From contig NC_019748.1 in assembly GCF_000317575.1 (NCBI RefSeq), positions 1,690,001 to 1,754,000 on the forward strand: a stretch of DNA of 64,000 nt, written 5' to 3'. The stretch is from Stanieria cyanosphaera PCC 7437. GTDB taxonomy: Bacteria > Cyanobacteriota > Cyanobacteriia > Cyanobacteriales > Xenococcaceae. Below, one piece after another: positions 1 through 64,000 of the stretch. Made by a program: the position numbers and the translations under genes. The stretch's first letter is position 1, and every line of letters starts with the position of its first letter. The notes beneath the pieces are model-generated. The model ran no database searches. It had not been told where the DNA came from and worked only from the letters and a program-made list of their open reading frames with translations.

Positions 1-583
1 AAATATTGACGAGTACTATTGCCCAACTAATTCCCCAAGGAGTTTGCATCTGAGCTAAGGCTTGATGTAAGATTGGCGAGGCTAAACTGGGTTCTACTGT
101 CATTATTTTCCGCCAATAGGGAATTAAATCTGTTAAATAAAAATATGAATCTGTAATCGCAGTGCCTAATAATGAACCAAGATAAAATAAATTGCCAATT
201 AATCCCCATCTGCGCCACAAACACCAAATAGCAAAAGGTACGCCAATCGATTCAATCGGGAGATGTATTAATGGTTCGTATCTTAACCAACCCCAATAAA
301 TTGAACCTGCTAACCAACTCCAACTAAATCCTAACAATAAGTCTCCCCAATACCGAGTTTTTTGACGCTGATAAAGAAATCCTCCCAAAAGAATCCAAAC
401 TACAGTTAGCCAAAGACTAAACCAAGGAAAAAGTCTAACTAAAGGTGCTTGAAAAAATACTGGCACAGATACTAAAAAAGAAGCAGCAAAAAAAACTAAC
501 CAAGCTTGACGTTCTTGGTTTTGCGATAACGATAAGCTCAATTCAGCTTTTTTTAGGGAATAATTAGAAGTAGAAGAAGTCAC
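1..583 (-). CDS. DUF3120 family membrane protein, 3' end outside window
   Basis: The reading frame is open from a GTG at 583 down to base 1, giving 194 codons without a stop, so the C-terminus lies outside the window. The product begins MTSSTSNYSLKKAEL and then has several hydrophobic stretches (about residues 28-45, 50-68 and 75-92). The motifs LLGFSWSWLAGSIYWGWLR and DSYFYLTDLIPYWRK match my memory of the cyanobacterial DUF3120 integral membrane family, whose function is unknown. No ATG is available near the 5' end, so GTG is the likely start. Family call fairly sure; function not known. Confidence 0.75.
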   Translation of the reverse strand, partial: MTSSTSNYSLKKAELSLSLSQNQERQAWLVFFAASFLVSVPVFFQAPLVRLFPWFSLWLTVVWILLGGFLYQRQKTRYWGDLLLGFSWSWLAGSIYWGWLRYEPLIHLPIESIGVPFAIWCLWRRWGLIGNLFYLGSLLGTAITDSYFYLTDLIPYWRKIMTVEPSLASPILHQALAQMQTPWGISWAIVLVNI

Positions 584-1191
584 AGGCGAAATTAAGTATA
601 GTAAATATAATTTGGCAGACAGATTTTAATTTTCTTAATTTATCTTTACCTTGCTTTAAAGTATCACAATTTTTGAGTTGACATCTTGAGAGTTTAGGAT
701 TTTTAGTTTTATTTAATGTCTTTAGTTAAATTGAATGAGATATAATTAATAGCTCAAATAAGGTTATTATCCAATCAGATGCTCAAGGAGAGATCAATTA
801 CTCAAAAAAACAAAGGGTTCGCTTGCTAAAGCGAGCGGTCAGCTTTGCTAGCATATACGTGGTCGAAGTTGCTAAGAGCAAAATTAACTCAAAAAATTCT
901 CGATTTTGGCAAAAAAATAGTAAATAAATTCAAAAATCATTAATTATACTCCTAAAATTTTTTTTACTCAGGAGATATTTTGCTAAATAGAAGAGAAATT
1001 ATCTCAGATTGCAAACCTATGTTAGTCTAAATATTAAGTAAAATAATGAAAATAATTGTCCAAATTTTTTTTGAGCAATTATAGTCAAAATAAACCAAAA
1101 CCACGAATAAACCCTCGGGTAGAGGTAAAAAAAGCAAAATAGCTTAAAGATGTAGATATAAAAAAAGTATTTTGTAGGAGTCGTCAGTTTG
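584..1191. other. 608-bp intergenic region with hairpin-rich repeat-like segment
   Basis: AT-rich gap between the divergent DUF3120 gene and the small gene at 1192. A GC-richer block at about 811-890 stands out. It includes a perfect 6-bp hairpin at 819-834 (TCGCTT, loop GCTA, AAGCGA) followed by further GCTAGC/GCTAAG words, and looks like a small dispersed cyanobacterial repeat. No convincing coding frame was seen. Confidence 0.4.
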
Positions 1192-1335
1192 ATGGACTAT
1201 TTAGAAAACTTGCTTGAGAAATTAAAAGAATGGGCGCAAAAGCTAATCGAAATCCTCTTAGGACCAGAGGCTGAACCAGAAGCGGAACCTATTCCAGTAC
1301 CAGTAAACGAGCCTCATCGCGGTCGTTATCGTTAA
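1192..1335 (+). CDS. conserved-looking 47-residue acidic/proline-rich small protein
   Basis: ATG at 1192, TAA at 1333-1335, with AGGAG at 1176-1180 as ribosome binding site. The N-terminal half (about residues 1-24) reads as an amphipathic helix, MDYLENLLEKLKEWAQKLIE. It is followed by an acidic/proline linker built of PEAEPEAEPIPVPV and a basic tail HRGRYR. It lies 28 bp upstream of aroQ in the same orientation and is probably co-transcribed. The amphipathic helix suggests membrane-surface or protein binding, but that is inference. I believe similar short proteins occur upstream of aroQ in other cyanobacteria, but no function is known to me. Confidence 0.6.
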   Translation: MDYLENLLEKLKEWAQKLIEILLGPEAEPEAEPIPVPVNEPHRGRYR

Positions 1336-1363
1336 TTAATTATTAAATTGGTTAGCAAAAATA

Positions 1364-1813
1364 TTGTCTCAGAAAAAAATCTTGGTCTTAAATGGCCCTA
1401 ATTTAAATTTATTGGGACTGCGAGAACCTCAAATTTATGGTTCTGTTACTCTTGAGCAAATAGATCGTGATCTAGTAGAAGAAGGAAATAGGCTGCAAGT
1501 ACAAGTTAGTTGCTTGCAGTCCAACCACGAAGGCGTTTTAGTAGATGCCATTCATCAAGCTAGAGAACAGTCTCAAGGTATTTTGATTAATGCAGGAGCA
1601 TATACTCACACCAGTGTAGCTATTCGAGATGCATTAGCAGGAGTGAAACTGCCTACTGTAGAAGTTCATCTGAGTAACATCTATCAAAGAGAAGCTTTTC
1701 GTCATCATTCTTACATAGCACCGATCGCGATTGGACAAATTAGTGGTTTTGGTGTAGAAAGTTATCGTCTGGGATTGCAAGCCTTAGTTCATCATCTGCG
1801 AAATCAAAAATAA
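1364..1813 (+). CDS. aroQ: type II 3-dehydroquinate dehydratase
   Basis: Converts 3-dehydroquinate to 3-dehydroshikimate in the shikimate pathway (cytosolic, dodecameric in the family). The 149-residue length fits type II dehydroquinases. Visible motifs are NGPNLNLLG (residues 10-18), the catalytic-loop region with REPQIYG (Tyr25), [16 protein letters not shown], and [17 protein letters not shown], which holds the conserved His/Asn/Arg substrate-binding residues. The only start giving the complete N-terminus is TTG at 1364 (TTG TCT CAG AAA), with no strong Shine-Dalgarno. This suggests translation coupled to the small gene just upstream. Identification is secure. Confidence 0.95.
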
Positions 1814-1827
1814 AAATTTTATCTGTT

Positions 1828-3144
1828 TCAATTCCACAGGTTACGCCACCAATGAACAGGATTAGGATCAGTGTTCACAAATTTAATCTGAGCTAAAATT
1901 TCTTGAAGATTCCAACCTGTTAACCTGGCTAAGTTTTCTGCTTCTGTTTGCTGTCTATTTCTGACACTTCTTTGATATTCCTTACCTGCCTCACAAGTGA
2001 TTTTGCCTGTAAAAGGATGATTAATTACATAACGACCTTGAAATAACTCCTGATTAGCAGTAGTGTGAAACTGAAGATCTTCAGGAAAGCGATCGCGACT
2101 GTAGCGTAGATGAAGACGAGTAATAAACACATTATTAGTTAAATTAGGATTGAGCCAAAAAACACCAGCTTGTTTTAATTCTTCTGGATTAAGAGGTTCA
2201 GCCGAACAAGGATCGCAACTATTCATATTCCAAGCGTATTCTAAAAAAGCAACTTGTTTGTTTTCTCGTTGATAAGATTGTTGCAACATCGCTTGATAAA
2301 AATCCTGAAATTCTGCTTGGACAAACTCAGGAACATTAACATCCGAAGGAATTTTGACGGTACGGTAATTAGTTAATTCAATTTGTCCTTGAGGAGAAAG
2401 CAAATAAACAATTAAATCCTGTTCAGATTGACCATTAATCATACCCAAGCGAATTGGTAACATAAACTTAGGAGATTCATAAGCGATCGCAATGGGTCTT
2501 AGTTTTTCAAATCCCTGGCGGTTGTATTCTTTCAGATTTACTTTAGCTACCAAAAATTTCATCTGCTGACGAATGTATGGTTGCAACAATTTCTTTGCCC
2601 CTCGGGGGATTTTGTAGCCATTCTCAATTAACCAAGTTTCTAAACCATCTGATTGTTTGGCACTCAGAATAACAAAATCGTATTCTCCTACCGTAAATTG
2701 TTCTTCTACTGTGACTCCTAAAGCATTGTTGCGTTGAGATGCGCTTGTGGAAGGGGCTGCTTGTGGCATCGACCGAAGTGCATCGCTTTCATACATAAGA
2801 ACTTGGCAAGGATCGGGGTCAAAATATTCTACTAATCGAGGTGCGCTAAAAGCATCCAATCTATTCAGAATTTTCGCTTCGCCAATATGAACTTGTTCTT
2901 GTTTTAAAACTACGGGTACGGGTACAACCAAAGCAAAATTTTGGGCTTCTCCTTGATAATCATTTGCCATGGTGAGAACAGTTTTGTTGCCATCTCTAGC
3001 AATAATCACCTGAGAAGCACGATTATATAAACTAGTGTCTGCTTTGGCGACATAAAAACCACAAAAAGCCCATGCTGGTTTAATTCCAGCTAAAAATATT
3101 ACCCCAACTAAAAGTCCAGTTAAAATAATTCGGATTGCTTTCAC
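1828..3144 (-). CDS. DUF2330 domain-containing exported protein
   Basis: 438 residues from GTG at 3144. That start is chosen because GGAG lies 8 bp upstream and the product then opens with a clean signal peptide (MKAIRI, hydrophobic core, cleavage after AWA before FCGFYVAKAD). An upstream in-frame GTG at 3210, overlapping the stop of the preceding gene, would add 22 residues and bury the signal. The body carries DUF2330 features: the early CGFYVAKAD, the VVPVPVV segment, and a later MNSCDPCSAEP CxxC. The protein is probably periplasmic or surface-exposed. It follows the RnfD-like gene on the same strand, so the two probably form an operon. Function unknown. Confidence 0.8.
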   Translation of the reverse strand: MKAIRIILTGLLVGVIFLAGIKPAWAFCGFYVAKADTSLYNRASQVIIARDGNKTVLTMANDYQGEAQNFALVVPVPVVLKQEQVHIGEAKILNRLDAFSAPRLVEYFDPDPCQVLMYESDALRSMPQAAPSTSASQRNNALGVTVEEQFTVGEYDFVILSAKQSDGLETWLIENGYKIPRGAKKLLQPYIRQQMKFLVAKVNLKEYNRQGFEKLRPIAIAYESPKFMLPIRLGMINGQSEQDLIVYLLSPQGQIELTNYRTVKIPSDVNVPEFVQAEFQDFYQAMLQQSYQRENKQVAFLEYAWNMNSCDPCSAEPLNPEELKQAGVFWLNPNLTNNVFITRLHLRYSRDRFPEDLQFHTTANQELFQGRYVINHPFTGKITCEAGKEYQRSVRNRQQTEAENLARLTGWNLQEILAQIKFVNTDPNPVHWWRNLWN

Positions 3145-3206
3145 AACCAGATCTCCTTTACTATAAATTTTTTGCAAATAGAATTTTGGAGAACATAAAC
3201 AAACAG

Positions 3207-4073
3207 TCACATCGATAATTCTGGTTTAGATTTCCAGACAAATCTTGGTGCTGACCAAATTTGATCCAATACAATGGTCAAAGGTGCTAGCCAAAATAAT
3301 GCCCAAAAAATACCAGTTGAGAGATAAAACCAATCTTTCAAAATCACACTAACAATGGCAATTGTTACAGACCAAAGTATCCGACTGTTTTGAGCATCGG
3401 GTATTGAACGCGGGTCAGTTAACATAAATAAAGCAAAGAGTAATAAGCTACCACTGCTTAATTGATGCCACCAAACATCCCAACTCCAACCAAGCCACCA
3501 ATTACGCATTGCTTCTAAACTGGTGTAGGTTAACAAAAAAGTGACAGAAGTATCCCAACGTCCAACTCGCTTCAGAACTAACCCTCCTGCACCAGCAAAG
3601 AATAACAAATACCACCAATCTGTTCCCCATTGTCCTGGTGAAACCCAGGCATCATCAGTCAAAGTTAAGGCAGCAATAATGCCAAAGTTAGCAGGATTAT
3701 AAAAATGCTTATTGCCACGACGAAATAAAAATTTACTTGCGATCGCACTCAATCCGGCTAGCATCATCGTAGAATAATGATTCGTCCGTAATAATAAGCA
3801 AAGTCCTAACGCTGTAATCAAAGCACTTTTAAGAGAAGAAATAACTACAGAACTAGAAATGATTGCATAGTAACGATGGATTGTAACTGGGTAATTATCT
3901 TGAATCTGAGAATATTCTTGCCATGAGGAGAAACACCATTGAGTAATTAAACAACTAGCGATCGCAACAAAGATAATATTAAAATTTAAAGTCCAATCTC
4001 TGGTATTTAGACCTAAAAATAAAAATGAACCCAGAAAAATCAGTTGATAATCTCGCGCATCTTCTAAAAACAT
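3207..4073 (-). CDS. orphan RnfD/NqrB-family membrane protein
   Basis: 288 residues with about eight to ten predicted membrane spans. Family signatures include GNKHFYNPANFGI, where RnfD/NqrB proteins have a similar N-P-x-N/A motif, and the C-terminal LLLFALFMLTDPRSIP, typical of the NQR2/RnfD/RnfE domain. Characterised RnfD and NqrB carry covalent FMN on a Thr in an S-G-A-T motif; I do not see that motif here. No other rnf or nqr subunits are nearby; the only partner is the downstream exported DUF2330 gene. A role in electron transfer is therefore inference, and it could have become a non-redox membrane anchor. Confidence 0.75.
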   Translation of the reverse strand: MFLEDARDYQLIFLGSFLFLGLNTRDWTLNFNIIFVAIASCLITQWCFSSWQEYSQIQDNYPVTIHRYYAIISSSVVISSLKSALITALGLCLLLRTNHYSTMMLAGLSAIASKFLFRRGNKHFYNPANFGIIAALTLTDDAWVSPGQWGTDWWYLLFFAGAGGLVLKRVGRWDTSVTFLLTYTSLEAMRNWWLGWSWDVWWHQLSSGSLLLFALFMLTDPRSIPDAQNSRILWSVTIAIVSVILKDWFYLSTGIFWALFWLAPLTIVLDQIWSAPRFVWKSKPELSM

Positions 4074-5290
4074 GACAATTGACCATCAATAAATCAGTGT
4101 GATTGAGCTAATCTATTTTTTGTTCTTGAATCAAAAACCAAGAACTTCATCGATATCGATCTTTATCACTAATTGCTTCAGTATCTGTGCAAAAAGAATT
4201 AAACTCAAATCTCGTTACACTTCTAGTAACAAAAAAAACTGAAATTAAGCGCAACAAGTTACGTCTAGAGTCTAATCTTACAATTAATTAATGATTTTTT
4301 AAGCTTTGTGATGGGCAGTTTTAACCATCTAGCGAGATTGTGCTTTTGTTTCGTTAGATTTAATTTCTAGAAACTGAAGTAACTGTTTCAATTATTACCT
4401 TTAAAAAAATCACTGGCTCTATAATAAACTGAGATGATCATAGATTTCTTTCTCTGAGGCGATCGCGAATTTTAGGAGCAAACTCCTCGCAAAATATCAG
4501 CCTACTCTTATGCTTGTTAAGAGTATTAGATTTTCTTGCTTTCAATCAAGAGATATTTTGTTTACTTACCCACGTAACTTGCTAAAGTTGTCAGACTTCT
4601 CGGTTAATAACTCAACTTTTATTATCAGGTTAAAGATAGATAATAGGTAATAGCTAAAGATCTAGTCTCCAATGACTTGCTCATGAGGATTTTCGATTAT
4701 TATATCTCAAGTAATCCAATTTTATAGAAATATTACTACTCTGTGAAGTATTGACTTAATTTTACTATTTTTTTACCTAAATTTGACTTAACAATTTTTA
4801 GACCAACAGTCGGATCGTTGTGTTGAGTTAACCATTTTGTTCAAACTAAGACTGAATTTAAGCCAAATCAGAATCTAAATTAATCAGATTTTATTGGCTA
4901 ATATTCTGCTGAACGAACTTAGCCTAAAATTCTACCTCATTTTTATGGTTAAGCTTGTTTGAGGCACGATTCATCTCAAGGTAATTAAAGATTGTGATTC
5001 TAATTGAGGATTGATTATTAAAATTTTATCTTACCCTCGCTTATTCCCTTAAAACCAATCTTTAGAGAAAATAGTCTCTCCAAAAAACCGACTAAGGAGA
5101 TCATCTTGAGTTGCTGTATTTAAATATATTATTAATATTTTCTTCCGAGCATTTTGATCAAAAAAATCATAACTATAAAAAAAAAAGTGACAATATAGAT
5201 ATTTAACGGTATATTTTTTTTATAATGTCAATTATATCTGATATATTTAATTGGCAATCTCAAAAAGATCAAAGGAAGATTTAGAAAAAA
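4074..5290. other. 1.2-kb AT-rich intergenic region upstream of the cyAbrB gene
   Basis: No frame with coding character was seen on either strand. It contains one HIP1-like GCGATCGC at about 4459, long AT tracts, and near its right end a perfect TATAAT at 5221-5226. The length is unusual for this compact region and leaves room for a non-coding RNA or a long 5' leader, but nothing in the sequence proves one. Confidence 0.4.
5221..5226 (+). promoter_or_regulatory. candidate -10 element for the cyAbrB gene
   Basis: Perfect TATAAT preceded by a T-tract, 64 bp before the ATG at 5291. No good -35 hexamer sits 16-18 bp upstream, so this is a suggestion from sequence only. Confidence 0.3.
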
Positions 5291-5692
5291 ATGAGTGAAA
5301 TTGCAACCGCTCCTTTAACAGGAAAAGCATTACTTCAAAAAGTAAAAGAGCTTTCCCACTTACCAAGAAGAGAAACAGCAAAGCGCTGCGGATATTACAC
5401 TACCACTAAAGACAATCAAACGAGAGTAAATTTAACAGATTTTTATGATGCAGTTCTTGCTGCTAAAGGAGTTCCCCTCGATCCAGAAGGAGCAAAAGAT
5501 GGTCGTGGTCGTGAACCTACTTATAAAGTAAGCGTCCATAAAAATGGTCAAATTGTCATTGGTTCTACTTACACTCAAGCAATGGGTTTAAAAGAAGGTG
5601 ATAAATTTGAAATTAAGTTAGGTTACAAACACATTCATCTCAAACAAGTAGATGATGATGGTGATGATGATGAGACTTTCTCAGAAAATTGA
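5291..5692 (+). CDS. cyAbrB family transcriptional regulator
   Basis: 133-residue cyanobacterial AbrB-like DNA-binding protein. The N-terminal part (TGKALLQKVKELSHLPRRE, then CGYYT) and the C-terminal AbrB-like region (about residues 78-120: YKVSVHKNGQIVIGSTYT, GDKFEIKLGYKHIHLKQ) are diagnostic. The protein ends in an acidic tail (DDDGDDDE). cyAbrB proteins are nucleoid-associated regulators of carbon and nitrogen metabolism genes in cyanobacteria. The LPRRETAK wording looks to me more like the cyAbrB1 (Sll0359-type) than the cyAbrB2 (Sll0822-type) paralogue, but I am not certain. AAGGAAG lies about 13 bp upstream of the ATG. A hairpin terminator follows. Confidence 0.9.
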   Translation: MSEIATAPLTGKALLQKVKELSHLPRRETAKRCGYYTTTKDNQTRVNLTDFYDAVLAAKGVPLDPEGAKDGRGREPTYKVSVHKNGQIVIGSTYTQAMGLKEGDKFEIKLGYKHIHLKQVDDDGDDDETFSEN

Positions 5693-5721
5693 TTTGCTCT
5701 AATCGAATTTGTTGGCAATGA

Positions 5722-5745
5722 ATCGCCTTTGCTTTCAAAGGTGAT
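5722..5745 (+). terminator. stem-loop after the cyAbrB gene
   Basis: Arms ATCGCCTTT (5722-5730) and AAAGGTGAT (5737-5745) pair over 9 bp with one G-U, loop GCTTTC. It starts 29 bp after the stop codon and is followed by only a short TTAT, so it is a plausible but weak factor-independent terminator. Confidence 0.45.
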
Positions 5746-5870
5746 TTATGCTTGCTAAAACTATTTGGAGATTAACTTGATGTAACTCTTGAGCAATAAA
5801 TTATTTGAAGAGGTAAGTTTTATTTAATTTTAACAATTTTTACCATCAAAATAAATTCAAGAAAATTTTT

Positions 5871-6647
5871 TTAGTTTGGTAGAACTTCTCCAGTAGCTAT
5901 AGTTTCGGGAACATCAAATAAGACGGATTTCATATAATATTCTGCCCAGTCGGGTCCAAAAGCTTTTTCTAAGACACGACGAGTTTTGTCGTTTTGTTGT
6001 TGTTTAGTGCAGTAATAGTTTTGTCCAGCTAAATATAATTTTTGTTGTGGAAGAGAAACTGGTTGGGCTTGAACAGCTTGTTGGCAGTGAATCTTTAAAA
6101 AACTTGAAGCTTGCTTCAAAAAATTTTGTTCTTCTGCATCATTTTGAGGACGAACAAATAAACAAAACTCAGAAAAAATATCTGCCCAAGAGGGAAGTTC
6201 GCGAGGTTGAGCAAATTTGTGATCGGGTAAAGCAGAAAGTTCTAATTTATAGTTTTCTGAGAGAGTTTTTTCAGGACTAGTAGGAGAAATATCTGCGATC
6301 GCAGCACTAACTCCTGCTTTGCCTGCAACGATATCGCACCCAAACATTGGTAAAGGATATTGGGTACGAGGAAACATGACACAGTGAAGAATATCCAAGT
6401 TATTGCCGACTTTGGCTAATTCTAGATGCAGCTTACGAAATTGGGGAGTTTGATAACAGCGATTTTCTATTCTTAATCTTTCCCCTTCCAGTTTTCCTTC
6501 AACATAACCCAATCCTTCTGGAAGAGAATAGGGAGATAAATCTAAATATCGTTGCCAGTAATCTAAAATCAGATTGGCTAGCTGACAAATCAAGGGGTGT
6601 TGTTCTTGACGCAGTGAAGGCTGTGTGGTTTCTAACATTTCAGTCAT
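5871..6647 (-). CDS. pcyA: phycocyanobilin:ferredoxin oxidoreductase
   Basis: Reduces biliverdin IXalpha to phycocyanobilin with four electrons from ferredoxin, supplying the phycobilisome and phytochrome chromophore. 258 residues. The catalytic residues fall at the numbering known for the Synechocystis enzyme: Glu76 (in LHLELAK), His88 (in [11 protein letters not shown]) and Asp105 (in FGCDIVAGK). This also supports the ATG chosen as start. The C-terminal region [16 protein letters not shown] is typical. The gene is transcribed divergently from tatA, with a 125-bp shared upstream region. Confidence 0.97.
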
Positions 6648-6772
6648 AAAAACGCTGTAGGCAACTTAATAACATCAGCAGCAAATCTTCATAACCTTAA
6701 AGATATACTGAAACTGTTCTCTTATATATATATAACTATTAATCGTCATTACTGAAACAGAGGAGATCAAAA

Positions 6773-6946
6773 ATGTTTGGTTTAGGTTGGCCTGAAGTAG
6801 CAATCATTGGGATTGTAGCTTTACTCGTGTTTGGACCAAAAAAAATTCCTGAAATTGGCAGTGCGTTAGGCAAAACGCTACGAGGTTTTAAGGAAGAAAT
6901 AAATAATCCCCAACTAGAAGAAGAAGACTCAGAGATAGATAGATAA
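6773..6946 (+). CDS. tatA: Sec-independent translocase subunit TatA/E
   Basis: 57 residues: MFGLGWPEVAIIGIVALLVF forms the single N-terminal membrane helix. The hinge FGPKKIPEIGSALGKTLRGFKEE continues into an amphipathic helix with an acidic tail. This is the classic TatA/TatE architecture; it would oligomerise into the twin-arginine translocation pore with TatC (not in this window). GAGGAG at 6760-6765 is a good ribosome binding site for the ATG at 6773. The nearby NrtA has a twin-Arg-like N-terminus, a possible client, although that link is inference. Confidence 0.93.
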   Translation: MFGLGWPEVAIIGIVALLVFGPKKIPEIGSALGKTLRGFKEEINNPQLEEEDSEIDR

Positions 6947-7152
6947 AGAAATTACTTAAATAATTTTCCTGAAGCCTGTTACTAAAGAATAAAGTTATTC
7001 TAAAAGAAATTTACTGCAATTTTTGAATAATACCTCTCTCAATCGCCTTCAGAGCCTTAAACAATTTGATTTAGTTTCACTTCATGAGAAATTAATCATT
7101 TTCTCACTCTGATAAAAAAAAGACATTTCCATTCTTTGGTAACTTGCTTTTC

Positions 7153-9609
7153 ATGAAGTATTCATTTGATCACTTAAAGCAGCTTATCCCCACGAGCATT
7201 ATTGAACCAGAATTTTTCACTTTTATTACCCAAGCTCCTATAGCGATCGCTCTATTTGACCGACAGATGCGCTATTTAGCAGCTAGTTCTTGCTGGTTAA
7301 AAGAATATCATCTCGAAGATAAGAATCCGATTGGTTATCTTCAAGAACAGATATTACCTAGTCTGTCTCAGCTTTGGCATCAAGGTTATCAAAGTTGTTT
7401 GGTTGGCATGAATTTTCAATCAGCAGCAGAAAGATTAATTCACGATGATGGTTCTGAAGATTGGATTAAGTGTTTCTTTCAGCCTTGGTATAATTCACAA
7501 CATCAAATTGCAGGTGCGGTCGTTTTTACTGAAGTAATTACTGAAAAAAAGTTTCTTCAAGCTCAATTAAAAGCTAGTGAAACCAAAAATCAAGCTATTT
7601 TGAAGGTCATCACTGATATTGTCTTAATAATAGATTACAAAAAACAACAGATCAAAATTATTCCTACTAATCAAGCTTCTTTTTCTCAAAAGAGAGTTAA
7701 TTTGATTAATCAGACTATTAGTAAGTTTTATAGTAAGACAACTTCTAAAAAGTTTTGGCAGCTAGTTAATCAAGCTTTAACGACCAGAAAAAATGTCAGC
7801 TTTGAATATAGTGTGTCAGAAGAGGAAACTCAACAATGCTTTACTGCTAATATTTCTCCTCTCTCTAAAGATACTGTGATTTGGGTAGCACGGGACATCT
7901 CCTCTCTGAAGCAAATAGAACAAGCTTTATCACTAGAACAAGAATTAGCCAGAGTTACGTTACAATCGATCGCTGATGCAGTGATTACTACCGATGCAAA
8001 TGGTAAGGTCAACAATCTTAATCCAATGGCAGAACAACTAACTGGTTGGACAGAAGAAGAAGCTTATGGACTAAATATTACAGAAGTATTTCAGTTAGTA
8101 GATGAAAAAACTAAAAAACCACTGACTAAAACCTTAGAGCTAGTTTTAAAACAAGAACAAACAGTCTGTTTATCAACTGATACAGTTTTAATTACTCGTG
8201 ATGGTTCTGAATACGCGATCGAAGATTCGGCAGCACCTATTTATAATTATCAAGGTGATGTAATTGGGATGGTGATTATTTTTCATGACGTGACTGGTTC
8301 TCGTCAATTAACTCGTCAATTATCTTGGCAAGCTCGCCACGATCCACTTACAGGATTATACAATCGGCTTGAATTTGAACGACAAGCTCAACAAACAATT
8401 ATTGCTGCACAACAAGAAGATTCCCATCATATTCTTTGTTATCTCGACCTCGACCAATTTAAACTTGTTAATGATACCTGTGGTCATGCTGCTGGAGATG
8501 AATTATTAAGGCAAGTGACCAATTTAATGCAACGAAGAGTTAGAACTACAGATGTTTTGGCTCGTTTGGGAGGAGATGAATTTGCCTTACTTCTTTATCA
8601 TTGCTCTCTAACAGAAGGAGAAAAAATTGCTAATACTTTAAGGGAATTAATTAAGAATTTTCGTTTTACATGGCAAAAAAACAGTTTTACGATTGGAGTT
8701 AGTATTGGTTTAGTCACCATTGATCGAAATAGTACTAATTTAAATCAAGTTTTAAGTGCTGCTGATGCTACTTGCTACGCAGCAAAGCAAAAAGGACGTA
8801 ATTGTATTCAAGTTTATGCTCCTGAAGAATGTAATTTATCTCAACAACAAGGCGATTTACCCTGGATTAATCGTTTAAACCAAGCTTTAGCAGAAAATCG
8901 TTTTTGTCTTTATTGGCAAAACATTGCTCCAGTGAGCGATCGCTCTCAACGAAAACATTATGAAATTTTATTGCGTTTGATTGATGAAACAGGCGCGATT
9001 ATTCTTCCTGGTGCTTTTATTCCTGCTGCGGAAAGATACAATCTCATGCCTACAATTGATCGTTGGGTAATTAATACGTTTTTCAAACTTTACGAACAAT
9101 GTTGTCAAAAAGAGTCGAACAGTGACAACATTTATACAATCAATCTTTCGGCAACCACTATTAATCAAGGAGAGTTGTGCCAGTTTCTCAAAGAACAATT
9201 TTCTTTGTATACAATTTCTCCTAATAATATTTGCTTTGAAATAACTGAAACAACTGCGATCGCTAATTTAACTCAAGCTACTCAATTAATCCAAGAATTA
9301 AAGCAATTAGGTTGTTATTTTGCTTTGGATGATTTTGGTAGCGGAATAAGTTCTTTGACATATTTAAAGAATTTGCCCGTCGACTATCTCAAAATTGACG
9401 GCTCTTTTATTAAAAATATTACCAACGATCCGATTGACCGCGCTACAGTAGAAGCTTTTAATCGAATTAGTCACGTTATGAAGATCAAAACTATTGCCGA
9501 GTTTGTTGAGAATGAGGATATTTTAGCTTCTTTAAAAGAGTTAGAAATAGATTACGCTCAAGGCTACGGAATTGCTAAACCTATTCCTCTCTCTTTTGCT
9601 TGTACTTAG
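7153..9609 (+). CDS. PAS-GGDEF-EAL bifunctional cyclic-di-GMP protein
   Basis: 818 residues from ATG at 7153 (a TTG three codons earlier is less likely). In order: PAS-like domain about 15-140, a weaker PAS-like region 140-260, a clear PAS 270-395 with TTDANGKVNNLNPMAEQLTGW, GGDEF domain 405-565 and EAL domain 580-815. The diguanylate cyclase signature is intact (GGDEF at 473-477). The EAL side keeps the metal and catalytic residues: E604 in EILLRL, the N of INLSA, EITET, D726-D727 in LDDFGSG, K in LKIDGS, and E in AEFVE. Both activities are therefore possible, with PAS domains probably setting the balance. No transmembrane segment, so probably cytosolic. Confidence 0.92.
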   Translation: MKYSFDHLKQLIPTSIIEPEFFTFITQAPIAIALFDRQMRYLAASSCWLKEYHLEDKNPIGYLQEQILPSLSQLWHQGYQSCLVGMNFQSAAERLIHDDGSEDWIKCFFQPWYNSQHQIAGAVVFTEVITEKKFLQAQLKASETKNQAILKVITDIVLIIDYKKQQIKIIPTNQASFSQKRVNLINQTISKFYSKTTSKKFWQLVNQALTTRKNVSFEYSVSEEETQQCFTANISPLSKDTVIWVARDISSLKQIEQALSLEQELARVTLQSIADAVITTDANGKVNNLNPMAEQLTGWTEEEAYGLNITEVFQLVDEKTKKPLTKTLELVLKQEQTVCLSTDTVLITRDGSEYAIEDSAAPIYNYQGDVIGMVIIFHDVTGSRQLTRQLSWQARHDPLTGLYNRLEFERQAQQTIIAAQQEDSHHILCYLDLDQFKLVNDTCGHAAGDELLRQVTNLMQRRVRTTDVLARLGGDEFALLLYHCSLTEGEKIANTLRELIKNFRFTWQKNSFTIGVSIGLVTIDRNSTNLNQVLSAADATCYAAKQKGRNCIQVYAPEECNLSQQQGDLPWINRLNQALAENRFCLYWQNIAPVSDRSQRKHYEILLRLIDETGAIILPGAFIPAAERYNLMPTIDRWVINTFFKLYEQCCQKESNSDNIYTINLSATTINQGELCQFLKEQFSLYTISPNNICFEITETTAIANLTQATQLIQELKQLGCYFALDDFGSGISSLTYLKNLPVDYLKIDGSFIKNITNDPIDRATVEAFNRISHVMKIKTIAEFVENEDILASLKELEIDYAQGYGIAKPIPLSFACT

Positions 9610-9789
9610 ACTTTATTGATTGAAAATACTGTTGATAATATTAACAATTAATTTAAGATTTCAAGTCTGTTTAAAAGCCAGAGGTTCACTGCTATCCTGT
9701 AGTAGCTAAGCGCCACGAGCTAGCCGAGATAGTACTTTCTGTCTTAAAACTATTTAAAATTAGAATTGAAGACTTTCATAATTAAAGTC

Positions 9790-10068
9790 ATGACCAATAT
9801 CCGAGAAGAATTAAATCGCAAATTAAATAACTTATCTCCCGAACAACTTAATTCGGTTTGTGAATTTGTAGAATTTTTAGAGTACAAACAACAGCCTGTT
9901 AAAACAGAAAAACCTATTACCAACGAAGATATAGACAAAATTGTTGAATCCTATCGTCAACAAAACAAACCGCTACCAATCGGTTTAGCTAAAGGTGAAT
10001 TTCTTGTTCCCGATGACTTTAACGATCCGCTACCCGATGAAATTCTAGATTTATTTGAACCGAAATGA
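9790..10068 (+). CDS. antitoxin of a VapBC-type pair
   Basis: 92 residues from ATG at 9790; a TTG at 9766 would add eight residues and is less likely. The N-terminus REELNRKLNNLSPEQLNSVCEFVEFLEYK resembles the short helical region of DUF2281-like antitoxins found next to PIN toxins in cyanobacteria. The acidic C-terminus DDFNDPLPDEILDLFEPK would neutralise the toxin. The stop overlaps the toxin ATG by 4 bp (ATGA), the usual translational coupling of toxin-antitoxin modules. Family call is from layout plus sequence character. Confidence 0.75.
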   Translation: MTNIREELNRKLNNLSPEQLNSVCEFVEFLEYKQQPVKTEKPITNEDIDKIVESYRQQNKPLPIGLAKGEFLVPDDFNDPLPDEILDLFEPK

Positions 10069-10460
10069 GAATATTGTTAGATACCCATATCTTTCTGTGG
10101 CTGATTGAAGATAACAAGCGTTTATCAGATCGATATCGCCAAGCAATTCAAAATCCTAATAATGAAAAATTTTTAAGTGTTGTCTCAATCTGGGAATGTG
10201 TAATTAAATATCAAATTGGCAAATTAAATTTTCCTAGTTCTCCAGAAATTTATCTACCAATGCAAAGAAGAGAACACCTAATTAAAACAATTAATGTTGA
10301 TGAGAATAGTATTGCTCAACTAATTAATCTTCCTTTAGTACATGGCGATCCCTTTGATCGCCTAATTATTGCTCAAGCTTTACAATATGATTTGGTTATA
10401 ATGACTCAGGATAAAGCAATACTAGCTTATCCAGAAATTAGGATTTTGCCTAATAATTAA
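10065..10460 (+). CDS. PIN-domain ribonuclease toxin, VapC family
   Basis: 131 residues of PIN fold. The acidic metal-binding residues are present: D6 (LLDTHIFLW), E44 (SIWECVIK), D95 and D98 (VHGDPFDRLIIAQA) and D116 (TQDKAI). The DTHIFLW and GDPFDR wording is that of the Sll0205-like PIN subgroup. It probably cleaves RNA when not held by the antitoxin encoded immediately upstream with a 4-bp overlap. All catalytic residues look intact, so the module may be active. Confidence 0.88.
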   Translation: MRILLDTHIFLWLIEDNKRLSDRYRQAIQNPNNEKFLSVVSIWECVIKYQIGKLNFPSSPEIYLPMQRREHLIKTINVDENSIAQLINLPLVHGDPFDRLIIAQALQYDLVIMTQDKAILAYPEIRILPNN

Positions 10461-10591
10461 TTATTTTAGATGTTCAATTAAGTTTATATCCTTTCCTACG
10501 CAAAAATAATACTAACTAAAGCGATCGCATCAGAAAATATCACTAAAGCTATAATTAACTTAAAACTTATAATTAGAAATTTGACAGAAAA

Positions 10592-11194
10592 TTACTGAAT
10601 TAAACCAATTCGACTAAAAGGAAAAAACCTCATCACTGCATGACCAATTACATTTTCTCGTGGTAAAAAACCCCAAATATGAGAGTCATTACTATTATTC
10701 CGGTTATCTCCCATCACAAATAAATAACCATCGGGAACTACAACGGGGGCAAGATTGTATTTGGGTGGTTCAGCAATATAAGTTTCTTTTAAAGGTTGAT
10801 TATCAACATAGACAATGCCATTTTCTACAGCTACAGTTTGACCGGCAGTAGCAATTACTCTTTTAATAAAAGCTTGATTAGCTTGATATCCTTGCATTTG
10901 CAGTTGTGGCGGTGGTGTAAAAACAATGATATCTCCTTGTAATGGGGAATGGGAATAATAAGAAACTTTTTCTACCACCAAGCGATCGCCTGTTGCTAAA
11001 GTAGGAATCATCGAATCTGAAGGAATATAGCGGGGTTCTGCAATAAATATACGAATTAAAAAAGCTAAAACCAAAGCAATGATAACCGTAACAGCATTTT
11101 CTTTGATTTTTTGCCATAAATTAGTTTGATTAACTATCTTTTCAGGTAATTGATTAGATTCGGTTTCGACTAGTTTTTTGTCGGGAGATTTCAT
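10592..11194 (-). CDS. lepB: signal peptidase I
   Basis: 200 residues. A cytosolic N-terminus is followed by one membrane span (about 34-52, VTVIIALVLAFLIRIFIA) and an extracytoplasmic catalytic domain. The Ser-Lys dyad is visible: Ser61 in PSDSMIPTL and Lys111 in IKRVIATAGQ. The box GDNRNNSNDSHIWGFLP near the C-terminus is the conserved family box. It removes signal peptides from exported proteins at the membrane. It is convergent with the upstream toxin gene and divergent from the lipoprotein gene at 11287. Confidence 0.96.
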   Translation of the reverse strand: MKSPDKKLVETESNQLPEKIVNQTNLWQKIKENAVTVIIALVLAFLIRIFIAEPRYIPSDSMIPTLATGDRLVVEKVSYYSHSPLQGDIIVFTPPPQLQMQGYQANQAFIKRVIATAGQTVAVENGIVYVDNQPLKETYIAEPPKYNLAPVVVPDGYLFVMGDNRNNSNDSHIWGFLPRENVIGHAVMRFFPFSRIGLIQ

Positions 11195-11286
11195 GAGAAT
11201 TAAGAATAAAGAATGATGAATTCTGAATTATTGTGCCATAAAGTGAATTTATTGGTTAAATCCAGTATTTTTTTGAGGAGAACAAT

Positions 11287-11811
11287 ATGCGTATACATCG
11301 TCGTTATGTTTTGTTGAGTTTAATGAGTGTTGGTTTGACATTTTGGTTGACAAGCTGCGGGACAAAAACCATCGATCAATATCAAGCAACGGCTAAAACG
11401 ACTTTAACGTGGCGAGTTAATTATACTCCTGACCCGATGGAAGATAAACGAGGCAGATGGGAAGAATTTGCTTCTACTTCTTTAGATAATGTTAATGGTC
11501 AGAAACCAGCAGAAGCTTTTGGCAATGCTGATGATCGGGGTTTGTGGTGGCCCAGAATTCCGTCCAAACCTAGTTTAGACCAAATTGAAGAACGACAACA
11601 ACGAGCTTACGAAAAACCAGGAAGACCAGAACTTCTACGCACGGTAAAATATTACATTACCTATCAGCAAGATGGACAGCAATTTACTCTTCCAACCAAT
11701 TATGCAGTTTATCGACAAGTAGTTAAAGCTTATCCTCAACAAATTCCTTTACGATTAACAATGGGAATTAATAACGGTTCGGTAGAAAAAGCTGAACCAA
11801 TTAACAATTAA
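11287..11811 (+). CDS. conserved cyanobacterial lipoprotein of unknown function
   Basis: 174 residues. N-terminal signal [20 protein letters not shown] ends in a lipobox-like LTSC with Cys24, so the mature protein is probably membrane-anchored outside the cytoplasm. The rest is soluble and rich in aromatic and charged residues ([38 protein letters not shown]). I recognise no enzyme motif. GAGGAG precedes the ATG. It ends 2 bp before dapB, so the two are almost certainly co-transcribed, although dapB acts in the cytosol and gives no functional clue. Confidence 0.75.
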
Positions 11812-11813
11812 AC

Positions 11814-12653
11814 ATGATTGGAGCTATGACAAATCAATCTCTTATTCCAGTGGTAGTGAACGGTGCTGCGGGTAAAATGGGTCGAGAAGTAATTAAAGCA
11901 ATTGCCCAAGCAGAAGATTTGATGTTAGTGGGAGCAGTGGATAAAAATCCTGCTTATTTGGGTCAAGATGTAGGAGAAGTGATTGGTTGCGGTGCGCTAG
12001 AAGTTCCAATCCTCAATGATTTACAAAGTGTGTTGGTTCTAGCTACTCAAGAAAAGATTCAAGGGGTAATGGTAGATTTTACTCACCCTGATTCTGTTTA
12101 TGATAATACTCGTAGTGCGATCGCGTATGGGGTGCGTCCTGTAGTGGGTACGACTGGTTTAAGTGAAGCACAAATTAAAGATTTAGCTGAATTTGCCGAT
12201 AAAGCTAGCACAGGAGCTTTAATTATTCCTAATTTTTCAATTGGCATGGTTTTACTTCAGCAAGCTGCGCTTCAAGCTGCTCAATATTTTGATCATGTTG
12301 AGATTATTGAACTACATCACAATCAAAAGGCAGACGCTCCTAGTGGTACGGCGATTAAAACTGCTCAGATGTTAGCAGAATTGGGTAAAACTTTTAATCC
12401 TCAAGTAGTAACAGAAACAGAACACATCCCAGGAGCCAGAGGCAGTAAATTAGAAGAAGATATTCGCATCCATAGTGTTCGTTTACCTGGATTAATTGCT
12501 CACCAGGAAGTGATTTTCGGCGCACCAGGACAAATTTATACTCTCCGTCATGATACCAGCGATCGCTCTTGTTATATGCCTGGAGTGTTATTATCGATTC
12601 GGAAGGTAACTCAATTAACTTCTTTAGTTTATGGTTTAGAAAAAATCCTTTAG
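11814..12653 (+). CDS. dapB: 4-hydroxy-tetrahydrodipicolinate reductase
   Basis: Catalyses the NAD(P)H-dependent step from hydroxy-tetrahydrodipicolinate to tetrahydrodipicolinate in lysine and peptidoglycan precursor synthesis. 279 residues. The Rossmann motif [12 protein letters not shown] (about 15-27), [21 protein letters not shown] and the catalytic/substrate loop [15 protein letters not shown] are all present. A second ATG at 11826 would remove four residues without affecting the fold. The start is 2 bp from the lipoprotein stop. Confidence 0.96.
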
Positions 12654-12675
12654 AATTCTCAATCTTGAATTCATT

Positions 12676-13371
12676 ATGCTAGTTTCCTTAACTCGCGAAA
12701 AATTTGAGCAGATTATTCCATTGATTGCGACTGGCGCACAATATGCTTATTATTGGGGCAAGTGGCAAGACTTGTTAAATCGACTGCTCATTTCTGTAGT
12801 AGCTGTGGTAGTGATTCTGATTCTAGACGTAGTTTTGGGACAAGGAGCGCAAGCACTCATTTTATTATTAGGAGTAATAGCGGGTTTATATTGGCTTTGG
12901 AGTCCTATCTATTGGGCAAGTCTGCGGAATAATCAATACCGCCGTTTTCCCTATAGTGGTTTTTGGCGGGGTCGAATTTTAGAAATTTTCTTGACTGAAG
13001 ACTTAATTGGTGAAGAAGAAACCGTCAATCAACGAGGGGATCTAGTTATTAATGAAATTCGGGAAAGACGAATTAATTTAGTCATTGGAGATGAAACTGG
13101 TTTTGAAATAGAACTGCAAGCTCCCCTACAAAGATTATACAAAGCGATCGCGCCTGGTCAAATAGCCGAATTATTAGTTCTTTCTCGTCAACCCAATCTT
13201 GCCAAAATAGATAAATTTACTGATGCTTACATTCCTAGTTTGAATCTTTGGATTGGCGAATATCCTTATTTACAAAGAGATGTTTTTGCTGAAGTTAGCC
13301 GTCAGTTGGGCAGCGATCGCTCAAGAGCTAATCTTAATAAAAACCGAGTTAGAAAACCGCCTATGAAATAA
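12676..13371 (+). CDS. conserved membrane protein of unknown function
   Basis: 231 residues. Two adjacent hydrophobic segments (about 36-54 and 58-76) form a probable hairpin in the membrane. A soluble C-terminal domain of about 150 residues follows (GFWRGRILEIFLTEDL, ERRINLVIGDETGFEIEL). Similar proteins in cyanobacterial genomes have, as I recall, been labelled phosphate ABC transporter permease, but nothing here resembles a PstA/PstC permease, so I do not use that name. It lies 22 bp downstream of dapB and may share its transcript. Confidence 0.7.
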   Translation: MLVSLTREKFEQIIPLIATGAQYAYYWGKWQDLLNRLLISVVAVVVILILDVVLGQGAQALILLLGVIAGLYWLWSPIYWASLRNNQYRRFPYSGFWRGRILEIFLTEDLIGEEETVNQRGDLVINEIRERRINLVIGDETGFEIELQAPLQRLYKAIAPGQIAELLVLSRQPNLAKIDKFTDAYIPSLNLWIGEYPYLQRDVFAEVSRQLGSDRSRANLNKNRVRKPPMK

Positions 13372-13393
13372 TGTTAGTGTTATGGGCGATTAA

Positions 13394-14266
13394 TTAAACC
13401 CTAAATAAAATAATAAATTCTGTTCCATTGTAATTATTAACTTGAATTGTTCCTTGTAACTGTCTGACGAAACTTTTAACTAATTTTAATCCTAAAGAAT
13501 TTGTTTTTTCTAAAGTAAAATCTTCTGGAAGACCGATACCATTATCTTTAACGATTAAGGTGAAATTATGCTTTTCGTCTTCTATAAATTTAATTTGCAG
13601 ATAGCCGATTTTGTCTTTTATAAATGCATATTTTAGAGAATTGGAAACAAGTTCGTTAATAATTAATCCACAATTTAGTGCAATTTCAAGTTCGATGAAT
13701 GTAGATTGAACGTCTATTTTCAGAGTAGATGAAGTACCATCAATTTTATAGGATTCATACAAAGTAGCTACTAAACTTTGAAAATATTTAGCTGCATCAA
13801 TCCGAGCTAAATCTTTGGCTTGATATAGCTGTTCGTGCAGTAGTGCCATCGAACTGACACGATTTTGACATTCTTTCAAAATTTGAATAACCTTTGGTTC
13901 TTGGATATGTCTACATTGATGTCGAAAAAGACTATCAATTACCTGCAAATTGTTCTTGACTCGATGGTGAACTTCTTTGAGTAGTATTTCTTTTTCTGTT
14001 AAAGATGCTGCAATTGTTTCTTCTGCTTGTTTGCGTTTGCTAATATTTTGAATTTGAGCGATAAAATATAAAGGTTGACCTAGCTTGTCTCGAACCAAAG
14101 AAACACTTAATAAAATCCACACGATCTGTCCGTCTTTGTGGAAATAGCGTTTTTCCATTTGGTAAGTGCGAATCTCATTGTTGAGTATTTGACGAACGTA
14201 ATTCAAATCTGCATCTAGATCGTCAGGATCAGAGTTAATATCCAGACCAAGTTTGCTTTTGATTGA
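13394..14266 (-). pseudogene. 5'-truncated HisKA_2-type sensor histidine kinase
   Basis: The open frame runs from just after an in-frame TAA (14267-14269). It enters a PAS domain already in progress (residues DPDDLDADLNYV, then MEKRYFHKDGQIVWILLS, YFIAQIQNIS), followed by the HisKA_2 phosphoacceptor box EVHHRVKNNLQ and a HATPase domain with NELVSNSLKYAF, DNGIGLP and SLGLKLVKSF. The start of the PAS domain and any earlier sensor part are missing. The first usable start is TTG at 14206, inside the PAS domain. Upstream sequence to 14480 shows no remnant. It is either a decayed kinase or a short kinase still made from TTG. Residues needed for catalysis are present. Confidence 0.65.
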
Positions 14267-14481
14267 TTAACAATCTTTTACTCTCCAAACTCCTCAACTT
14301 TAGTAAAAGACAACCAAAAGTTTTTATTAATAACAATTTAAAAAAGTATAGGTTGGGTATTTTTAAAAGATAACAGATCGCAAGGGGTATTATCAAGCGT
14401 ATTTTTGCTGAAAAGTTGTCAGTAATTTAACGCAGTTACCCTCAAGTCAGATCTCGCAGAAAAAATCGCCGTCGTTAAAAA

Positions 14482-15084
14482 TTAGTAGGCTTGCCAAGTT
14501 AAAGCTACTAAACTATTAATGATACTAGCTGCGACGATTGCTCCTCCTTTGCGACTATTTAGATAAATATGGGGAATCGCACAATTTTCCAGCCATTGCT
14601 TCTGTACTGGGTTGAGAAATAAAGGAGGAGTAGCGATCGCTAAAGCTGGTTCAATCGTTTTACTGTCAATTAATTGTACTAAATTAGTTAAGGCACTCTC
14701 GTCTTGACCAATTATATAGATTCCATTGGGATGCTGTTTTGCTAAAATTTCTAATCCCCAAGCTGCTTTAGTTTGTTTGATGGGAGGACGAGTAACAGCA
14801 GTTGTACAACAATAAACAGGATTACAAAAAGTTTGTTGTAGTAAAGGTACAAGACTGACTTGAATCATCGGTACATCAACAATAATAGGAGTTCTGGCAG
14901 CTAAAGCTGCTGCACCGTGAAACAGAGCATCCGCAGAACAACGAAGCAAATGAAGATAATCAAAATCGGCAGTACTGTAAATTATTTGACGAACAATTTC
15001 ATATTGCGCAGGTGATAATTGATGAGTAGAGATTTCTTGATCGATGATTGCCAGACTTTGAGCATCTGTAATATGCAAATTCAT
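14482..15084 (-). CDS. cobH: precorrin-8X methylmutase
   Basis: Moves the methyl group from C-11 to C-12 to form hydrogenobyrinate (or its cobalt form) in cobalamin synthesis. 200 residues from ATG at 15084, chosen because GGAAAAGG lies directly upstream; a TTG at 15096 would add four residues. Motifs GAAALAARTPIIVDVPMIQV and PPIKQTKAAWGLE fit the CobH/CbiC family. The position I would expect to hold the catalytic His of the family (R-x-x-H-x-x-x-D) reads RQIIYSTADFD, a Tyr. I recall the same in other cyanobacterial homologues. No other cob genes are nearby and no cobalamin riboswitch was seen. Confidence 0.88.
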   Translation of the reverse strand: MNLHITDAQSLAIIDQEISTHQLSPAQYEIVRQIIYSTADFDYLHLLRCSADALFHGAAALAARTPIIVDVPMIQVSLVPLLQQTFCNPVYCCTTAVTRPPIKQTKAAWGLEILAKQHPNGIYIIGQDESALTNLVQLIDSKTIEPALAIATPPLFLNPVQKQWLENCAIPHIYLNSRKGGAIVAASIINSLVALTWQAY

Positions 15085-15175
15085 TGCCTTTTCCAATTCA
15101 GATAAAACTAGATGCTAATCTAGCTCGAAAATAATTTAATCGAAACTTGACTGAAGTATTTATTTACTTTTGCTC

Positions 15176-16165
15176 TCAAAATAATTGCCAATCTTTAGAA
15201 GTCAATCTTTTTAGCAATTGAAGACGTTTATTGATATAACTATCATCTAATCTACACCAACTATGAATTGGTGCTGCTTGAATGCCAATTGCCCACACCC
15301 AAATTTGGGCAGTTTGAGTAAAAGCTTGTAACGAATTTAATTCATACTCTGATAAAGTTTGAACACTTTGATAACCCGATAAAAAAGCATCTCGAACTTG
15401 TCTACTAATTCCCGCACTGAGAGATACTTGCAAAAATTTAGCCAAATCAAAAGTTCGCCAACCATAACCACACTGATCAAAGTCAAACAGTGTCACCTGA
15501 TTATTTTCCGTGAAGTGAACATTACCACTATGAGGATCGCCCCAACAAACTACCCACAGAGGAAATTCTCTAGGAAAATCTTGTAATTGAGTTTGGATTT
15601 TTGCGATCGCATTTTCTAAATAAATCAAATCTTCTGTTCTATGTTTCAGTAGAGGCGCAATAATTTTGAAAGAATTAGTTAATAAGTATTCCAGAGTCAA
15701 AGGTTGACGATTAATAGCAGGTTGAAAATCACTGGCAGTTTGATGGATTTTGGCTAAAGTTTCCCCTAAAATTTGACTTTGGGTCACATTGAGATCTCCT
15801 AAAGGAATTGTACCAGGTGCATAAGGAAATAAAGCAGCATAGCGATCGCCTTCTAAAGCCCGAATAGTGACAAATAACTTTCCCTCTTTAGTTTTCAAAG
15901 GATAAGCCACAGGAAGATAATTTTGATGTAAAAAATCGAGTAATTCTAATTCAAATTGAATATCTGCACCAGAACGCCAATGATGATGAGATACTCGCAG
16001 AATATATTGTGCTGCGATCGTTTGGATCAAATAAACATCACTCAAACCTCGATGCCACAATAAACATTGACTTACTGTTTCAAGTTCATATTGACAAATA
16101 ACTTGACTTACTAATGCTTGGGGAGCAAGGGTAGAGTAAATGACTGGAAAAACATCTGGAGTCAT
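15176..16165 (-). CDS. phosphotransferase with aminoglycoside/choline kinase fold
   Basis: 329 residues of the APH family. The N-lobe (about 15-110) has YILRVSHHHW as nucleotide-binding lysine/arginine region and VTIRALEGDRYAALFPYAPG as hinge. The catalytic loop is VVCWGDPHSGNVHF and the metal-binding motif is LFDFDQCGYGWRTFDLAKFL. The loop is normally H-G-D-x-H-x-x-N; here the first His is Trp while Asp, His and Asn remain. The natural substrate is probably a small hydroxyl metabolite (homoserine-kinase-like or choline-kinase-like), not necessarily an antibiotic. It is divergent from nirA. Confidence 0.85.
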   Translation of the reverse strand: MTPDVFPVIYSTLAPQALVSQVICQYELETVSQCLLWHRGLSDVYLIQTIAAQYILRVSHHHWRSGADIQFELELLDFLHQNYLPVAYPLKTKEGKLFVTIRALEGDRYAALFPYAPGTIPLGDLNVTQSQILGETLAKIHQTASDFQPAINRQPLTLEYLLTNSFKIIAPLLKHRTEDLIYLENAIAKIQTQLQDFPREFPLWVVCWGDPHSGNVHFTENNQVTLFDFDQCGYGWRTFDLAKFLQVSLSAGISRQVRDAFLSGYQSVQTLSEYELNSLQAFTQTAQIWVWAIGIQAAPIHSWCRLDDSYINKRLQLLKRLTSKDWQLF

Positions 16166-16225
16166 AAAAAATAATTAGACTCTTCCTGTTAGTAAATAAA
16201 TTACTAGTCTTAAAATTTTATTTGC

Positions 16226-16239
16226 GTATTTATAGATAC
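16226..16239 (+). promoter_or_regulatory. candidate NtcA site upstream of nirA
   Basis: GTA TTTATAGA TAC is a perfect match to the GTA-N8-TAC consensus bound by NtcA, the global nitrogen regulator that activates nitrate assimilation genes in cyanobacteria. It lies 345 bp before the nirA start and no TAN3T box sits at the usual 22 bp, so the activation geometry is uncertain. Confidence 0.45.
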
Positions 16240-16260
16240 CGTTTTTACAGTTACCAGTAG

Positions 16261-16280
16261 AGACGTTCCATGGAACGTCT
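16261..16280. repeat. 20-bp perfect palindrome
   Basis: AGACGTTCCA is followed directly by its reverse complement, with CTGTACAACA after it. The word ACGTCTGTACAA recurs at about 28569-28580, which points to a dispersed intergenic repeat rather than an operator specific to nirA. Confidence 0.55.
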
Positions 16281-16583
16281 GTACAACAGTTATCTAAGTT
16301 TTAATGCAAAAAAAGCAAAATCAAATTTCGTAAACTACATAGCTACTAGCAATTAGTTACAAAAAATACAAAATTACCCTATCTCTTTGCCATTAAATAA
16401 ACACATTAATGTTTTTAGCGAGCAGAAAACACATCAAAGTAGCTGTTATTTGTAGATTTAAAATTAGCAAAAATTAAGTTGTTCATCAGTTCTAATCAAC
16501 TTAAATCAAAGAAATTAACAAATTTGCATAGTAATCAAATCTCATAAATTTGCTCAAAATACAATTATTTGAGGAGAATAAAA

Positions 16584-18122
16584 GTGGTAGCAACTGCAAA
16601 ACCAACCAAAATGAACAAATTTGAGGCTTTTAAATCTGAAAAAGATGGATTAGCTGTCAAAGACGAACTAGAAAAATTTGCCCAACTTGGTTGGGAAGCA
16701 ATGGATGAGACAGATTTACAACATCGTCTTAAATGGGTAGGAGTATTTTATCGTCCTGTCACACCTGGAAAATTTATGTTGCGGATGCGAATCCCCAACG
16801 GAATTATTACTAGTGAACAAATGAACGTACTAGCAGAAGTCATCGAACGTTATGGTGAAGACGGGAACGCAGACATCACGACTAGACAAAATCTGCAACT
16901 AAGAGGAATTCGTTTAGAAGACGTACCTGATATTTTCCTTCGTTTTCAAGCAGTAGGTTTAACCTCGGTGCAATCAGGAATGGATAATGTGCGTAACATT
17001 ACTGGTTCCCCAATGGCAGGAATTGACGCTGATGAATTGATCGATACTCGTGAACTAGTTCAACAAGTTCAAGATATGATTACCAATCAAGGTCAAGGTA
17101 ATTATGATTTTACAAATCTACCACGCAAATTTAATATTGCGATCGAAGGTGGTAGAGATAATTCGGTTCATGCCGAAATTAATGATATTGCTTTTGTTCC
17201 AGCTTATAAAGAAGGTCAATTAGGTTTTAATGTCCTAGTTGGTGGATTTTTCTCGGCTAAACGTTGTGAAGCAGCCATTCCTCTTAATGTTTGGGTTGCA
17301 CCAAATCAAGATGTTGTCGAACTATGTCGAGCTATTCTAACAGTTTATCGAGATCATGGTTTACGCTCTAATCGTCAAAAAGCAAGATTAATGTGGCTGA
17401 TTGATGAATGGGGCATTGATAAGTTTCGTGCTATGGTAGAAGCTCAATTAGGGCATACGCTAGATACGGCTGCTCCAGAAGATGCTCTTGATTGGGAAAA
17501 AAGAGATCATCTTGGCGTATTTTCACAAAAACAACCAGGTTTGAATTATGTGGGAATGCACGTACCAATCGGTAGATTCTACGCCCAAGATATGTTTGAC
17601 TTGGCAAGAATAGCAGAAGTATACGGTAACGGAGAAATTCGTTTAACTGTAGAACAAAATGTCATTATTCCTAATATTCCGAATGAAAATCTGGAAGCCT
17701 TTTTAGCCGAACCTATTTTAGAAAAATTTACTCTTGAACCAAAACCGCTCGAAAGAACCCTAGTTTCTTGTACTGGCGCGCAATTTTGTAATTTTGCTTT
17801 AGTAGAGACTAAAAATCGAGCTTTGGCTTTAGCAAGAGAATTAGATGCAGAATTGGAATTACCAAATAAAGTCCGCATTCACTGGACTGGTTGTCCTAAT
17901 TCCTGCGGTCAACCCCAAGTAGCAGATATTGGTTTAATGGGGACTAAAGTACGCAAAGATGGTAAAACCGTTGAAGGAGTCGATCTCTACATGGGCGGTA
18001 AAGTTGGCAAAGATGCTGAACTCGGTACTTGTGTTCAAAAAGGAATTGCTTGTGACGATCTCAAATCAGTATTGCGAGATATTTTAATTGACAAGTTTGG
18101 TGCTAAATCTCGCTCATTTTAA
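16584..18122 (+). CDS. nirA: ferredoxin-nitrite reductase
   Basis: Six-electron reduction of nitrite to ammonium using ferredoxin, siroheme and a [4Fe-4S] cluster. 512 residues from GTG at 16584, supported by GAGGAG seven bases upstream. Cluster cysteines are C396 and C402 (CTGAQFC) and C437 and C441 (CPNSC); the 6/35/4 spacing equals that of plant nitrite reductase. The region NGIITSEQMNVLAEVIERYG and the motif TTRQNLQLRGI are typical of NirA rather than sulfite reductase. It is the first gene of the nitrate cluster and is followed by an 8-bp-stem hairpin. Confidence 0.97.
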   Translation: MVATAKPTKMNKFEAFKSEKDGLAVKDELEKFAQLGWEAMDETDLQHRLKWVGVFYRPVTPGKFMLRMRIPNGIITSEQMNVLAEVIERYGEDGNADITTRQNLQLRGIRLEDVPDIFLRFQAVGLTSVQSGMDNVRNITGSPMAGIDADELIDTRELVQQVQDMITNQGQGNYDFTNLPRKFNIAIEGGRDNSVHAEINDIAFVPAYKEGQLGFNVLVGGFFSAKRCEAAIPLNVWVAPNQDVVELCRAILTVYRDHGLRSNRQKARLMWLIDEWGIDKFRAMVEAQLGHTLDTAAPEDALDWEKRDHLGVFSQKQPGLNYVGMHVPIGRFYAQDMFDLARIAEVYGNGEIRLTVEQNVIIPNIPNENLEAFLAEPILEKFTLEPKPLERTLVSCTGAQFCNFALVETKNRALALARELDAELELPNKVRIHWTGCPNSCGQPQVADIGLMGTKVRKDGKTVEGVDLYMGGKVGKDAELGTCVQKGIACDDLKSVLRDILIDKFGAKSRSF

Positions 18123-18147
18123 ACCTCATTGATTATTAGTTTACATT

Positions 18148-18165
18148 GTCTGGGATTTCCCAGAC
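18148..18165 (+). terminator. hairpin after nirA
   Basis: GTCTGGGA and TCCCAGAC form a perfect 8-bp stem with a 2-base TT loop, 25 bp after the nirA stop. No U-tract follows, so it may be a processing or stabilising hairpin rather than a terminator. Confidence 0.45.
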
Positions 18166-18247
18166 TTTGGACTATTCGGAAAGTTTTTGAGTTTTATGCA
18201 AAATAAAAATTTTTTTGATGTTAAAAATGCATTTTTGGTAATAATTT

Positions 18248-18261
18248 GTAACAATCAATAC
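18248..18261 (+). promoter_or_regulatory. candidate NtcA site upstream of nrtA
   Basis: GTA ACAATCAA TAC matches the NtcA consensus perfectly and lies 256 bp before the nrtA ATG. About 22 bp downstream is GATTCT, which only partly fits the TAN3T -10 box of NtcA-activated promoters. Confidence 0.5.
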
Positions 18262-18516
18262 TAAAAATTTAATTTAAGAATGTGATTCTAGTAGCTCAGA
18301 TTAACTAAAAAAAGGAAGGAAATAAAATCATAATTTGAAAAAGCTACACCGACACAAATGGAAAAACTTCTATAAAATTTGTACTCAACATACCAAGACA
18401 AATTGGGAAATAACAACACATAACTTTCATTATTTTTCCTTAGATACATCTAAATAAAAAATTCAGTTCTTAATTTCAATTGTCAATTAATTCATAATAA
18501 TTCCTCTGTAATTTCT

Positions 18517-19848
18517 ATGTCCAAACTCTCTCGTCGTAGATTTATTTTTACTGCTGGAGCAACTGCTGCTGGTACTTTTTTAGTTCATGGTTGTACTTCT
18601 TCTAGTAATAATTCTGGTGGTAATTCAGCCGAATCTACACCTAGTGCAACACCAGTAGCAAATCTCAGTCCTGAAGAAACTCCAGAAGTTACCAGTGCTA
18701 AATTAGGGTTTATTGCTTTAACTGACTCTGCACCCCTAATTATTGCTTTAGAAAAAGGGCTTTTTGCTAAATACGGAATGACAGAGGTAGAAGTTCTCAA
18801 ACAAGCTTCTTGGCCAGTTACTAGGGATAACATTGAACTCGGTTCACAAGGAGGCGGAATTGACGGGGCGCATATTCTAAGTCCTATGCCTTATTTGATG
18901 ACTTTGGGCAAGATTACTAAACAGCCTGTACCCATGTACATCTTGGCAAGATTAAATACTAATGGTCAGGCAATTTCTGTCAGTGAAGACTATTTAGATT
19001 TAAAAGTAGGCTTAGACAGTTCCAAAATGAAACAGGTTTTTGCTCAAGCTAAAGCCAGTAATAAAGAACTTAATGCAGCAATTACTTTTCCTGGCGGGAC
19101 TCACGATTTGTGGATGCGTTATTGGTTAGCTGCTGGTGGAATCAATCCTGAAAAAGATATTTCTGTAGTACCAGTTCCCCCTCCTCAAATGGTTGCCAAT
19201 ATGAAGATTGGGGCAATGGAAACTTTTTGTGTAGGTGAACCTTGGAATGCTCAATTAGTTAATCAAGAACAAGGTTATACTGCATTGGTTACTGGAGAAT
19301 TATGGAAAAATCACCCAGAAAAAGCTTTTGCTATGCGTGCTGATTGGGTAGACAAAAATCCAAAAGCTGCCAAAGCCTTACTCAAAGCAGTTTTAGAAGC
19401 ACAACAATGGTGTGATAAACCAGAAAATGTTCAGGAGATGTGCGAAATCGTTTCTCAAGATAAATGGTTTAAAGTACCAGCCGAAGATATTATTGAAAGA
19501 TCTCAGGGCAAAATTACTTATGGTGATGGACGGACAGTAGACAATCCCGATATCGCTATGAAATTCTGGAAAGATAACGCTTCTTATCCTTACAAGAGTC
19601 ATGATTTGTGGTTTTTAACCGAAAATATTCGTTGGGGGTATCTGCCTGCCAATACAGATACTAAAGCTTTGGTAGATAAGGTAAATCGTTCTGATATATG
19701 GAAAGAAGCAGCTAAAGCAATTAAAGTACCCGATGCACAAATCCCTACGAGTGATTCTCGTGGTGTCGAAACTTTCTTTGATGGAGTTAAATTCGATCCC
19801 GAAAATCCTAAAGCCTATTTAGACAGTTTGAAAATTAAAAAAGTTTAA
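18517..19848 (+). CDS. nrtA: nitrate/nitrite ABC transporter substrate-binding lipoprotein
   Basis: Periplasmic receptor that binds nitrate and nitrite and delivers them to NrtBCD. 443 residues. The N-terminus MSKLSRRRFIFTAGATAAG is twin-arginine-like and leads to VHGC, with Cys26 as lipid attachment site; a Ser/Asn/Thr-rich linker follows. The binding domain begins at LGFIALTDSAPLIIALEKGLF, and KPENVQEMCEIVSQ and FDPENPKAYLDSLKIKK are typical of the end of NrtA. The same domain is repeated at the C-terminus of NrtC in this cluster. Confidence 0.96.
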   Translation: MSKLSRRRFIFTAGATAAGTFLVHGCTSSSNNSGGNSAESTPSATPVANLSPEETPEVTSAKLGFIALTDSAPLIIALEKGLFAKYGMTEVEVLKQASWPVTRDNIELGSQGGGIDGAHILSPMPYLMTLGKITKQPVPMYILARLNTNGQAISVSEDYLDLKVGLDSSKMKQVFAQAKASNKELNAAITFPGGTHDLWMRYWLAAGGINPEKDISVVPVPPPQMVANMKIGAMETFCVGEPWNAQLVNQEQGYTALVTGELWKNHPEKAFAMRADWVDKNPKAAKALLKAVLEAQQWCDKPENVQEMCEIVSQDKWFKVPAEDIIERSQGKITYGDGRTVDNPDIAMKFWKDNASYPYKSHDLWFLTENIRWGYLPANTDTKALVDKVNRSDIWKEAAKAIKVPDAQIPTSDSRGVETFFDGVKFDPENPKAYLDSLKIKKV

Positions 19849-19862
19849 GTCTGATCTAGCTG

Positions 19863-19882
19863 AGGTGGGTAATTGCTCACCT
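19863..19882 (+). other. small intercistronic hairpin between nrtA and nrtB
   Basis: AGGTG and CACCT pair over 5 bp around a 10-base loop just after the nrtA stop. It could partly attenuate transcription or protect the nrtA message, which is needed in excess over the permease. Weak evidence. Confidence 0.25.
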
Positions 19883-20024
19883 ATTAGATTGATACACCTA
19901 ATTTGATGCAATAGAAAAAGTCCACTGATGAACACAGATAGTTATCGGTAAAAACAAATGTTATTGCACTATTTGAGTTGTGTCAATCCACGACAAGTAA
20001 ATACACTTTCTTTTTCTCTCAATC

Positions 20025-20858
20025 ATGACAGCTAATCTAAACAATACCGTTGGGAAACCTAATTTTTTTGTATCTCTGATTAAAAATCCACCTAGGAAAT
20101 TACTCGCTCCTCTTTGTGCAATTCTGTTTATTTTGACTCTTTGGCAGGTTTTGTGTAGTAGTCCCGATGCTAATTTACCGAGTCCTTTAAAAACTTTTCA
20201 GGATACAGCTAATCTAATTTTTAATCCTTTTTTTGATAACGGAGGTACAGACAAAGGTTTATTTTGGCAAATCATAGCTAGCTTACAAAGAGTAGCAATT
20301 GGTTATACTTTGGCTGCTGTAGTAGGAATTGGATTAGGAATTTTAATCGGTTCTAATGCTTTTATGTATGATGCATTGGATCCTATTTTTCAAGTATTAA
20401 GAACTGTACCGCCTTTAGCTTGGTTACCGATCGCTTTAGCTGCGTTTCAAGAAGCTAATCCTTCGGCAATTTTTGTGATTTTTATTACGGCAATTTGGCC
20501 AATTATTATTAATACTACGGTAGGGGTACAGCAAATACCTCAAGATTATAAAAACGTAGCTAAAGTTTTACGTTTGTCTGGAACTAAGTATTTTTGGGAA
20601 ATTATGTTCCCTGCTGCCGTTCCTTACATTTTTACAGGTTTAAGAATTGGGATTGGTCTTTCTTGGTTAGCGATCGTAGCAGCAGAAATGTTGGTTGGTG
20701 GTGTAGGAATTGGTTTCTTTATTTGGGACTCTTACAACAGTTCTCAATTAAGTGAAATTATTGTGGCTTTGATTTATGTGGGTTTAGTTGGTTTACTGCT
20801 TGATCGCTTGATTGCTTGGATTGCTTCAGTCGTAGTTCCTTCTGAGCAACAACAGTAA
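20025..20858 (+). CDS. nrtB: nitrate ABC transporter permease
   Basis: 277-residue inner-membrane permease of the NrtABCD nitrate/nitrite importer. About six to seven hydrophobic segments are visible, with the BPD_transp_1 core and its ATPase-coupling loop around EAMF-like positions (RLSGTKYFWEIMFPAAVPYIFTGLRIG). The family wording DPIFQVLRTVPPLAWLPIALAAF is shared by nitrate, sulfonate and taurine permeases; the NrtA/C/D neighbours fix the substrate. It lies between nrtA and nrtC on the same strand. Confidence 0.95.
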   Translation: MTANLNNTVGKPNFFVSLIKNPPRKLLAPLCAILFILTLWQVLCSSPDANLPSPLKTFQDTANLIFNPFFDNGGTDKGLFWQIIASLQRVAIGYTLAAVVGIGLGILIGSNAFMYDALDPIFQVLRTVPPLAWLPIALAAFQEANPSAIFVIFITAIWPIIINTTVGVQQIPQDYKNVAKVLRLSGTKYFWEIMFPAAVPYIFTGLRIGIGLSWLAIVAAEMLVGGVGIGFFIWDSYNSSQLSEIIVALIYVGLVGLLLDRLIAWIASVVVPSEQQQ

Positions 20859-20922
20859 ATAAAAGTAAAAAAACAGATTACCTATTACTTTTTAATAATC
20901 AATCACTTCTAACTGATAAATA

Positions 20923-22929
20923 ATGACTGCATTTCTTGAAGTAGATCACGTTGATAAAGTCTTTCCTCTCGCGGATGGGGGAAGATATATCGCCCTCAAA
21001 AATATTCATCTGGAAATTAAACAAGGGGAATTTGTTTGTTTACTAGGACATTCTGGCTGTGGTAAGTCTACTTTGCTCAATATTGTCGCAGGGTTAGATA
21101 AACCCACTCAGGGTGGAATTATTTTGGAAAATAAACAAGTTAAACAACCAGGTCCCGATCGCATGGTAGTCTTTCAAAACTATTCTTTACTTCCTTGGAA
21201 GACTGTCCGACAAAATATTTCTTTAGCTGTTAATCAAGTATACTCTCATAAATCAGACCGCGATCGCCGTGCGATAGTCGAAGAACATATCGATATGGTT
21301 AACCTGCGTCATGCAGCCGATAAACATCCTTCGGAACTGTCTGGAGGCATGAAACAAAGAGTTGCGATCGCTCGTGCTTTGGCAATTCGTCCGAAGTTAC
21401 TGTTGTTGGATGAACCTTTTGGGGCTTTAGATGCCTTAACTAGAGGTAGTTTGCAAGAACAGTTGATGAAAATCTGTCAGGAACATCAAGTTACTTGTCT
21501 GATGGTAACTCATGATGCGGATGAAGCTTTATTACTCGCCGACCGCATTGTCATGTTAACTAATGGCCCTGAATCTCATATCGGACAGATTCTCAACATT
21601 AATATTCCTCGTCCCAGAAATCGCCTAGAAGTAGTTAATCATCCTAATTACTACCCTCTACGCAGTGAAATTGTTTACTTCCTTAATCAACAGAAAAAAG
21701 CCAAAAAACGCCAAACTAAAGCTCCTGCGGTGATATCCAGTCATGGCATAGAAAAAGCTAACCTAGAGCTTGGTTTTATCCCTCTAACAGACTGCGCTCC
21801 CCTCATCGTAGCTCAAGAAAAAGGCTTCTTTGCCAAACATGGTTTAACGGGAGTCAATCTAGTCAAAGAATCTAGTTGGAGTGCGATCGCGTCTGGAGTA
21901 ACTAGCGGTAAATTAGATGCTGCCCAAATGGTTGCAGGTATGCCTCTGGCCTTAACAATTGGGATGAATAATAATACACCAGTACCGACAGTGACTGCTT
22001 TAACCTTATCCCATAACGGCAATGCAATTACTCTGAGCAAAGAGTTTTATGAAAGAGGAGTACGTACCTTAGCCGATTTCAAAAAAGCGATCGCTATAGA
22101 TTCTGACCGAGTTTACACCTTGGGGATGGTAGATGACGCATCGATGCACAATTTGATGCTACGTTACTGGTTAGCTGCTGATGGAATCGATCCAGATCGT
22201 GATGTGAACTTAGTTGTGATTCCTCCTGCCGAGATGGTAGCTAACCTTAAAGCAGGCAAGATCGATGGTTACTGTGCAGGAGAACCGTGGAATTCTCAAG
22301 CGGTTCAAGAAAATATTGGTTTTGTCATTGCTACAGATTTGGATATTTGGCCGAATTATTTAGAAAAAGTGTTAGGAGTTCGGGAAGATTGGGCAAATCA
22401 ATATCCAGAAACTCATTTAGCTTTAATTAAAGCCTTGATGGAAGCTTGTCAATATTGTGATGATCGTCGTCATCGTGAAGAAATTGTTCAATTAATTTCT
22501 CAACCCCAGTATGTAGGTTCTGCACCAGAATATATTCGTCCTGGTTTTCTTGACGCATATAACCGAGGCACAGGTGAACCGTCTCAATTGTTGCCTAAAT
22601 ACAATGAATTTTACCTGAATAAAACCAACTATCCTAGTCGTGTAGAAGGACTGTGGATTTTAGTCCAGATGGCACGTTGGGGAATACTACCTTTCCCTCG
22701 TAACTGGATTGAAATTGTAGATAGAGTAAGAAGAACTGATGTTTATTCTGAAGCAGCTAGACAATTAAACTTGCCTGGTTTAGCACCAGAAAGAACTTCT
22801 TTCCAATTATTTGATGGTAGTGTATTTAATCCTGATAATCCCCTTGAATATCTCCAAGGACTAAAAATTAAACGAGAAATTCGAGTTGAAGAGGTTCAAA
22901 TCGATCTCATCCCCACAGAAGTAGCTTAA
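20923..22929 (+). CDS. nrtC: nitrate ABC transporter ATPase with C-terminal substrate-binding-like domain
   Basis: 668 residues. The N-terminal ABC ATPase (about 1-260) has Walker A GHSGCGKST (42-50), signature ELSGGMKQR and Walker B LLLLDEPFGALD. The C-terminal half (about 282-660) is homologous to NrtA, starting LGFIPLTDCAPLIVAQEKGFF, and acts in the known system as a cytosolic regulatory domain that lets ammonium or nitrogen status inhibit uptake. This fusion is diagnostic of NrtC as opposed to NrtD. Confidence 0.97.
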   Translation: MTAFLEVDHVDKVFPLADGGRYIALKNIHLEIKQGEFVCLLGHSGCGKSTLLNIVAGLDKPTQGGIILENKQVKQPGPDRMVVFQNYSLLPWKTVRQNISLAVNQVYSHKSDRDRRAIVEEHIDMVNLRHAADKHPSELSGGMKQRVAIARALAIRPKLLLLDEPFGALDALTRGSLQEQLMKICQEHQVTCLMVTHDADEALLLADRIVMLTNGPESHIGQILNINIPRPRNRLEVVNHPNYYPLRSEIVYFLNQQKKAKKRQTKAPAVISSHGIEKANLELGFIPLTDCAPLIVAQEKGFFAKHGLTGVNLVKESSWSAIASGVTSGKLDAAQMVAGMPLALTIGMNNNTPVPTVTALTLSHNGNAITLSKEFYERGVRTLADFKKAIAIDSDRVYTLGMVDDASMHNLMLRYWLAADGIDPDRDVNLVVIPPAEMVANLKAGKIDGYCAGEPWNSQAVQENIGFVIATDLDIWPNYLEKVLGVREDWANQYPETHLALIKALMEACQYCDDRRHREEIVQLISQPQYVGSAPEYIRPGFLDAYNRGTGEPSQLLPKYNEFYLNKTNYPSRVEGLWILVQMARWGILPFPRNWIEIVDRVRRTDVYSEAARQLNLPGLAPERTSFQLFDGSVFNPDNPLEYLQGLKIKREIRVEEVQIDLIPTEVA

Positions 22930-22994
22930 GAAGTAGGTGTCATTGATGACGTACATCTACAACAGACACATAATTATTTATTCTAATTACTCAA

Positions 22995-23846
22995 ATGAAT
23001 TTAATGCCGACTTTAAACAATAGTGTTGAAAATCAACTCTCATCTTCTACTTCAGCAAATTTCTTAGAATTTGATGGTGTTGCCAAAATTTATCCCACTG
23101 CTAAAGGAAGTTACACAGTTTTAGAAGATGTCAACTTCAGTGTCAAAGAAGGAGAATTTATCTGCGTCATCGGTCACTCTGGTTGCGGTAAATCGACTCT
23201 TCTAAGTATGGTATCGGGATTAAATAAACCGAGTATCGGAGAGATTCGTTTAAGAAATCAACCCATTACTAAGCCAGGCCCTGAAAGAATGGTAATTTTT
23301 CAAAACTATTCCCTTTTACCCTGGAAAACTGCTTATGAAAATGTTTATTTAGCCGTCGAACAAGTTTATAAACATAAATCTCGCCAAGAAAAAAAAGAAA
23401 TCACTTTAGAACACTTAGAATTAGTAGGTTTAAGCGAAGCAGCTAATAAAAAACCAGGTCAACTTTCTGGAGGCATGAAACAAAGAGTCGCGATCGCTCG
23501 TGCTTTGGCAACTCGTCCTGAAGTTTTAATTATGGACGAACCTTTTGGAGCATTAGATCCCATTACCAGGGAAGAAATGCAAGAAGAATTGCTCAAAATC
23601 TGGCAAGATCATCGCTGTACAGTACTCATGATTACTCATGATATCGATGAAGCCTTATTTTTATCAGATCGTTTGGTAATGATGACTAACGGCCCTGCTG
23701 CCAAGATTGGAGAAATTATCGAAATTCCTTTTGCTCGTCCTCGCGATCGCATGAAGTTAATGGAAAATACTCAATATTTTGAACTGCGTAATTATGCTCT
23801 AGATTTTCTCTATCGTCGTTTTGCCCATGATGATGCTTTGGAATAA
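22995..23846 (+). CDS. nrtD: nitrate ABC transporter ATPase
   Basis: 283-residue stand-alone ABC ATPase and partner of NrtC. Walker A GHSGCGKST (60-68), Q-loop VIFQNYSLLPW, signature QLSGGMKQR and Walker B VLIMDEPFGALD are intact. It is closely similar to the first domain of NrtC but lacks the NrtA-like extension. It follows nrtC by 65 bp and would complete the ATP-hydrolysing pair of the importer. Confidence 0.96.
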   Translation: MNLMPTLNNSVENQLSSSTSANFLEFDGVAKIYPTAKGSYTVLEDVNFSVKEGEFICVIGHSGCGKSTLLSMVSGLNKPSIGEIRLRNQPITKPGPERMVIFQNYSLLPWKTAYENVYLAVEQVYKHKSRQEKKEITLEHLELVGLSEAANKKPGQLSGGMKQRVAIARALATRPEVLIMDEPFGALDPITREEMQEELLKIWQDHRCTVLMITHDIDEALFLSDRLVMMTNGPAAKIGEIIEIPFARPRDRMKLMENTQYFELRNYALDFLYRRFAHDDALE

Positions 23847-24392
23847 TCCAGGCTAAGTGGTGCAGAAAACGAAAAGGAGACAATAGTGGCTCTGCCAAAT
23901 TTTAAGAATTACTATAGAAATAAAGTAGGCAATAGTTATTATTATTTTTTGAATTTACCAAAGAATTTTTAACTCAATCTTGACTGATTGTGAATGGCAC
24001 TGAGTTCAACTTATAGTGTCATTTTTTCTTTTTGAACTGTATCAACTGCCTGCAAAATTATTATGCAATTTAGTAATTTAACTTATGCTAATAAGACATC
24101 AAAATTCCCTAAGTAAGATTTTTTTGTAACTAAATATACGAAAAACTTCATTTAATCGTGTGAATCTAGTATCGCACGCTCAGATAAATAGTTGATTTAA
24201 GATACACCAAAAAGCTTGTAGTTTTTAAAGATTTTTTTTACTTGAATAAGAAAAAATTCTCATGGTTCAAGATTCATCATCAACTATTAGTAATCAGAAA
24301 AATAATTTCTGACTAATTTAAAGCTTAAACAGTATTATTGTTGACCCAAAAATAGTTTCAAATCTAGTTCGTTAACCTGAAGGAAGGTAAAA
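23847..24392. other. 546-bp regulatory gap upstream of nrtP
   Basis: AT-rich gap with no coding frame seen. It contains the perfect NtcA-type site at 24126-24139, and the nrtP ATG is preceded by AAGGAAGG. The size and the site suggest that nrtP is transcribed separately from nrtABCD. Confidence 0.5.
24126..24139 (+). promoter_or_regulatory. candidate NtcA site upstream of nrtP
   Basis: GTA ACTAAATA TAC, a perfect GTA-N8-TAC match. A TAN3T box (TAGTAT, 24167-24172) lies 27 bp downstream instead of the usual 22. It is 253 bp before the nrtP start. Confidence 0.45.
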
Positions 24393-25958
24393 ATGCTTGG
24401 AGAAATGTGGCAATTCAGGGGTAGATATAAAATCTTACACATGACCTGGTTTGCGTTCTTTCTATCGTTTGTAGTTTGGTTTAATTTAGCACCTTTAGCA
24501 ACCTCGGTACAAGCAGATTTAGGTTTAACAGATGCTCAAATCAAAACTTTGGCTATTTGTAATGTTGCTCTAACAGTACCAGCCAGAATTTTAATCGGAA
24601 TGTTGCTAGATAAAGTCGGTCCAAGAAAAACTTATTCTCTTTTATTAATCTATGCAGCTATTCCTTGTTTAATCTTTGCTGCCTCACAAACTTTTACTCA
24701 GTTGGTAGTTTCTCGTTTACTACTAAGTATCGTTGGTGCAGGTTTTGTGATTGGCATCCGTATGGTAGCAGAATGGTTTCCACCCAAAGAAATAGGTTTA
24801 GCCGAAGGTGTGTACGGTGGTTGGGGTAATTTTGGTTCTGCTGCTGCTGCTTTTACTTTACCAACAATCGGTGCTTGGATTGCTTTAGGTGCAACTAACC
24901 CAACTACAGGAGAAGCTTTACTCAACTGGCGTGGTTGTATCGCTGGAACAGGTATTATTGCTGCTCTCTATGGCATACTCTACTTCTTTAACGTTCAAGA
25001 TACTCCTCCAGGAAAAGTATATCGTAGACCACGAAGTGCTAGAGGGTTAGAAGTTACTACTAAGAGAGACTTTTGGTTTTTGATGCTGATGAACATTCCC
25101 TTAACTGGAATTTTGATGTTGCTCGCTTGGCGTTTGATGAAAGTCCAGTTATATGGCACAGAAACTATGTATCTTGTCTGGATTGGTTTACTGGGTTTAT
25201 ACCTGTTTCAAGCTTATAATTGCTGGAGTGTTAACAAAGATCTCTTAAGTGGTAAAAAACGTTATCCTGCTGATGACCGCTACAATTTCTCTCAAGTTGC
25301 TATCCTCGAACTTACCTATTTAGTTAACTTTGGTTCTGAATTAGCTGTGGTTTCAATGTTGCCTGCGTTTTTTGAAGGTACTTTTGTTCTCTCAAAAGCT
25401 CAAGCAGGAATGATTGCTGCTAGTTATGCGTTTATGAACTTAGCTGCACGTCCTGGTGGTGGTTTGATTTCCGATAAACTAGGTAGTCGTAAACTAACAA
25501 TGGCTGTCCTTACTGCTGGAATGGGTATCGGTTATCTGATGCTTGGTTCAGTTGGCAATAGTTGGTGGTTACCTTTTGCCGTAATTTTAACGATGGCTTG
25601 CTCTTTCTTTGTTCAAGCAGGAGAAGGTTCTACATTTGCGATTGTTCCTTTGATTAAACGCCGAGTTACTGGTCAAATTGCAGGAAATGTAGGTGCTTAT
25701 GGCAACGTTGGTGCGGTGGCTTATTTAACTATTTATAGTTTGCTGCCTACTTGGTTAGGAGGCGGAACAGAACCTTCACCAGCAATTTTGGCACAATCTA
25801 ATACTTATTTCTTTCAAATTATGGGAGTAGCTGCTTTAATTGTTGCGGGTTTATGTTTTTTAATACTTAAAGAACCTAAAGGCTCTTTTGCTGAACATCA
25901 TGAAGGGGAAGAAGAAGTTGTAGAAACTCCAACCATGCACACAGAAATTAAATTTTAA
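24393..25958 (+). CDS. nrtP: MFS nitrate/nitrite transporter
   Basis: 521-residue major facilitator of the NNP (NarK/NrtP) family with about twelve membrane spans. The N-terminal WFAFFLSFVVWFNLAPLATS and the motif GMLLDKVGPRKTYS are characteristic. The nitrate signature region holds GIRMVAEWFPPKEIGLAEG and YGGWGNFGSAAAAF, and the second-half counterpart reads AGNVGAYGNVGAVAYL. A conserved Arg (in GIRMVAEW) binds nitrate in the family. AAGGAAGG gives a good ribosome binding site. It would import nitrate or nitrite independently of the NrtABCD importer encoded just upstream. Confidence 0.95.
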   Translation: MLGEMWQFRGRYKILHMTWFAFFLSFVVWFNLAPLATSVQADLGLTDAQIKTLAICNVALTVPARILIGMLLDKVGPRKTYSLLLIYAAIPCLIFAASQTFTQLVVSRLLLSIVGAGFVIGIRMVAEWFPPKEIGLAEGVYGGWGNFGSAAAAFTLPTIGAWIALGATNPTTGEALLNWRGCIAGTGIIAALYGILYFFNVQDTPPGKVYRRPRSARGLEVTTKRDFWFLMLMNIPLTGILMLLAWRLMKVQLYGTETMYLVWIGLLGLYLFQAYNCWSVNKDLLSGKKRYPADDRYNFSQVAILELTYLVNFGSELAVVSMLPAFFEGTFVLSKAQAGMIAASYAFMNLAARPGGGLISDKLGSRKLTMAVLTAGMGIGYLMLGSVGNSWWLPFAVILTMACSFFVQAGEGSTFAIVPLIKRRVTGQIAGNVGAYGNVGAVAYLTIYSLLPTWLGGGTEPSPAILAQSNTYFFQIMGVAALIVAGLCFLILKEPKGSFAEHHEGEEEVVETPTMHTEIKF

Positions 25959-26274
25959 CAGAAGAAAGCCTGGGGAAGAAATTTTTATTAGTAGCGTGGG
26001 CATTGCCTACTCTACTAATTTTTGAAGATTGTTTGAATTACTTGATATTTACTCAAAAATGTTTGTTGATAACAAAAACAAAGAAAAATAATGTTTATAT
26101 TTAAAATTTATAAAATCAGAAATCTTATTGATTTAAAAAGAAAATAACATTTATTACTTTTTTTTATAAAAAAAATTGCTTGTAATTGAGCTTGAAATTA
26201 TCGTAAAAAAATTTGATTAAGTTACATAAATTCCCAAGAGCCAACTTGCCATTAATGAATTGGAGAGAAGCAAA
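25959..26274. other. 316-bp gap between nrtP and narB
   Basis: Very AT-rich, with no coding frame, no perfect NtcA site and no strong terminator. A GGAGAG at 26261-26266 serves the narB GTG start. Confidence 0.35.
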
Positions 26275-28545
26275 GTGACCGAACCAACCAAAACATTATG
26301 TCCATACTGCGGTGTAGGTTGTGGCTTAGAAGTCTTACCTCCAGCACAACCAGGTAAAGCCACTAATCGAGATCAGCAAGGTAATCCGATTTGGCAAGTT
26401 AGAGGCGATCGCTCTCACCCCTCTAGTCAAGGTAAAATATGTGTTAAAGGTGGTACAATCGCAGAATCTCTCGATAAAAACCGTCTCAAGTATCCAATGA
26501 TCAGAGAGTCTTTGGATCAGCCTTTTCGTCGCGCTAGTTGGGATGAAGCTTTAGAAAAAATTGTTAATCGGATTCAAGAACTTAGAACTACTCAAGGTTC
26601 AGACTCTATCTGTATGTATGGTTCTGGACAATTTCAAACCGAAGACTATTATATTGCTCAAAAACTGCTCAAGGGTTGTTTAGGTACTAATAATTTTGAC
26701 GCCAACTCCCGTCTGTGTATGTCTTCGGCAGTAGCAGGATATACCCAAAGTTTTGGTTCGGATGGTCCTCCCTGCTGTTACGATGATTTAGAGTTAACCG
26801 ATTGTGCTTTTTTAATTGGAACCAATACGGCTGAGTGTCATCCAATTGTGTTTAATCGCTTGCGAGTTCATCATAAAAAGAACCGTAAAGTAAAAATGAT
26901 CGTTGTCGATCCTCGTCGTACTCCTACTGCTGAAGCTGCCGATCTACATTTAGCGATTAAACCAGGTACAGATATCGATTTACTCAATGGTATCGCTCAT
27001 CTGTTGCTGCGTTGGGGTTATCTCGATACTTTATTTATTGACGAATGTACTCAAGGTTTTTCTCAATATACCGAGGTAATTCAACATTATCCCCCTGAAG
27101 TCGTCGCTCGAAAATGTGGAATTCGCATCGATCTACTTGAACAAGCTGCTCGTTATTGGGGAGAGTCGGAAAGAGTACTTTCTTTGTGGTCGATGGGAGT
27201 CAACCAATCTTCCGAAGGCACGGCAAAAGTTAGAACCATTATTAATCTGCATTTAATGACGGGAAATATCGGTAAACCAGGTGCTGGTCCTTTTTCCCTG
27301 ACTGGACAACCAAACGCAATGGGTGGAAGAGAAGCAGGAGGACTTGCCCATATTCTACCTGGTTATCGTGTAGTTAAAAATCCTCAACATCGAGCAGAAG
27401 TAGAACAATTATGGGGTTTAACACCAGGAAGTATTTCTCCTAATCCAGGTAAAGATGCTTGGAGTATGATTACAGGGTTAGAAACAGGAACAGTAGGTTT
27501 ATTGTGGATCGCTGCAACCAATCCTGCTGTTAGTATGCCCGATCTAGAACGAACCAAACAAGCTTTAATGCGATCGCCTTTGACAGTTTATCAAGACGCT
27601 TACTATCCCACCGAAACTTCTGCTTATGCTCATATTTTGTTACCTGCTGCTCAATGGAGCGAAAAAACAGGAACAATGACAAATTCAGAACGAGTAGTTA
27701 CGCTTTGCCCGCAATTTCGTGAGCCTCCAGGAGAAGCTAAAGCAGATTGGGAAATCTTCGCTGAAGTTGGTCGTCGTTTGGGATTTACTCAAGAGTTTAA
27801 TTTTACTAATTCTGAAGCAGTTTACGCCGAATTTGTGCAATTAACACGCGACCGCCCTTGTGATGTCACAGGCTTGAGTTATCAACGTTTACAACAACAA
27901 GGCCCAATTCAATGGCCCTGTCCCCTGGAGGAAGAGGGGGAGATAGGGAGAAAGGGTGAAGCAGAAGAAACTGGCATTTTTTCCGCTTTGTTTAAAGAAA
28001 AGAAACAGGAAAAAGTAGCAAAACGTCTCTATACCGACGGAATCTTTAACACTCCTGACGGTAGGGCAAAATTTGCAGCTTTCCACTCCAAAGGATTGGC
28101 AGAACCTCCTAACAATGAATATCCTTTCGTATTAACTGTCGGTCGAGTTTACGAACACTGGCACACCATGACTCGGACGGGAAGAATTGAAAAGATTATG
28201 AAAAAACAACCTCAACCATTCTTAGAAATTCATCCCCGTGATGCTGAACAATTAGCAATTGAAGAAGGGATGTTGATAGAAATTCATTCTCGTCGCGGTA
28301 AAGGAATTTTTCCTGCTAGAATTACTAAAGCGATCGCGCCAGGAACAGTTTTTGTACCCATGCACTGGGGAGCATTGTGGGCAGAAAATGCTGAGGCTAA
28401 CGTCCTTACTCATCCAGAAGCTTGCCCCATTTCCCTTGAACCAGAATTAAAAGCCTGTGCAGTAAAGTTAATCCCTGTTAAACCAGAATTGCAACAAGAG
28501 CGGTCGCTTTTTCAACAAAAAGCCAAAGAATCTGTATCAGTATAA
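26275..28545 (+). CDS. narB: ferredoxin-dependent assimilatory nitrate reductase
   Basis: Reduces nitrate to nitrite with ferredoxin, using one [4Fe-4S] cluster and bis-MGD molybdenum cofactor. 756 residues from GTG at 26275, eight bases after GGAGAG; a TTG at 26260 would put the Shine-Dalgarno inside the gene. Cluster cysteines C9, C12, C16 (CPYCGVGC) and C56 (GKICVKGG) are present, and [12 protein letters not shown] probably holds the Mo-ligating Cys. The end of the catalytic part has [17 protein letters not shown]. An extra Glu/Lys-rich stretch (after GPIQWPCP, before [14 protein letters not shown]) is encoded by a G/A-rich tract at 27926-27970. narM is not in the window. Confidence 0.96.
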
Positions 28546-28834
28546 ATTTCAGTTACCTTGTCGCCGACACGTCTGTACAAAAGCGCGAAGCTTCAGAAAC
28601 GTGAAATGAAGGATCAAAGTAGCAATTAACTATTAGCTATCAACCATCAACTCAATAGATCGAGAAACGCTATAATTAATGCCAATCTTAAAATTTCTTA
28701 CCTAGAATTTTTAGACAAAATAGAGAAGTTTGATAAAGCGAATGGCTGCTAGAAAAACACAGAATGTAGTCTAAAATGCTTTCTATGGGGGAAAGCAAGT
28801 AAGTAATAAGCAAGCTATTAATACGGGATAATTT
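28546..28834. repeat. intergenic gap carrying a 27-bp dispersed repeat
   Basis: The segment 28593-28619 (TCAGAAACGTGAAATGAAGG, then ATCAAAG) recurs at 63101-63127 with one mismatch. Just before it, ACGTCTGTACAA (about 28569-28580) is shared with the flank of the palindrome at 16261-16280. These are intergenic repeat fragments. No gene seen. Confidence 0.55.
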
Positions 28835-30292
28835 ATGTTTGATGCTCTAGCAGAACGTTTAGAAGATGCGTGGAAGAAACTGCGCGGTCAAGATAAAATC
28901 AGCAAATCTAATATCCAAGATGCTCTTAAAGAGGTACGTCGTGCTTTATTAGAAGCTGATGTTAACCTTCAAGTAGTTAAAAATTTTATTGCAGAAGTTG
29001 AAAAGGAAGCTAATGGTGCGGAAGTCATCTCTGGAGTAAACCCAGGACAACAATTTATCAAAATTGTCTATGACGAGTTAGTCAAAGTGATGGGGGAAAG
29101 TAATGTTCCTCTAGCACAAGCCGACAAAGCTCCTACTATAATTCTAATGGCAGGTTTACAAGGTACAGGGAAAACTACCGCCACTGCTAAATTAGCTCTT
29201 TATTTGCAAAAACAACAACAAACTTGTTTAATGGTCGCTACAGACGTATATCGTCCTGCTGCGATCAATCAGTTGTTAACTTTAGGCAAACAAATTAATG
29301 TTCCTGTGTTTGAAATGGGAACCGATGCCAATCCTGTAGAAATTGCTCGCCAAGGAATTGAGAAAGCCAAAGAATTAGGTGTAGATACGGTGTTGATTGA
29401 TACTGCGGGACGATTGCAAATCGATCAAGACATGATGGCAGAATTAGCTCAGATCAAAGAAACCGTTCAGCCTCATGATACTTTATTAGTAGTAGATGCC
29501 ATGACTGGGCAAGAAGCAGCCAATCTTACCCGTACTTTCCATGAACAAATTGGCATTACAGGGGCAATTCTGACCAAATTAGATGGTGATAGTCGTGGTG
29601 GTGCAGCTTTATCGGTAAGACAAGTATCGGGACAACCGATTAAGTTTGTCGGTGTCGGGGAAAAAGTAGAAGCATTAGAACCTTTTTATCCAGATAGACT
29701 AGCTTCCCGTATTCTCAATATGGGAGATATTCTGACTTTAGTAGAAAAAGCTCAGGAAGAGATTGATTTGGCTGATATGGAAAATATGCAGTCGAAGATT
29801 CTCGAAGCTAAATTTGATTTTAATGACTTCCTCAAACAAATGCGCTTACTGAAGAATATGGGTTCTTTGGGTGGGGTGCTGAAGTTGATTCCTGGGATGA
29901 ATAAAATTAGTGGTGCGGATTTACAAAAAGGAGAAACCCAACTCAAACGCACCGAAGCAATGATCAACTCGATGACCAAAGAAGAAAAAAGTAATCCTGA
30001 ATTACTGGCACAGTCTCCTAGTCGTCGTCGTCGTGTGGCTAAAGGTTCTGGTTTTGAAGAAACTGATGTCTCCAAACTAATTAAAGATTTTACCCGAATG
30101 CGATCGCTGATGCAACAAATGGGTAAAGGAATGCCTGCTATGCCTGGTATGGGTGGTATGCCTGGTATGGGCGGAATGCCTGGTATGGGCGGAATGCCTG
30201 GTATGGGTGGTATGCCTGGATTTCGAGGCTATCAAGGCGGTTCTAAGAAGAAGAAAAAAACCAAGAAAAAGAAAGGTTTTGGTTCTTTATAA
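28835..30292 (+). CDS. ffh: signal recognition particle protein Ffh (SRP54)
   Basis: GTPase that binds signal sequences and SRP RNA and targets nascent membrane proteins to FtsY and the translocon. 485 residues: N domain 1-85, G domain about 95-295 with G1 GLQGTGKTT (107-115), DTAGR and TKLDGD, and M domain about 325-450 with SRRRRVAKGSG as the RNA-binding helix-loop-helix. The tail (about 445-485) contains repeated GGMPGM units followed by a lysine-rich end (KKKKKTKKKKGFGSL); the tandem repeat is described separately. The ATG at 28835 gives the usual N-terminus MFDALAERLE. Confidence 0.97.
   Translation: MFDALAERLEDAWKKLRGQDKISKSNIQDALKEVRRALLEADVNLQVVKNFIAEVEKEANGAEVISGVNPGQQFIKIVYDELVKVMGESNVPLAQADKAPTIILMAGLQGTGKTTATAKLALYLQKQQQTCLMVATDVYRPAAINQLLTLGKQINVPVFEMGTDANPVEIARQGIEKAKELGVDTVLIDTAGRLQIDQDMMAELAQIKETVQPHDTLLVVDAMTGQEAANLTRTFHEQIGITGAILTKLDGDSRGGAALSVRQVSGQPIKFVGVGEKVEALEPFYPDRLASRILNMGDILTLVEKAQEEIDLADMENMQSKILEAKFDFNDFLKQMRLLKNMGSLGGVLKLIPGMNKISGADLQKGETQLKRTEAMINSMTKEEKSNPELLAQSPSRRRRVAKGSGFEETDVSKLIKDFTRMRSLMQQMGKGMPAMPGMGGMPGMGGMPGMGGMPGMGGMPGFRGYQGGSKKKKKTKKKKGFGSL
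30139..30222 (+). repeat. in-frame Met-Pro-Gly-Met-Gly-Gly tandem repeat in ffh
   Basis: About four to five copies of an 18-bp unit (ATGCCTGGTATGGGYGGN) encode MPGMGG repeats near the C-terminus. The third-position changes between copies show that the array is moderately old. Length variation between strains would be expected. Confidence 0.8.
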
Positions 30293-30389
30293 GATTGTAA
30301 ATTCTTGATGATGATTTTCTGAAGTTAAATTAGGAATTTGGAATTTTGGATAAATCGCTTACAATCATAGAGGAGAATTTTGAGGTAAT

Positions 30390-30638
30390 ATGGTCAAACT
30401 GCGTTTAAAACGATTCGGCAAAAAAAGAGAAGTTAGTTATCGAATTGTAGCTATTAGTAGTAGAACTCGTAGAGATGGTCGTCCTCTCGAAGAGTTAGGT
30501 TTCTACAACCCTAGAACAGATGAAACTAGATTAAACGTTCCTGCAATTGTGAAACGTCTCCAAGATGGAGCGCAACCTACAGATACAGTACGGAACATTC
30601 TCGAAAAAGCCAAAATTTTTGAACAAGTTCATGCCTAA
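30390..30638 (+). CDS. rpsP: 30S ribosomal protein S16
   Basis: 82-residue small-subunit protein beginning [20 protein letters not shown], with the S16 motifs [18 protein letters not shown] and [16 protein letters not shown]. It binds 16S rRNA in the body of the 30S subunit. The gene lies between ffh and the KH-domain gene, a common cyanobacterial and bacterial order (ffh-rpsP-khpA). The last codons overlap the start of the next gene by 8 bp. Confidence 0.98.
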
Positions 30639-31041
30639 CAAGACAACTTTGTCTGAAAAAAAGAACAATGCCAGTCCAGATTATATTGGGCTGGTTCAGT
30701 TTCTGATTCAACCTTTTTTAGACGATCCAAAATCTTTGTCAGTTGATTGCGAAGAAATTAGCAGCAAACAAAAAGTTTGGTTAAGGGTAGCCTTTGATCT
30801 CAACGACAAGGGTAAAGTCTTTGGCAGGGGTGGTCGCAACATTCAAGCAGTTAGAACGATTTTAAATACGGCTGCTACTGCTGTAGGTCAATCAATTTAT
30901 TTGGATGTCTACAGCGACCAAGACGACAAACCTAACTTCAATCCCTTAAATCGTGGACAAAATCGCGATCGCAGACCAAACAATTTTAAAGGCAAAAAGC
31001 CGATGGGAAAAACCCGTTTTCGGCGTTCTCAGAGTGGTTAG
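30631..31041 (+). CDS. khpA: KH-domain RNA-binding protein
   Basis: 136 residues from ATG at 30631, which overlaps the end of rpsP by 8 bp; the frame extends further upstream only through the rpsP coding region. A single type II KH domain is seen (about 15-95) with the G-x-x-G loop in [18 protein letters not shown] basic, Asn/Arg-rich tail ([21 protein letters not shown]) is probably disordered and RNA-contacting. KhpA proteins form RNA-binding regulators with KhpB in other bacteria; in cyanobacteria similar proteins sit next to rpsP. The gene ends exactly where the convergent pdxA ends. Confidence 0.9.
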
Positions 31042-32088
31042 CTAGCATTTGTTTCTAATTGTAGCTAGCTCTACTCCTAATTGAATGGCTGCCTTCATGC
31101 TGTTGGGATTAGCTATACCTTTACCTGCAAGATCAAAAGCAGTACCGTGATCGGGAGAAGTACGAATAAAAGGTAAACCAATAGTAGTATTGATCGCCCG
31201 ATCAAAAGCCATTAACTTTACAGGAATTAGACCCTGATCGTGATACAAAGCAAGATAAGCATCAGCAGCTTGCGATTGAATTTGGTAATCATAGTTGCCA
31301 TACCAAGCTTGACCAGGTTGAACCCACATTGTATCCGGGGGAATTAGTCCAATTAATTGAGTTTGGGGACGTTTTCCGCGTTCCTCCTCTAACCAAAATT
31401 GTAACCATTGTTTTTCTTCAACTCCAAGTTGTCCTGCTTCTCCGCTATGAGGATTTAACCCTGCGATCGCAATAGTTGGGTTTTCTATACCAAAATCTTG
31501 ATGCAGACATTCAATTAATAAATCTAGTTTTAAGGACATCAATTGCGGATTTAAAGTAGATGGTACTTCAGCTAAGGGAATATGAGTAGTAGCCAACAAG
31601 GTTCGCAATGTCCAACTAGTATGGGGAGATTTGGCGACAAATAGCATCCCAAATTTATCTACTCCTGCACGAGTTGCTAAAACTTCTGTTTGCCCTGGAT
31701 AATTGTATCCTGCTGCTTTCCAGAGAGATTTCGCAATAGGTGCGGTAACTATAGCTTGAAATTTACCTTGTAAAGTTAAAGTAATTGCTTCTTGTAAGTA
31801 ATTAAAACTGTCTGCACCTGTATCCACATTACCTTGACCAAAAGTAAGGGATGTTGGACTAGGTAAATCAATAATATCTAGGTTTTCTGGATTGGCTAAA
31901 TCTTGTGGCTTGAGATTACTATTTTGTTGTAGATGTTTATAGGTAGTTTGTAAATAATCGCGATTACCAATAATAGTAATGTAGCAATTTTCAGTAATAG
32001 ATGAATCTGCTAAAGCTTTGAGGATAATTTCTCCGCCAATTCCCGCAGGATCGCCGAGCGTGATTGCTAAGTGAGGAAGTTGAGACAT
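31042..32088 (-). CDS. pdxA: 4-hydroxythreonine-4-phosphate dehydrogenase
   Basis: NAD-dependent enzyme of the DXP-dependent pyridoxal phosphate pathway, giving 3-amino-1-hydroxyacetone phosphate after decarboxylation. 348 residues. Motifs include [13 protein letters not shown] near the N-terminus, [25 protein letters not shown] and [14 protein letters not shown], which hold the metal-binding His/Asp residues. Its stop codon abuts the stop of the convergent khpA gene with no spacer. Confidence 0.96.
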
Positions 32089-32244
32089 AATTTAGAGAGC
32101 GATTAATTAAAAATCAAGACTACTTAATGATTTACAATACCAATATTGAGTTTAAGCTGGTTGACTATTAAGGCACTCGCGTGTTTAGTAGTTAAGTTTA
32201 AAGTTAATTTTAGTCATTTTAATAAACAATACGGAGAGACTATC

Positions 32245-32358
32245 ATGAGTGCAGAGAGTATGTTGTTTAACGGAGCGATTTTGTGTATCGTTCTAATTTT
32301 AGTAGGATTAGCTTGGGGCTTTTTACTACTAAAAATCCAAGGTGGCGAAGCAGAATAA
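32245..32358 (+). CDS. petM: cytochrome b6f complex subunit 7
   Basis: 37-residue single-span subunit: [37 protein letters not shown]. The N-terminal T/S-AESML and the end of the helix GLAWGF followed by K-x-Q-G match PetM. It stabilises the periphery of the b6f complex in the thylakoid membrane. ATG at 32245 with GGAGAG nearby; an open frame extends to 32146 but has no matching extra domain. It is followed by a hairpin at 32390-32412. Confidence 0.93.
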
Positions 32359-32389
32359 GAGATCATTCAATCATAAAAACTTAAAATTG

Positions 32390-32412
32390 GATCGGTAGCA
32401 ATTGCACCGATC
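32390..32412 (+). terminator. probable terminator of petM
   Basis: GATCGGT (32390-32396) and ACCGATC (32406-32412) pair perfectly over 7 bp, and the loop contains the self-complementary GCAATTGC. TATTATTATTTAAA follows, a modest U-rich tail. Confidence 0.5.
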
Positions 32413-32462
32413 TATTATTATTTAAAATTTAAGGATGAACTCTAAAGCAAAAGCGCTCTGCT

Positions 32463-32518
32463 AGTTTTCGACGTACTAGGCTACGCCACCCTTCGGGAAG
32501 CGTGTCCGCCTGAAAACT
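32463..32518. repeat. 56-bp structured intergenic element
   Basis: Outer inverted repeat AGTTTTC/GAAAACT (7 bp, perfect) encloses a GC-rich core with CTACGCCACCCTTCGGGAAG, in which CTTC-GG-GAAG forms an inner hairpin. GC content and wording contrast with the AT-rich surroundings and resemble small dispersed repeats of cyanobacteria. Confidence 0.5.
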
Positions 32519-32642
32519 TCAACAGATACAGTAATTGTTTGTTATTTTTAAAAAATTAGAATTAAAACAATAAATAGCGATCGCTTCAGTTTAAAACACT
32601 ATTACCTACCACCCAATCATCTGAAGCAGGAGGTTTGGGCTA

Positions 32643-33515
32643 ATGTTTAATTACTTTCAAACCAAAACGATTGAAACTAGCGGGGCAAAAATTAACTTAG
32701 TTATTGGTGGACAAGGAGAACCTCTTTTGTTACTGCATGGTTATCCGCAAACTCATTTGATGTGGCATAAAATCGCTCACTTATTAGCTGAGGATTTTAC
32801 TGTGATTGCTACTGATTTACGAGGTTATGGTGCTAGTTCTAAACCACCAGGAGAACCAGATCATAGCAACTATGCTAAACGAGTCATGGCACAAGATCAA
32901 GTTGAGGTGATGTTTCAATTAGGTTATGAAACATTTGCTTTAGTTGGTCACGACCGCGGTGCAAGAGTAGCTCATCGTCTTACTTTAGATTATCCTACCA
33001 AAGTTAAAAAATTAGCTCTTTTAGATATTTTACCCACCTACGAACTTTATGCCAATAGCGATCGCGAATTTGCTACGGCTTACTATCATTGGTTTTTTTT
33101 AATTCAACCCTATCCTTTTCCTGAAACTTTAATTAGTAATAATGCAGAATATTTTTTACGTCATTGTTTGAGTCAATGGAGTAAAGTAGACGATGCTTTT
33201 ACCCAAGCAACCATAGCAGAATATCTTCTTTATTTTGACGATTGGGCAACTATTCATAGTACCTGTGAAGATTATCGTGCTGCTGCTAGTATCGATTCAA
33301 TTCATGACCAATTAAATAGAGAGCAAAAAATCACTTGTCCTCTTTTAGTTTTATGGGGAAAACAAGGCATAATTGGGAAAAAATATGATATTTTAGCAAG
33401 CTGGACAGCTAAAGCAATTAATGTTCAAGGAAAGGGGCTTAATTGTGGTCATTTTTTACCTGAAGAAGCCCCCAACGAAACTTATTCAGCTTTAAGAAAT
33501 TTTTTAGTTGTTTAA
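32643..33515 (+). CDS. alpha/beta hydrolase, fluoroacetate dehalogenase-like
   Basis: 290 residues of alpha/beta-hydrolase fold with HGYPQT oxyanion region. The residues of characterised fluoroacetate dehalogenases are all present in order: nucleophile D104 with R105 and R108 (GHDRGAR, carboxylate binding), acid D128 (LLDILPT), halide-pocket H149 and W150 (YYHWFFL), Y211 and base H270 (NCGHFLPEEAP). The numbering is essentially that of the Burkholderia enzyme FAc-DEX FA1. Hydrolysis of haloacetates is the best guess; a soluble epoxide hydrolase-like activity is the alternative. There is no obvious partner gene nearby. Confidence 0.85.
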   Translation: MFNYFQTKTIETSGAKINLVIGGQGEPLLLLHGYPQTHLMWHKIAHLLAEDFTVIATDLRGYGASSKPPGEPDHSNYAKRVMAQDQVEVMFQLGYETFALVGHDRGARVAHRLTLDYPTKVKKLALLDILPTYELYANSDREFATAYYHWFFLIQPYPFPETLISNNAEYFLRHCLSQWSKVDDAFTQATIAEYLLYFDDWATIHSTCEDYRAAASIDSIHDQLNREQKITCPLLVLWGKQGIIGKKYDILASWTAKAINVQGKGLNCGHFLPEEAPNETYSALRNFLVV

Positions 33516-34016
33516 TTAAAAATTAATATTATTTAGCTCAGTTTTTAGTTAAAAAGCTGCTTAAATTTACTTAATATAATTAGCACTTATCTGAAAAACT
33601 GATTGCTGCAAAACCACAGGAGATAATTGATTTTTTTGATGAATAGAATCGGCTGCTTGACTAGTTAAGAAAAGCAAGAGCAATCCAAAAAGAAGATCTA
33701 ACCACAATTCTGATAATCTTTGCATAGTTTTATTTTATTTATTTTTTATTAATTAATATTATGACTCCGAAGTTACAGGTAAGTCTTGTTACTGAAAAAA
33801 AAATTACTTATTCTTTATAAAAGACATTTTAAGGTAAAGAATTTGTCAAGTTATCATTTGTTAGATTTTTTTTATTTAATTCTCTTTGCTCGCTTAATTT
33901 CACTGTTTGATTAAAAAAACGACACTTGATCATCAAAAAAACATCAAAATTACTTACTCCAAGCTCTAGACAAATCGCAACTCAATTAATTCTTTGTCCC
34001 AAATGACACGCCGTAA
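33516..34016. other. 501-bp gap, AT-rich, possible small gene only
   Basis: Apart from the doubtful 52-codon reading frame at 33567-33725 (minus strand), no feature was seen. Composition is strongly AT-rich. Confidence 0.35.
33567..33725 (-). CDS. possible 52-residue small membrane/secreted protein
   Basis: ATG at 33725 to TAA at 33567. The product begins MQRLSELWLDLLFGLLLLFL and the hydrophobic stretch ends TSQAAD, like a signal peptide or membrane span; the remainder is polar. There is no clear ribosome binding site and no recognised homologue, so this may be chance. Confidence 0.25.
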   Translation of the reverse strand: MQRLSELWLDLLFGLLLLFLTSQAADSIHQKNQLSPVVLQQSVFQISANYIK

Positions 34017-34331
34017 CTATTTAGTAGTCAATTGTTGCCAAGGCTCATAGCGTTGAGCATAATAATCGAGAATTTTAATCAAACGCTCTTGGCAAGATGG
34101 TTCAATCGCTTGAGGGGATTCAATCCACAAAGCTTTAATTTGACTTTGATGATAATTAAATTTGTCTTGGCTTTCATTAGCTTGAGAAGTAACTGGATAG
34201 GAAATTAAACCCACTTCAACTCCTTCAACCTGTCTCAGATGAGCCACGACTTCGCGATAAACTGCTAAAGGTAAATTGGGATTAGCAAAATAATATTTAG
34301 TTTGTGGTTTGATGGTTAATTGCACGCTCAC
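34017..34331 (-). CDS. conserved cyanobacterial protein of unknown function
   Basis: 104 residues. It starts MSVQLTIKPQTKYYFANPNL, contains YREVVAHLRQVEGVEVGLISYP and ends LIKILDYYAQRYEPWQQL. The composition is that of a small soluble alpha/beta protein. I believe close relatives are widespread in cyanobacteria but know no assigned role. It is divergent from thf1, with a 192-bp shared upstream region. Confidence 0.65.
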   Translation of the reverse strand: MSVQLTIKPQTKYYFANPNLPLAVYREVVAHLRQVEGVEVGLISYPVTSQANESQDKFNYHQSQIKALWIESPQAIEPSCQERLIKILDYYAQRYEPWQQLTTK

Positions 34332-34523
34332 TATTAATGTTAGAGATAAAGTAATTGTATTTTCTCATTTTCTCCAGCTTCTGGTTTAGCTTTGGTATTA
34401 GAAAAAGCAAATTAGTTTGTTTACTCTTCGCGACTGTAGCAGTTTAAGATAAATTTATGAAAGCTAAACATATCTTCTCTGAGGATCGTTTAAAACAATA
34501 GTAAAAAATTAGAAACTTTAAGC

Positions 34524-35240
34524 ATGAACGAAATTGCGGTGGGTAACAAAACAACAGATAATATCCGAACTGTCTCTGATGCAAAAAGAGATTTTTATCA
34601 ACATCATACTCGTCCGATTAATTCAGTTTATCGACGGGTAGTAGAAGAATTATTAGTAGAAATGCATTTATTATCTGTCAATGTAGATTTTAAAAGCGAT
34701 CCTATTTATTATTTAGGTGTGGTCACCTCTTTTGAACGTTTAATGCAAGGTTATCGACCAGAACAAGATAAAGAGTCAATTTTTAATGCTCTTTGTCGAG
34801 CCGTTGGAGAAGATCCAGAAAGAAATAGAGCGCAAGCAGGAAGTTTACTTAATCTTGCTAAAAATAAATCTCCTCAAGAATTAGTTGCTTGGCTTAGTGA
34901 ACCCACACCATTAGAAAATTATCATGATATCATAGAACCAATTAAAGCGATCGCGTCTAATCCTCATTTTAAATATAGTCGTTTATTTGCGATCGGTCTT
35001 TACACTCTTTTAGAAGAATCTGATCCTGAAATTCTGAAAGATGTCAGTAAACGTAACGAGATTCTGGAAAGTATAGCTACTCAACTTCATCTTCCAGGAG
35101 AAAAAATGAACAAAGACTTGGAACTATATCGCAGTAATTTAGAAAAAATGGAACAACTACTCAGTGTGATCGAAGATGTTCTACAAGCCGGTCGTAAACA
35201 AAAAAATCAACCCAAACCAGAACCAGAAACTGCTGAATAG
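34524..35240 (+). CDS. thf1: Psb29/THF1 thylakoid formation protein
   Basis: 238 residues. The N-terminus TVSDAKRDFYQHHTRPINSVYRRVVEELLVEMHLLSVN and the segment YYLGVVTSFERLMQGYRPE are characteristic of Psb29. A Lys/Glu-rich C-terminal coiled coil follows. Psb29 associates with FtsH proteases and is needed for photosystem II repair and biogenesis in cyanobacteria and chloroplasts. A classical terminator follows the stop codon. Confidence 0.95.
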   Translation: MNEIAVGNKTTDNIRTVSDAKRDFYQHHTRPINSVYRRVVEELLVEMHLLSVNVDFKSDPIYYLGVVTSFERLMQGYRPEQDKESIFNALCRAVGEDPERNRAQAGSLLNLAKNKSPQELVAWLSEPTPLENYHDIIEPIKAIASNPHFKYSRLFAIGLYTLLEESDPEILKDVSKRNEILESIATQLHLPGEKMNKDLELYRSNLEKMEQLLSVIEDVLQAGRKQKNQPKPEPETAE

Positions 35241-35270
35241 TTATTGTTTAAATCTACACTGATATAAAGT

Positions 35271-35290
35271 AGGGGAGTAATCCCCTTTTT
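35271..35290 (+). terminator. rho-independent terminator after thf1
   Basis: AGGGGA (35271-35276), loop GTAA, TCCCCT (35281-35286), then a T-run. It is a textbook hairpin with U-tail, placed 30 bp after the thf1 stop and just before the convergent antiporter stop, so it may act for both strands. Confidence 0.75.
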
Positions 35291-35296
35291 AAAATT

Positions 35297-37507
35297 TTAA
35301 CTAGAATAAGGTTCACCAAATAAAACTAAAGAACAGTTGAGATTGTTCATCACACTTTCACTCACATCACTTACTGCTAATCCAGCTACAGTACGACGAC
35401 GTACAGAGCGTAGTATAATCAGGTCATAACTCTGAGCGCGTTCAATAATTGCTTTGGCAACATCATTATTACGAGTAGTTTTAATCATCACCTCGATATT
35501 TGGTTGCAGATATTCAACCATGCTTTTGAGTTGAGTTTTAAAAGATTTTAATTCTTCCTTGGAAGTTTTACGGTCACTAACATGAAACAAAGTAATCGCG
35601 GATTGATTTGCTTCTGCAAAAATTTGAGCAAAACGAATAACTCGTAAAGTTTCAGAGGTAATATTTTTAACAGGAACTAAAATTTGTTGGATATTAGTTG
35701 GTTGAGTTAACAACCGCATTACAGCCACAGGACAATGGGAACACCAAAAGACACTATCAATCACATTACCAAACAAACGTGAAAGATTTGGTCCTAATAG
35801 TCTTGAGCGCAAACGATTGGTTTGACTCCAACCCATGATAATTAAACTGGCGTTATGTTCTCTAGCAGTGCGGGTAATACCCTGAACAATATCATCATCA
35901 ATCCTAATCACTGGTTTTCCTGGAATTTTAAAGTCTTCAGTAACAGTTAAAGCATTTTTTAATAATTGGCGACTGTGTTGAATAGCTTTGGTTAAATCAG
36001 GATCGTCCATATTAACCTGTGCTTTAGCGATCGAAACAGGAATAACTATTCCTGATTCATGGCGAGCAATTAAAGCACCCATTTCAATCAAATATCTCTC
36101 TGTTTGAGGATTAGCAACTGGTACAACCACTCGAAATAGAGGAGAAGGAGAGGTGTCATTAAGATTAAGAGTTTGTTCTGCTTGAGATGTTTGAGAAGCT
36201 AAAAATTGATTTGTCTGAGGACTCAATTGAGCAGCAACATCGGGAGATAAAAACCCTGAATCAACCACAGGATTAGAATTATCCAGGTCTAAATTGAGAA
36301 CAAAATCTTGATTAGCTAAATTATTATTGGCAACGGTTAGTTTACGAGCAAATTTATCCGTTAAAATTGGACCCAAAATAGACGTAACCAGCATTAAAAC
36401 AATTACTGTATTAAAAACTGATTGACTAATTACTCCAGCATTTAAACCGACTAAAGCAGCAGCTAAAGTAGCAGCTACCTGGGGTAAAGATAAAGACCAC
36501 ATGGTAATTGTTTCATCCCAACTGTAGTGATACAGTAACTTCACTACAAATGCAGCCAAAAATTTACTTAGAATGAGTCCACCAACAATGGCAAGGGTTA
36601 AGGGAAGCTCTGAACTAAGAGTTTTGATAAAGCCACTAATATCAAGTAATAAACCCATTCCCACAAAAAAACAAGGAATAAATAAGGTACTACCGACAAA
36701 TTCAACTTTTTCTTTAACCTGACTTTTTCCAACTACATCATTTACTGCTAATCCTGCTAAAAATGCACCGACAATATTTTCTACATCAATAATTTGCGCT
36801 CCAACCGCAGCTAAAAATACTGCTAAGAGAATAAATAAAAATTGATTACTTTCTTGATTTCCTGTGCGACGAAAATACTCTTTACCCGCCCAATCAAAAC
36901 CAAATAAAACTATTGCACTATAAATTCCTAGGGTAACTAACTGAATTACTAAACTTAGGGGAGTAAATTCTCCTGCATTAATTGAGATACAGATAGCTAA
37001 AACTAATAAGGCAGAAATATCAGTAAAAATTGTCGCCCCAATTGTAACTGTAACTGCCTGATTATTGACTATTCCTAAACGATTGACAATCGGATAAGCC
37101 AACAGAGTATGGGAAGCTAGCAAAGAACCGATGAGAACTGAAGCATTTAAATTCATCCCAAATAACAGTCCGATTAGCGTACCACAAGTTAAAGGGATTA
37201 TAAAAGTAGCAAATCCAAATCCTAGCGAACGATTTTTAGTTTTACGAAAATCAGCTAAATCTATTTCTAAGCCTGCGACGAACATCAAATAAATTTTGCC
37301 GATATCTGATAGCAACTTAATTGTTTCGCTTTTAGGATCTAGTAATCCCAATCCATCAGAACCAAGAATAACCCCAGCAAACAACAATCCTACTAATCCG
37401 GGAAGTCGCAATTTTTCAAAGATTGGTGGTAGAGTCAGAATGACTAACAGTAGCAGGGTAAAAGAAACTATCGGACTAGTAATAAATTGGGCAAAGTTTT
37501 GTTCCAT
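35297..37507 (-). CDS. CPA2 cation:proton antiporter with tandem USP domains
   Basis: 736 residues. Residues 1-390 hold about twelve membrane spans of the Na+/H+ or K+/H+ exchanger domain (LFAGVILGSDGLGLLDP, MFVAGLEIDLADFRK, ATIFTDISALLVLA, IVGAFLAGLAVNDVVG). After a polar linker come two universal-stress-protein-like domains (about 445-590 and 595-735), the first with the G-x-x-x-x-R-L type motif LIIMGWSQTNRLRSRLLG. The USP domains probably bind nucleotides and gate exchange. Its partner ion cannot be told from sequence. It is followed by the thf1 terminator in convergent orientation. Confidence 0.9.
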   Translation of the reverse strand: MEQNFAQFITSPIVSFTLLLLVILTLPPIFEKLRLPGLVGLLFAGVILGSDGLGLLDPKSETIKLLSDIGKIYLMFVAGLEIDLADFRKTKNRSLGFGFATFIIPLTCGTLIGLLFGMNLNASVLIGSLLASHTLLAYPIVNRLGIVNNQAVTVTIGATIFTDISALLVLAICISINAGEFTPLSLVIQLVTLGIYSAIVLFGFDWAGKEYFRRTGNQESNQFLFILLAVFLAAVGAQIIDVENIVGAFLAGLAVNDVVGKSQVKEKVEFVGSTLFIPCFFVGMGLLLDISGFIKTLSSELPLTLAIVGGLILSKFLAAFVVKLLYHYSWDETITMWSLSLPQVAATLAAALVGLNAGVISQSVFNTVIVLMLVTSILGPILTDKFARKLTVANNNLANQDFVLNLDLDNSNPVVDSGFLSPDVAAQLSPQTNQFLASQTSQAEQTLNLNDTSPSPLFRVVVPVANPQTERYLIEMGALIARHESGIVIPVSIAKAQVNMDDPDLTKAIQHSRQLLKNALTVTEDFKIPGKPVIRIDDDIVQGITRTAREHNASLIIMGWSQTNRLRSRLLGPNLSRLFGNVIDSVFWCSHCPVAVMRLLTQPTNIQQILVPVKNITSETLRVIRFAQIFAEANQSAITLFHVSDRKTSKEELKSFKTQLKSMVEYLQPNIEVMIKTTRNNDVAKAIIERAQSYDLIILRSVRRRTVAGLAVSDVSESVMNNLNCSLVLFGEPYSS

Positions 37508-37692
37508 AGTGGCTCATAGGAAATAACCATCCTCAATATATGGGATAATTACTCTAAATCTTCCTTTCTAAAGAAGGATTTAGTTTCTACGAAAACTAAT
37601 ATAATTGAACTAATAGTTGAGCCTAGTTACTAGTTATGCGATCGCAATTGGAGGAAATAAACTGATAACTAGATCAAGATTAAGTAGCAAAA

Positions 37693-38568
37693 CTAAGGAT
37701 TACAGTATAAACAATAACCAGGCTCTGCAAATTTTTTACCCTGGGGATATATTCTAGTTTCTTGAAATTGGCATTTTTGACATTGATGTATTTCAGCCAA
37801 AATTAAGTTAGTCGGAAAATGACACCAAGCACAAGGTAAACCTTGCTTTTGTTCAATCTGATCAAATCCAGGACAACCACATTGAGGGCATAATTGAGCA
37901 ATTTTTTGAATTAAATTAAGGGTCGCTTGTTTAATTACTTGCATTCGAGTAGGATTGCACATAGCTCGTAAATCTGTTTCTAGATAGACTGTGTCTTGAG
38001 CATTTTTTTGTAAGAGGAAATCAACTATTTCGATTAATGTTTTTGGTTGATTGATTCCTTTGAAAATTTCTTCCTGTCTGTTAGTATCGGGGTCAGACAT
38101 TACTACTAAACTATGCTCAGGAAAACCAATCTGTTGAGCAAATTCTAAAGCTTCTGCACTATTTTTTACGTAGCGATGATTATAATTAGTTTCTGTAGAT
38201 AATTGTTCTCCTACTATTTCCAGATTATTAACTCGGTCTAATAATAAAACTAATTCGCGATCGCAAGCAAGAAAAGGCAAATGAGGATGGGGAAAAAATG
38301 CTCCTTCACTAGCTAAAGCTAAAGTTTCTCCTGTTAATTCTAAAACCACTTCTGCTTTACGACGGGCTGCTGCCAATTGATTACCCACTCTAGGAATATC
38401 TCTAGTAAATGTTCCAAAGCGATCGCTATTAAAGTTTTCTGGTACAATGACTTTGACTCCAAATTCTTGAGCAAAAAGAGGAGCAATTACTTGTTCTTTT
38501 TGATGCATAGTTGCTAAAACAGCAGTACGATTCATCAACCAAGAATGATCTTTAGTTTGGTGATTCAT
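37693..38568 (-). CDS. DUF6671 family protein with C-terminal zinc-ribbon-like cysteines
   Basis: 291 residues. The N-terminal two thirds contain NRTAVLATMHQKEQVIAPLF, GLTF-like strands and TDLRAMCNPTRMQVI. The C-terminus has three C-x2-C pairs (CPQCGCPGF, CAWCHF, CQKCQF) and a closing CLYC, compatible with two zinc ribbons. The wording fits the DUF6671 family as I recall it; the molecular function is unknown. A second Met 12 codons in (MNRTAV) could be the true start. The zinc ribbons suggest nucleic-acid or protein binding, which is inference. Confidence 0.75.
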   Translation of the reverse strand: MNHQTKDHSWLMNRTAVLATMHQKEQVIAPLFAQEFGVKVIVPENFNSDRFGTFTRDIPRVGNQLAAARRKAEVVLELTGETLALASEGAFFPHPHLPFLACDRELVLLLDRVNNLEIVGEQLSTETNYNHRYVKNSAEALEFAQQIGFPEHSLVVMSDPDTNRQEEIFKGINQPKTLIEIVDFLLQKNAQDTVYLETDLRAMCNPTRMQVIKQATLNLIQKIAQLCPQCGCPGFDQIEQKQGLPCAWCHFPTNLILAEIHQCQKCQFQETRIYPQGKKFAEPGYCLYCNP

Positions 38569-38698
38569 GCAAGCATCCTTTGATTACCAATAATAAAAAC
38601 TAAAGCGAGTAACTATCAGTAATCAAGTTAGATAGTACTCGCTATTTCAAGATAATTAAAACGCTCTCAGCATTCACAAAAAGAGGCAAGATTGACAA

Positions 38699-40096
38699 TT
38701 AAGACTCTGCTAAATCTGCTTGTTCGATAGCTTCTTCATCTCCTTTAAAAGCCCAACGTAATAAAGGTGGAGCTAAAAAGGTAGTTAAAATTACCATAAT
38801 AATAATGGCAGCTTCCAAAGGTTTACTCAGCACGCCACTAGCTGAACCAATTCCAGCAAAAACTAATCCTACTTCACCCCGAGGAATCATTCCTATCCCA
38901 ATGGCTAAACGATTAATTTGCGGTTGATTAAAGACTGCCCAACCAGTGATCACTTTACCAATAATTGCCACTACAATTAAAAAAGCAGCAATAACTAACC
39001 CTTCACGATTTTCAGCAATTGCAGGATTGAGGACTCCTAAATCTGCTTTCGCACCGACGGTAACAAAGAAAATTGGCACTAAAATATCAGCAATAGGAAT
39101 TACCTGTTGATCCAATTCTTTGCGTTTATCAGTTTCATCTAGAACTAAACCCGCAGCAAAAGCACCTAAAATAGCTTCCAAATGAATGGCATTAGCGATA
39201 AATGCCATTGAAAAAGCAAAAACAAGCGCAGGAATAACTAAATTACCTCTAGTTTGTAGTTTATCCGCGATCGCAATAAAACTTTTATTAAAAAACTTAC
39301 CTAAAAAGATAGCACCAAGAAGAAAGACTGTAGCACTAACAATTAAATAAACTACATTGAGAAAATCTATTTCCCCTGTTTTTGCCAAACTAGCAACTAC
39401 CGCTAAAACGATAATACCAAGAACGTCATCAATTACCGCAGCACCAACAATAATTTGACCTTCTTTAGATTTAAGATGACCTAATTCCGAAAGTACTTTG
39501 GAAGTAATACCAATACTGGTAGCAGTTAAAGCAGCACCTGCAAAAATAGCGGGAATGGCAGGCATCCCAAAAATTAACATTAAACCAATCGTACCAGCAG
39601 CAAAAGGAACAGCAACTCCTACCACAGCAACAATAGCTGCTTGATAACCAACTTTTTGTAATTCTCTTAAATCTGACTCTAAACCAATTTCAAATAAAAG
39701 AATAATTACCCCAAGTTCGGCTAAAACTGAAATAACTTCACTTTGGGCAGCAAAAACACTCTCTGCACTTTCAGGATTTAAACCACCAATCCCTTGTAAA
39801 ATGGTCATTAAGACAGAATCACTAGCTGCTGCACCTGTTTCAGGAAAGACAATTAAATGAAAAGCAGAAACCCCGACAATTACACCACCGACTAATTCTC
39901 CTAGTACCGGAGGTAAATCAAAATACCGAGAAATTTCTCCTCCTAGTTTACTAGCTAGATAAATTACCACCAAACTGAGTAAAACTGAGGTTAAAACCAT
40001 CGTCGCATCAGCAGATTCGGTTGCAGTTGCCAGAATTGGAGTTGGTAAAATATTGGTTAAAGCAGCAAATTCATTAACTATTAAATTAATCATCAT
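38699..40096 (-). CDS. nhaS3: Na+/H+ antiporter, NhaS3-like (CPA2)
   Basis: 465 residues from ATG at 40096 (tandem ATGs 40096/40093); a TTG at 40138 would read through the intercistronic inverted repeat and is rejected. About twelve membrane spans, with family motifs LGELVGGVIVGVSAFHL, ILLFEIGLESDL, GAAVIDDVLGIIVLAVVA (ion-binding DD) and FFVTVGAKADL. It looks like the Synechocystis NhaS3 thylakoid antiporter. The gene directly follows bicA on the same strand, so export of the Na+ brought in with bicarbonate is a sensible role. Confidence 0.85.
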   Translation of the reverse strand: MMINLIVNEFAALTNILPTPILATATESADATMVLTSVLLSLVVIYLASKLGGEISRYFDLPPVLGELVGGVIVGVSAFHLIVFPETGAAASDSVLMTILQGIGGLNPESAESVFAAQSEVISVLAELGVIILLFEIGLESDLRELQKVGYQAAIVAVVGVAVPFAAGTIGLMLIFGMPAIPAIFAGAALTATSIGITSKVLSELGHLKSKEGQIIVGAAVIDDVLGIIVLAVVASLAKTGEIDFLNVVYLIVSATVFLLGAIFLGKFFNKSFIAIADKLQTRGNLVIPALVFAFSMAFIANAIHLEAILGAFAAGLVLDETDKRKELDQQVIPIADILVPIFFVTVGAKADLGVLNPAIAENREGLVIAAFLIVVAIIGKVITGWAVFNQPQINRLAIGIGMIPRGEVGLVFAGIGSASGVLSKPLEAAIIIMVILTTFLAPPLLRWAFKGDEEAIEQADLAES

Positions 40097-40130
40097 AAAT
40101 TTATTTTGGTTAATGGCAAACAAAAGTAGA

Positions 40131-40172
40131 GTGGGCAAAATTAGTTTTTGAGTATGCTATTGGTTTGCCCAC
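40131..40172 (-). other. intercistronic inverted repeat between bicA and the antiporter gene
   Basis: GTGGGCAAA (40131-40139) and TTTGCCCAC (40164-40172) are perfect 9-bp arms with a 24-base loop. No U-tract follows on the minus strand, so it may be a stabiliser or partial terminator that lowers antiporter expression relative to bicA. Confidence 0.5.
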
Positions 40173-40192
40173 CTTATTTAAAAGGCATAAAT

Positions 40193-41902
40193 TTAGATCG
40201 CAGGATCGAGATTAGTAGGATAATCGCCAGTAGCATTAAAACCAGCTTCAACTACATTGCCACCAGTTAAAGTAACAGCTTGTTGTAGTGCTTCAAGACG
40301 ATTAGGAATAAAGTTTTGGGCAGGAACAAATCTTTGAATACCTAAACGTTCTAAGCGAGTCATTACTTTTTGAGTTGCACCGACCACAAAAACATGAAGT
40401 CCTTTATCCGCAGCATCTTGAATGGCATTCTCAATCGCTAAAGCAGCAGTTACACCCACCATTGGCACATCACTTAAATCCATAATCAAAGCATCCGCAT
40501 CAGGCATAGCTGAGTGTTCACGAGCAATAGCTTTTGCAACGCCAAAGATCATTGGCCCGCTGAGATAAAAGAGGAGAACACGACCATTAGCACGGTCTAG
40601 TAATCGTTTTTCTTCAGGAGTCAGATTAATATCATCATCAGCATCACTAATAGTCTTAACTTCTTGAGAGCGAAGCTCAGAAAGACGATCAATGGTTAAA
40701 ATATTAGCAATAAAGACCCCAACACCAACTGCAACAATCAAATCAACAAAAACAGTTAGAAATAACACACCGTACATAATCAAAGTACCTTTAACTGATA
40801 CTTTGTGAGAACGTTTGAGGAAACTCCAGTCGAGAATATCTAACCCCACTTTGAGAGCAATACCTGCTAATACTGCCATGGGAATTGGTTCGGTTAGGTT
40901 AGCAGCACCCAAAACAACTACTAATAAAATTAAGGCACGAGTAATACCAGATAAAGCGGAAGTAGCACCAGTCTGAATATTAACTACTGTACCCATCGTT
41001 GCACCAGCACCAGGTAATCCTCCACAGATACCAGAAACTAAGTTACCAATACCTTGCCCAATTAATTCTTTATTCGATTTATGTTCAGTACGAGTTAAAC
41101 TATCAGCAATTACTGCGGTGAGTAAGGTATCAATACATCCCAACATTCCTAACACAATTGCATCAACAAAAATAAGTGTTAGTTGAGCAGGAGTAAAAAC
41201 GGGCATCTGGAATTGTGGTAATCCCATTGGGATTTCGCCAATTCTTCTAATCTCTGCATTACCAAAGAAAACAAGGGAAACTACTGTCCCAATAATCAAA
41301 GCTACTAATTGAGGTGGAGCATAGCGTTTGAATTTCGATGGCATTAAGAAAATAATTGCCAGGGTTAAAATTCCTAAAATAGCTTCTATGGGATTAATAT
41401 TGGAAAGCAGTTCGGGTATTGCTTGAACTGTACCTAATACCCCACCTTTTGGACTAGGTTGTCCGACAAAAGGAGCAATCTGAAGAATAACTAGAATCAC
41501 TCCAATCCCAGACATAAAGCCAGAGATAACACTATAGGGCATCAGAGTGATGTATTTACCCAGTCTAAAGAAACCAAACAGAATTTGAAAAATCCCTGCT
41601 AACATAACAACGGTGAATGCCATCGCCATGCCATTTTCAGGATCAGAAGCTGTTAGCTTGGCAATTACCGCAGTCATGACTACAGTCATTGGTCCGGTCG
41701 GCTCAGAAATTAATGTCGGTGTACCGCCAAATAAAGCAGCAAAAAAGCCAACACAGACTGCACCCCATAAACCTGCTACTGGGCCAGCCCCAGAGGCAAC
41801 CCCGAAGGCGAGAGCTAGGGGTAAGGAGACAACTGCGGTAGTTAAACCACCAAATAGATCTCCTCGTAAATTTCTAAAATTAATTTTGTTGGTTATGTTC
41901 AT
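40193..41902 (-). CDS. bicA: SulP-family Na+-dependent bicarbonate transporter
   Basis: 569 residues. The membrane domain (about 1-405) opens with FRNLRGDLFGGLTTAVVSLPLALAFGVASGAGPVAGLWGA and holds ISEPTGPMTVVMTAVIA, ADSLTRTEHKSNKELIGQG and CGGLPGAGATMGTVVNIQTG, closely matching cyanobacterial BicA. The cytosolic C-terminus (about 430-550) is a STAS domain. BicA imports HCO3- with Na+ across the plasma membrane for the CO2-concentrating mechanism. It is followed by the NhaS3-like gene, probably in one transcript. Confidence 0.93.
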   Translation of the reverse strand: MNITNKINFRNLRGDLFGGLTTAVVSLPLALAFGVASGAGPVAGLWGAVCVGFFAALFGGTPTLISEPTGPMTVVMTAVIAKLTASDPENGMAMAFTVVMLAGIFQILFGFFRLGKYITLMPYSVISGFMSGIGVILVILQIAPFVGQPSPKGGVLGTVQAIPELLSNINPIEAILGILTLAIIFLMPSKFKRYAPPQLVALIIGTVVSLVFFGNAEIRRIGEIPMGLPQFQMPVFTPAQLTLIFVDAIVLGMLGCIDTLLTAVIADSLTRTEHKSNKELIGQGIGNLVSGICGGLPGAGATMGTVVNIQTGATSALSGITRALILLVVVLGAANLTEPIPMAVLAGIALKVGLDILDWSFLKRSHKVSVKGTLIMYGVLFLTVFVDLIVAVGVGVFIANILTIDRLSELRSQEVKTISDADDDINLTPEEKRLLDRANGRVLLFYLSGPMIFGVAKAIAREHSAMPDADALIMDLSDVPMVGVTAALAIENAIQDAADKGLHVFVVGATQKVMTRLERLGIQRFVPAQNFIPNRLEALQQAVTLTGGNVVEAGFNATGDYPTNLDPAI

Positions 41903-42588
41903 TGTCTCTAATTGATTTTGCTTTGGAAAATCTGAAAGATGAAATAAAAAGCTGGGATTGCAGTTTGCAGAGACGAAATACTTTGAAGACTGCCAGACGC
42001 GATCGCGCTAAAAATGAGCGAAATAATTAAAAGATAATTAAAGATTAAAACTTTTTGTGTATCAGTAACTATGCAATTTGCTCTAAAAAACTTGTCATTT
42101 TCATAGAAGAAGACAAATAGCTGAGAAACAGCCAAATGAAATTTTAAGCTCTAGAGTAAAGTAAACAAGTCACTGATATAGAAAGCGAGCAAATTAAGGC
42201 AGCAATCAGTTTCTTTGATTAAGATTTTTTTGCATAAAAACCCCTATTAACTTGATTTAGTTAATCCAAATTCAAATTTATGATTCAATTTTTTTTCTCT
42301 ACTTACCGTTTTTAGTGGCAACGGCAAAAACAAAGAAAATCTAAAATTGATATTTTTCTATTTTTTTTCAAAACTCATAGTAATTAGTCTATATTAAAAT
42401 CGCCAAAAAACAAATTTTAATAATTAACTTTTGTTAATTATCGATAAAATTTTTACTTATCAAATTTTGGGACGTGGTGAATTACGAATAAAGAGGACAA
42501 GATATGAACCGTAGAGATAATTTATGAATTATCCCTATAGAAAAATCTGATGTTATGACCAAATAACGTGGTGCTATATCACTACAAA
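41903..42588. other. 686-bp intergenic region upstream of bicA
   Basis: AT-rich. A 75-codon minus-strand frame (41908-42135) has no recognisable features and is probably chance. A perfect 7-bp hairpin occurs at 42516-42533 (GATAATT, loop TATG, AATTATC), close to the downstream TPR gene. The length is in keeping with a regulated bicA promoter, but no operator could be identified. Confidence 0.35.
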
Positions 42589-42963
42589 CTAAGGTTTTGA
42601 TTGCGGATTTTGAGACGATTGTTGTTTAACAGCTTCGAGTAGTGCTTTAAGTTCTGGTTCTTGAGGATACAATTGAACTAGTTTTTCTAAAGGTTCAATA
42701 GCTCCTGGTAAATCTTGGAGAGCTAGACGAGCTTGGACTAATCCCTGTAACGCTGTTGGATTATTTGGTTCTCTAGCTAAAACTTTTTCGTAACCACGAA
42801 TTTGTGCCTGTAATTGTTCTTCATTGGAAGGAGTTGTTGCTGTAGAGGCAGGAGGTTGGGAATCGTTACTAAAAATACTACCAACTAACATAAATGCAGT
42901 TGAGCCAATAAAAGCTAAACCAAACAGTAAAACTAAAACTCTTTGTAGCGTTTTTCGATTCAT
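42589..42963 (-). CDS. small membrane-anchored TPR protein
   Basis: 124 residues. One N-terminal membrane span (about 9-28, VLVLLFGLAFIGSTAFMLVG) is followed by a low-complexity linker and about two tetratricopeptide repeats (YEKVLAREPNNPTALQGLVQARLALQD; AIEPLEKLVQLYPQEPELKALLEAV). It overlaps the upstream membrane-protein gene by 4 bp (ATGA), so the two are translated together. TPRs imply a scaffold role; the partner is unknown. Confidence 0.8.
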   Translation of the reverse strand: MNRKTLQRVLVLLFGLAFIGSTAFMLVGSIFSNDSQPPASTATTPSNEEQLQAQIRGYEKVLAREPNNPTALQGLVQARLALQDLPGAIEPLEKLVQLYPQEPELKALLEAVKQQSSQNPQSKP

Positions 42964-43457
42964 TGAACAGTCTTTAAACCCCAGGTATAAAAAGCAAGTA
43001 CACCACTACCAAATCCTAACAAACATAAAATAACCAGAATCATAGTGGCTCGCGATCTACTATAACCTGCTGTTTGTAAATCCAGTTTAACTAATATTCC
43101 CGCAGCTAATAAGATAAAAAATTCGGCAAAAACTTCTAGCCATTGAACAATTAAGGCAAAAGCTAAAGCTCCGATAAATATTGAGAGAAAAGCTCTTGCT
43201 TCCGATTGCAGCCAACTATTGAGACTTACAGTCATCAAAGCAATTGGAGCAGTAAAAGCTATAGAAATTAATAAAATCCAAAAGATTCCTAACCCGTAAA
43301 GAAGAGAAGCGATTAGATCTTTTTCTAATACCCAATAAAATAAATTACCATGTTCAATTAAAACTACTGCCCAACGAGCATAAAGCCAACCGTAAGTAGC
43401 ATAAGTAACAAGTAAAAGCGTTGTAGATAACCAAGAAACTTTTTTGAGCCTAAGCAT
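42960..43457 (-). CDS. conserved membrane protein of unknown function
   Basis: 165 residues with four to five hydrophobic segments (about 8-28, 48-75, 92-108, 110-125 and 138-158). No enzyme or transporter motif was recognised. The 4-bp overlap with the following membrane-anchored TPR gene suggests that the two products form a membrane complex; this is inference from layout only. Confidence 0.7.
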   Translation of the reverse strand: MLRLKKVSWLSTTLLLVTYATYGWLYARWAVVLIEHGNLFYWVLEKDLIASLLYGLGIFWILLISIAFTAPIALMTVSLNSWLQSEARAFLSIFIGALAFALIVQWLEVFAEFFILLAAGILVKLDLQTAGYSRSRATMILVILCLLGFGSGVLAFYTWGLKTVQ

Positions 43458-43470
43458 TCATCATTAAAAG

Positions 43471-43498
43471 CTGGTAATTGGTAATTGATAATTGATAA
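43471..43498. repeat. heptanucleotide tandem repeat
   Basis: Four contiguous 7-nt units, CTGGTAA TTGGTAA TTGATAA TTGATAA. A second, degenerate 7-nt series (CTGATTA CCTATTA CCCCTTA CCTCTTA CCGATAA) follows to about 43550. This is the STRR type of short tandem repeat known in cyanobacterial intergenic DNA. Confidence 0.7.
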
Positions 43499-43589
43499 TT
43501 AAGGTGTAAGTTGCCCTGATTACCTATTACCCCTTACCTCTTACCGATAAGATTGTTTTTAAAACAAATCGCTGTAAAGTTCCCGAAAA

Positions 43590-44075
43590 CTAGGACATAG
43601 CTTGGATAATGTAATCAAAGTATGGAGCAGCTTCTTTGGCATCTTCGTTAGTGAGAAGAGCTAAAGCAGCATCTTTCAAACAGCGAATTGCATCAACCAT
43701 TCCAGGGACAGGAACGTTTAGGGAGTTATACATTTCTCTGACACCAATTAAACCAGTGTTTTCAATTGGTTCTTTATCTCCTGAAAGTACTCCATAGGTA
43801 ACTAACCTTAAATACCAGCCAAAATCACGAATACACTGATTGTATTGCTTTTGACCGTAGGAATTACCGCCTGGAGATCTGTATTCAGGATGAATTCTGA
43901 ATAACTCTTTACTGGCTTTATCAACAATTTTCTTTTCGCTTTCTGCTAAAGTTTCAGCAATGCGTACTCGTTGTTCACCAGTTGTTAAAAATTTTTTAAT
44001 TCCTTCTAGTTCTCCGCTACTGGGATAGCGGAGTTCATCGTCGGCTTTGAGTATAACTTGACTAACTACGCTCAT
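43590..44075 (-). CDS. apcD: allophycocyanin alpha-B (terminal emitter) subunit
   Basis: 161-residue phycobiliprotein of the phycobilisome core. ApcD passes excitation energy from the core to photosystem I and is involved in state transitions. Cys81 in [13 protein letters not shown] is the phycocyanobilin attachment site. The sequence ([59 protein letters not shown]) is that of ApcD rather than ApcA. The chromophore is supplied by PcyA, also encoded in this window. It is a solitary gene, as is usual for apcD. Confidence 0.95.
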
Positions 44076-44109
44076 GATATTGCGATCAATTTAATTAACT
44101 TCAATAATC

Positions 44110-44862
44110 TTAGTATGTTAGCGACGGGCAATTCGTAAAAATATCTTGCCATTCGGCAGCAGATAAAGGTTGCTCGATCAAATTAATTTTAAAACACTGG
44201 CTAGCTGCTTTGGTCAAGACTTCTGAAATCTTAGCAGTAGAAAAATTAACTGAGTTGGGTAGTAAGTTTTTGATTGGTTGAGGGGCTGGTTGAGCAAAGA
44301 CTTGAGTGTATAATTCTGGTTCGGTCGCGATCGCCATTGAACCATGTTGTAAAATAGCTTTACCTTGGCGTAGTTGCGCGCTACCAATTACTTTAGCTCC
44401 TGTTGCAGTAATTAAGTCTGCACTCGTTGCTGTGGCAAAACAATTATCTTGATCACGATAAGAACTAGTATCTTTACCATAAGATAAATGCAGTCCAAGC
44501 GATCGCCATCCTGTCATTAAAAACTGACAAATTTGTTGATAAACTTCTAATCTTTTCCCTCGCTCAAAAGAAGCAATAACTGCATAAGTCAGATCTCCTT
44601 GATGTAATACTGCCCTGCCTCCAGTCGGACGACGAACTATTTGCAAAGGTTTTCCTTGCCAAGTTAGCTCGTGCCAAAACGAAGGATAATCTTTTTGATG
44701 ATAGCCTACAGAAATGGTTGCTTCAGACCATGTATAAAATCGTAAAGTAGGCGGATGTTGTTTTTGTTTGTGTTGTTGAAGTAACCAAAGATCTATTGCC
44801 ATTTGAACTTCCCCAGAGGCTGACATTAAAGGAAGTAAACGCCAAACTTGTTCATTCATCAA
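44110..44862 (-). CDS. lipoate-protein ligase A / biotin-lipoate ligase family protein
   Basis: 250 residues of the BPL/LplA fold. The signature RRPTGGRAVLHQGDLTYAVI binds the acyl-adenylate, and AKVIGSAQLRQGKAILQHGSM contains the conserved catalytic Lys. It may attach lipoate or octanoate to dehydrogenase or glycine-cleavage domains; a LipM-like octanoyltransferase role is an alternative. It starts 17 bp after the YbjN-domain gene stop on the same strand and is probably co-transcribed with it. Confidence 0.85.
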   Translation of the reverse strand: MMNEQVWRLLPLMSASGEVQMAIDLWLLQQHKQKQHPPTLRFYTWSEATISVGYHQKDYPSFWHELTWQGKPLQIVRRPTGGRAVLHQGDLTYAVIASFERGKRLEVYQQICQFLMTGWRSLGLHLSYGKDTSSYRDQDNCFATATSADLITATGAKVIGSAQLRQGKAILQHGSMAIATEPELYTQVFAQPAPQPIKNLLPNSVNFSTAKISEVLTKAASQCFKINLIEQPLSAAEWQDIFTNCPSLTY

Positions 44863-44878
44863 GGAGGATCACTGCTAA

Positions 44879-45355
44879 CTAATTCATGCCAAATTCTGCT
44901 TGTAAAGCTTCATCATTATCATCTGCAATTGTGGCAACCAAAGTAATAACTCGCGAAATTTCACTGGGGTAAAGATCTGTCAAAGTTCTTTGGGCGGATA
45001 CGACTACTCGATTTTCCACAATACTAAAACAAGTTTCAAAAGTTCCTGCCCAATTCATTTCTAGCAATTTACGCATCAACTTTGTTTCATCTTTAGCAGG
45101 TAATTGCAGTACACTTGCCCAAACTGTTAGCAAGTCGTCTTCTGTTTCTCCTGTCAACTGAACAAATACTTCAACACTACCGTACTGAAATTTCCATAAA
45201 ATGCCTTCGTCGCTATGATTCACCATAGCAGTATCTTCTTGATCTAAGCTGGAAATAACGGTTTCGATTACTTCTTGATGGCTAGATTGATTTTCCATGA
45301 ATTCATCAATCAATTGATTGTTACCTAGGTCTAGATTTGCAACTTGATTACTCAT
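44879..45355 (-). CDS. YbjN-domain protein
   Basis: 158 residues. The region from about 20 on has the YbjN character: HQEVIETVISSLDQEDTAMV, WKFQYGSVEVFVQLTGETEDDLLTVWASVLQLP, LMRKLLEMNWAGTFETCFSIVENRVVVSAQRTLTDL. The fold is related to type III secretion chaperones, but cyanobacterial members have no settled role. It lies directly upstream of the lipoate-ligase-family gene. Confidence 0.8.
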   Translation of the reverse strand: MSNQVANLDLGNNQLIDEFMENQSSHQEVIETVISSLDQEDTAMVNHSDEGILWKFQYGSVEVFVQLTGETEDDLLTVWASVLQLPAKDETKLMRKLLEMNWAGTFETCFSIVENRVVVSAQRTLTDLYPSEISRVITLVATIADDNDEALQAEFGMN

Positions 45356-45675
45356 AGCAATTTAATTTGATTAGTTAGATTTTGACATCACTTTGTTGAT
45401 CGATTAATCTTCCTTCTGGTGGAAAATTATTTAGGGATGAAGAAACTTGTTTTTACCACGTAAATCTAGCATTTAGTTCCACAAGATCATGATTTTTTCG
45501 CCATTAATTTTAACTTTAGTTTGTCAAGAGAATAATTTGTAGCCTAAAGTTTAACCGCAAATTGGTTTTAAGAATTTCTTCTGGTTTTTAAGCTTAATTT
45601 TCTTAATAAAAATTTTTGTAGTTACTATACTAATTATGTACTTATGTTTATTTCCCATTACTTGCTTACAAGCCC
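45356..45675. other. 320-bp divergent upstream region
   Basis: It lies between the YbjN-domain gene (minus) and the ferritin-like gene (plus). AT-rich, with no coding frame, hairpin or recognised operator. Confidence 0.3.
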
Positions 45676-46626
45676 ATGAAAGTTAATTATCCAAAAAAAC
45701 TCCAGAATTCTCTAAGTGCGCGGGATATTCTCAAACAAGTGATCAGCGATCGCGAAATTCACATGATCACTCTTAATCGCTATCGATTCAATGAACAGCA
45801 TAGCTGTAAAGATTTGACTGATGTAATTGAAAAACTTAATGGTAAACCCAAAGAATTAGTGAGGGATTTATCTCATCATGTTGCCGATGAAGCTCGTCAT
45901 GCGGTTTGGCTTACAGACTTATTGGTAGAATTAGGTGCAGATATTGGTACTCCCCCAGGAGTGTCTTATATTGGGGAGTTTGAAAGATTATTAGACCAAG
46001 ATAGTTTTCAAACCGAAGAGCAACGAGAAGATGCCATTATTGCTGCTTTAACGGCGATTAACGTTACGGAAAAACGTGGTTGTGAATATTTCTCTGCTCA
46101 TATCAACGCTTTAAAAGAAGCACCTCAACAGCGTGATTCTTCAAAGCGAGGAAACCTCGCCGAATCTAACGCTCAAACCGAAGAAAATATTAAAATTCGG
46201 GAAACTCTTGAGAAAATCTTTCCTGAAGAAGCCGGTCATGTTCGTTGGGGTAATCGCTGGTTAGCTCAAATTGCCAAACAAAGTCCCAAACATCGTCAGA
46301 AGGTAGAACAAGCCAAACAAAAATATGCAGCCATAGAACAAGCAGCCTATGAATCAGGAATGGATATTATGGCTGGTGCAGAGTTACGTCGTTTGAACCA
46401 TCTGTTAGAAATTACTAAGACAATGCCCTTGTGGGAACGTCCTCAGTATCTGATCGAAAGGTTACCTGAAACTCTACTCGCCCCAGAATTACAATTTACT
46501 CGGATTGAAGCTGCTAAAAGAGCATGGCAAAGAGATCCTCAAGCTTTTATGGAAAAATTTGTTCCTATGTTCTTAAATGGCTTCAATAGTTTACAAAAAC
46601 AACAGAAACAAGCAACCAAAGCATAA
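45676..46626 (+). CDS. ferritin-like (di-iron) domain protein
   Basis: 316 residues, mostly helical. Two metal-ligand-like helix pairs are visible: DREIHMITLNRYRFNE with LSHHVADEARHAVWLTDLLVELG, and ALTAINVTEKRGCEYFSAH with IFPEEAGHVRWGNRWL. The E-x(n)-E-x-x-H spacing suits a ferritin-like di-iron centre, so an oxygenase or iron-binding role is possible. Between the two halves sits a polar segment (QQRDSSKRGNLAESNAQTEE) encoded by DNA with a 6-bp perfect hairpin at 46146-46160, probably a small inserted repeat. The exact reaction is unknown. Confidence 0.8.
   Translation: MKVNYPKKLQNSLSARDILKQVISDREIHMITLNRYRFNEQHSCKDLTDVIEKLNGKPKELVRDLSHHVADEARHAVWLTDLLVELGADIGTPPGVSYIGEFERLLDQDSFQTEEQREDAIIAALTAINVTEKRGCEYFSAHINALKEAPQQRDSSKRGNLAESNAQTEENIKIRETLEKIFPEEAGHVRWGNRWLAQIAKQSPKHRQKVEQAKQKYAAIEQAAYESGMDIMAGAELRRLNHLLEITKTMPLWERPQYLIERLPETLLAPELQFTRIEAAKRAWQRDPQAFMEKFVPMFLNGFNSLQKQQKQATKA
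46146..46160 (+). repeat. hairpin inside the ferritin-like gene
   Basis: GCGAGG, AAA, CCTCGC: a perfect 6-bp stem in coding sequence, encoding part of a polar loop. It may be a small in-frame repeat insertion. Confidence 0.4.
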
Positions 46627-46660
46627 ATAATCAACTTTTTGCTTCATTATGCTTGAATAA

Positions 46661-46694
46661 AGTCAGCGCCTGCGCTGACTGCATCTGGGCAGTC
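46661..46694 (+). terminator. overlapping alternative hairpins after the ferritin-like gene
   Basis: AGTCAGCGC/GCGCTGACT (46661-46680) is a perfect 9-bp stem with a 2-base loop. GACTGC/GCAGTC (46677-46694) is a second perfect 6-bp stem that shares four bases with it. Either the terminator of the ferritin-like gene or a dispersed hairpin repeat; no U-tract follows directly. Confidence 0.5.
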
Positions 46695-46876
46695 AAGACT
46701 TGCTCGGAGATATAGTTGTTTTAAATAAGAATGAAACATTTTTTCGGCTGAAAGCCTTTCATAGCAAGAAGAGATTGTCTCACTCTAAATTGAAATGACT
46801 ATACTTTTGTGCTGAGCCAGTTTCTCCGTAATTTTACTAGTCTTATTCGATTTTGTTTATTTTCATTTACATTTGT

Positions 46877-47326
46877 TTAAGGCAAAAAGTTTTCATCAAG
46901 AATATCTGAAATACTCCACGGACAAGCAATAGGTAAATCGTGTAGGTCTGATTTTAAAGCAGCTTGTTTTCTTGCTTGCTGATAAACTTTATCTAAGCGG
47001 GAATAAGCGTGATTGTAGAGAGTTTTAGATTCGAGTAGGTTGGCTAATTCTGCACGGAAATTAATAATTTCTATTTCCCAACCTTTTCCTGAATAAACTT
47101 TTTCAGAAGTCCAGTAAGCATATAATAGTAAATGTTTTAAAAGTTGACGTAAATAGCTTTCTGTTTTTCTTCTTTGCTCATTGCCCAATGCTACTATTTC
47201 CTCTAAAAGATTTTCCCAATCGATTTGTTGAGTTTTTTTTTGTTTAATCTGTTCTGCAAGAAGATCGAGCCAAGCAACATAATCTTGTTTATATAAATTT
47301 AACTTAGTATCTATAGGTACGTTCAT
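46877..47326 (-). CDS. DUF29 family protein
   Basis: 149 residues. LYKQDYVAWLDLLAEQIKQKK, IDWENLLEEIVALGNEQRRKTESYLRQLLKHLLLYAYW and the closing CPWSISDILDENFLP are typical of DUF29, a helical family with many paralogues in cyanobacteria and no known function. Members are often scattered in accessory regions, which suits its place at the edge of the glycosyltransferase cluster. Confidence 0.88.
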   Translation of the reverse strand: MNVPIDTKLNLYKQDYVAWLDLLAEQIKQKKTQQIDWENLLEEIVALGNEQRRKTESYLRQLLKHLLLYAYWTSEKVYSGKGWEIEIINFRAELANLLESKTLYNHAYSRLDKVYQQARKQAALKSDLHDLPIACPWSISDILDENFLP

Positions 47327-47540
47327 ACTCTTTAGCTATCGATGTTTCAATTTCTGAAAAGGTTTTAGTAGGTTATAATTTGGCATAAGTAGCCTACTTA
47401 TATTAAACATCAAAGACAATTTTCTTTAATTACTTCTATTTTTGAAAATCTCTACATTGCTTAACTTATAACTTGTTCGACAGGTAAATCGGTTACTATT
47501 TTCTTGTATTTTATGGTAGTAGTTATGATTGGTCAAAATC

Positions 47541-48761
47541 ATGAACATTCTCATGCTTTCTTCAACCTTTCCTTATCCACCCACTAAGGGAAGGAAGCAG
47601 TTACGAACATTTCATTTGTTAAAACAGCTTAGTAAGAATAACTCAGTCACTCTTGTAAGTCAACCAGCAGAAGACGTTGCTGAAGAAGAGATTGAATATT
47701 TAGAAGAACAAGTAGAACAATTAGTAACTTTTTCTCCCCCAACCGCTTCAGATAATTTGGGAATTCTTGACAAAGCTAAAAGATTAGGAACATTTATTCA
47801 ACAGGGAATTGCACCTCAAATTCTCGATAAATATTCTCCTATCATTCAAGAATGGCTCGATCATGCCTTTGCAAATGGACAATTTGATGTAATTTCTTGT
47901 CAAGATAGCAATGATGAAATTTATATTCGTCCTCAATGGCGAGAACAAAAAGGAATAGTTTTAGATCTTCATATTTCCGAATCTGGTAAATATAAACAAC
48001 AGTTAGACCCCAAAACTCCAGAAAAAGATCAATTTAATTTGGGATGGCTCAGACGCTACGAACAGAATTATTTAGAAAAATTTAGTGCTATTGTTACTCT
48101 TACTTCTATAGATCGTCGTCTGCTTAAAGAATTAAATCCAGAAAGCCAAATCTTTGTTATTCCCAATGGAGTCAATTTAACTCATTTTTCTCGTCGTATT
48201 ACTAATCAAGGTGGACAAAGACTTGTTTTCTTCGGTAAGATGGATAATGCTGCCAATATCGATGCAGCTTGTTTTCTCGCTTCAGAAATTTTTCCTGCCA
48301 TTCGCCAACGCTATCCCGAAGCTACTTTAGAATTGGTTGGGGCAAATCCTTCCCGAGAAGTCTTGGCATTAGATTCACTAGCAGGAGTTAGGGTTACAGG
48401 AGAAGTAACTTCTGTATTGGAATATTTACATTGGGCTACAGTTTGTGTAATTCCTATTCGTAAAAGAATTGGTTTGACAAATCGTACTTTAGAAGCAATG
48501 GCAGCAGGAGTTCCTGTTGTTGGAAGCGATCGCGCTTTGGCTGGATTAGAAGTTGATGGTTCAAATGTACTACTTAGGGCAATGCGGGCAAATACAGTGG
48601 AAGAGTACGTTTATGCCATAGGTAGACTGTTTTCCGAACCAAAGTTACGAGAAAAACTATCAGAAAACGGGCGGTTTTTAGTAGAGAGCGAATACACTTG
48701 GGAAAAGGTAGGTCAAAAATACGAACAAGTATTATTTGAGGCTTGCCAGCAATCAACCTAA
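47541..48761 (+). CDS. GT4-type glycosyltransferase (paralogue 1)
   Basis: 406 residues from ATG at 47541 (MNILMLSSTFPYPPTKG); an upstream TTG would add four residues. GT-B fold: acceptor domain about 1-190, donor domain from about 205 with VIPNGVNLTHF, LVFFGKMDNAANIDAACF, TGEVTSVLEYLHWATVCVIPI and LEAMAAGVPVVGSDRALAGLEV. The protein is clearly paralogous to the product of 50982-52220 along its length. Where the paralogue reads FGMKIKTLEYM this one reads IGLTNRTLEAM, so donor contacts may differ. It probably builds an extracellular polysaccharide; TIGR03087-like XrtA-associated transferases are a possible relative. Confidence 0.85.
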   Translation: MNILMLSSTFPYPPTKGRKQLRTFHLLKQLSKNNSVTLVSQPAEDVAEEEIEYLEEQVEQLVTFSPPTASDNLGILDKAKRLGTFIQQGIAPQILDKYSPIIQEWLDHAFANGQFDVISCQDSNDEIYIRPQWREQKGIVLDLHISESGKYKQQLDPKTPEKDQFNLGWLRRYEQNYLEKFSAIVTLTSIDRRLLKELNPESQIFVIPNGVNLTHFSRRITNQGGQRLVFFGKMDNAANIDAACFLASEIFPAIRQRYPEATLELVGANPSREVLALDSLAGVRVTGEVTSVLEYLHWATVCVIPIRKRIGLTNRTLEAMAAGVPVVGSDRALAGLEVDGSNVLLRAMRANTVEEYVYAIGRLFSEPKLREKLSENGRFLVESEYTWEKVGQKYEQVLFEACQQST

Positions 48762-48781
48762 GTGTTATTAAATTAATTTTT

Positions 48782-49714
48782 ATGTCACAAATAGCTGCCA
48801 TTATTTGTACTCATAATCGAGACCGATATTTGGGGGCTGCTATTGATAGCTTGCTACAACAAAATTATCCAGATTATGAAGTAATTGTCGTTGATAATGC
48901 TAGTAGCGATCGCACTGCGGAAGTGGTTCACTCTCGTTTGCCTCATCCTCGTCTTAAATATATTTATGAACCAGTATTGGGGTTATCTGTCGCCCGTAAT
49001 CGAGGTGCAAAAGAGACTCAAGCGGAAATTTTGGCTTATCTGGATGATGATGCGGAAGCTTCTCCCCAGTGGTTGAGAGAAATCGTGACTGCTTATAACA
49101 ATAATGACCAACTAGCGATCGCAGGAGGTAAAGTAACTCTGATTTGGCCCGAGGGAATTATACCGCCTAACTGGATTTCAGAGGAATTGGCAGGAGGTTT
49201 AGGGGCTTATGATTTAGGAAATGAAATAATTTATCTTGATAATCCCAATCTTACTCCCCGTGGTTTGAATTATTCTCTTCGTCGCAGCTTTTTAGAACAA
49301 ATTGGTGGGTTCGATCCGAACTTGGGTAGGGTAGGAAAGAACTTGCTGTCTAACGAAGAATTGTTTATGACAGAGTTAGCAATTGCCAAAGGATGGCAAG
49401 TGGCATATCTTCCCAATGCGATCGCAGCCCATAACGTCTCTCCTGAAAGACTTAAACCTGGTTGGTTTCTCAGTCGCAGTTGGTGGCAGGGCATTAGTGA
49501 ATGTTATCGGGAAGAAATAGCTGGTAGAACCGGACTAACACAGTTTAATCGCGGAGGAGAAAGATTGATCAGAGGATTGTACAAAACTATCAAATATTTT
49601 AGTAATCCTGCCCTTCGTTTCGATAACTTTACCTACGCTTACGGTCAAATCGGCTATTTAAAAGCAGTGGTGCAAAATATGTTGCATCTTTCTAGTTGGT
49701 CAGAAAAAAGCTAA
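48782..49714 (+). CDS. GT2 family glycosyltransferase
   Basis: 310 residues from ATG at 48782; the frame extends 13 codons upstream into the end of the GT4 gene but MSQIAAIICTHNRDRYLG is the normal GT2 start. Motifs: VIVVDNASSDRT, LSVARNRGAKE, and LAYLDDDAEASPQWL with the DxD metal motif (DDD), then GGFDPNLGR and the ED-like NEELFM. An inverting GT-A enzyme that probably acts on the same polysaccharide as the neighbouring GT4 enzymes. It starts 20 bp after the GT4 stop, so co-transcribed. Confidence 0.9.
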   Translation: MSQIAAIICTHNRDRYLGAAIDSLLQQNYPDYEVIVVDNASSDRTAEVVHSRLPHPRLKYIYEPVLGLSVARNRGAKETQAEILAYLDDDAEASPQWLREIVTAYNNNDQLAIAGGKVTLIWPEGIIPPNWISEELAGGLGAYDLGNEIIYLDNPNLTPRGLNYSLRRSFLEQIGGFDPNLGRVGKNLLSNEELFMTELAIAKGWQVAYLPNAIAAHNVSPERLKPGWFLSRSWWQGISECYREEIAGRTGLTQFNRGGERLIRGLYKTIKYFSNPALRFDNFTYAYGQIGYLKAVVQNMLHLSSWSEKS

Positions 49715-49750
49715 TCAACTGATTGACATCTAATTTTTTGATTAAGAAAA

Positions 49751-49778
49751 GGTAGGAGGCAGAAGGCAGAAGACAGAA
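49751..49778. repeat. heptanucleotide tandem repeat upstream of gmd
   Basis: Units GGTAGGA GGCAGAA GGCAGAA GACAGAA. The core GGCAGAA is the reverse complement of TTCTGCC, found in the array at 50919-50953, so the two loci belong to one repeat family. Confidence 0.65.
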
Positions 49779-49835
49779 GAAAATGCGAATTACAAAATTT
49801 AAACTCACAACAGCCTACTTAATATAGATAATTTT

Positions 49836-50783
49836 ATGAAAAAAGCCTTAATTTGTGGAATATCAGGGCAAGATGGGGCTTATTTAGCCAAATTATTGCT
49901 AGAAAAAGGCTACGAAGTCTACGGTACTTCTAGAGACGCTCAGATTTCTTCTTTTCGCAATTTACTGCGGTTAGGAATTCGCGATCGCATTAAGTTTGAA
50001 TCTCTTGTTCCTACTGATTTTCGCAGTGTGTTACAAGTAATTTCTAAAGTTAAACCCGATGAAATTTATAATCTGGCAGGACAAACTTCAGTCGGACTTT
50101 CTTTTGAACAACCAGTTGAAACTCTAGAAAGTATTGCCACAGGTACACTCAATTTTTTAGAAGCAATTCGCTTTACCCACGCACCGATCAAATTTTATAA
50201 TGCTGGTTCGAGTGAATGTTTTGGAGATATTGGTGGATTTCCTGCGGATGAAAATACGCCCTTTCGTCCTAGAAGTCCCTATGCAGTAGCCAAAGCGACT
50301 GCTTTTTGGCAAGTAGCTAACTATCGCGAAGCTTACGATATATTTGCTTGTTCTGGCATTTTATTTAACCACGAATCCCCTTTAAGACCCCAACGATTTG
50401 TCACGCAAAAAATTATTGCTGCTGCTTGTAATATTGCCAAAGGCAATCAGGAAAAACTTCAATTGGGTAATATGTCAGTCAAACGAGATTGGGGTTGGGC
50501 CCCCGAATATATCGAAGCGATGTATTTAATGTTGCAACAATCACAACCCGATGATTATGTCATTGCCACAGGAATAAGTTCTTCTTTAGAAGAATTTGTA
50601 GCCGAAGCTTTTAATTGTGTTGGTTTAAATTGGCGCGATCATGTGATTACAGATACTAGTTTATTACGTCCTACCGATTTAGCGATCAGTCAGGGCAATC
50701 CTGTAAAAGCTAAAGAAAAATTAGGTTGGCAAGCAAAATATAAAATGTCCGATGTCGTCAGGATGATGGTAGAAGCTTTTTAA
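49836..50783 (+). CDS. gmd: GDP-mannose 4,6-dehydratase
   Basis: Converts GDP-mannose to GDP-4-keto-6-deoxymannose, precursor of fucose, rhamnose-type and related sugars. 315 residues of extended SDR fold. NADP-binding GISGQDGAYLAKLLLEKGYEVYG is at 8-30, catalytic Ser/Glu in AGSSECFGDIGG, Tyr and Lys in SPYAVAKATAFW, then NHESPLRPQRFVTQKI and GNMSVKRDWGWAPEYIEAMY. The RDWGWA wording is diagnostic of Gmd. It is slightly shorter than the 340-370 residues usual for the family. It sits between two glycosyltransferase genes and would supply their nucleotide sugar. Confidence 0.92.
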   Translation: MKKALICGISGQDGAYLAKLLLEKGYEVYGTSRDAQISSFRNLLRLGIRDRIKFESLVPTDFRSVLQVISKVKPDEIYNLAGQTSVGLSFEQPVETLESIATGTLNFLEAIRFTHAPIKFYNAGSSECFGDIGGFPADENTPFRPRSPYAVAKATAFWQVANYREAYDIFACSGILFNHESPLRPQRFVTQKIIAAACNIAKGNQEKLQLGNMSVKRDWGWAPEYIEAMYLMLQQSQPDDYVIATGISSSLEEFVAEAFNCVGLNWRDHVITDTSLLRPTDLAISQGNPVKAKEKLGWQAKYKMSDVVRMMVEAF

Positions 50784-50790
50784 CAGTGAT

Positions 50791-50818
50791 CAGTTACCAG
50801 TTACCAGTTACCAGTTAA
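50791..50818. repeat. heptanucleotide tandem repeat CAGTTAC x4
   Basis: CAGTTAC CAGTTAC CAGTTAC CAGTTAA directly after gmd. The reverse complement of TTACCAG is related to the CTGGTAA/CTGATAA units at 43471 and 63205. Confidence 0.75.
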
Positions 50819-50918
50819 TAAGGAATAGGAAATAGGGAACAAAAAAATGATGAATTAGGAACGATGAATGCAGAAATTATTTAATTCATAATTCATCCCT
50901 CATCATTCATAATTAGTT

Positions 50919-50953
50919 TTTTGCCTTTTGCCTTCTGCCTTTTGCCCTCTGCC
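50919..50953. repeat. heptanucleotide tandem repeat TTTTGCC/TTCTGCC
   Basis: Five units TTTTGCC TTTTGCC TTCTGCC TTTTGCC CTCTGCC just upstream of the second GT4 gene. One nucleotide family with the array at 49751-49778 on the opposite strand. Confidence 0.75.
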
Positions 50954-50981
50954 TTTACCAATGACCAGTAATTAATTAATC

Positions 50982-52220
50982 ATGAAAATATTAATGTTAT
51001 CTGCGACCTTTCCTTATCCCCCAACTAAAGGAGGTACGCATAATCGAACTTTTAACCTATTACAACCGATCGCCCTACGTCATCAAGTTACTCTACTGAC
51101 TCAACGGGCGGAAGATGTTACTGAGGAAGATATTGCAGGTTTAAGGCAGTGGGTAGATGAATTGATTATATTTCCTCGACCCCAAGCTGTTAAAGCAGGA
51201 ATATTAGCTAAAATTCAACGTTTTGGACAATTTATCCTTAAAGGAACTCCACCCAATGTATTATTTCTTTATTCCCACGAAATGCAAACATGGATCGATG
51301 ATGCCGTTGCAGCAGGAAAATTTGAGGCTATTACCTGTGAACATAGCGTTAATGAAATTTATATTAGACCGCAATGGCAACAGAAATTAACCACGATCAT
51401 TGATATTCATAGTTCAATTTATCGTACCTGTAAAAATCAACTCGAAACCAATACCTCAGAAAATCCCAAACGCGATCGCTTGTTTTTACCTTTGTTACGT
51501 CGTTATGAACAGCAATCTATTCGTAAGTTTTCCCATGTGGTGGTAACAACAGATGAAGACGAACAACAAATGCGTCGGTTTGTACCCAATGCCCAAGTTA
51601 CGGTTATTCCTAACGGAGTAGATTTAGATACTTTTCCCTATCGAGAGAAAGATCTAGGCGGATACAATTTAGTTTTTGTCGGTGGTTTGGATTATTTTGT
51701 CAATATTGATGCTGCTTGTTTCTTTGCTACCGAAGTTTTTCCCCAACTTCAACAACAATTTCCTGATGCTACTTTAACTCTAGTTGGTTCTAAACCCGCC
51801 CCAGAAGTTCAGGCTTTAACCGAACAAAATCCTGCCATTACTGTTACAGGAAGAGTCCCTTCCATTGCTCAATACCTCCACCAAGCAACTGTCGCTGTAG
51901 CCCCTCTGCGTACTGGTTTTGGCATGAAAATTAAAACACTAGAATACATGGCAGCAGGTACACCTGTAGTGGGAAGCGATCGCGGTTTGGAAGGAATTGA
52001 AGTAGATAGCGATCGCGTTCCCCTCAGAGCTTTACGAGCTAATACTATTGAGCAATATCTTCAAGCGATCGCAACTCTATTGACTAACCCTTGTTTAAGA
52101 GCCGAACTTGCTAGTAACGCTCGAACTATGATTGAACAAGAATATACTTATTTGAGTCTAGCTAATCGTTACGAAAAAATTATTACGGGTTCTTATAATT
52201 TAATTACTGACCAGAAATGA
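50982..52220 (+). CDS. GT4-type glycosyltransferase (paralogue 2)
   Basis: 412 residues, MKILMLSATFPYPPTKGG at the N-terminus. The donor domain has VIPNGVDLDTFPYREKDLGG, LVFVGGLDYFVNIDAACFFATEVFP, TGRVPSIAQYLHQATVAVAPL and FGMKIKTLEYMAAGTPVVGSDRGLEGIEV; the last holds the conserved Lys/Glu donor-binding pattern of GT4. It is a tandem-type paralogue of the gene at 47541, separated by GT2 and gmd. Its 3' end overlaps the convergent truncated response regulator gene by 21 bp. Probably part of extracellular polysaccharide assembly. Confidence 0.88.
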   Translation: MKILMLSATFPYPPTKGGTHNRTFNLLQPIALRHQVTLLTQRAEDVTEEDIAGLRQWVDELIIFPRPQAVKAGILAKIQRFGQFILKGTPPNVLFLYSHEMQTWIDDAVAAGKFEAITCEHSVNEIYIRPQWQQKLTTIIDIHSSIYRTCKNQLETNTSENPKRDRLFLPLLRRYEQQSIRKFSHVVVTTDEDEQQMRRFVPNAQVTVIPNGVDLDTFPYREKDLGGYNLVFVGGLDYFVNIDAACFFATEVFPQLQQQFPDATLTLVGSKPAPEVQALTEQNPAITVTGRVPSIAQYLHQATVAVAPLRTGFGMKIKTLEYMAAGTPVVGSDRGLEGIEVDSDRVPLRALRANTIEQYLQAIATLLTNPCLRAELASNARTMIEQEYTYLSLANRYEKIITGSYNLITDQK

Positions 52221-52562
52221 TTGAACTCTAGTTAATAAATCTTTAAACTTAAACGGTTTAGTTAGGTAGTCGTTAGCTCCTTTTAATAAAACAGCATGAC
52301 GAGTTCCTTCATCATTAAGAGCCGTTACCACAATAATTGGAAATTTTTGTCCTTGGGAGCGAAGTTCTTCCAGTACTTTCCAACCATCTTTTAGCGGTAG
52401 TCTTAGATCTAAAAGCAATAACTCAAAGTTACCTGTTTTTGCCATCTCTAGGGCTTGTTGACCATCTTCTGCTACAGCAGTAACAAAACCATATTTCTGC
52501 AATCCTTTTTCTAGAAAAGCAGCTAAACGCACCTCATCTTCAGCAATTAAAATGCGGTTCAT
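52200..52562 (-). CDS. single-domain response regulator (truncated paralogue)
   Basis: 120 residues from ATG at 52562. A complete receiver domain: E8/D9, phosphoacceptor D52 (LLLDLRLPLKDGW), T80 and K102 (TKPF). Start, length of each element and numbering equal those of the receiver half of the response regulator at 53007-53675, but the protein stops right after the receiver (FLVSN) with no DNA-binding domain. It therefore looks like a duplicate that lost its output domain. It could act as a phosphate sink or a CheY-like partner for the neighbouring kinase. Its last 21 bp overlap the convergent GT4 gene. Confidence 0.85.
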   Translation of the reverse strand: MNRILIAEDEVRLAAFLEKGLQKYGFVTAVAEDGQQALEMAKTGNFELLLLDLRLPLKDGWKVLEELRSQGQKFPIIVVTALNDEGTRHAVLLKGANDYLTKPFKFKDLLTRVQSFLVSN

Positions 52563-53006
52563 GAAAAATGTTTTATCAATAGATAATTGTAATTGTTTCA
52601 CGAATAAGTATAAAAGAATTTCAATTGATCAATAATGAGGAATTAGGATATTTCACATACAATTGGCTTATTTTTGATTTATTTTACTAAAACCAAATCT
52701 TTTAAGTACCTAGGCAGAATTATTTGTGAGTAAGAGGTAGAAGATAGTAGATATGAGGTAGTTCAACTTACTACTTACTACCCTCTACCTTCTGCTTTAC
52801 CTCTCGTCATTTAAAAACTGCTATATATCAATAATTATCAATAAGACAAATTAAATAATCTTAAAAATTTGATGAGAATTTTTTCATCTCATATCAAGTT
52901 GTGGTCATCATTTAAAATAAATTTTCTCCGCGTCAACCTATCCCTGTTTATCCTTGTCAATCATCAGATTCAACTATTTAAGCGAACCTAATCTCAGTCA
53001 GAGACG
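52563..53006. repeat. 444-bp gap with degenerate heptamer repeats
   Basis: Around 52730-52800 there are opposing purine-rich (GAGGTAGAAGATAGTAG) and pyrimidine-rich (TTACTAC x2, CCTCTAC, CTTCTGC) runs with a 7-nt period, able to form an imperfect cruciform. The rest is AT-rich, and no gene was seen between the two response regulator genes. Confidence 0.45.
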
Positions 53007-53675
53007 CTAAATTTTGAGACGATATCCCATACCTCTGACAGTTTCAATTGATTGAGAACCTAATTTTTTACGCAAATAACCAACATAAACATCAACAATA
53101 TTAGAACCTGGATCGTAATCGTAACCCCAGACCAAATCTAATAGTTGTTGTCTACTCATTACTTGTCCTGGATGACGAAAAAATACTTCTGCCATAGTAA
53201 ATTCACGCGCAGACAGTTCGATCTCACAATTGTTTATTTGCATTTTTCGAGTACGCAGATCCAAACTGACATTACCAACTTTAAGGATCATTTCTTCTCT
53301 AACATTAGTAGGATTGTAAGTTCTTAGTCTTACTTCAATGCGTGCTAATAATTCTTCAAAACTAAAGGGTTTGGTTATGTAATCATCTGCCCCTGCGCGT
53401 AAACCAATTACTTTATCGCTAATATCATCACGAGCAGTTAAAATAATCACGGGAATGGTTAATCCTTGCCCACGTAATTCTTCAAGAACCGATAATCCAT
53501 CTTTACCAGGCAAACCTAAATCGAGGATAGCTAAATCGAATTTGGTAGAAATTGCCATTGCGATCGCATTTGTGCCATCTTCTACCCAATTAGTAGTAAA
53601 ACCACGAGCGCGTAGACCTTTTTCAATAAAGGTAGCAATTCTAGCTTCATCTTCAACAATTAAAATTCGATTCAT
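53007..53675 (-). CDS. OmpR-family response regulator
   Basis: 222 residues. Receiver domain 1-115 with D52 (AILDLGLPGKDGL), T80 and K102; winged-helix Trans_reg_C domain about 125-220 (ELSAREFTMAEVFFRHPGQVMSRQQLL, VDVYVGYLRKKLG, TVRGMGYRL). The gene follows the sensor kinase by 39 bp on the same strand, so it is the cognate regulator. Targets cannot be told from sequence; the polysaccharide genes around it are a reasonable guess. Confidence 0.95.
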   Translation of the reverse strand: MNRILIVEDEARIATFIEKGLRARGFTTNWVEDGTNAIAMAISTKFDLAILDLGLPGKDGLSVLEELRGQGLTIPVIILTARDDISDKVIGLRAGADDYITKPFSFEELLARIEVRLRTYNPTNVREEMILKVGNVSLDLRTRKMQINNCEIELSAREFTMAEVFFRHPGQVMSRQQLLDLVWGYDYDPGSNIVDVYVGYLRKKLGSQSIETVRGMGYRLKI

Positions 53676-53714
53676 TAGAACAAGTTAGTAATTATAAATA
53701 TATTTTTAATTAAA

Positions 53715-55241
53715 TTAGACTGCTCGATCTAAAACTAAGTTGCGCCCTGATTCTATAGGTAAGACAATAATAAATGTTGAACCAATTCCTAAATTACTCT
53801 CAAGACGGATATATCCACCATGAGCTTCTGCGATCGCTTTAACGATTGATAAACCTAATCCTGCACCTTCAGAACGACGACGAGCATTTGTCGCTCTAGC
53901 AAATCTTTCAAAAATACGTTTTTGGTCGTTTTTGGCAATACCTTCGCCAGTATCCCTTACCCAAAACTCAACTCTGTCTTTATTCAAAGTAGAACCTATC
54001 GCAATGAGATTTTCTGCAACTGTGTGCTGAGTAGCATTTTGAGCTAAATTCATCATTGCTTGAGTCAAACGTTGACGGTCTACTACTATTTTACCCTTGG
54101 CAATGTTATCTAAACTCCACTGACGATCTGCTAAAGTTCTAGCTTTGGTAAAAAGTTCTTCGGTAAGTAAACCCACATCTACCGTCTCCAATTGTAAAAA
54201 ATCTGGACGTTCTGCTTTAGCTAATAAAACTAAATCATCTACCAAACGATTCATACGATCAAGTTCATCCAAAACCAAATGCACAGTATCCGCTTTTTCT
54301 TGAGGATCATCACCCATCAACTCCAAATGTCCGCGAATAATTGTGATTGGTGTTCGCAGTTCATGACTAGCATCATTAATAAAGTTGCGTTGAGTAGCAA
54401 ATGCAGATTCTAAGCGATCCATCATGTCATTAAACGTTTTACCTAGTTCGGCAATTTCTCCTTCTCCGCGGACTGGAATTCGTTGACTAAGATCTGATTC
54501 GTTGATTAATTTAGCTGTTTTATTTAGTAAGTTGAGTGGTGCTAGAATCCTTCCTGCTGCGAACCAAGCCAGGAATAAAGCAAAAATAAGAATTAAAATT
54601 TTAACTTCGATAATGACATCTAAAGCTTCTATTGCTTCTTTTCTTTCTCCTGCTGTAGCATGAGCAACTACAAAGACGCCTAGAGTTACTTCGCTGGTTT
54701 TGATCGGTAAAGCTTGGTAGAGAATACTACCAATATTGGGATCGGAAACTTTTATTTCTCCTTCTGATTCTTCGCTCAGATTTTGCCAATATCCCATTAA
54801 TTGTGAATCTGGCTGAATCGGTTTTGGTAAACCTCTAGGGCTAGACTCATAAAATTCACCATCGACTATAGTAATTAAAAAGTTATCGTCTTCTGTTACT
54901 CTCTTTTCTAAGTATTCAGCAAAAATATCGGAAATTTTGCTGGTTGGAGGGTAATTTGGTTTGAGTCTTAGATTAGGTGCAGTGGTCGATTCGAGCAACT
55001 CTTCCAGCAATACTTCTTGAAAATCTTCAACTTCGTCGCTCAAGTAATCTCTAACCCGTGCATCAACCCTTGCAAATAAACGCTGTTTAATCGTGGGAAC
55101 GGCGATCGCAACAAAAAAAACCATTAAGAAGACATACCAAAACATAATCACAGTACGTGCTTCTTTTAAAACTCGTAGTTTTCTTATTTTTGTAGCGTTT
55201 AATTTCAGACTATGCCATAAGTTCAAAACACCATTTTTCAC
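53715..55241 (-). CDS. membrane sensor histidine kinase (HAMP-HisKA-HATPase)
   Basis: 508 residues from GTG at 55241. TM1 about 33-50, a periplasmic sensor region 51-210, TM2 about 212-230, HAMP 230-283, HisKA with phosphoacceptor H293 (NDASHELRTPITIIRGH), then HATPase with N box NLAQNATQHT, DTGEGIAKNDQKRIFERF and GAGLGLSIVKAIAEAHGG. The upstream ligand is unknown. It precedes its OmpR-family regulator by 39 bp and the pair is probably co-transcribed. Confidence 0.94.
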   Translation of the reverse strand: MKNGVLNLWHSLKLNATKIRKLRVLKEARTVIMFWYVFLMVFFVAIAVPTIKQRLFARVDARVRDYLSDEVEDFQEVLLEELLESTTAPNLRLKPNYPPTSKISDIFAEYLEKRVTEDDNFLITIVDGEFYESSPRGLPKPIQPDSQLMGYWQNLSEESEGEIKVSDPNIGSILYQALPIKTSEVTLGVFVVAHATAGERKEAIEALDVIIEVKILILIFALFLAWFAAGRILAPLNLLNKTAKLINESDLSQRIPVRGEGEIAELGKTFNDMMDRLESAFATQRNFINDASHELRTPITIIRGHLELMGDDPQEKADTVHLVLDELDRMNRLVDDLVLLAKAERPDFLQLETVDVGLLTEELFTKARTLADRQWSLDNIAKGKIVVDRQRLTQAMMNLAQNATQHTVAENLIAIGSTLNKDRVEFWVRDTGEGIAKNDQKRIFERFARATNARRRSEGAGLGLSIVKAIAEAHGGYIRLESNLGIGSTFIIVLPIESGRNLVLDRAV

Positions 55242-55413
55242 ATTTAGGGTTTATTTTTAAATTTACTCACATAAACTAAAATTTACTAGCGTATAGTTAA
55301 AAACAAGTAAAAAACAAACTTAAGCTTTGACAGAGCTAATGTCGATAGTTAATTGTTGAGACCTACGGTAGTGCGCTTCGCTTATGTTAATGGTTGATTG
55401 TTCATCCCTCATA

Positions 55414-55441
55414 ATTAGTAATTAGTAATTAGTAATTAGTA
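55414..55441. repeat. heptanucleotide tandem repeat ATTAGTA x4
   Basis: Four perfect copies of ATTAGTA upstream of the kinase gene, between it and the convergent-side epimerase end. A GC-richer word (TACGGTAGTGCGCTTCGC, about 55364-55382) lies close by and resembles other dispersed repeats. Confidence 0.75.
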
Positions 55442-55456
55442 ACTGTAAAAGCTAAT

Positions 55457-56434
55457 TTAAAAATTGCCATAGTATTCTCGATACCAGTCGATAAAATGTT
55501 CCATGCCTTGAGTGATTGAGGTAGTGGGTTTAAAGTTGACATCTTTGATTAATTCATCTACATCTGCATAGGTAGAAAAAACATCGCCTGGTTGCATTGG
55601 TAAGAAATTTTTCTTAGCTGATTTACCCATAATTTGTTCAATTGTTTCAATAAATTCGCTCAATTCTACAGGGCTATGGTTGCCAAGATTATAAATTTTA
55701 TAAGGAGGTTGAGTTTCTGAAGCTTGTGGGATTTTAGCTATTACTCTTACCATCGCTTCAATCACATCATCAATATAAGTAAAGTCACGCTTCATTTTGC
55801 CAAAATTATAAACATCAATAGAACGGTTTTCGGCGATCGCTTTAACAAATTTAAAATATGCCATATCTGGTCTACCCCAAGCACCGTATACTGTAAAAAA
55901 GCGCAAGCCTGTAATGGGAATTTGATAAAGATGACTGTAAGCATGAGCCATTAATTCGTTAGCTTTTTTGGTAGCAGCATAAAGAGAAATCGGGCGGTCA
56001 ACATTATCGCTGACAGAAAAGGGTACTTTAGTATTAGCACCATAGACAGAACTTGAAGAAGCAAAGACTAAATGTTGAATTTGACTTTGACGACAACCTT
56101 CTAAAATATTGGTAAAGCCAACTAGGTTGCTATCGACATAAGTATGGGGATTTTCAAGAGAATATCGTACTCCTGCTTGGGCTGCTAAATGAACCACACA
56201 CTCAAAATGATGTTGTTGAAACAGTTGAGCTATTAAAGAGCGACCGCTAATATCTAAATACTGAAAAGTAAATCCTGGTTGTGATAATAGTTGATTTAAT
56301 CTTGCTTGTTTGAGCGCAACATCATAGTAATCGTTAAGATTATCAATTCCATAGACTTGTTTGCCCTCTGCTAAAAATCTTTGAGCTAAATGATAACCAA
56401 TAAAGCCAGCTACACCAGTGATTAAGACTGTCAT
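55457..56434 (-). CDS. UDP-glucuronate 4-epimerase-like NAD-dependent epimerase
   Basis: 325 residues of extended SDR fold. NAD-binding GVAGFIGYHLAQRFLAEG is at 7-24, LAAQAGVRYSLENPHTYVDSN is diagnostic of UDP-glucuronate 4-epimerases, catalytic Ser in SSSSVYG, Tyr/Lys in SLYAATKKANE, and then RFFTVYGAWGRPDMAYFKF. It would interconvert UDP-glucuronate and UDP-galacturonate for acidic polysaccharides. Its placement with the glycosyltransferases and gmd fits that role. It is transcribed toward the kinase gene, with heptamer repeats between them. Confidence 0.92.
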   Translation of the reverse strand: MTVLITGVAGFIGYHLAQRFLAEGKQVYGIDNLNDYYDVALKQARLNQLLSQPGFTFQYLDISGRSLIAQLFQQHHFECVVHLAAQAGVRYSLENPHTYVDSNLVGFTNILEGCRQSQIQHLVFASSSSVYGANTKVPFSVSDNVDRPISLYAATKKANELMAHAYSHLYQIPITGLRFFTVYGAWGRPDMAYFKFVKAIAENRSIDVYNFGKMKRDFTYIDDVIEAMVRVIAKIPQASETQPPYKIYNLGNHSPVELSEFIETIEQIMGKSAKKNFLPMQPGDVFSTYADVDELIKDVNFKPTTSITQGMEHFIDWYREYYGNF

Positions 56435-56836
56435 AATTAATTTATTTGTGGTCTAAATAGAATAGCGATCGGTAAAATTTAATGCTTGAAGTATAAGATG
56501 ACTAATAAAACAAGGATAATGAAGAATGGTAATTGTTCCCGATTGTAAATTTCCAGGGACAAAATTAACCAATTCCGAGTTAGCTTCAAATTAGAGCGGT
56601 CTTTAATACTCTGTTTATTTTTAATACTGATTAATGATTCCAATGCCATTTTGGCAACACTAATTGCTTCTTTCTTGTCTAAAATTCAATATAAACCGAT
56701 GGTTATAGTAGCTGCTTAAACCAAATAGATCAAATGCTAAACAACAAGGAATTTAGTCTTAAAATCCTTGTCGATCAATTAGCTAAGTTGTGTAATTTTC
56801 CGAGTGCTGGTCTAAGCTAGTTTGACTATTAAACAC
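56435..56836. other. 402-bp divergent upstream region
   Basis: It lies between the epimerase (minus) and the GNAT-TPR gene (plus). AT-rich, with no coding frame, array or operator recognised. Confidence 0.3.
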
Positions 56837-59191
56837 ATGAACATCGACATAATTGATAATCTTGAAACGTTTCAGGCTCTCAAAAGCAATTGGGAATATG
56901 TTTATCAAGCAGATTCTGAAGCTCAGTTTTTTATTTCTTGGATTTGGATTGCTGGCAAACTCAAAAAATACGAAGAAAATAAATTGCCTTGGTTTATTTT
57001 GGCAGTCAAATTAAATTATGATGCTTCAGAATATGTTGCCTTTTTTCCTTTAGAAATTGAAATTAAACAATCTAATCCAGGTGATTTTTATAATCAACTT
57101 GCCACCGTAGGAGTAACAGATGCAGATTACTCAGGATTTATTTGCTTACCACAATACGAAGAAGAGATAGTTACTGCCTTGGCGCAATATCTTCAACAGC
57201 AAGAAACTTGGTCAGTTTTTGAATTAGAACACATTCTTACTACAAACAAGAAATTAAATCTATTTTTAAAAAAATTCGTTCAACCAGATTTTGAAATCCA
57301 ACAACTTAACTCTGAGTATTTTACTAATTCTTTAGATGAAATTAATAATCAGATTATTCCTTATGTTGTTTTGCCAGATAGCTGGGATGATTATCTACAA
57401 AATTGTTTAAGTTCAAATACCAGACAAAAAATTAGACGTTTTTTTCGGAAAATCGAAAGCTCTGATGAGTTTCGCCTTACTGAAGTTGATGCAGACAATT
57501 TAGAACATCATATTGAAATACTGATTAAACTTTGGCGAGCTAATTGGGAAGGTAGAAAAGGCGCAGAAAGTTGTGATGCAATAGTGCATTCGATGAATTT
57601 AGAGTTACATCATTGCTTTGAGAATAATTGTTTATCTTTACTTATTTTATGGAAAAAAGAACAGCCTCTAGGAGCAATAGCCAACTTGATTGATAGAAGT
57701 AAAAAATCTATTTTGTTTTTTGTTGGTAGTCGAGATGAAACTTTTAAGGAACTACCACCTGGTTTTGTTCTTCATGCTTATGGTATTCAATCCGCCATTA
57801 ATAATGGATTCAAAATCTACGATTTTTTAATGGGAAATGAGGCGTATAAATATTCTTTTGGAGCTAAAGAACGTTATATTCAAACTATTCTGGTTCAACG
57901 TCAAAACTGGATACAACAAAACAAAAAACTTGATCAACGAACTCTGCCAATTGCACTTGAGATTACTAAAAATTATCATCGAGCTAACCATCTGGTTGAG
58001 GCTGAAAAAGGATACCGTCAAATTTTAGCAGTACAAGCGAACCATCCAGAGGCACTATATGGTTTAGGTGTGCTTAGGCAACGTCAGGGACAATATCAAG
58101 CTGCTCAAGATTTGTTTAATCATTTAATTCAAGTTGAACCGAACCAGATCAAAGCTTGGTTTAGTTTGGGTAATATCTATCAATTTCAAAACCAGTTGAG
58201 CGACGCAGAACAAGCATATCAGCAAGCGTTAAATCTACAACCAGAGTCATCAGCTATTTCTTCAGCAATTTATCATAATCTTGGTTATACTTTTCAATTA
58301 CAGAATAAATGGCAAAATGCGATCGCTTGTTATCAAAAAGCCCGAGAACTTCAACCTGATTCTGTAGAAGCTGAGGTGATTTGGGCTAATGCACTTGATA
58401 CTCAAGGTCAATTATCTCCCGAACAACAAGCTGATTATGCTCTCAAAAATAGTGATTTGGGTAATAAACGACTTCAGGCAAGTGATTTTAGTGTGGCGAT
58501 TGAATACTATCGTCAAGGGATCTCACTTAATCCAAAGTTGGCAGAGGCTCATTATCATTTAGGAGTAGCATTAGAAAAACAAAGTCAGAATAACTATCCA
58601 GAAGCGATTTCTTGTTATCAAAAGGCAATTGAACTTCAACCAAACTATCTCGAAGCAGAGGTTAGTTTAGCTAATTTACTTGATACTCAAGGCAAATTAT
58701 CTCCTGAGCAACAAGCGGATTTGGCAATCAAAAATAATGAATTAGGAAATAAATGTTTACAGGAAGGTTATTGTAGTGTGGCGATTGAATACTATCGTCA
58801 AGCGATCGCACTAAGTTCAGATTGGGCAGAAGCTCATTATCATTTGGGAATAGCATTAGAAAAACAAAGTCAGAATAACTATCCAGAAGCGATCGCTTGT
58901 TATCAAAAGGCAATTGAACTTCAACCAAACTATTTAAAAGCAGAGCTAAGTTTAGTAAATTTACTTTATGCCCAAGGAAAGTTATCAGATCAACAAAAAG
59001 TAGATTATGCAGCCAAAAACAACAATCTAGCTCATCAGTATCGACAAGCAGGCAATTTAAAACTGGCGATCAAATATTATGAGCAAGCACTGGCATTAAA
59101 TCCACAATTAGTAGATGCTCGTCATCAGTTAAGACTAGCGTTACAAGAACAGAGCGATCATCAAATCAAGATTAGTTGTGCCAAGCAATAG
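56837..59191 (+). CDS. FemAB/GNAT-like acyltransferase fused to TPR array
   Basis: 784 residues from ATG at 56837 (MNIDIIDNLETFQAL); a TTG at 56822 would add five. Residues 1-355 resemble the CelD/BcsL-type GNAT domain: FFISWIWIAGKL, VAFFPLEIE, SSNTRQKIRRFFRKIE, LWRANWEGRKG, PPGFVLHAYGIQSAI, YDFLMGNEAYKYSFGA. Residues about 365-780 are TPRs (ALYGLGVLRQRQGQYQAAQDLF and so on) with a clear 95-residue duplication. It probably acylates or aminoacylates a sugar or peptide, with the TPRs recruiting other proteins. Family placement is by pattern; the substrate is unknown. It ends 17 bp from the convergent smc. Confidence 0.82.
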   Translation: MNIDIIDNLETFQALKSNWEYVYQADSEAQFFISWIWIAGKLKKYEENKLPWFILAVKLNYDASEYVAFFPLEIEIKQSNPGDFYNQLATVGVTDADYSGFICLPQYEEEIVTALAQYLQQQETWSVFELEHILTTNKKLNLFLKKFVQPDFEIQQLNSEYFTNSLDEINNQIIPYVVLPDSWDDYLQNCLSSNTRQKIRRFFRKIESSDEFRLTEVDADNLEHHIEILIKLWRANWEGRKGAESCDAIVHSMNLELHHCFENNCLSLLILWKKEQPLGAIANLIDRSKKSILFFVGSRDETFKELPPGFVLHAYGIQSAINNGFKIYDFLMGNEAYKYSFGAKERYIQTILVQRQNWIQQNKKLDQRTLPIALEITKNYHRANHLVEAEKGYRQILAVQANHPEALYGLGVLRQRQGQYQAAQDLFNHLIQVEPNQIKAWFSLGNIYQFQNQLSDAEQAYQQALNLQPESSAISSAIYHNLGYTFQLQNKWQNAIACYQKARELQPDSVEAEVIWANALDTQGQLSPEQQADYALKNSDLGNKRLQASDFSVAIEYYRQGISLNPKLAEAHYHLGVALEKQSQNNYPEAISCYQKAIELQPNYLEAEVSLANLLDTQGKLSPEQQADLAIKNNELGNKCLQEGYCSVAIEYYRQAIALSSDWAEAHYHLGIALEKQSQNNYPEAIACYQKAIELQPNYLKAELSLVNLLYAQGKLSDQQKVDYAAKNNNLAHQYRQAGNLKLAIKYYEQALALNPQLVDARHQLRLALQEQSDHQIKISCAKQ
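58493..59062 (+). repeat. 285-bp direct repeat inside the GNAT-TPR gene
   Basis: GTGGCGATTGAATACTATCG at 58493 recurs at 58778, an interval of 285 bp (95 codons), and the two copies are near-identical over long runs (for example AAACAAAGTCAGAATAACTA and the following bases). The protein repeat reads VAIEYYRQ through QADLAIKNNELGNKCLQ. The high DNA identity indicates a recent internal duplication. Confidence 0.85.
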
Positions 59192-59208
59192 AAAGAAGTC
59201 TGGGATAA

Positions 59209-62200
59209 CTACAGTTTGATTCCCAATACTTGAGTATGTGCGCCTCTTGCTTGAGTAACGCCGATAGTTCTTTCTGAAGCTTCAATCATGGGACGACGTA
59301 AACTAACTACTAAAAACTGAGCTTGTTGAGCTTGCTTTTTAACCATTTTTGATAGTCTGGCGACATTAGCACCATCTAAAAACATATCGACTTCATCAAA
59401 AGCATAGAAGGGAGAGGGGCGATATCTTTGTAGAGAAAAGATAAAACTAAGAGCGGTGAGAGATTTTTCTCCTCCAGACATAGAACTTAATCTTTGAACT
59501 GGTTTTCCTTTGGGATGGGCAACTAGATTTAAACCACCATTAAAAGGATCTTCTTCATCATCTAATTGTAAGTGTCCGTCTCCTTCAGAAAGTTCGGCAA
59601 AAATAGTTTGGAAGTTTTGATTAACTGCATCAAAGGCTTCTTTGAAAGCTCGCAAACGAAGGGTGGTAAATTTTTCAACTCGTAATAATAATTCGGTTCT
59701 TTCTGCTGCAATGGTACTTAATTTTTCTGAGAGTTCTTGTAACCTGGCTTCGGTTTTTTCATATTCTTCTAACGCCAGCATATTTACTGGTTCCATTGCT
59801 TCTAATTTTTTTTCTCCTTTACGAATTTGTTTTTGTAATTGTTCTAGTTGTTCGGAGATGTTATCAAAGGTAATTTGTTCTCCTGCTTCTGTTTCTTCAT
59901 CGGTATTGATTAGTTGAGGTATATCAGGAATGGGATCGGGAAGTTCTTGTTGATGTTCAGCTAGTTGTTGTTGAAGATGTTGTAGTGTCTCTTTTCTTTC
60001 TTGTTGGGTGGTTTGTAATTTTTCTAGTTTCCAGCAAGTTTGTTGTTGTTGATTTTGTAATTTTCTAACCAATGTTTCAATGCGATCGCGTTCTTGTTTG
60101 GTTGTGCCTAATTGTTCATTTAGTTGTTGTAGTTGTTGTTCTGATTCAGTTATTTTTTGTTCGATTTCGATCAGTTGATGATTGATGGCTGATTGTTCAT
60201 CTTTAATAGTTAGTTGTTCCTGTTTTAATTGAACTAGATGTTGTTGAGCTTCTTCATTTTTTTCGCTCAGACGTTGATATTGGCTTGCTGCATCTTTGAG
60301 TTGATTTTCTGCTTCTCGAAGAATTTTTTCTTGATGAGCAAATTCGTTTTCTTTAGTTTTAATTACTGCTTGAATCTGTTGCCATTCACTTTGGTTGTGA
60401 GATAATTCTAATTCATCTAGACGTTGTTGATATTCTTGTAATTTGATTTCTTGTTCGGGAAGATTGGTTGCTAAAATTTGTAAGCGGACTTGAATATTTT
60501 CTTGCTCTTGTTGATAATTTTGAAGGTTATTAGTTAATTGTGTTTGTTGTTTTTCTAAACGATTAATTTCTTGTTTAAGTTGTTCTAAACGAAGTTGTTT
60601 CTCTCTACCATTTTGTCTCGCTTCAGTTAATTCTTTGCCCAAATTCTTGATTTGAATTGATAAATCTGCTATTATTCTGTCATTGTCTGATAAGATGGAC
60701 GCTATTTCTGTCAATCGCTGCTTCAAGGCTTCTACTTCTTCCGACTCTTTAGTAGAAACAGCCCCAAAATGCAAGCTAGAACGAGAAGATTGACTTCCAC
60801 CTGTCATTGCACCACTACTTTCTAAGATTTCCCCTTCTAATGTAACAATTCGGTATTTTCCTAGATGATGACGGGCATGATTAAGACTGTCAAAAACAAC
60901 GGTGTTATTAAAAACATAAGCAAAGATTTTCTGATAACGAGACTCACAACTAATTAAATTAACTGCCAGATCGATAAAACCCTGATTATAACGAAGCGTA
61001 GTGGTATCAAGATGACGAGGCGCTTGAATTTTATTGAGCGGTAAAAAAGTTGCCCTACCTGCTCGTTGTGCTTTTAGTAATTCAATTGCTTGGGAAGCAA
61101 TTCGCTCATCTTCTACTACTAAACAGCCTAATCTTCCTCCCGCAGCAGTTTCTAAAGCAAGTTGATAATTCGCTGCTACTTGTCCTAATTGAGCAACTAA
61201 ACCATGTACTCCAGGTAAATTAGCATTAATAATTACTTGAGTAGCATAAGTTCCTTGGGCTTCTTGTTGTGCTTGTTTGGTAGCTTCTAGTTTATCTAAT
61301 TCTCTTTGTTTATCTCGTTGTTCTTTCAGCAGACGTTTTTGAGTATCTTGTTGAATTGTGCATTCATGTTCGGTAATAGTTAATTGTTGAGCAAGATGTT
61401 TGATTTGTTCTTCTGCTGTTTTGACTTGATCAGATAAATCATTGAAATTGTTTTGTTTATTAACCAGTTCCTCTTGAGTGGTTTGCAGAAGTTGAGTTTG
61501 TTCGGTAATTTTATTTTCTAGTTGAGATTGTCTTTCTATAATAGTTGCTTGTTCAGTACGTTGAGGATTAAGACTATCTTGAATGGCTGAAATTTGACGA
61601 GTAAGATTAGCTTGTTCTTGTACCCAAGCTTCTGATGCTGCTGCAACTTGATCTGCTGTTTCTCTAGTTTGAACTAGTATTTTTTTAGCTTGTTGAGATT
61701 TAGAAGATAACTGAGGAATAGTTTCTGTTTCTAATTTATTTTTGACTAAAGTAAGTTGTGCTAAATCCTGCTGATAGTTGTGCAGTGCTTGTTCATTTTT
61801 TGCTTGAGCTAATTGCTTTTGTTGAATTAAATTTTGTAATTCTGTTTGTCGCTGTTGTAGTTGATGACGTTTAGCTTTTTGAGTAGCTAAAGTAGACGCG
61901 ATCGATAGTTGTTCTTCTTCACCCAATGCTTTGACACGAGTATTTAATTGATCTAATTGGGTAGCAGTTTCTGCAATTTTTAACTCTAATTGATTTAATT
62001 CTTCAGTTAATTGATTTGACTCTGTTTCACCTTGATTTATCTCTGCTAAAAGTTGTTGTTGTTGTTGGGTTAAGGATTGCCAAATCAATACTATTTCCCA
62101 TAGCTTTTGTTGCTGAATTTTTTCCTTTAATTTCCGATACCTTTCTGCTTTAATTCGGTCTGCTGCTAAACGATCGCGACTACTAATTAGTTCTTGTTCA

Positions 62201-62934
62201 ATAATATGACAATGTTCTTCTCTTTCGCGAACTTTTTCTAAGGTACGTCTACTTTGTTCAATTTTGCGATCAAATGCTGCTACTCCAGCTAATTCATCAA
62301 TAATTTCCCTTCTTTCTTTGCCATTCATGGAAATGATGCGCGTAACATCTCCTTGTAAGACAACATTGTAGCCTTCAGGATAAATTCGCAAACGACTCAA
62401 CTGTTCATGTAATTCTGTAGCGGTACAAACTTCTCCATTCATATAAAAAGTTGAGGAATAATTACCACCCTTCCCAACTTTAAGACGACGAGTAACTGTC
62501 CATTCATTGGAGGTTGATTTATCAATTACACCAACATTATTTTTTTGAGGTTCAAGGAAATTGTTTTCTTGATCGCTATGATGATTAATTTCTTCTAATG
62601 CCATTGAATTATTTGAAGACTCCACTGAAGAGATTACTTTTTGTTCAGCTAAATCTTCTAAATCCGAAATATCAAAAGTAACTGAAACAATTGCTTCCGA
62701 TGTGCGACCATTACCATTATTATTATGTTTATGATTGACTAGATCTGGCAAGCGATCGGCACGCATTCCTTTAGAACTAGCTAAACCTAAGCAAAACAAC
62801 AGTGCATCAAGAATATTGGATTTTCCCGAACCATTTGGACCTGATATAACTGTAAAACCAGGTAAAATCGGAATTTTTGCCGTACCACCAAAAGATTTGA
62901 AGTGAGATAGTTCAATGCGCTTGATGTGAACCAT
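59209..62934 (-). CDS. smc: chromosome segregation ATPase SMC
   Basis: 1241 residues. The N-terminal ATPase half has Walker A GPNGSGKSN (32-40). Coiled coil 1 spans about 175-515, hinge 545-700 (INANLPGVHGLVAQLGQ, DLAVNLISC, SGAMTGGSQSSR), and coiled coil 2 about 720-1080. The C-terminal half has signature LSSMSGGEKSLTALSF and Walker B FYAFDEVDMFLDG. It compacts and segregates chromosomes with ScpA/ScpB. An Asn/Glu-rich insertion of about 50 residues (about 92-143) separates VTFDISDLEDL from EWTVTRRLKV. It is convergent with the GNAT-TPR gene. Confidence 0.96.
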   Translation of the reverse strand: MVHIKRIELSHFKSFGGTAKIPILPGFTVISGPNGSGKSNILDALLFCLGLASSKGMRADRLPDLVNHKHNNNGNGRTSEAIVSVTFDISDLEDLAEQKVISSVESSNNSMALEEINHHSDQENNFLEPQKNNVGVIDKSTSNEWTVTRRLKVGKGGNYSSTFYMNGEVCTATELHEQLSRLRIYPEGYNVVLQGDVTRIISMNGKERREIIDELAGVAAFDRKIEQSRRTLEKVREREEHCHIIEQELISSRDRLAADRIKAERYRKLKEKIQQQKLWEIVLIWQSLTQQQQQLLAEINQGETESNQLTEELNQLELKIAETATQLDQLNTRVKALGEEEQLSIASTLATQKAKRHQLQQRQTELQNLIQQKQLAQAKNEQALHNYQQDLAQLTLVKNKLETETIPQLSSKSQQAKKILVQTRETADQVAAASEAWVQEQANLTRQISAIQDSLNPQRTEQATIIERQSQLENKITEQTQLLQTTQEELVNKQNNFNDLSDQVKTAEEQIKHLAQQLTITEHECTIQQDTQKRLLKEQRDKQRELDKLEATKQAQQEAQGTYATQVIINANLPGVHGLVAQLGQVAANYQLALETAAGGRLGCLVVEDERIASQAIELLKAQRAGRATFLPLNKIQAPRHLDTTTLRYNQGFIDLAVNLISCESRYQKIFAYVFNNTVVFDSLNHARHHLGKYRIVTLEGEILESSGAMTGGSQSSRSSLHFGAVSTKESEEVEALKQRLTEIASILSDNDRIIADLSIQIKNLGKELTEARQNGREKQLRLEQLKQEINRLEKQQTQLTNNLQNYQQEQENIQVRLQILATNLPEQEIKLQEYQQRLDELELSHNQSEWQQIQAVIKTKENEFAHQEKILREAENQLKDAASQYQRLSEKNEEAQQHLVQLKQEQLTIKDEQSAINHQLIEIEQKITESEQQLQQLNEQLGTTKQERDRIETLVRKLQNQQQQTCWKLEKLQTTQQERKETLQHLQQQLAEHQQELPDPIPDIPQLINTDEETEAGEQITFDNISEQLEQLQKQIRKGEKKLEAMEPVNMLALEEYEKTEARLQELSEKLSTIAAERTELLLRVEKFTTLRLRAFKEAFDAVNQNFQTIFAELSEGDGHLQLDDEEDPFNGGLNLVAHPKGKPVQRLSSMSGGEKSLTALSFIFSLQRYRPSPFYAFDEVDMFLDGANVARLSKMVKKQAQQAQFLVVSLRRPMIEASERTIGVTQARGAHTQVLGIKL

Positions 62935-63236
62935 GTAAATTGTTTACTTAGCTAGTTAAACAGTATAAATGTATTGGATGAAAAGGTAGACTATCACAAA
63001 CACTATCTTGTTTGACATATTTCTGGGCAATTGGTGGTAAAAAACCAGTTTTTTTTAACAGTTAGTAATATTTGTTGATGGTTGATGGTTATTATTGGCG
63101 TCAGAAACGTGAAACGAAGGATCAAAGGGCGGAATGCCCCGCTTGCAAGCCCCGATGGATTCCCCACACTTGAATTTAATTCAAGTGTACCGAGCGGTAA
63201 AAAACTGATAACTGATAACTGGTAACTGATAACAGC
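62935..63236. repeat. 302-bp gap with repeat cluster and possible IS200/IS605-end remnant
   Basis: It contains, in order, a 27-bp repeat copy (63101-63127, 26/27 identical to 28593-28619), a GC-rich stretch, a perfect 11-bp inverted repeat (63166-63188: ACACTTGAATT, T, AATTCAAGTGT) and four heptamers CTGATAA CTGATAA CTGGTAA CTGATAA (63205-63232). The GC-rich part with GGCGGAATGCCCCGC and the terminal hairpin recall right ends of IS200/IS605 elements as I remember them, but no tnpA or tnpB remains. Confidence 0.4.
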
Positions 63237-64000
63237 CTATGAACTAGAAATAATTCTTCTGGCTAATCTTAATTTAGCAGAACGAGAACGAGGATTTTGT
63301 TGTTGTTCATTGCTTTGGGGAATAATTGGTTTTTTGGTAATAACTTCTAATAACTCATTGTTGCGAAATTGATGTTTAACAATTCGGTCTTCTAAACTAT
63401 GAAAGGTAATAATAGCAATTATGCCTGTTGGTTTGAGCCAATGGGGTGCTATTGATAAAAAAGTTTCTAAAGATTGTAGTTCTTGATTAACAACTATTCT
63501 TAAAGCTTGGAATACTCTTGTTGCAGGATTAATTCTACCATAGCGATATTTGGGAGGAACAGAAGACGCGATCGCGTTGGCTAATTCGATAGTATTATTA
63601 AAGGGACGCTGTTGAACTATTCTTTTTGCTATTCGACGCGAGAGTCTTTCTTCTCCATATTGATAGAAAATATTAGCTAATTTTACTTCATCCCAATGAT
63701 TGATAATTTCGGCAGCAGTTAAAGCTTGATTTTGATCCATCCGCATATCTAAGGGGGCAGTTTGACGAAAACTAAAGCCTCGTTCCGCTACATCTAGTTG
63801 GGGGGAACTTACGCCTAAATCTGCTACAATGCCATCAAATAAGATTTTCTTTGGTTGATAATGAGCAAAGTTTCCTTGCCAAAATTGCAGTTGTTGAGGA
63901 TAGTATTGAGAAAGTCTTACTTGAGTAGCTGCGATCGCATTTTGATCTCGATCTATAGCTGTTACTTTAACATTTTCCGCAGCAGATAAGATTAATTCAC
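63237..64000 (-). CDS. rsmH: 16S rRNA (cytosine(1402)-N(4))-methyltransferase, 5' end outside window
   Basis: Methylates N4 of C1402 in 16S rRNA with S-adenosylmethionine. The frame is open from base 64000 to the stop at 63237, so the N-terminal glycine-rich SAM motif is outside the window. Present are [29 protein letters not shown] followed by [41 protein letters not shown] and [12 protein letters not shown], which together are diagnostic of RsmH. The internal Met at 63746 lies in PLDMRMDQ and is not the start. Confidence 0.95.

Follow-up and report, generated by a model that had tools for sequence, protein, structure and literature searches.

A gene in the window, the 64,000-nucleotide stretch of Stanieria cyanosphaera PCC 7437 analysed here, encodes a protein in which a GNAT-type acyltransferase half is joined to a long tetratricopeptide repeat (TPR) superhelix carrying a 285-bp tandem repeat. 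The family of this protein is linked to genes for peptide exporters and their precursors, and both kinds of gene are present in the window genome. There is about an even chance that the protein is a TPR-docked acyltransferase which modifies exported peptides before C39 cleavage, with a substrate, donor and chemistry that we infer.

Domain organization and distribution of the GNAT–TPR protein

The gene (56837..59191, + strand) was defined by its open frame, by Pfam and by homologs of like domain order. It is a single open frame of 784 codons from an ATG at 56837 to a stop at 59191, with an alternative TTG start at 56822, and encodes 784 aa. The cyanobacterial homologs are 512–801 aa long and keep the domain order, except for L031, which lacks TPRs, and L036, which is truncated by its contig.

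The N-terminal part of the acyltransferase half (aa 1–192; 56837..57412, + strand) was delimited with an alignment of eight homologs, A1. A Pfam search of the GNAT half gave no match in this part, which is conserved across the eight homologs, for example at A-x-FF-x-SW-x-W (aa 29–37). The PF13480 (Acetyltransf_6, GNAT) domain follows at aa 193–338 (57413..57850, + strand; E 8.7e-19), scoring 68.5 bits against a gathering cut-off of 22, and is the only Pfam match ahead of the TPRs. When the GNAT halves of the A1 homologs were searched alone, PF13480 was detected in all eight (E 0.01 or better). The sequence YDFL-x-GNE-x-YK (aa 328–338) is invariant in the eight aligned homologs. The window GNAT half departs from 9 of the 82 columns invariant in the seven others, at no position within YDFL-GNE-YK, and, as judged from its sequence, is not decayed. 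The strand and helix order of the modelled GNAT half looks GNAT-like at aa 257–361 but too uncertain to count (mean pLDDT 35.6, two-sequence input), and no solved structure related by sequence to the window protein was found.

PF13480 proteins are often termed FemAB-like, a name which would fit a transferase that draws on aminoacyl-tRNA to extend a peptide with amino acids. The GNAT halves, however, matched no NCBIfam FemAB model at E 0.01, and we consider this activity very improbable. PF13844 (GT41) was absent among the best 25 of the 31 Pfam families matched at E 0.1.

The TPR superhelix (aa 367–783; 57935..59185, + strand) was identified by AlphaFold2, Pfam and Foldseek, and comprises 22 helices in approximately 11 pairs. 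These tandem helix pairs match TPR profiles, for example TPR_9 at aa 380–435 and TPR_1 with E 1.9e-47 and its best stretch at aa 439–470, and the AlphaFold2 block means were 72–95 over residues 381 to 770. In the Foldseek search of the TPR half, O-GlcNAc transferase held ranks 1–2, a designed TPR protein rank 3 and SPINDLY ranks 6–8 (E 1.3e-17 to 5e-16), with low TM-scores and large rmsd. The joining of a GNAT-type domain to a long TPR array, as described in an earlier note on this DNA, was therefore confirmed by domain search (PF13480 and TPR models).

Of 388 genomes from the order, 11 carried homologs, as did 9 of 388 at class level, one of these nine contributing L037, a homolog without TPRs; within the family the count was 4 of 27. 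By these counts, which concern GNAT–TPR fusions inside this family, the same note was right in calling the architecture uncommon. A scan of genome contigs with a single protein as query gave one locus. A phage origin was rejected: neither a search of 50,697 phage records nor a pattern scan of viral contigs yielded a match.

The 285-bp repeat in the TPR half

Three 285-bp copies, each encoding a 95-aa TPR unit, stand in register at 58301..58585, 58586..58870 and 58871..59155 (all + strand). Copy 2 is 79.6% identical to copy 1, and copy 3 is 73.0% identical to copy 2 and 66.7% to copy 1. Tandem Repeats Finder reported a period of 285 in two overlapping rows, with 82% and 80% matches. The core of highest identity, of 187 bp (58489..58675, + strand), is 89.3% identical to the stretch 285 nt downstream and includes exact runs of 29, 43 and 38 nt. 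The pair at 58493 and 58778 singled out in the earlier note falls within this aligned stretch. Since the identity at the same lag directly upstream (58001–58300) is only 10–33% per 30-nt bin, the repeat is not due to chance. Thus, the duplication proposed earlier is real, with three copies, but the description as recent and near-identical is rejected for the whole repeat (copies at about 80, 73 and 67%) and kept for the 187-bp core.

At the protein level, unit 2 is 69% identical to unit 1 and 59% to unit 3. The copies, seen in one strain of the species, have thus diverged in both DNA and protein, and the claim that the TPR part is actively expanding was left unsupported. The three-unit form is also found in the relatives L033 and L035. 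Unit 2 of the window protein is 69% identical to its own unit 1 versus 47% to unit 2 of L033, and because neither unit 2 nor unit 3 has its counterpart in L033 or L035 as nearest match, the unit expansion in the window protein looks lineage-specific or homogenised.

Genomic neighbourhood of the family

The clusters of the relatives contain a C39-peptidase ABC exporter of the HetC type, HlyD, SurA/PpiC, HetP and small ‘DLNYLE...GG’ precursors. We searched 17 other cyanobacterial homolog loci, which are related to one another (families f2, f1 and f45 contribute five, four and three, respectively), with profiles of five sequences each for the exporter, HlyD and SurA and of three for HetP, all built from source clusters without the enzyme. 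At least one of these genes lay within 10 kb at 14 of the 17 loci (exporter at 10, HlyD at 13, SurA at 13 and HetP at 11). Precursor-like peptides were detected by leader pattern at 16 loci, one of them doubtful (L030), leaving 15 of 17 without doubt; a cassette gene or a precursor-like peptide was present at 16 of 17, and several misses were located at contig ends. As a chance level, 28 C39 domains in six genomes (approximately 39 Mb) mean that no more than approximately 1.4% of positions would fall within 10 kb of such a domain. At the control exporter locus L053 the leader pattern gave no hits, the GG peptides there being of a type outside the pattern. The TPR-less cyanobacterial homolog L031 also stands without the cassette.

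The window copy is an exception in this family, with the exporter and precursors encoded in its genome at other places. Profiles and leader pattern detected neither a cassette gene nor a precursor-like peptide around the window gene or around L037; for the window copy, the profile search covered 10 kb upstream and 4.8 kb downstream, and the leader pattern was applied, and ORF starts were read, out to 17.8 kb upstream and 19.8 kb downstream. A HetC-like exporter, HlyD and HetP are encoded approximately 0.2 Mb from the gene, with 52–58%, 40–54% and 50–58% identity, respectively, to their cluster counterparts (four best matches each), and four leader-bearing peptides and a SurA gene lie at 922–926 kb of contig C1.

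The earlier note had proposed polymer modification from the sugar genes nearby. Eight window genes at 47.5–56.4 kb, all with homologs in the congener G001, read as genes for glycosyltransferases, nucleotide-sugar enzymes including an epimerase, response regulators and a kinase; such neighbours, by reading alone, favour a polysaccharide acyltransferase whose gene moved beside sugar genes and which acts on a surface polymer. Likewise, L037 sits in a cluster reading as polysaccharide genes, with an epimerase 65% identical to that of the window. However, the sugar block is present in G001 without the GNAT–TPR gene, and the window protein groups 99/99 in the tree with L033, L034 and L035, all of which lie within double-glycine peptide export clusters. 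L037 is itself a very distant homolog (E 1.7e-24, end branch 6.67) that lacks the TPRs. With most homologs in export clusters, the proposal was not borne out and was dropped as first choice; we regard a polysaccharide substrate for the window protein as unlikely. Because L037 sits among polysaccharide-like genes, more distant members of the superfamily may have such a role. The SMC gene 3′ of the GNAT–TPR gene lies approximately 0.73 Mb from the sugar block in G001. The congener also carries the exporter, HlyD, HetP, SurA and other GG peptides without the enzyme, and since exporter, GG peptides and sugar genes can thus be present without it, the enzyme is optional.

Peptides matching the precursor set A4 were present in 100 of 388 genomes, against 11 of 388 for the enzyme. 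Of the 11 enzyme genomes, 10 had A4 peptides and seven had A5 peptides; the A4 figure is partly circular because loci of this kind, together with G000, supplied the sequences of A4. The best A4 peptide of G000 itself is short and diverged. The four DLNYLE-type or similar peptides that were scanned had no NCBIfam match, and no Pfam match above cut-off. A conserved lysine as acceptor was considered and rejected: the best column held K in 14 of 20 aligned peptides, and it is no evidence because the lysine also occurs in four of five peptides from enzyme-less clusters and is missing in both Skermanella peptides.

Some islands offer other products that could be the substrate instead of the DLNYLE peptides, namely, RTX-type proteins, the HetP-like tail peptide, and microviridin or Nif11 peptides. 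Microviridin genes mvdC/mvdD and precursor flank the gene in L012, as do a Nif11 radical-SAM maturase and Nif11 precursor in L029, all above cut-offs, and an ATP-grasp maturase-like protein, below cut-off, is encoded beside the gene in L032. An RTX-repeat protein is encoded near the gene in L030 (Pfam), with BLAST relatives in L012, L036 and L068. These candidates, however, each occur in a minority of loci, save HetP (11/17), whereas DLNYLE-type peptides occur at 15 of 17, and we give a small probability to such an alternative substrate.

Exporter genes are present at two of the four alphaproteobacterial loci, and a third encodes peptides with a match to the core of the cyanobacterial precursors; in two of the four, no exporter was found within 10 kb. 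In Ciceribacter, a PrtD-type exporter and HlyD adjoin the gene, and an HlyD gene is annotated at the locus on S. meliloti pSymB. On the Skermanella plasmid pSM-1, two small ORFs no more than 1.4 kb upstream of the GNAT–TPR gene, with one other small annotated ORF between, match A4 (E 2e-11 and 2.3e-10; 40.7 and 37.4 bits), whereas no control ORF out of 2,584 came to E 0.05 and the top score among 2,000 shuffles was 10.5 bits. Of the four loci, this is the only one with A4-core peptides, and the GG leader is missing from them. The best match to the precursor profile A5 at these alphaproteobacterial loci (E 0.22) was not convincing.

Certain relatives would fit a non-catalytic scaffold, in which unfolded precursors are led to the exporter by the TPR arm, the GNAT half serving just for binding. 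Five Sinorhizobium records match aa 1–131 of the GNAT half alone, and the protein of S. meliloti pSymB, the one such record read, joins that part to TPRs. Moreover, in two of six enzyme-less clusters that were read (L085 and L087), a TPR stump or TPRs with other catalytic domains were present, L087 carrying a TPR–GT41 protein. Against this stands the strong conservation of the GNAT half in eight aligned homologs, YDFL-GNE-YK included, and we consider the scaffold role improbable.

Proposed function and comparison with known systems

Because the relatives usually lie in clusters for the making and export of small peptides, peptides rather than sugars are the probable targets. The peptide maturases beside the gene in L012, L029 and, below cut-off, L032 also favour this reading. 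In the proposed acyltransferase mechanism, the protein would be cytoplasmic, with the TPR superhelix as a docking arm that may bind the double-glycine-leader peptides, or other cargo, of the C39 exporter cassette of the HetC type. The GNAT domain would then move an acyl group from a putative CoA, ACP or aminoacyl-tRNA donor to a presumed acceptor residue on the bound peptide. Acylation would probably come first, followed by the C39 peptidase cut after Gly-Gly and exit via the ABC exporter and HlyD. Arm length could be determined by the number of 95-aa units, and with it the identity or length of the bound substrate. In the window genome, where precursors and exporter lie apart from its gene, the enzyme would act with them in trans. 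GNATs that acylate lanthipeptides are a precedent (PMC13060382).

A broader reading, which we put forward tentatively and hold to be rather doubtful, is that peptide export islands generally use TPR superhelices as a docking platform, with heads swapped on the arm to decorate one exported peptide family. As an equally tentative part of it, the swapped heads would be a FemAB-like GNAT, a GT41 glycosyltransferase and a hexapeptide transferase, and the peptide core G-N-x-A...A-x-G would possibly be common to cyanobacteria and alphaproteobacteria. If true, the proteins with a GNAT head would represent a new class of peptide acyltransferases guided by TPRs, and the peptides a new modified secreted family for which the repeat number alters reach.

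In the open-access literature covered, neither a GNAT–TPR protein in such clusters nor the proposed peptide modification was found. One GCN5-type acetyltransferase is described in a microviridin cluster (PMC4558948, in part). The substrate of HetC was stated to be unknown in 2024, and a typical-leader gene was not found near hetC, according to the part consulted (PMC10986499). The enzyme accompanies one precursor family of HetC-type exporters, the core of which occurs in another phylum, and so offers a testable cargo for HetC. If the proposal is true, the chemistry of cyanobacterial secreted peptides would gain acyl groups that are positioned by a TPR arm.

The family loci resemble the bacteriocin clusters of groups I and II (Wang et al. 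2011, PMC3140520), which, in the portion consulted, have a C39 ABC transporter, HlyD, SurA, HetP-like proteins with a KIXDLXYLEX10GG motif and many small double-glycine precursors. Their long transporter has an N-terminal nucleotide-binding domain, for which the exporters here gave a weak cNMP-binding match below cut-off (E 0.003). The main text of that paper, apart from supplementary tables that list further modification domains, contains none of the terms ‘acetyltransferase’, ‘GNAT’, ‘TPR’ or ‘tetratricopeptide’. The window gene differs in lying outside any such cluster, with no C39 exporter, HlyD, SurA or GG precursors alongside in the ranges searched. The PteB/EbfG system of Synechococcus elongatus (PMC4997328, PMC9981879) is alike by description: a C39 transporter exports several small GG-motif proteins that are needed for biofilm, some of them amyloid-forming, and an acyltransferase is unmentioned in the parts consulted.

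The GNATs of selidamides and nostolysamides (NpuN, PMC13060382), likened here by description, also belong to cyanobacterial and alphaproteobacterial peptide clusters and acylate side chains of ribosomal peptides, but have NHLP or Nif11 leaders and, in the portion of that source consulted, no mention of a TPR arm. Of the NHLP or Nif11 precursors that accompany selidamide systems, a Nif11 precursor was identified beside L029, the small ORFs of the other loci having been scanned in part. O-GlcNAc transferase and SPINDLY likewise combine a long TPR superhelix with a transferase, but their catalytic domain is of the GT41 type, whereas that of the present family is a GNAT.

Domain structure, repeat units and distribution of the GNAT-TPR protein

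The gene at window 56837-59191 (+) is a single frame of 784 aa, in which PF13480 (Acetyltransf_6, GNAT) matched aa 193-338 (E 8.7e-19) and TPR models matched the second half, confirming the GNAT-TPR fusion proposed in the earlier note. The genome contains one other PF13480 gene (403 aa). An NCBIfam scan gave no family for the GNAT half; for eight homologous GNAT halves, the sole match was a GNAT effector model (3/8, best E 0.00068). AlphaFold2 (two sequences) predicted a confident array of 22 helices from residue 367, the model before residue 364 being unusable, and the GNAT half alone gave a mean pLDDT of 35.6. In Foldseek, the TPR model matched the TPR domain of O-GlcNAc transferase (ranks 1-2), a designed TPR protein (3) and SPINDLY (6-8) at E 1.3e-17 to 5e-16, yet with low TM-scores and large rmsd, indicating a superhelix and little beyond that. 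Seven homologs share 82 invariant alignment columns; the window protein deviates at 9 of these (other rows, 0 to 32), none of them within the YDFL-GNE-YK stretch, and its sequence gives no sign of decay.

Three 285-nt copies lie in register at 58301-59155, each encoding a 95-aa unit of TPR helices, with DNA identities of 79.6% (1/2), 73.0% (2/3) and 66.7% (1/3). The recent near-identical duplication noted earlier was the best-matching part of this repeat (89.3% over 187 nt); the description suits that core at most, and not the whole repeat. Units were then counted in ten proteins, including the window protein, with a profile made from its own units, leaving out weak single-TPR matches preceding the units. 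Three units were present in the window protein, L033 and L035. Six proteins had one, which in L012 runs off the end of the protein; two of these six had an extra partial match. In L034 a full unit and a partial one precede an interruption: at L034 9001-13110 the gene contains an insert with a 562-aa ORF on the opposite strand, and the gene of its near relative L035 is intact, with no insert. Unit 1 of the window protein is 69% identical to unit 1 of L033, and its unit 2 is 69% identical to its own unit 1 versus 47% to unit 2 of L033, suggesting lineage-specific gain or homogenisation of the additional units.

Homologs were found in 11/388 genomes from the order (E 1e-30), 9/388 from the class (E 1e-10; including the weak, TPR-less L037 and one copy truncated at a contig end), 4/27 from the family and 8/100 from the relatives set (E 0.001, two weak). 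The congener G001, the sole other genome of the genus among those listed, had none, nor did the phage records searched. Nine of 72,556 plasmid records matched, all alphaproteobacterial: three are 37-39% identical to the query over 80% or more of its length, and in five from Sinorhizobium the match is confined to aa 1-131. In the S. meliloti pSymB copy (L025 10001-11212), approximately these first 131 aa are fused to TPRs; on reading of the sequence, the PF13480 region appears to be missing.

Export clusters around cyanobacterial homologs

We examined the neighbourhoods of 17 other cyanobacterial homologs (L012, L026-L036 and L064-L068), using profiles of four cassette proteins built, to avoid circularity, from clusters lacking the enzyme (L084, L085, L087-L089). 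Within 10 kb, the HetC-type C39-peptidase ABC exporter was found at 10/17, HlyD at 13/17, SurA at 13/17 and HetP at 11/17, with at least one of the four at 14/17. Small ORFs with a D-L-x-Y-L...GG-type leader occurred at 16/17 loci (doubtful at L030), and a cassette protein or leader peptide likewise at 16/17; the exception was L031 (second, TPR-less copy in genome G011). L027 and L036, at contig ends, had peptides only. The loci are non-independent, five coming from family f2, four from f1, three from f45 and one each from five further families. Six genomes totalling ~39 Mb contained 28 C39 matches, which puts at most ~1.4% of positions no more than 10 kb from such a match.

The L028 exporter combines a Peptidase C39 domain with ABC membrane and ATPase domains and also matches a cNMP-binding domain weakly; the HetP and PpiC/SurA of this locus were identified through NCBIfam and Pfam. 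HetP-like proteins at L052 13454-13789, L028 7281-7673 and L032 11359-11781 end in a short tail preceded by a DLxY(L/Q)...GG leader-like stretch, an arrangement already described for HetP (Wang 2011, seen in part), and are possible cargo of the HetC-type exporter. Genes adjoining the GNAT-TPR gene include a microviridin-type maturase pair with precursor (L012 12642-15627), a Nif11-class radical-SAM maturase with precursor (L029 8059-9953) and, immediately downstream, an animal haem peroxidase-family protein (L026 8715-10523, E 1.1e-160).

Precursor peptides with and without the enzyme

Two peptide groups recurred: A4 (MIISDLNYLE...GG, core with ...KGNLATAEADAYG...; 13 sequences) and A5 (...ISDLSYLEPI...VVGG, Ala/Ser/Thr-rich; 9 sequences). 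The four peptides scanned matched nothing in NCBIfam, and in Pfam nothing that passed the family cut-off. A4 was detected in 100/388 and A5 in 69/388 genomes of the order, far more commonly than the enzyme; among the 11 enzyme genomes, A4 occurred in 10 (absent from G085), a partly circular count, and A5 in 7. In the congener, A4 was not detected and A5 gave a single weak match.

Non-cyanobacterial loci are the better test of the A4 link. On the Skermanella plasmid (L022), two ORFs lying upstream of the GNAT-TPR gene, at most 1.4 kb away, matched the A4 core (40.7 and 37.4 bits, E 2e-11 and 2.3e-10; 1,128 ORFs searched), with a third near the locus edge (E 3.2e-5). Controls gave 0/2,584 ORFs at E 0.05, and shuffled sequences peaked at 10.5 bits. 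In a joint alignment of 20 peptides, a core G and A were kept in 20/20 and another G in 19/20. A GG leader is absent from the Skermanella peptides, and L023, L024 and L025 had no A4 match. A PrtD-type exporter and HlyD adjoin the gene at L023, and an annotated HlyD gene is present at L025; no exporter of this kind lay within 10 kb at L022 or L024, the latter having an ABC importer-like set. Related ~680-aa proteins (40% identical) lie near the secretion genes and Rhizobiaceae homologs at L023 3646-5685 and L025 3664-5718; that of L023 had no match in Pfam or NCBIfam.

Six enzyme-less clusters (L084-L089) were picked for strong A4 or A5 matches from the 90 A4-bearing order genomes outside the 11. 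L088 is almost identical in make-up to the L028 cluster (exporter 87%, HlyD 84%, SurA 92%, HetP 75%), its ORF list lacking the enzyme and one peptide. L087, a HetC-type exporter/precursor cluster, has no GNAT-TPR gene but contains a TPR-GT41 protein (3731-8566 (-), 1,612 aa; PF13844 E 1.8e-55) and a TPR-hexapeptide protein (749-2317 (-), 522 aa; PF00132 E 5.1e-12); a single example of a different catalytic head, it is a hint and makes no rule. L085 has a 95-aa TPR stump, and no TPR gene was recognized on reading L084, L086, L088 and L089.

Genomic setting of the window copy and likely role

The window copy stands alone at C1:1746837. Cassette profiles found nothing 10 kb upstream or 4.8 kb downstream, and neither the leader pattern nor inspection of ORF starts revealed a leader peptide in chromosome 1,729,001-1,769,000. 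The exporter, HlyD and HetP of this genome lie at C1:1541007-1546789 (L052), with identities to the clusters (best four rows each) of 52-58, 40-54 and 50-58%, respectively, and a SurA gene with four leader-bearing peptides lies at C1:922-926 kb (L063). The congener, lacking the enzyme, has an exporter set (L054) and SurA with other GG peptides (L077). Counterparts of the window's upstream sugar block and downstream SMC gene are ~0.73 Mb apart there, which places the window gene at a rearrangement point. Elsewhere in the window, an 18-bp tandem repeat (30131-30219) encodes the Met/Gly/Pro-rich C-terminal end of gene 28835-30292, which reads as a signal-recognition-particle GTPase.

Given the linkage to export clusters, the docking-type arm of TPRs and the existence of GNATs that acylate ribosomal peptides (PMC13060382, seen in part), the enzyme most likely acylates peptides before they are exported. 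Published clusters of this type comprise an exporter, HlyD, SurA and HetP-type precursors with a KIXDLXYLEX10GG motif; the parts of these reports seen (PMC3140520, PMC4558948), supplements aside, describe no GNAT-TPR protein. In S. elongatus, according to the portions seen of PMC4997328 and PMC9981879, GG proteins that build the biofilm matrix leave via a C39 transporter, which may be a parallel for the peptides described here.
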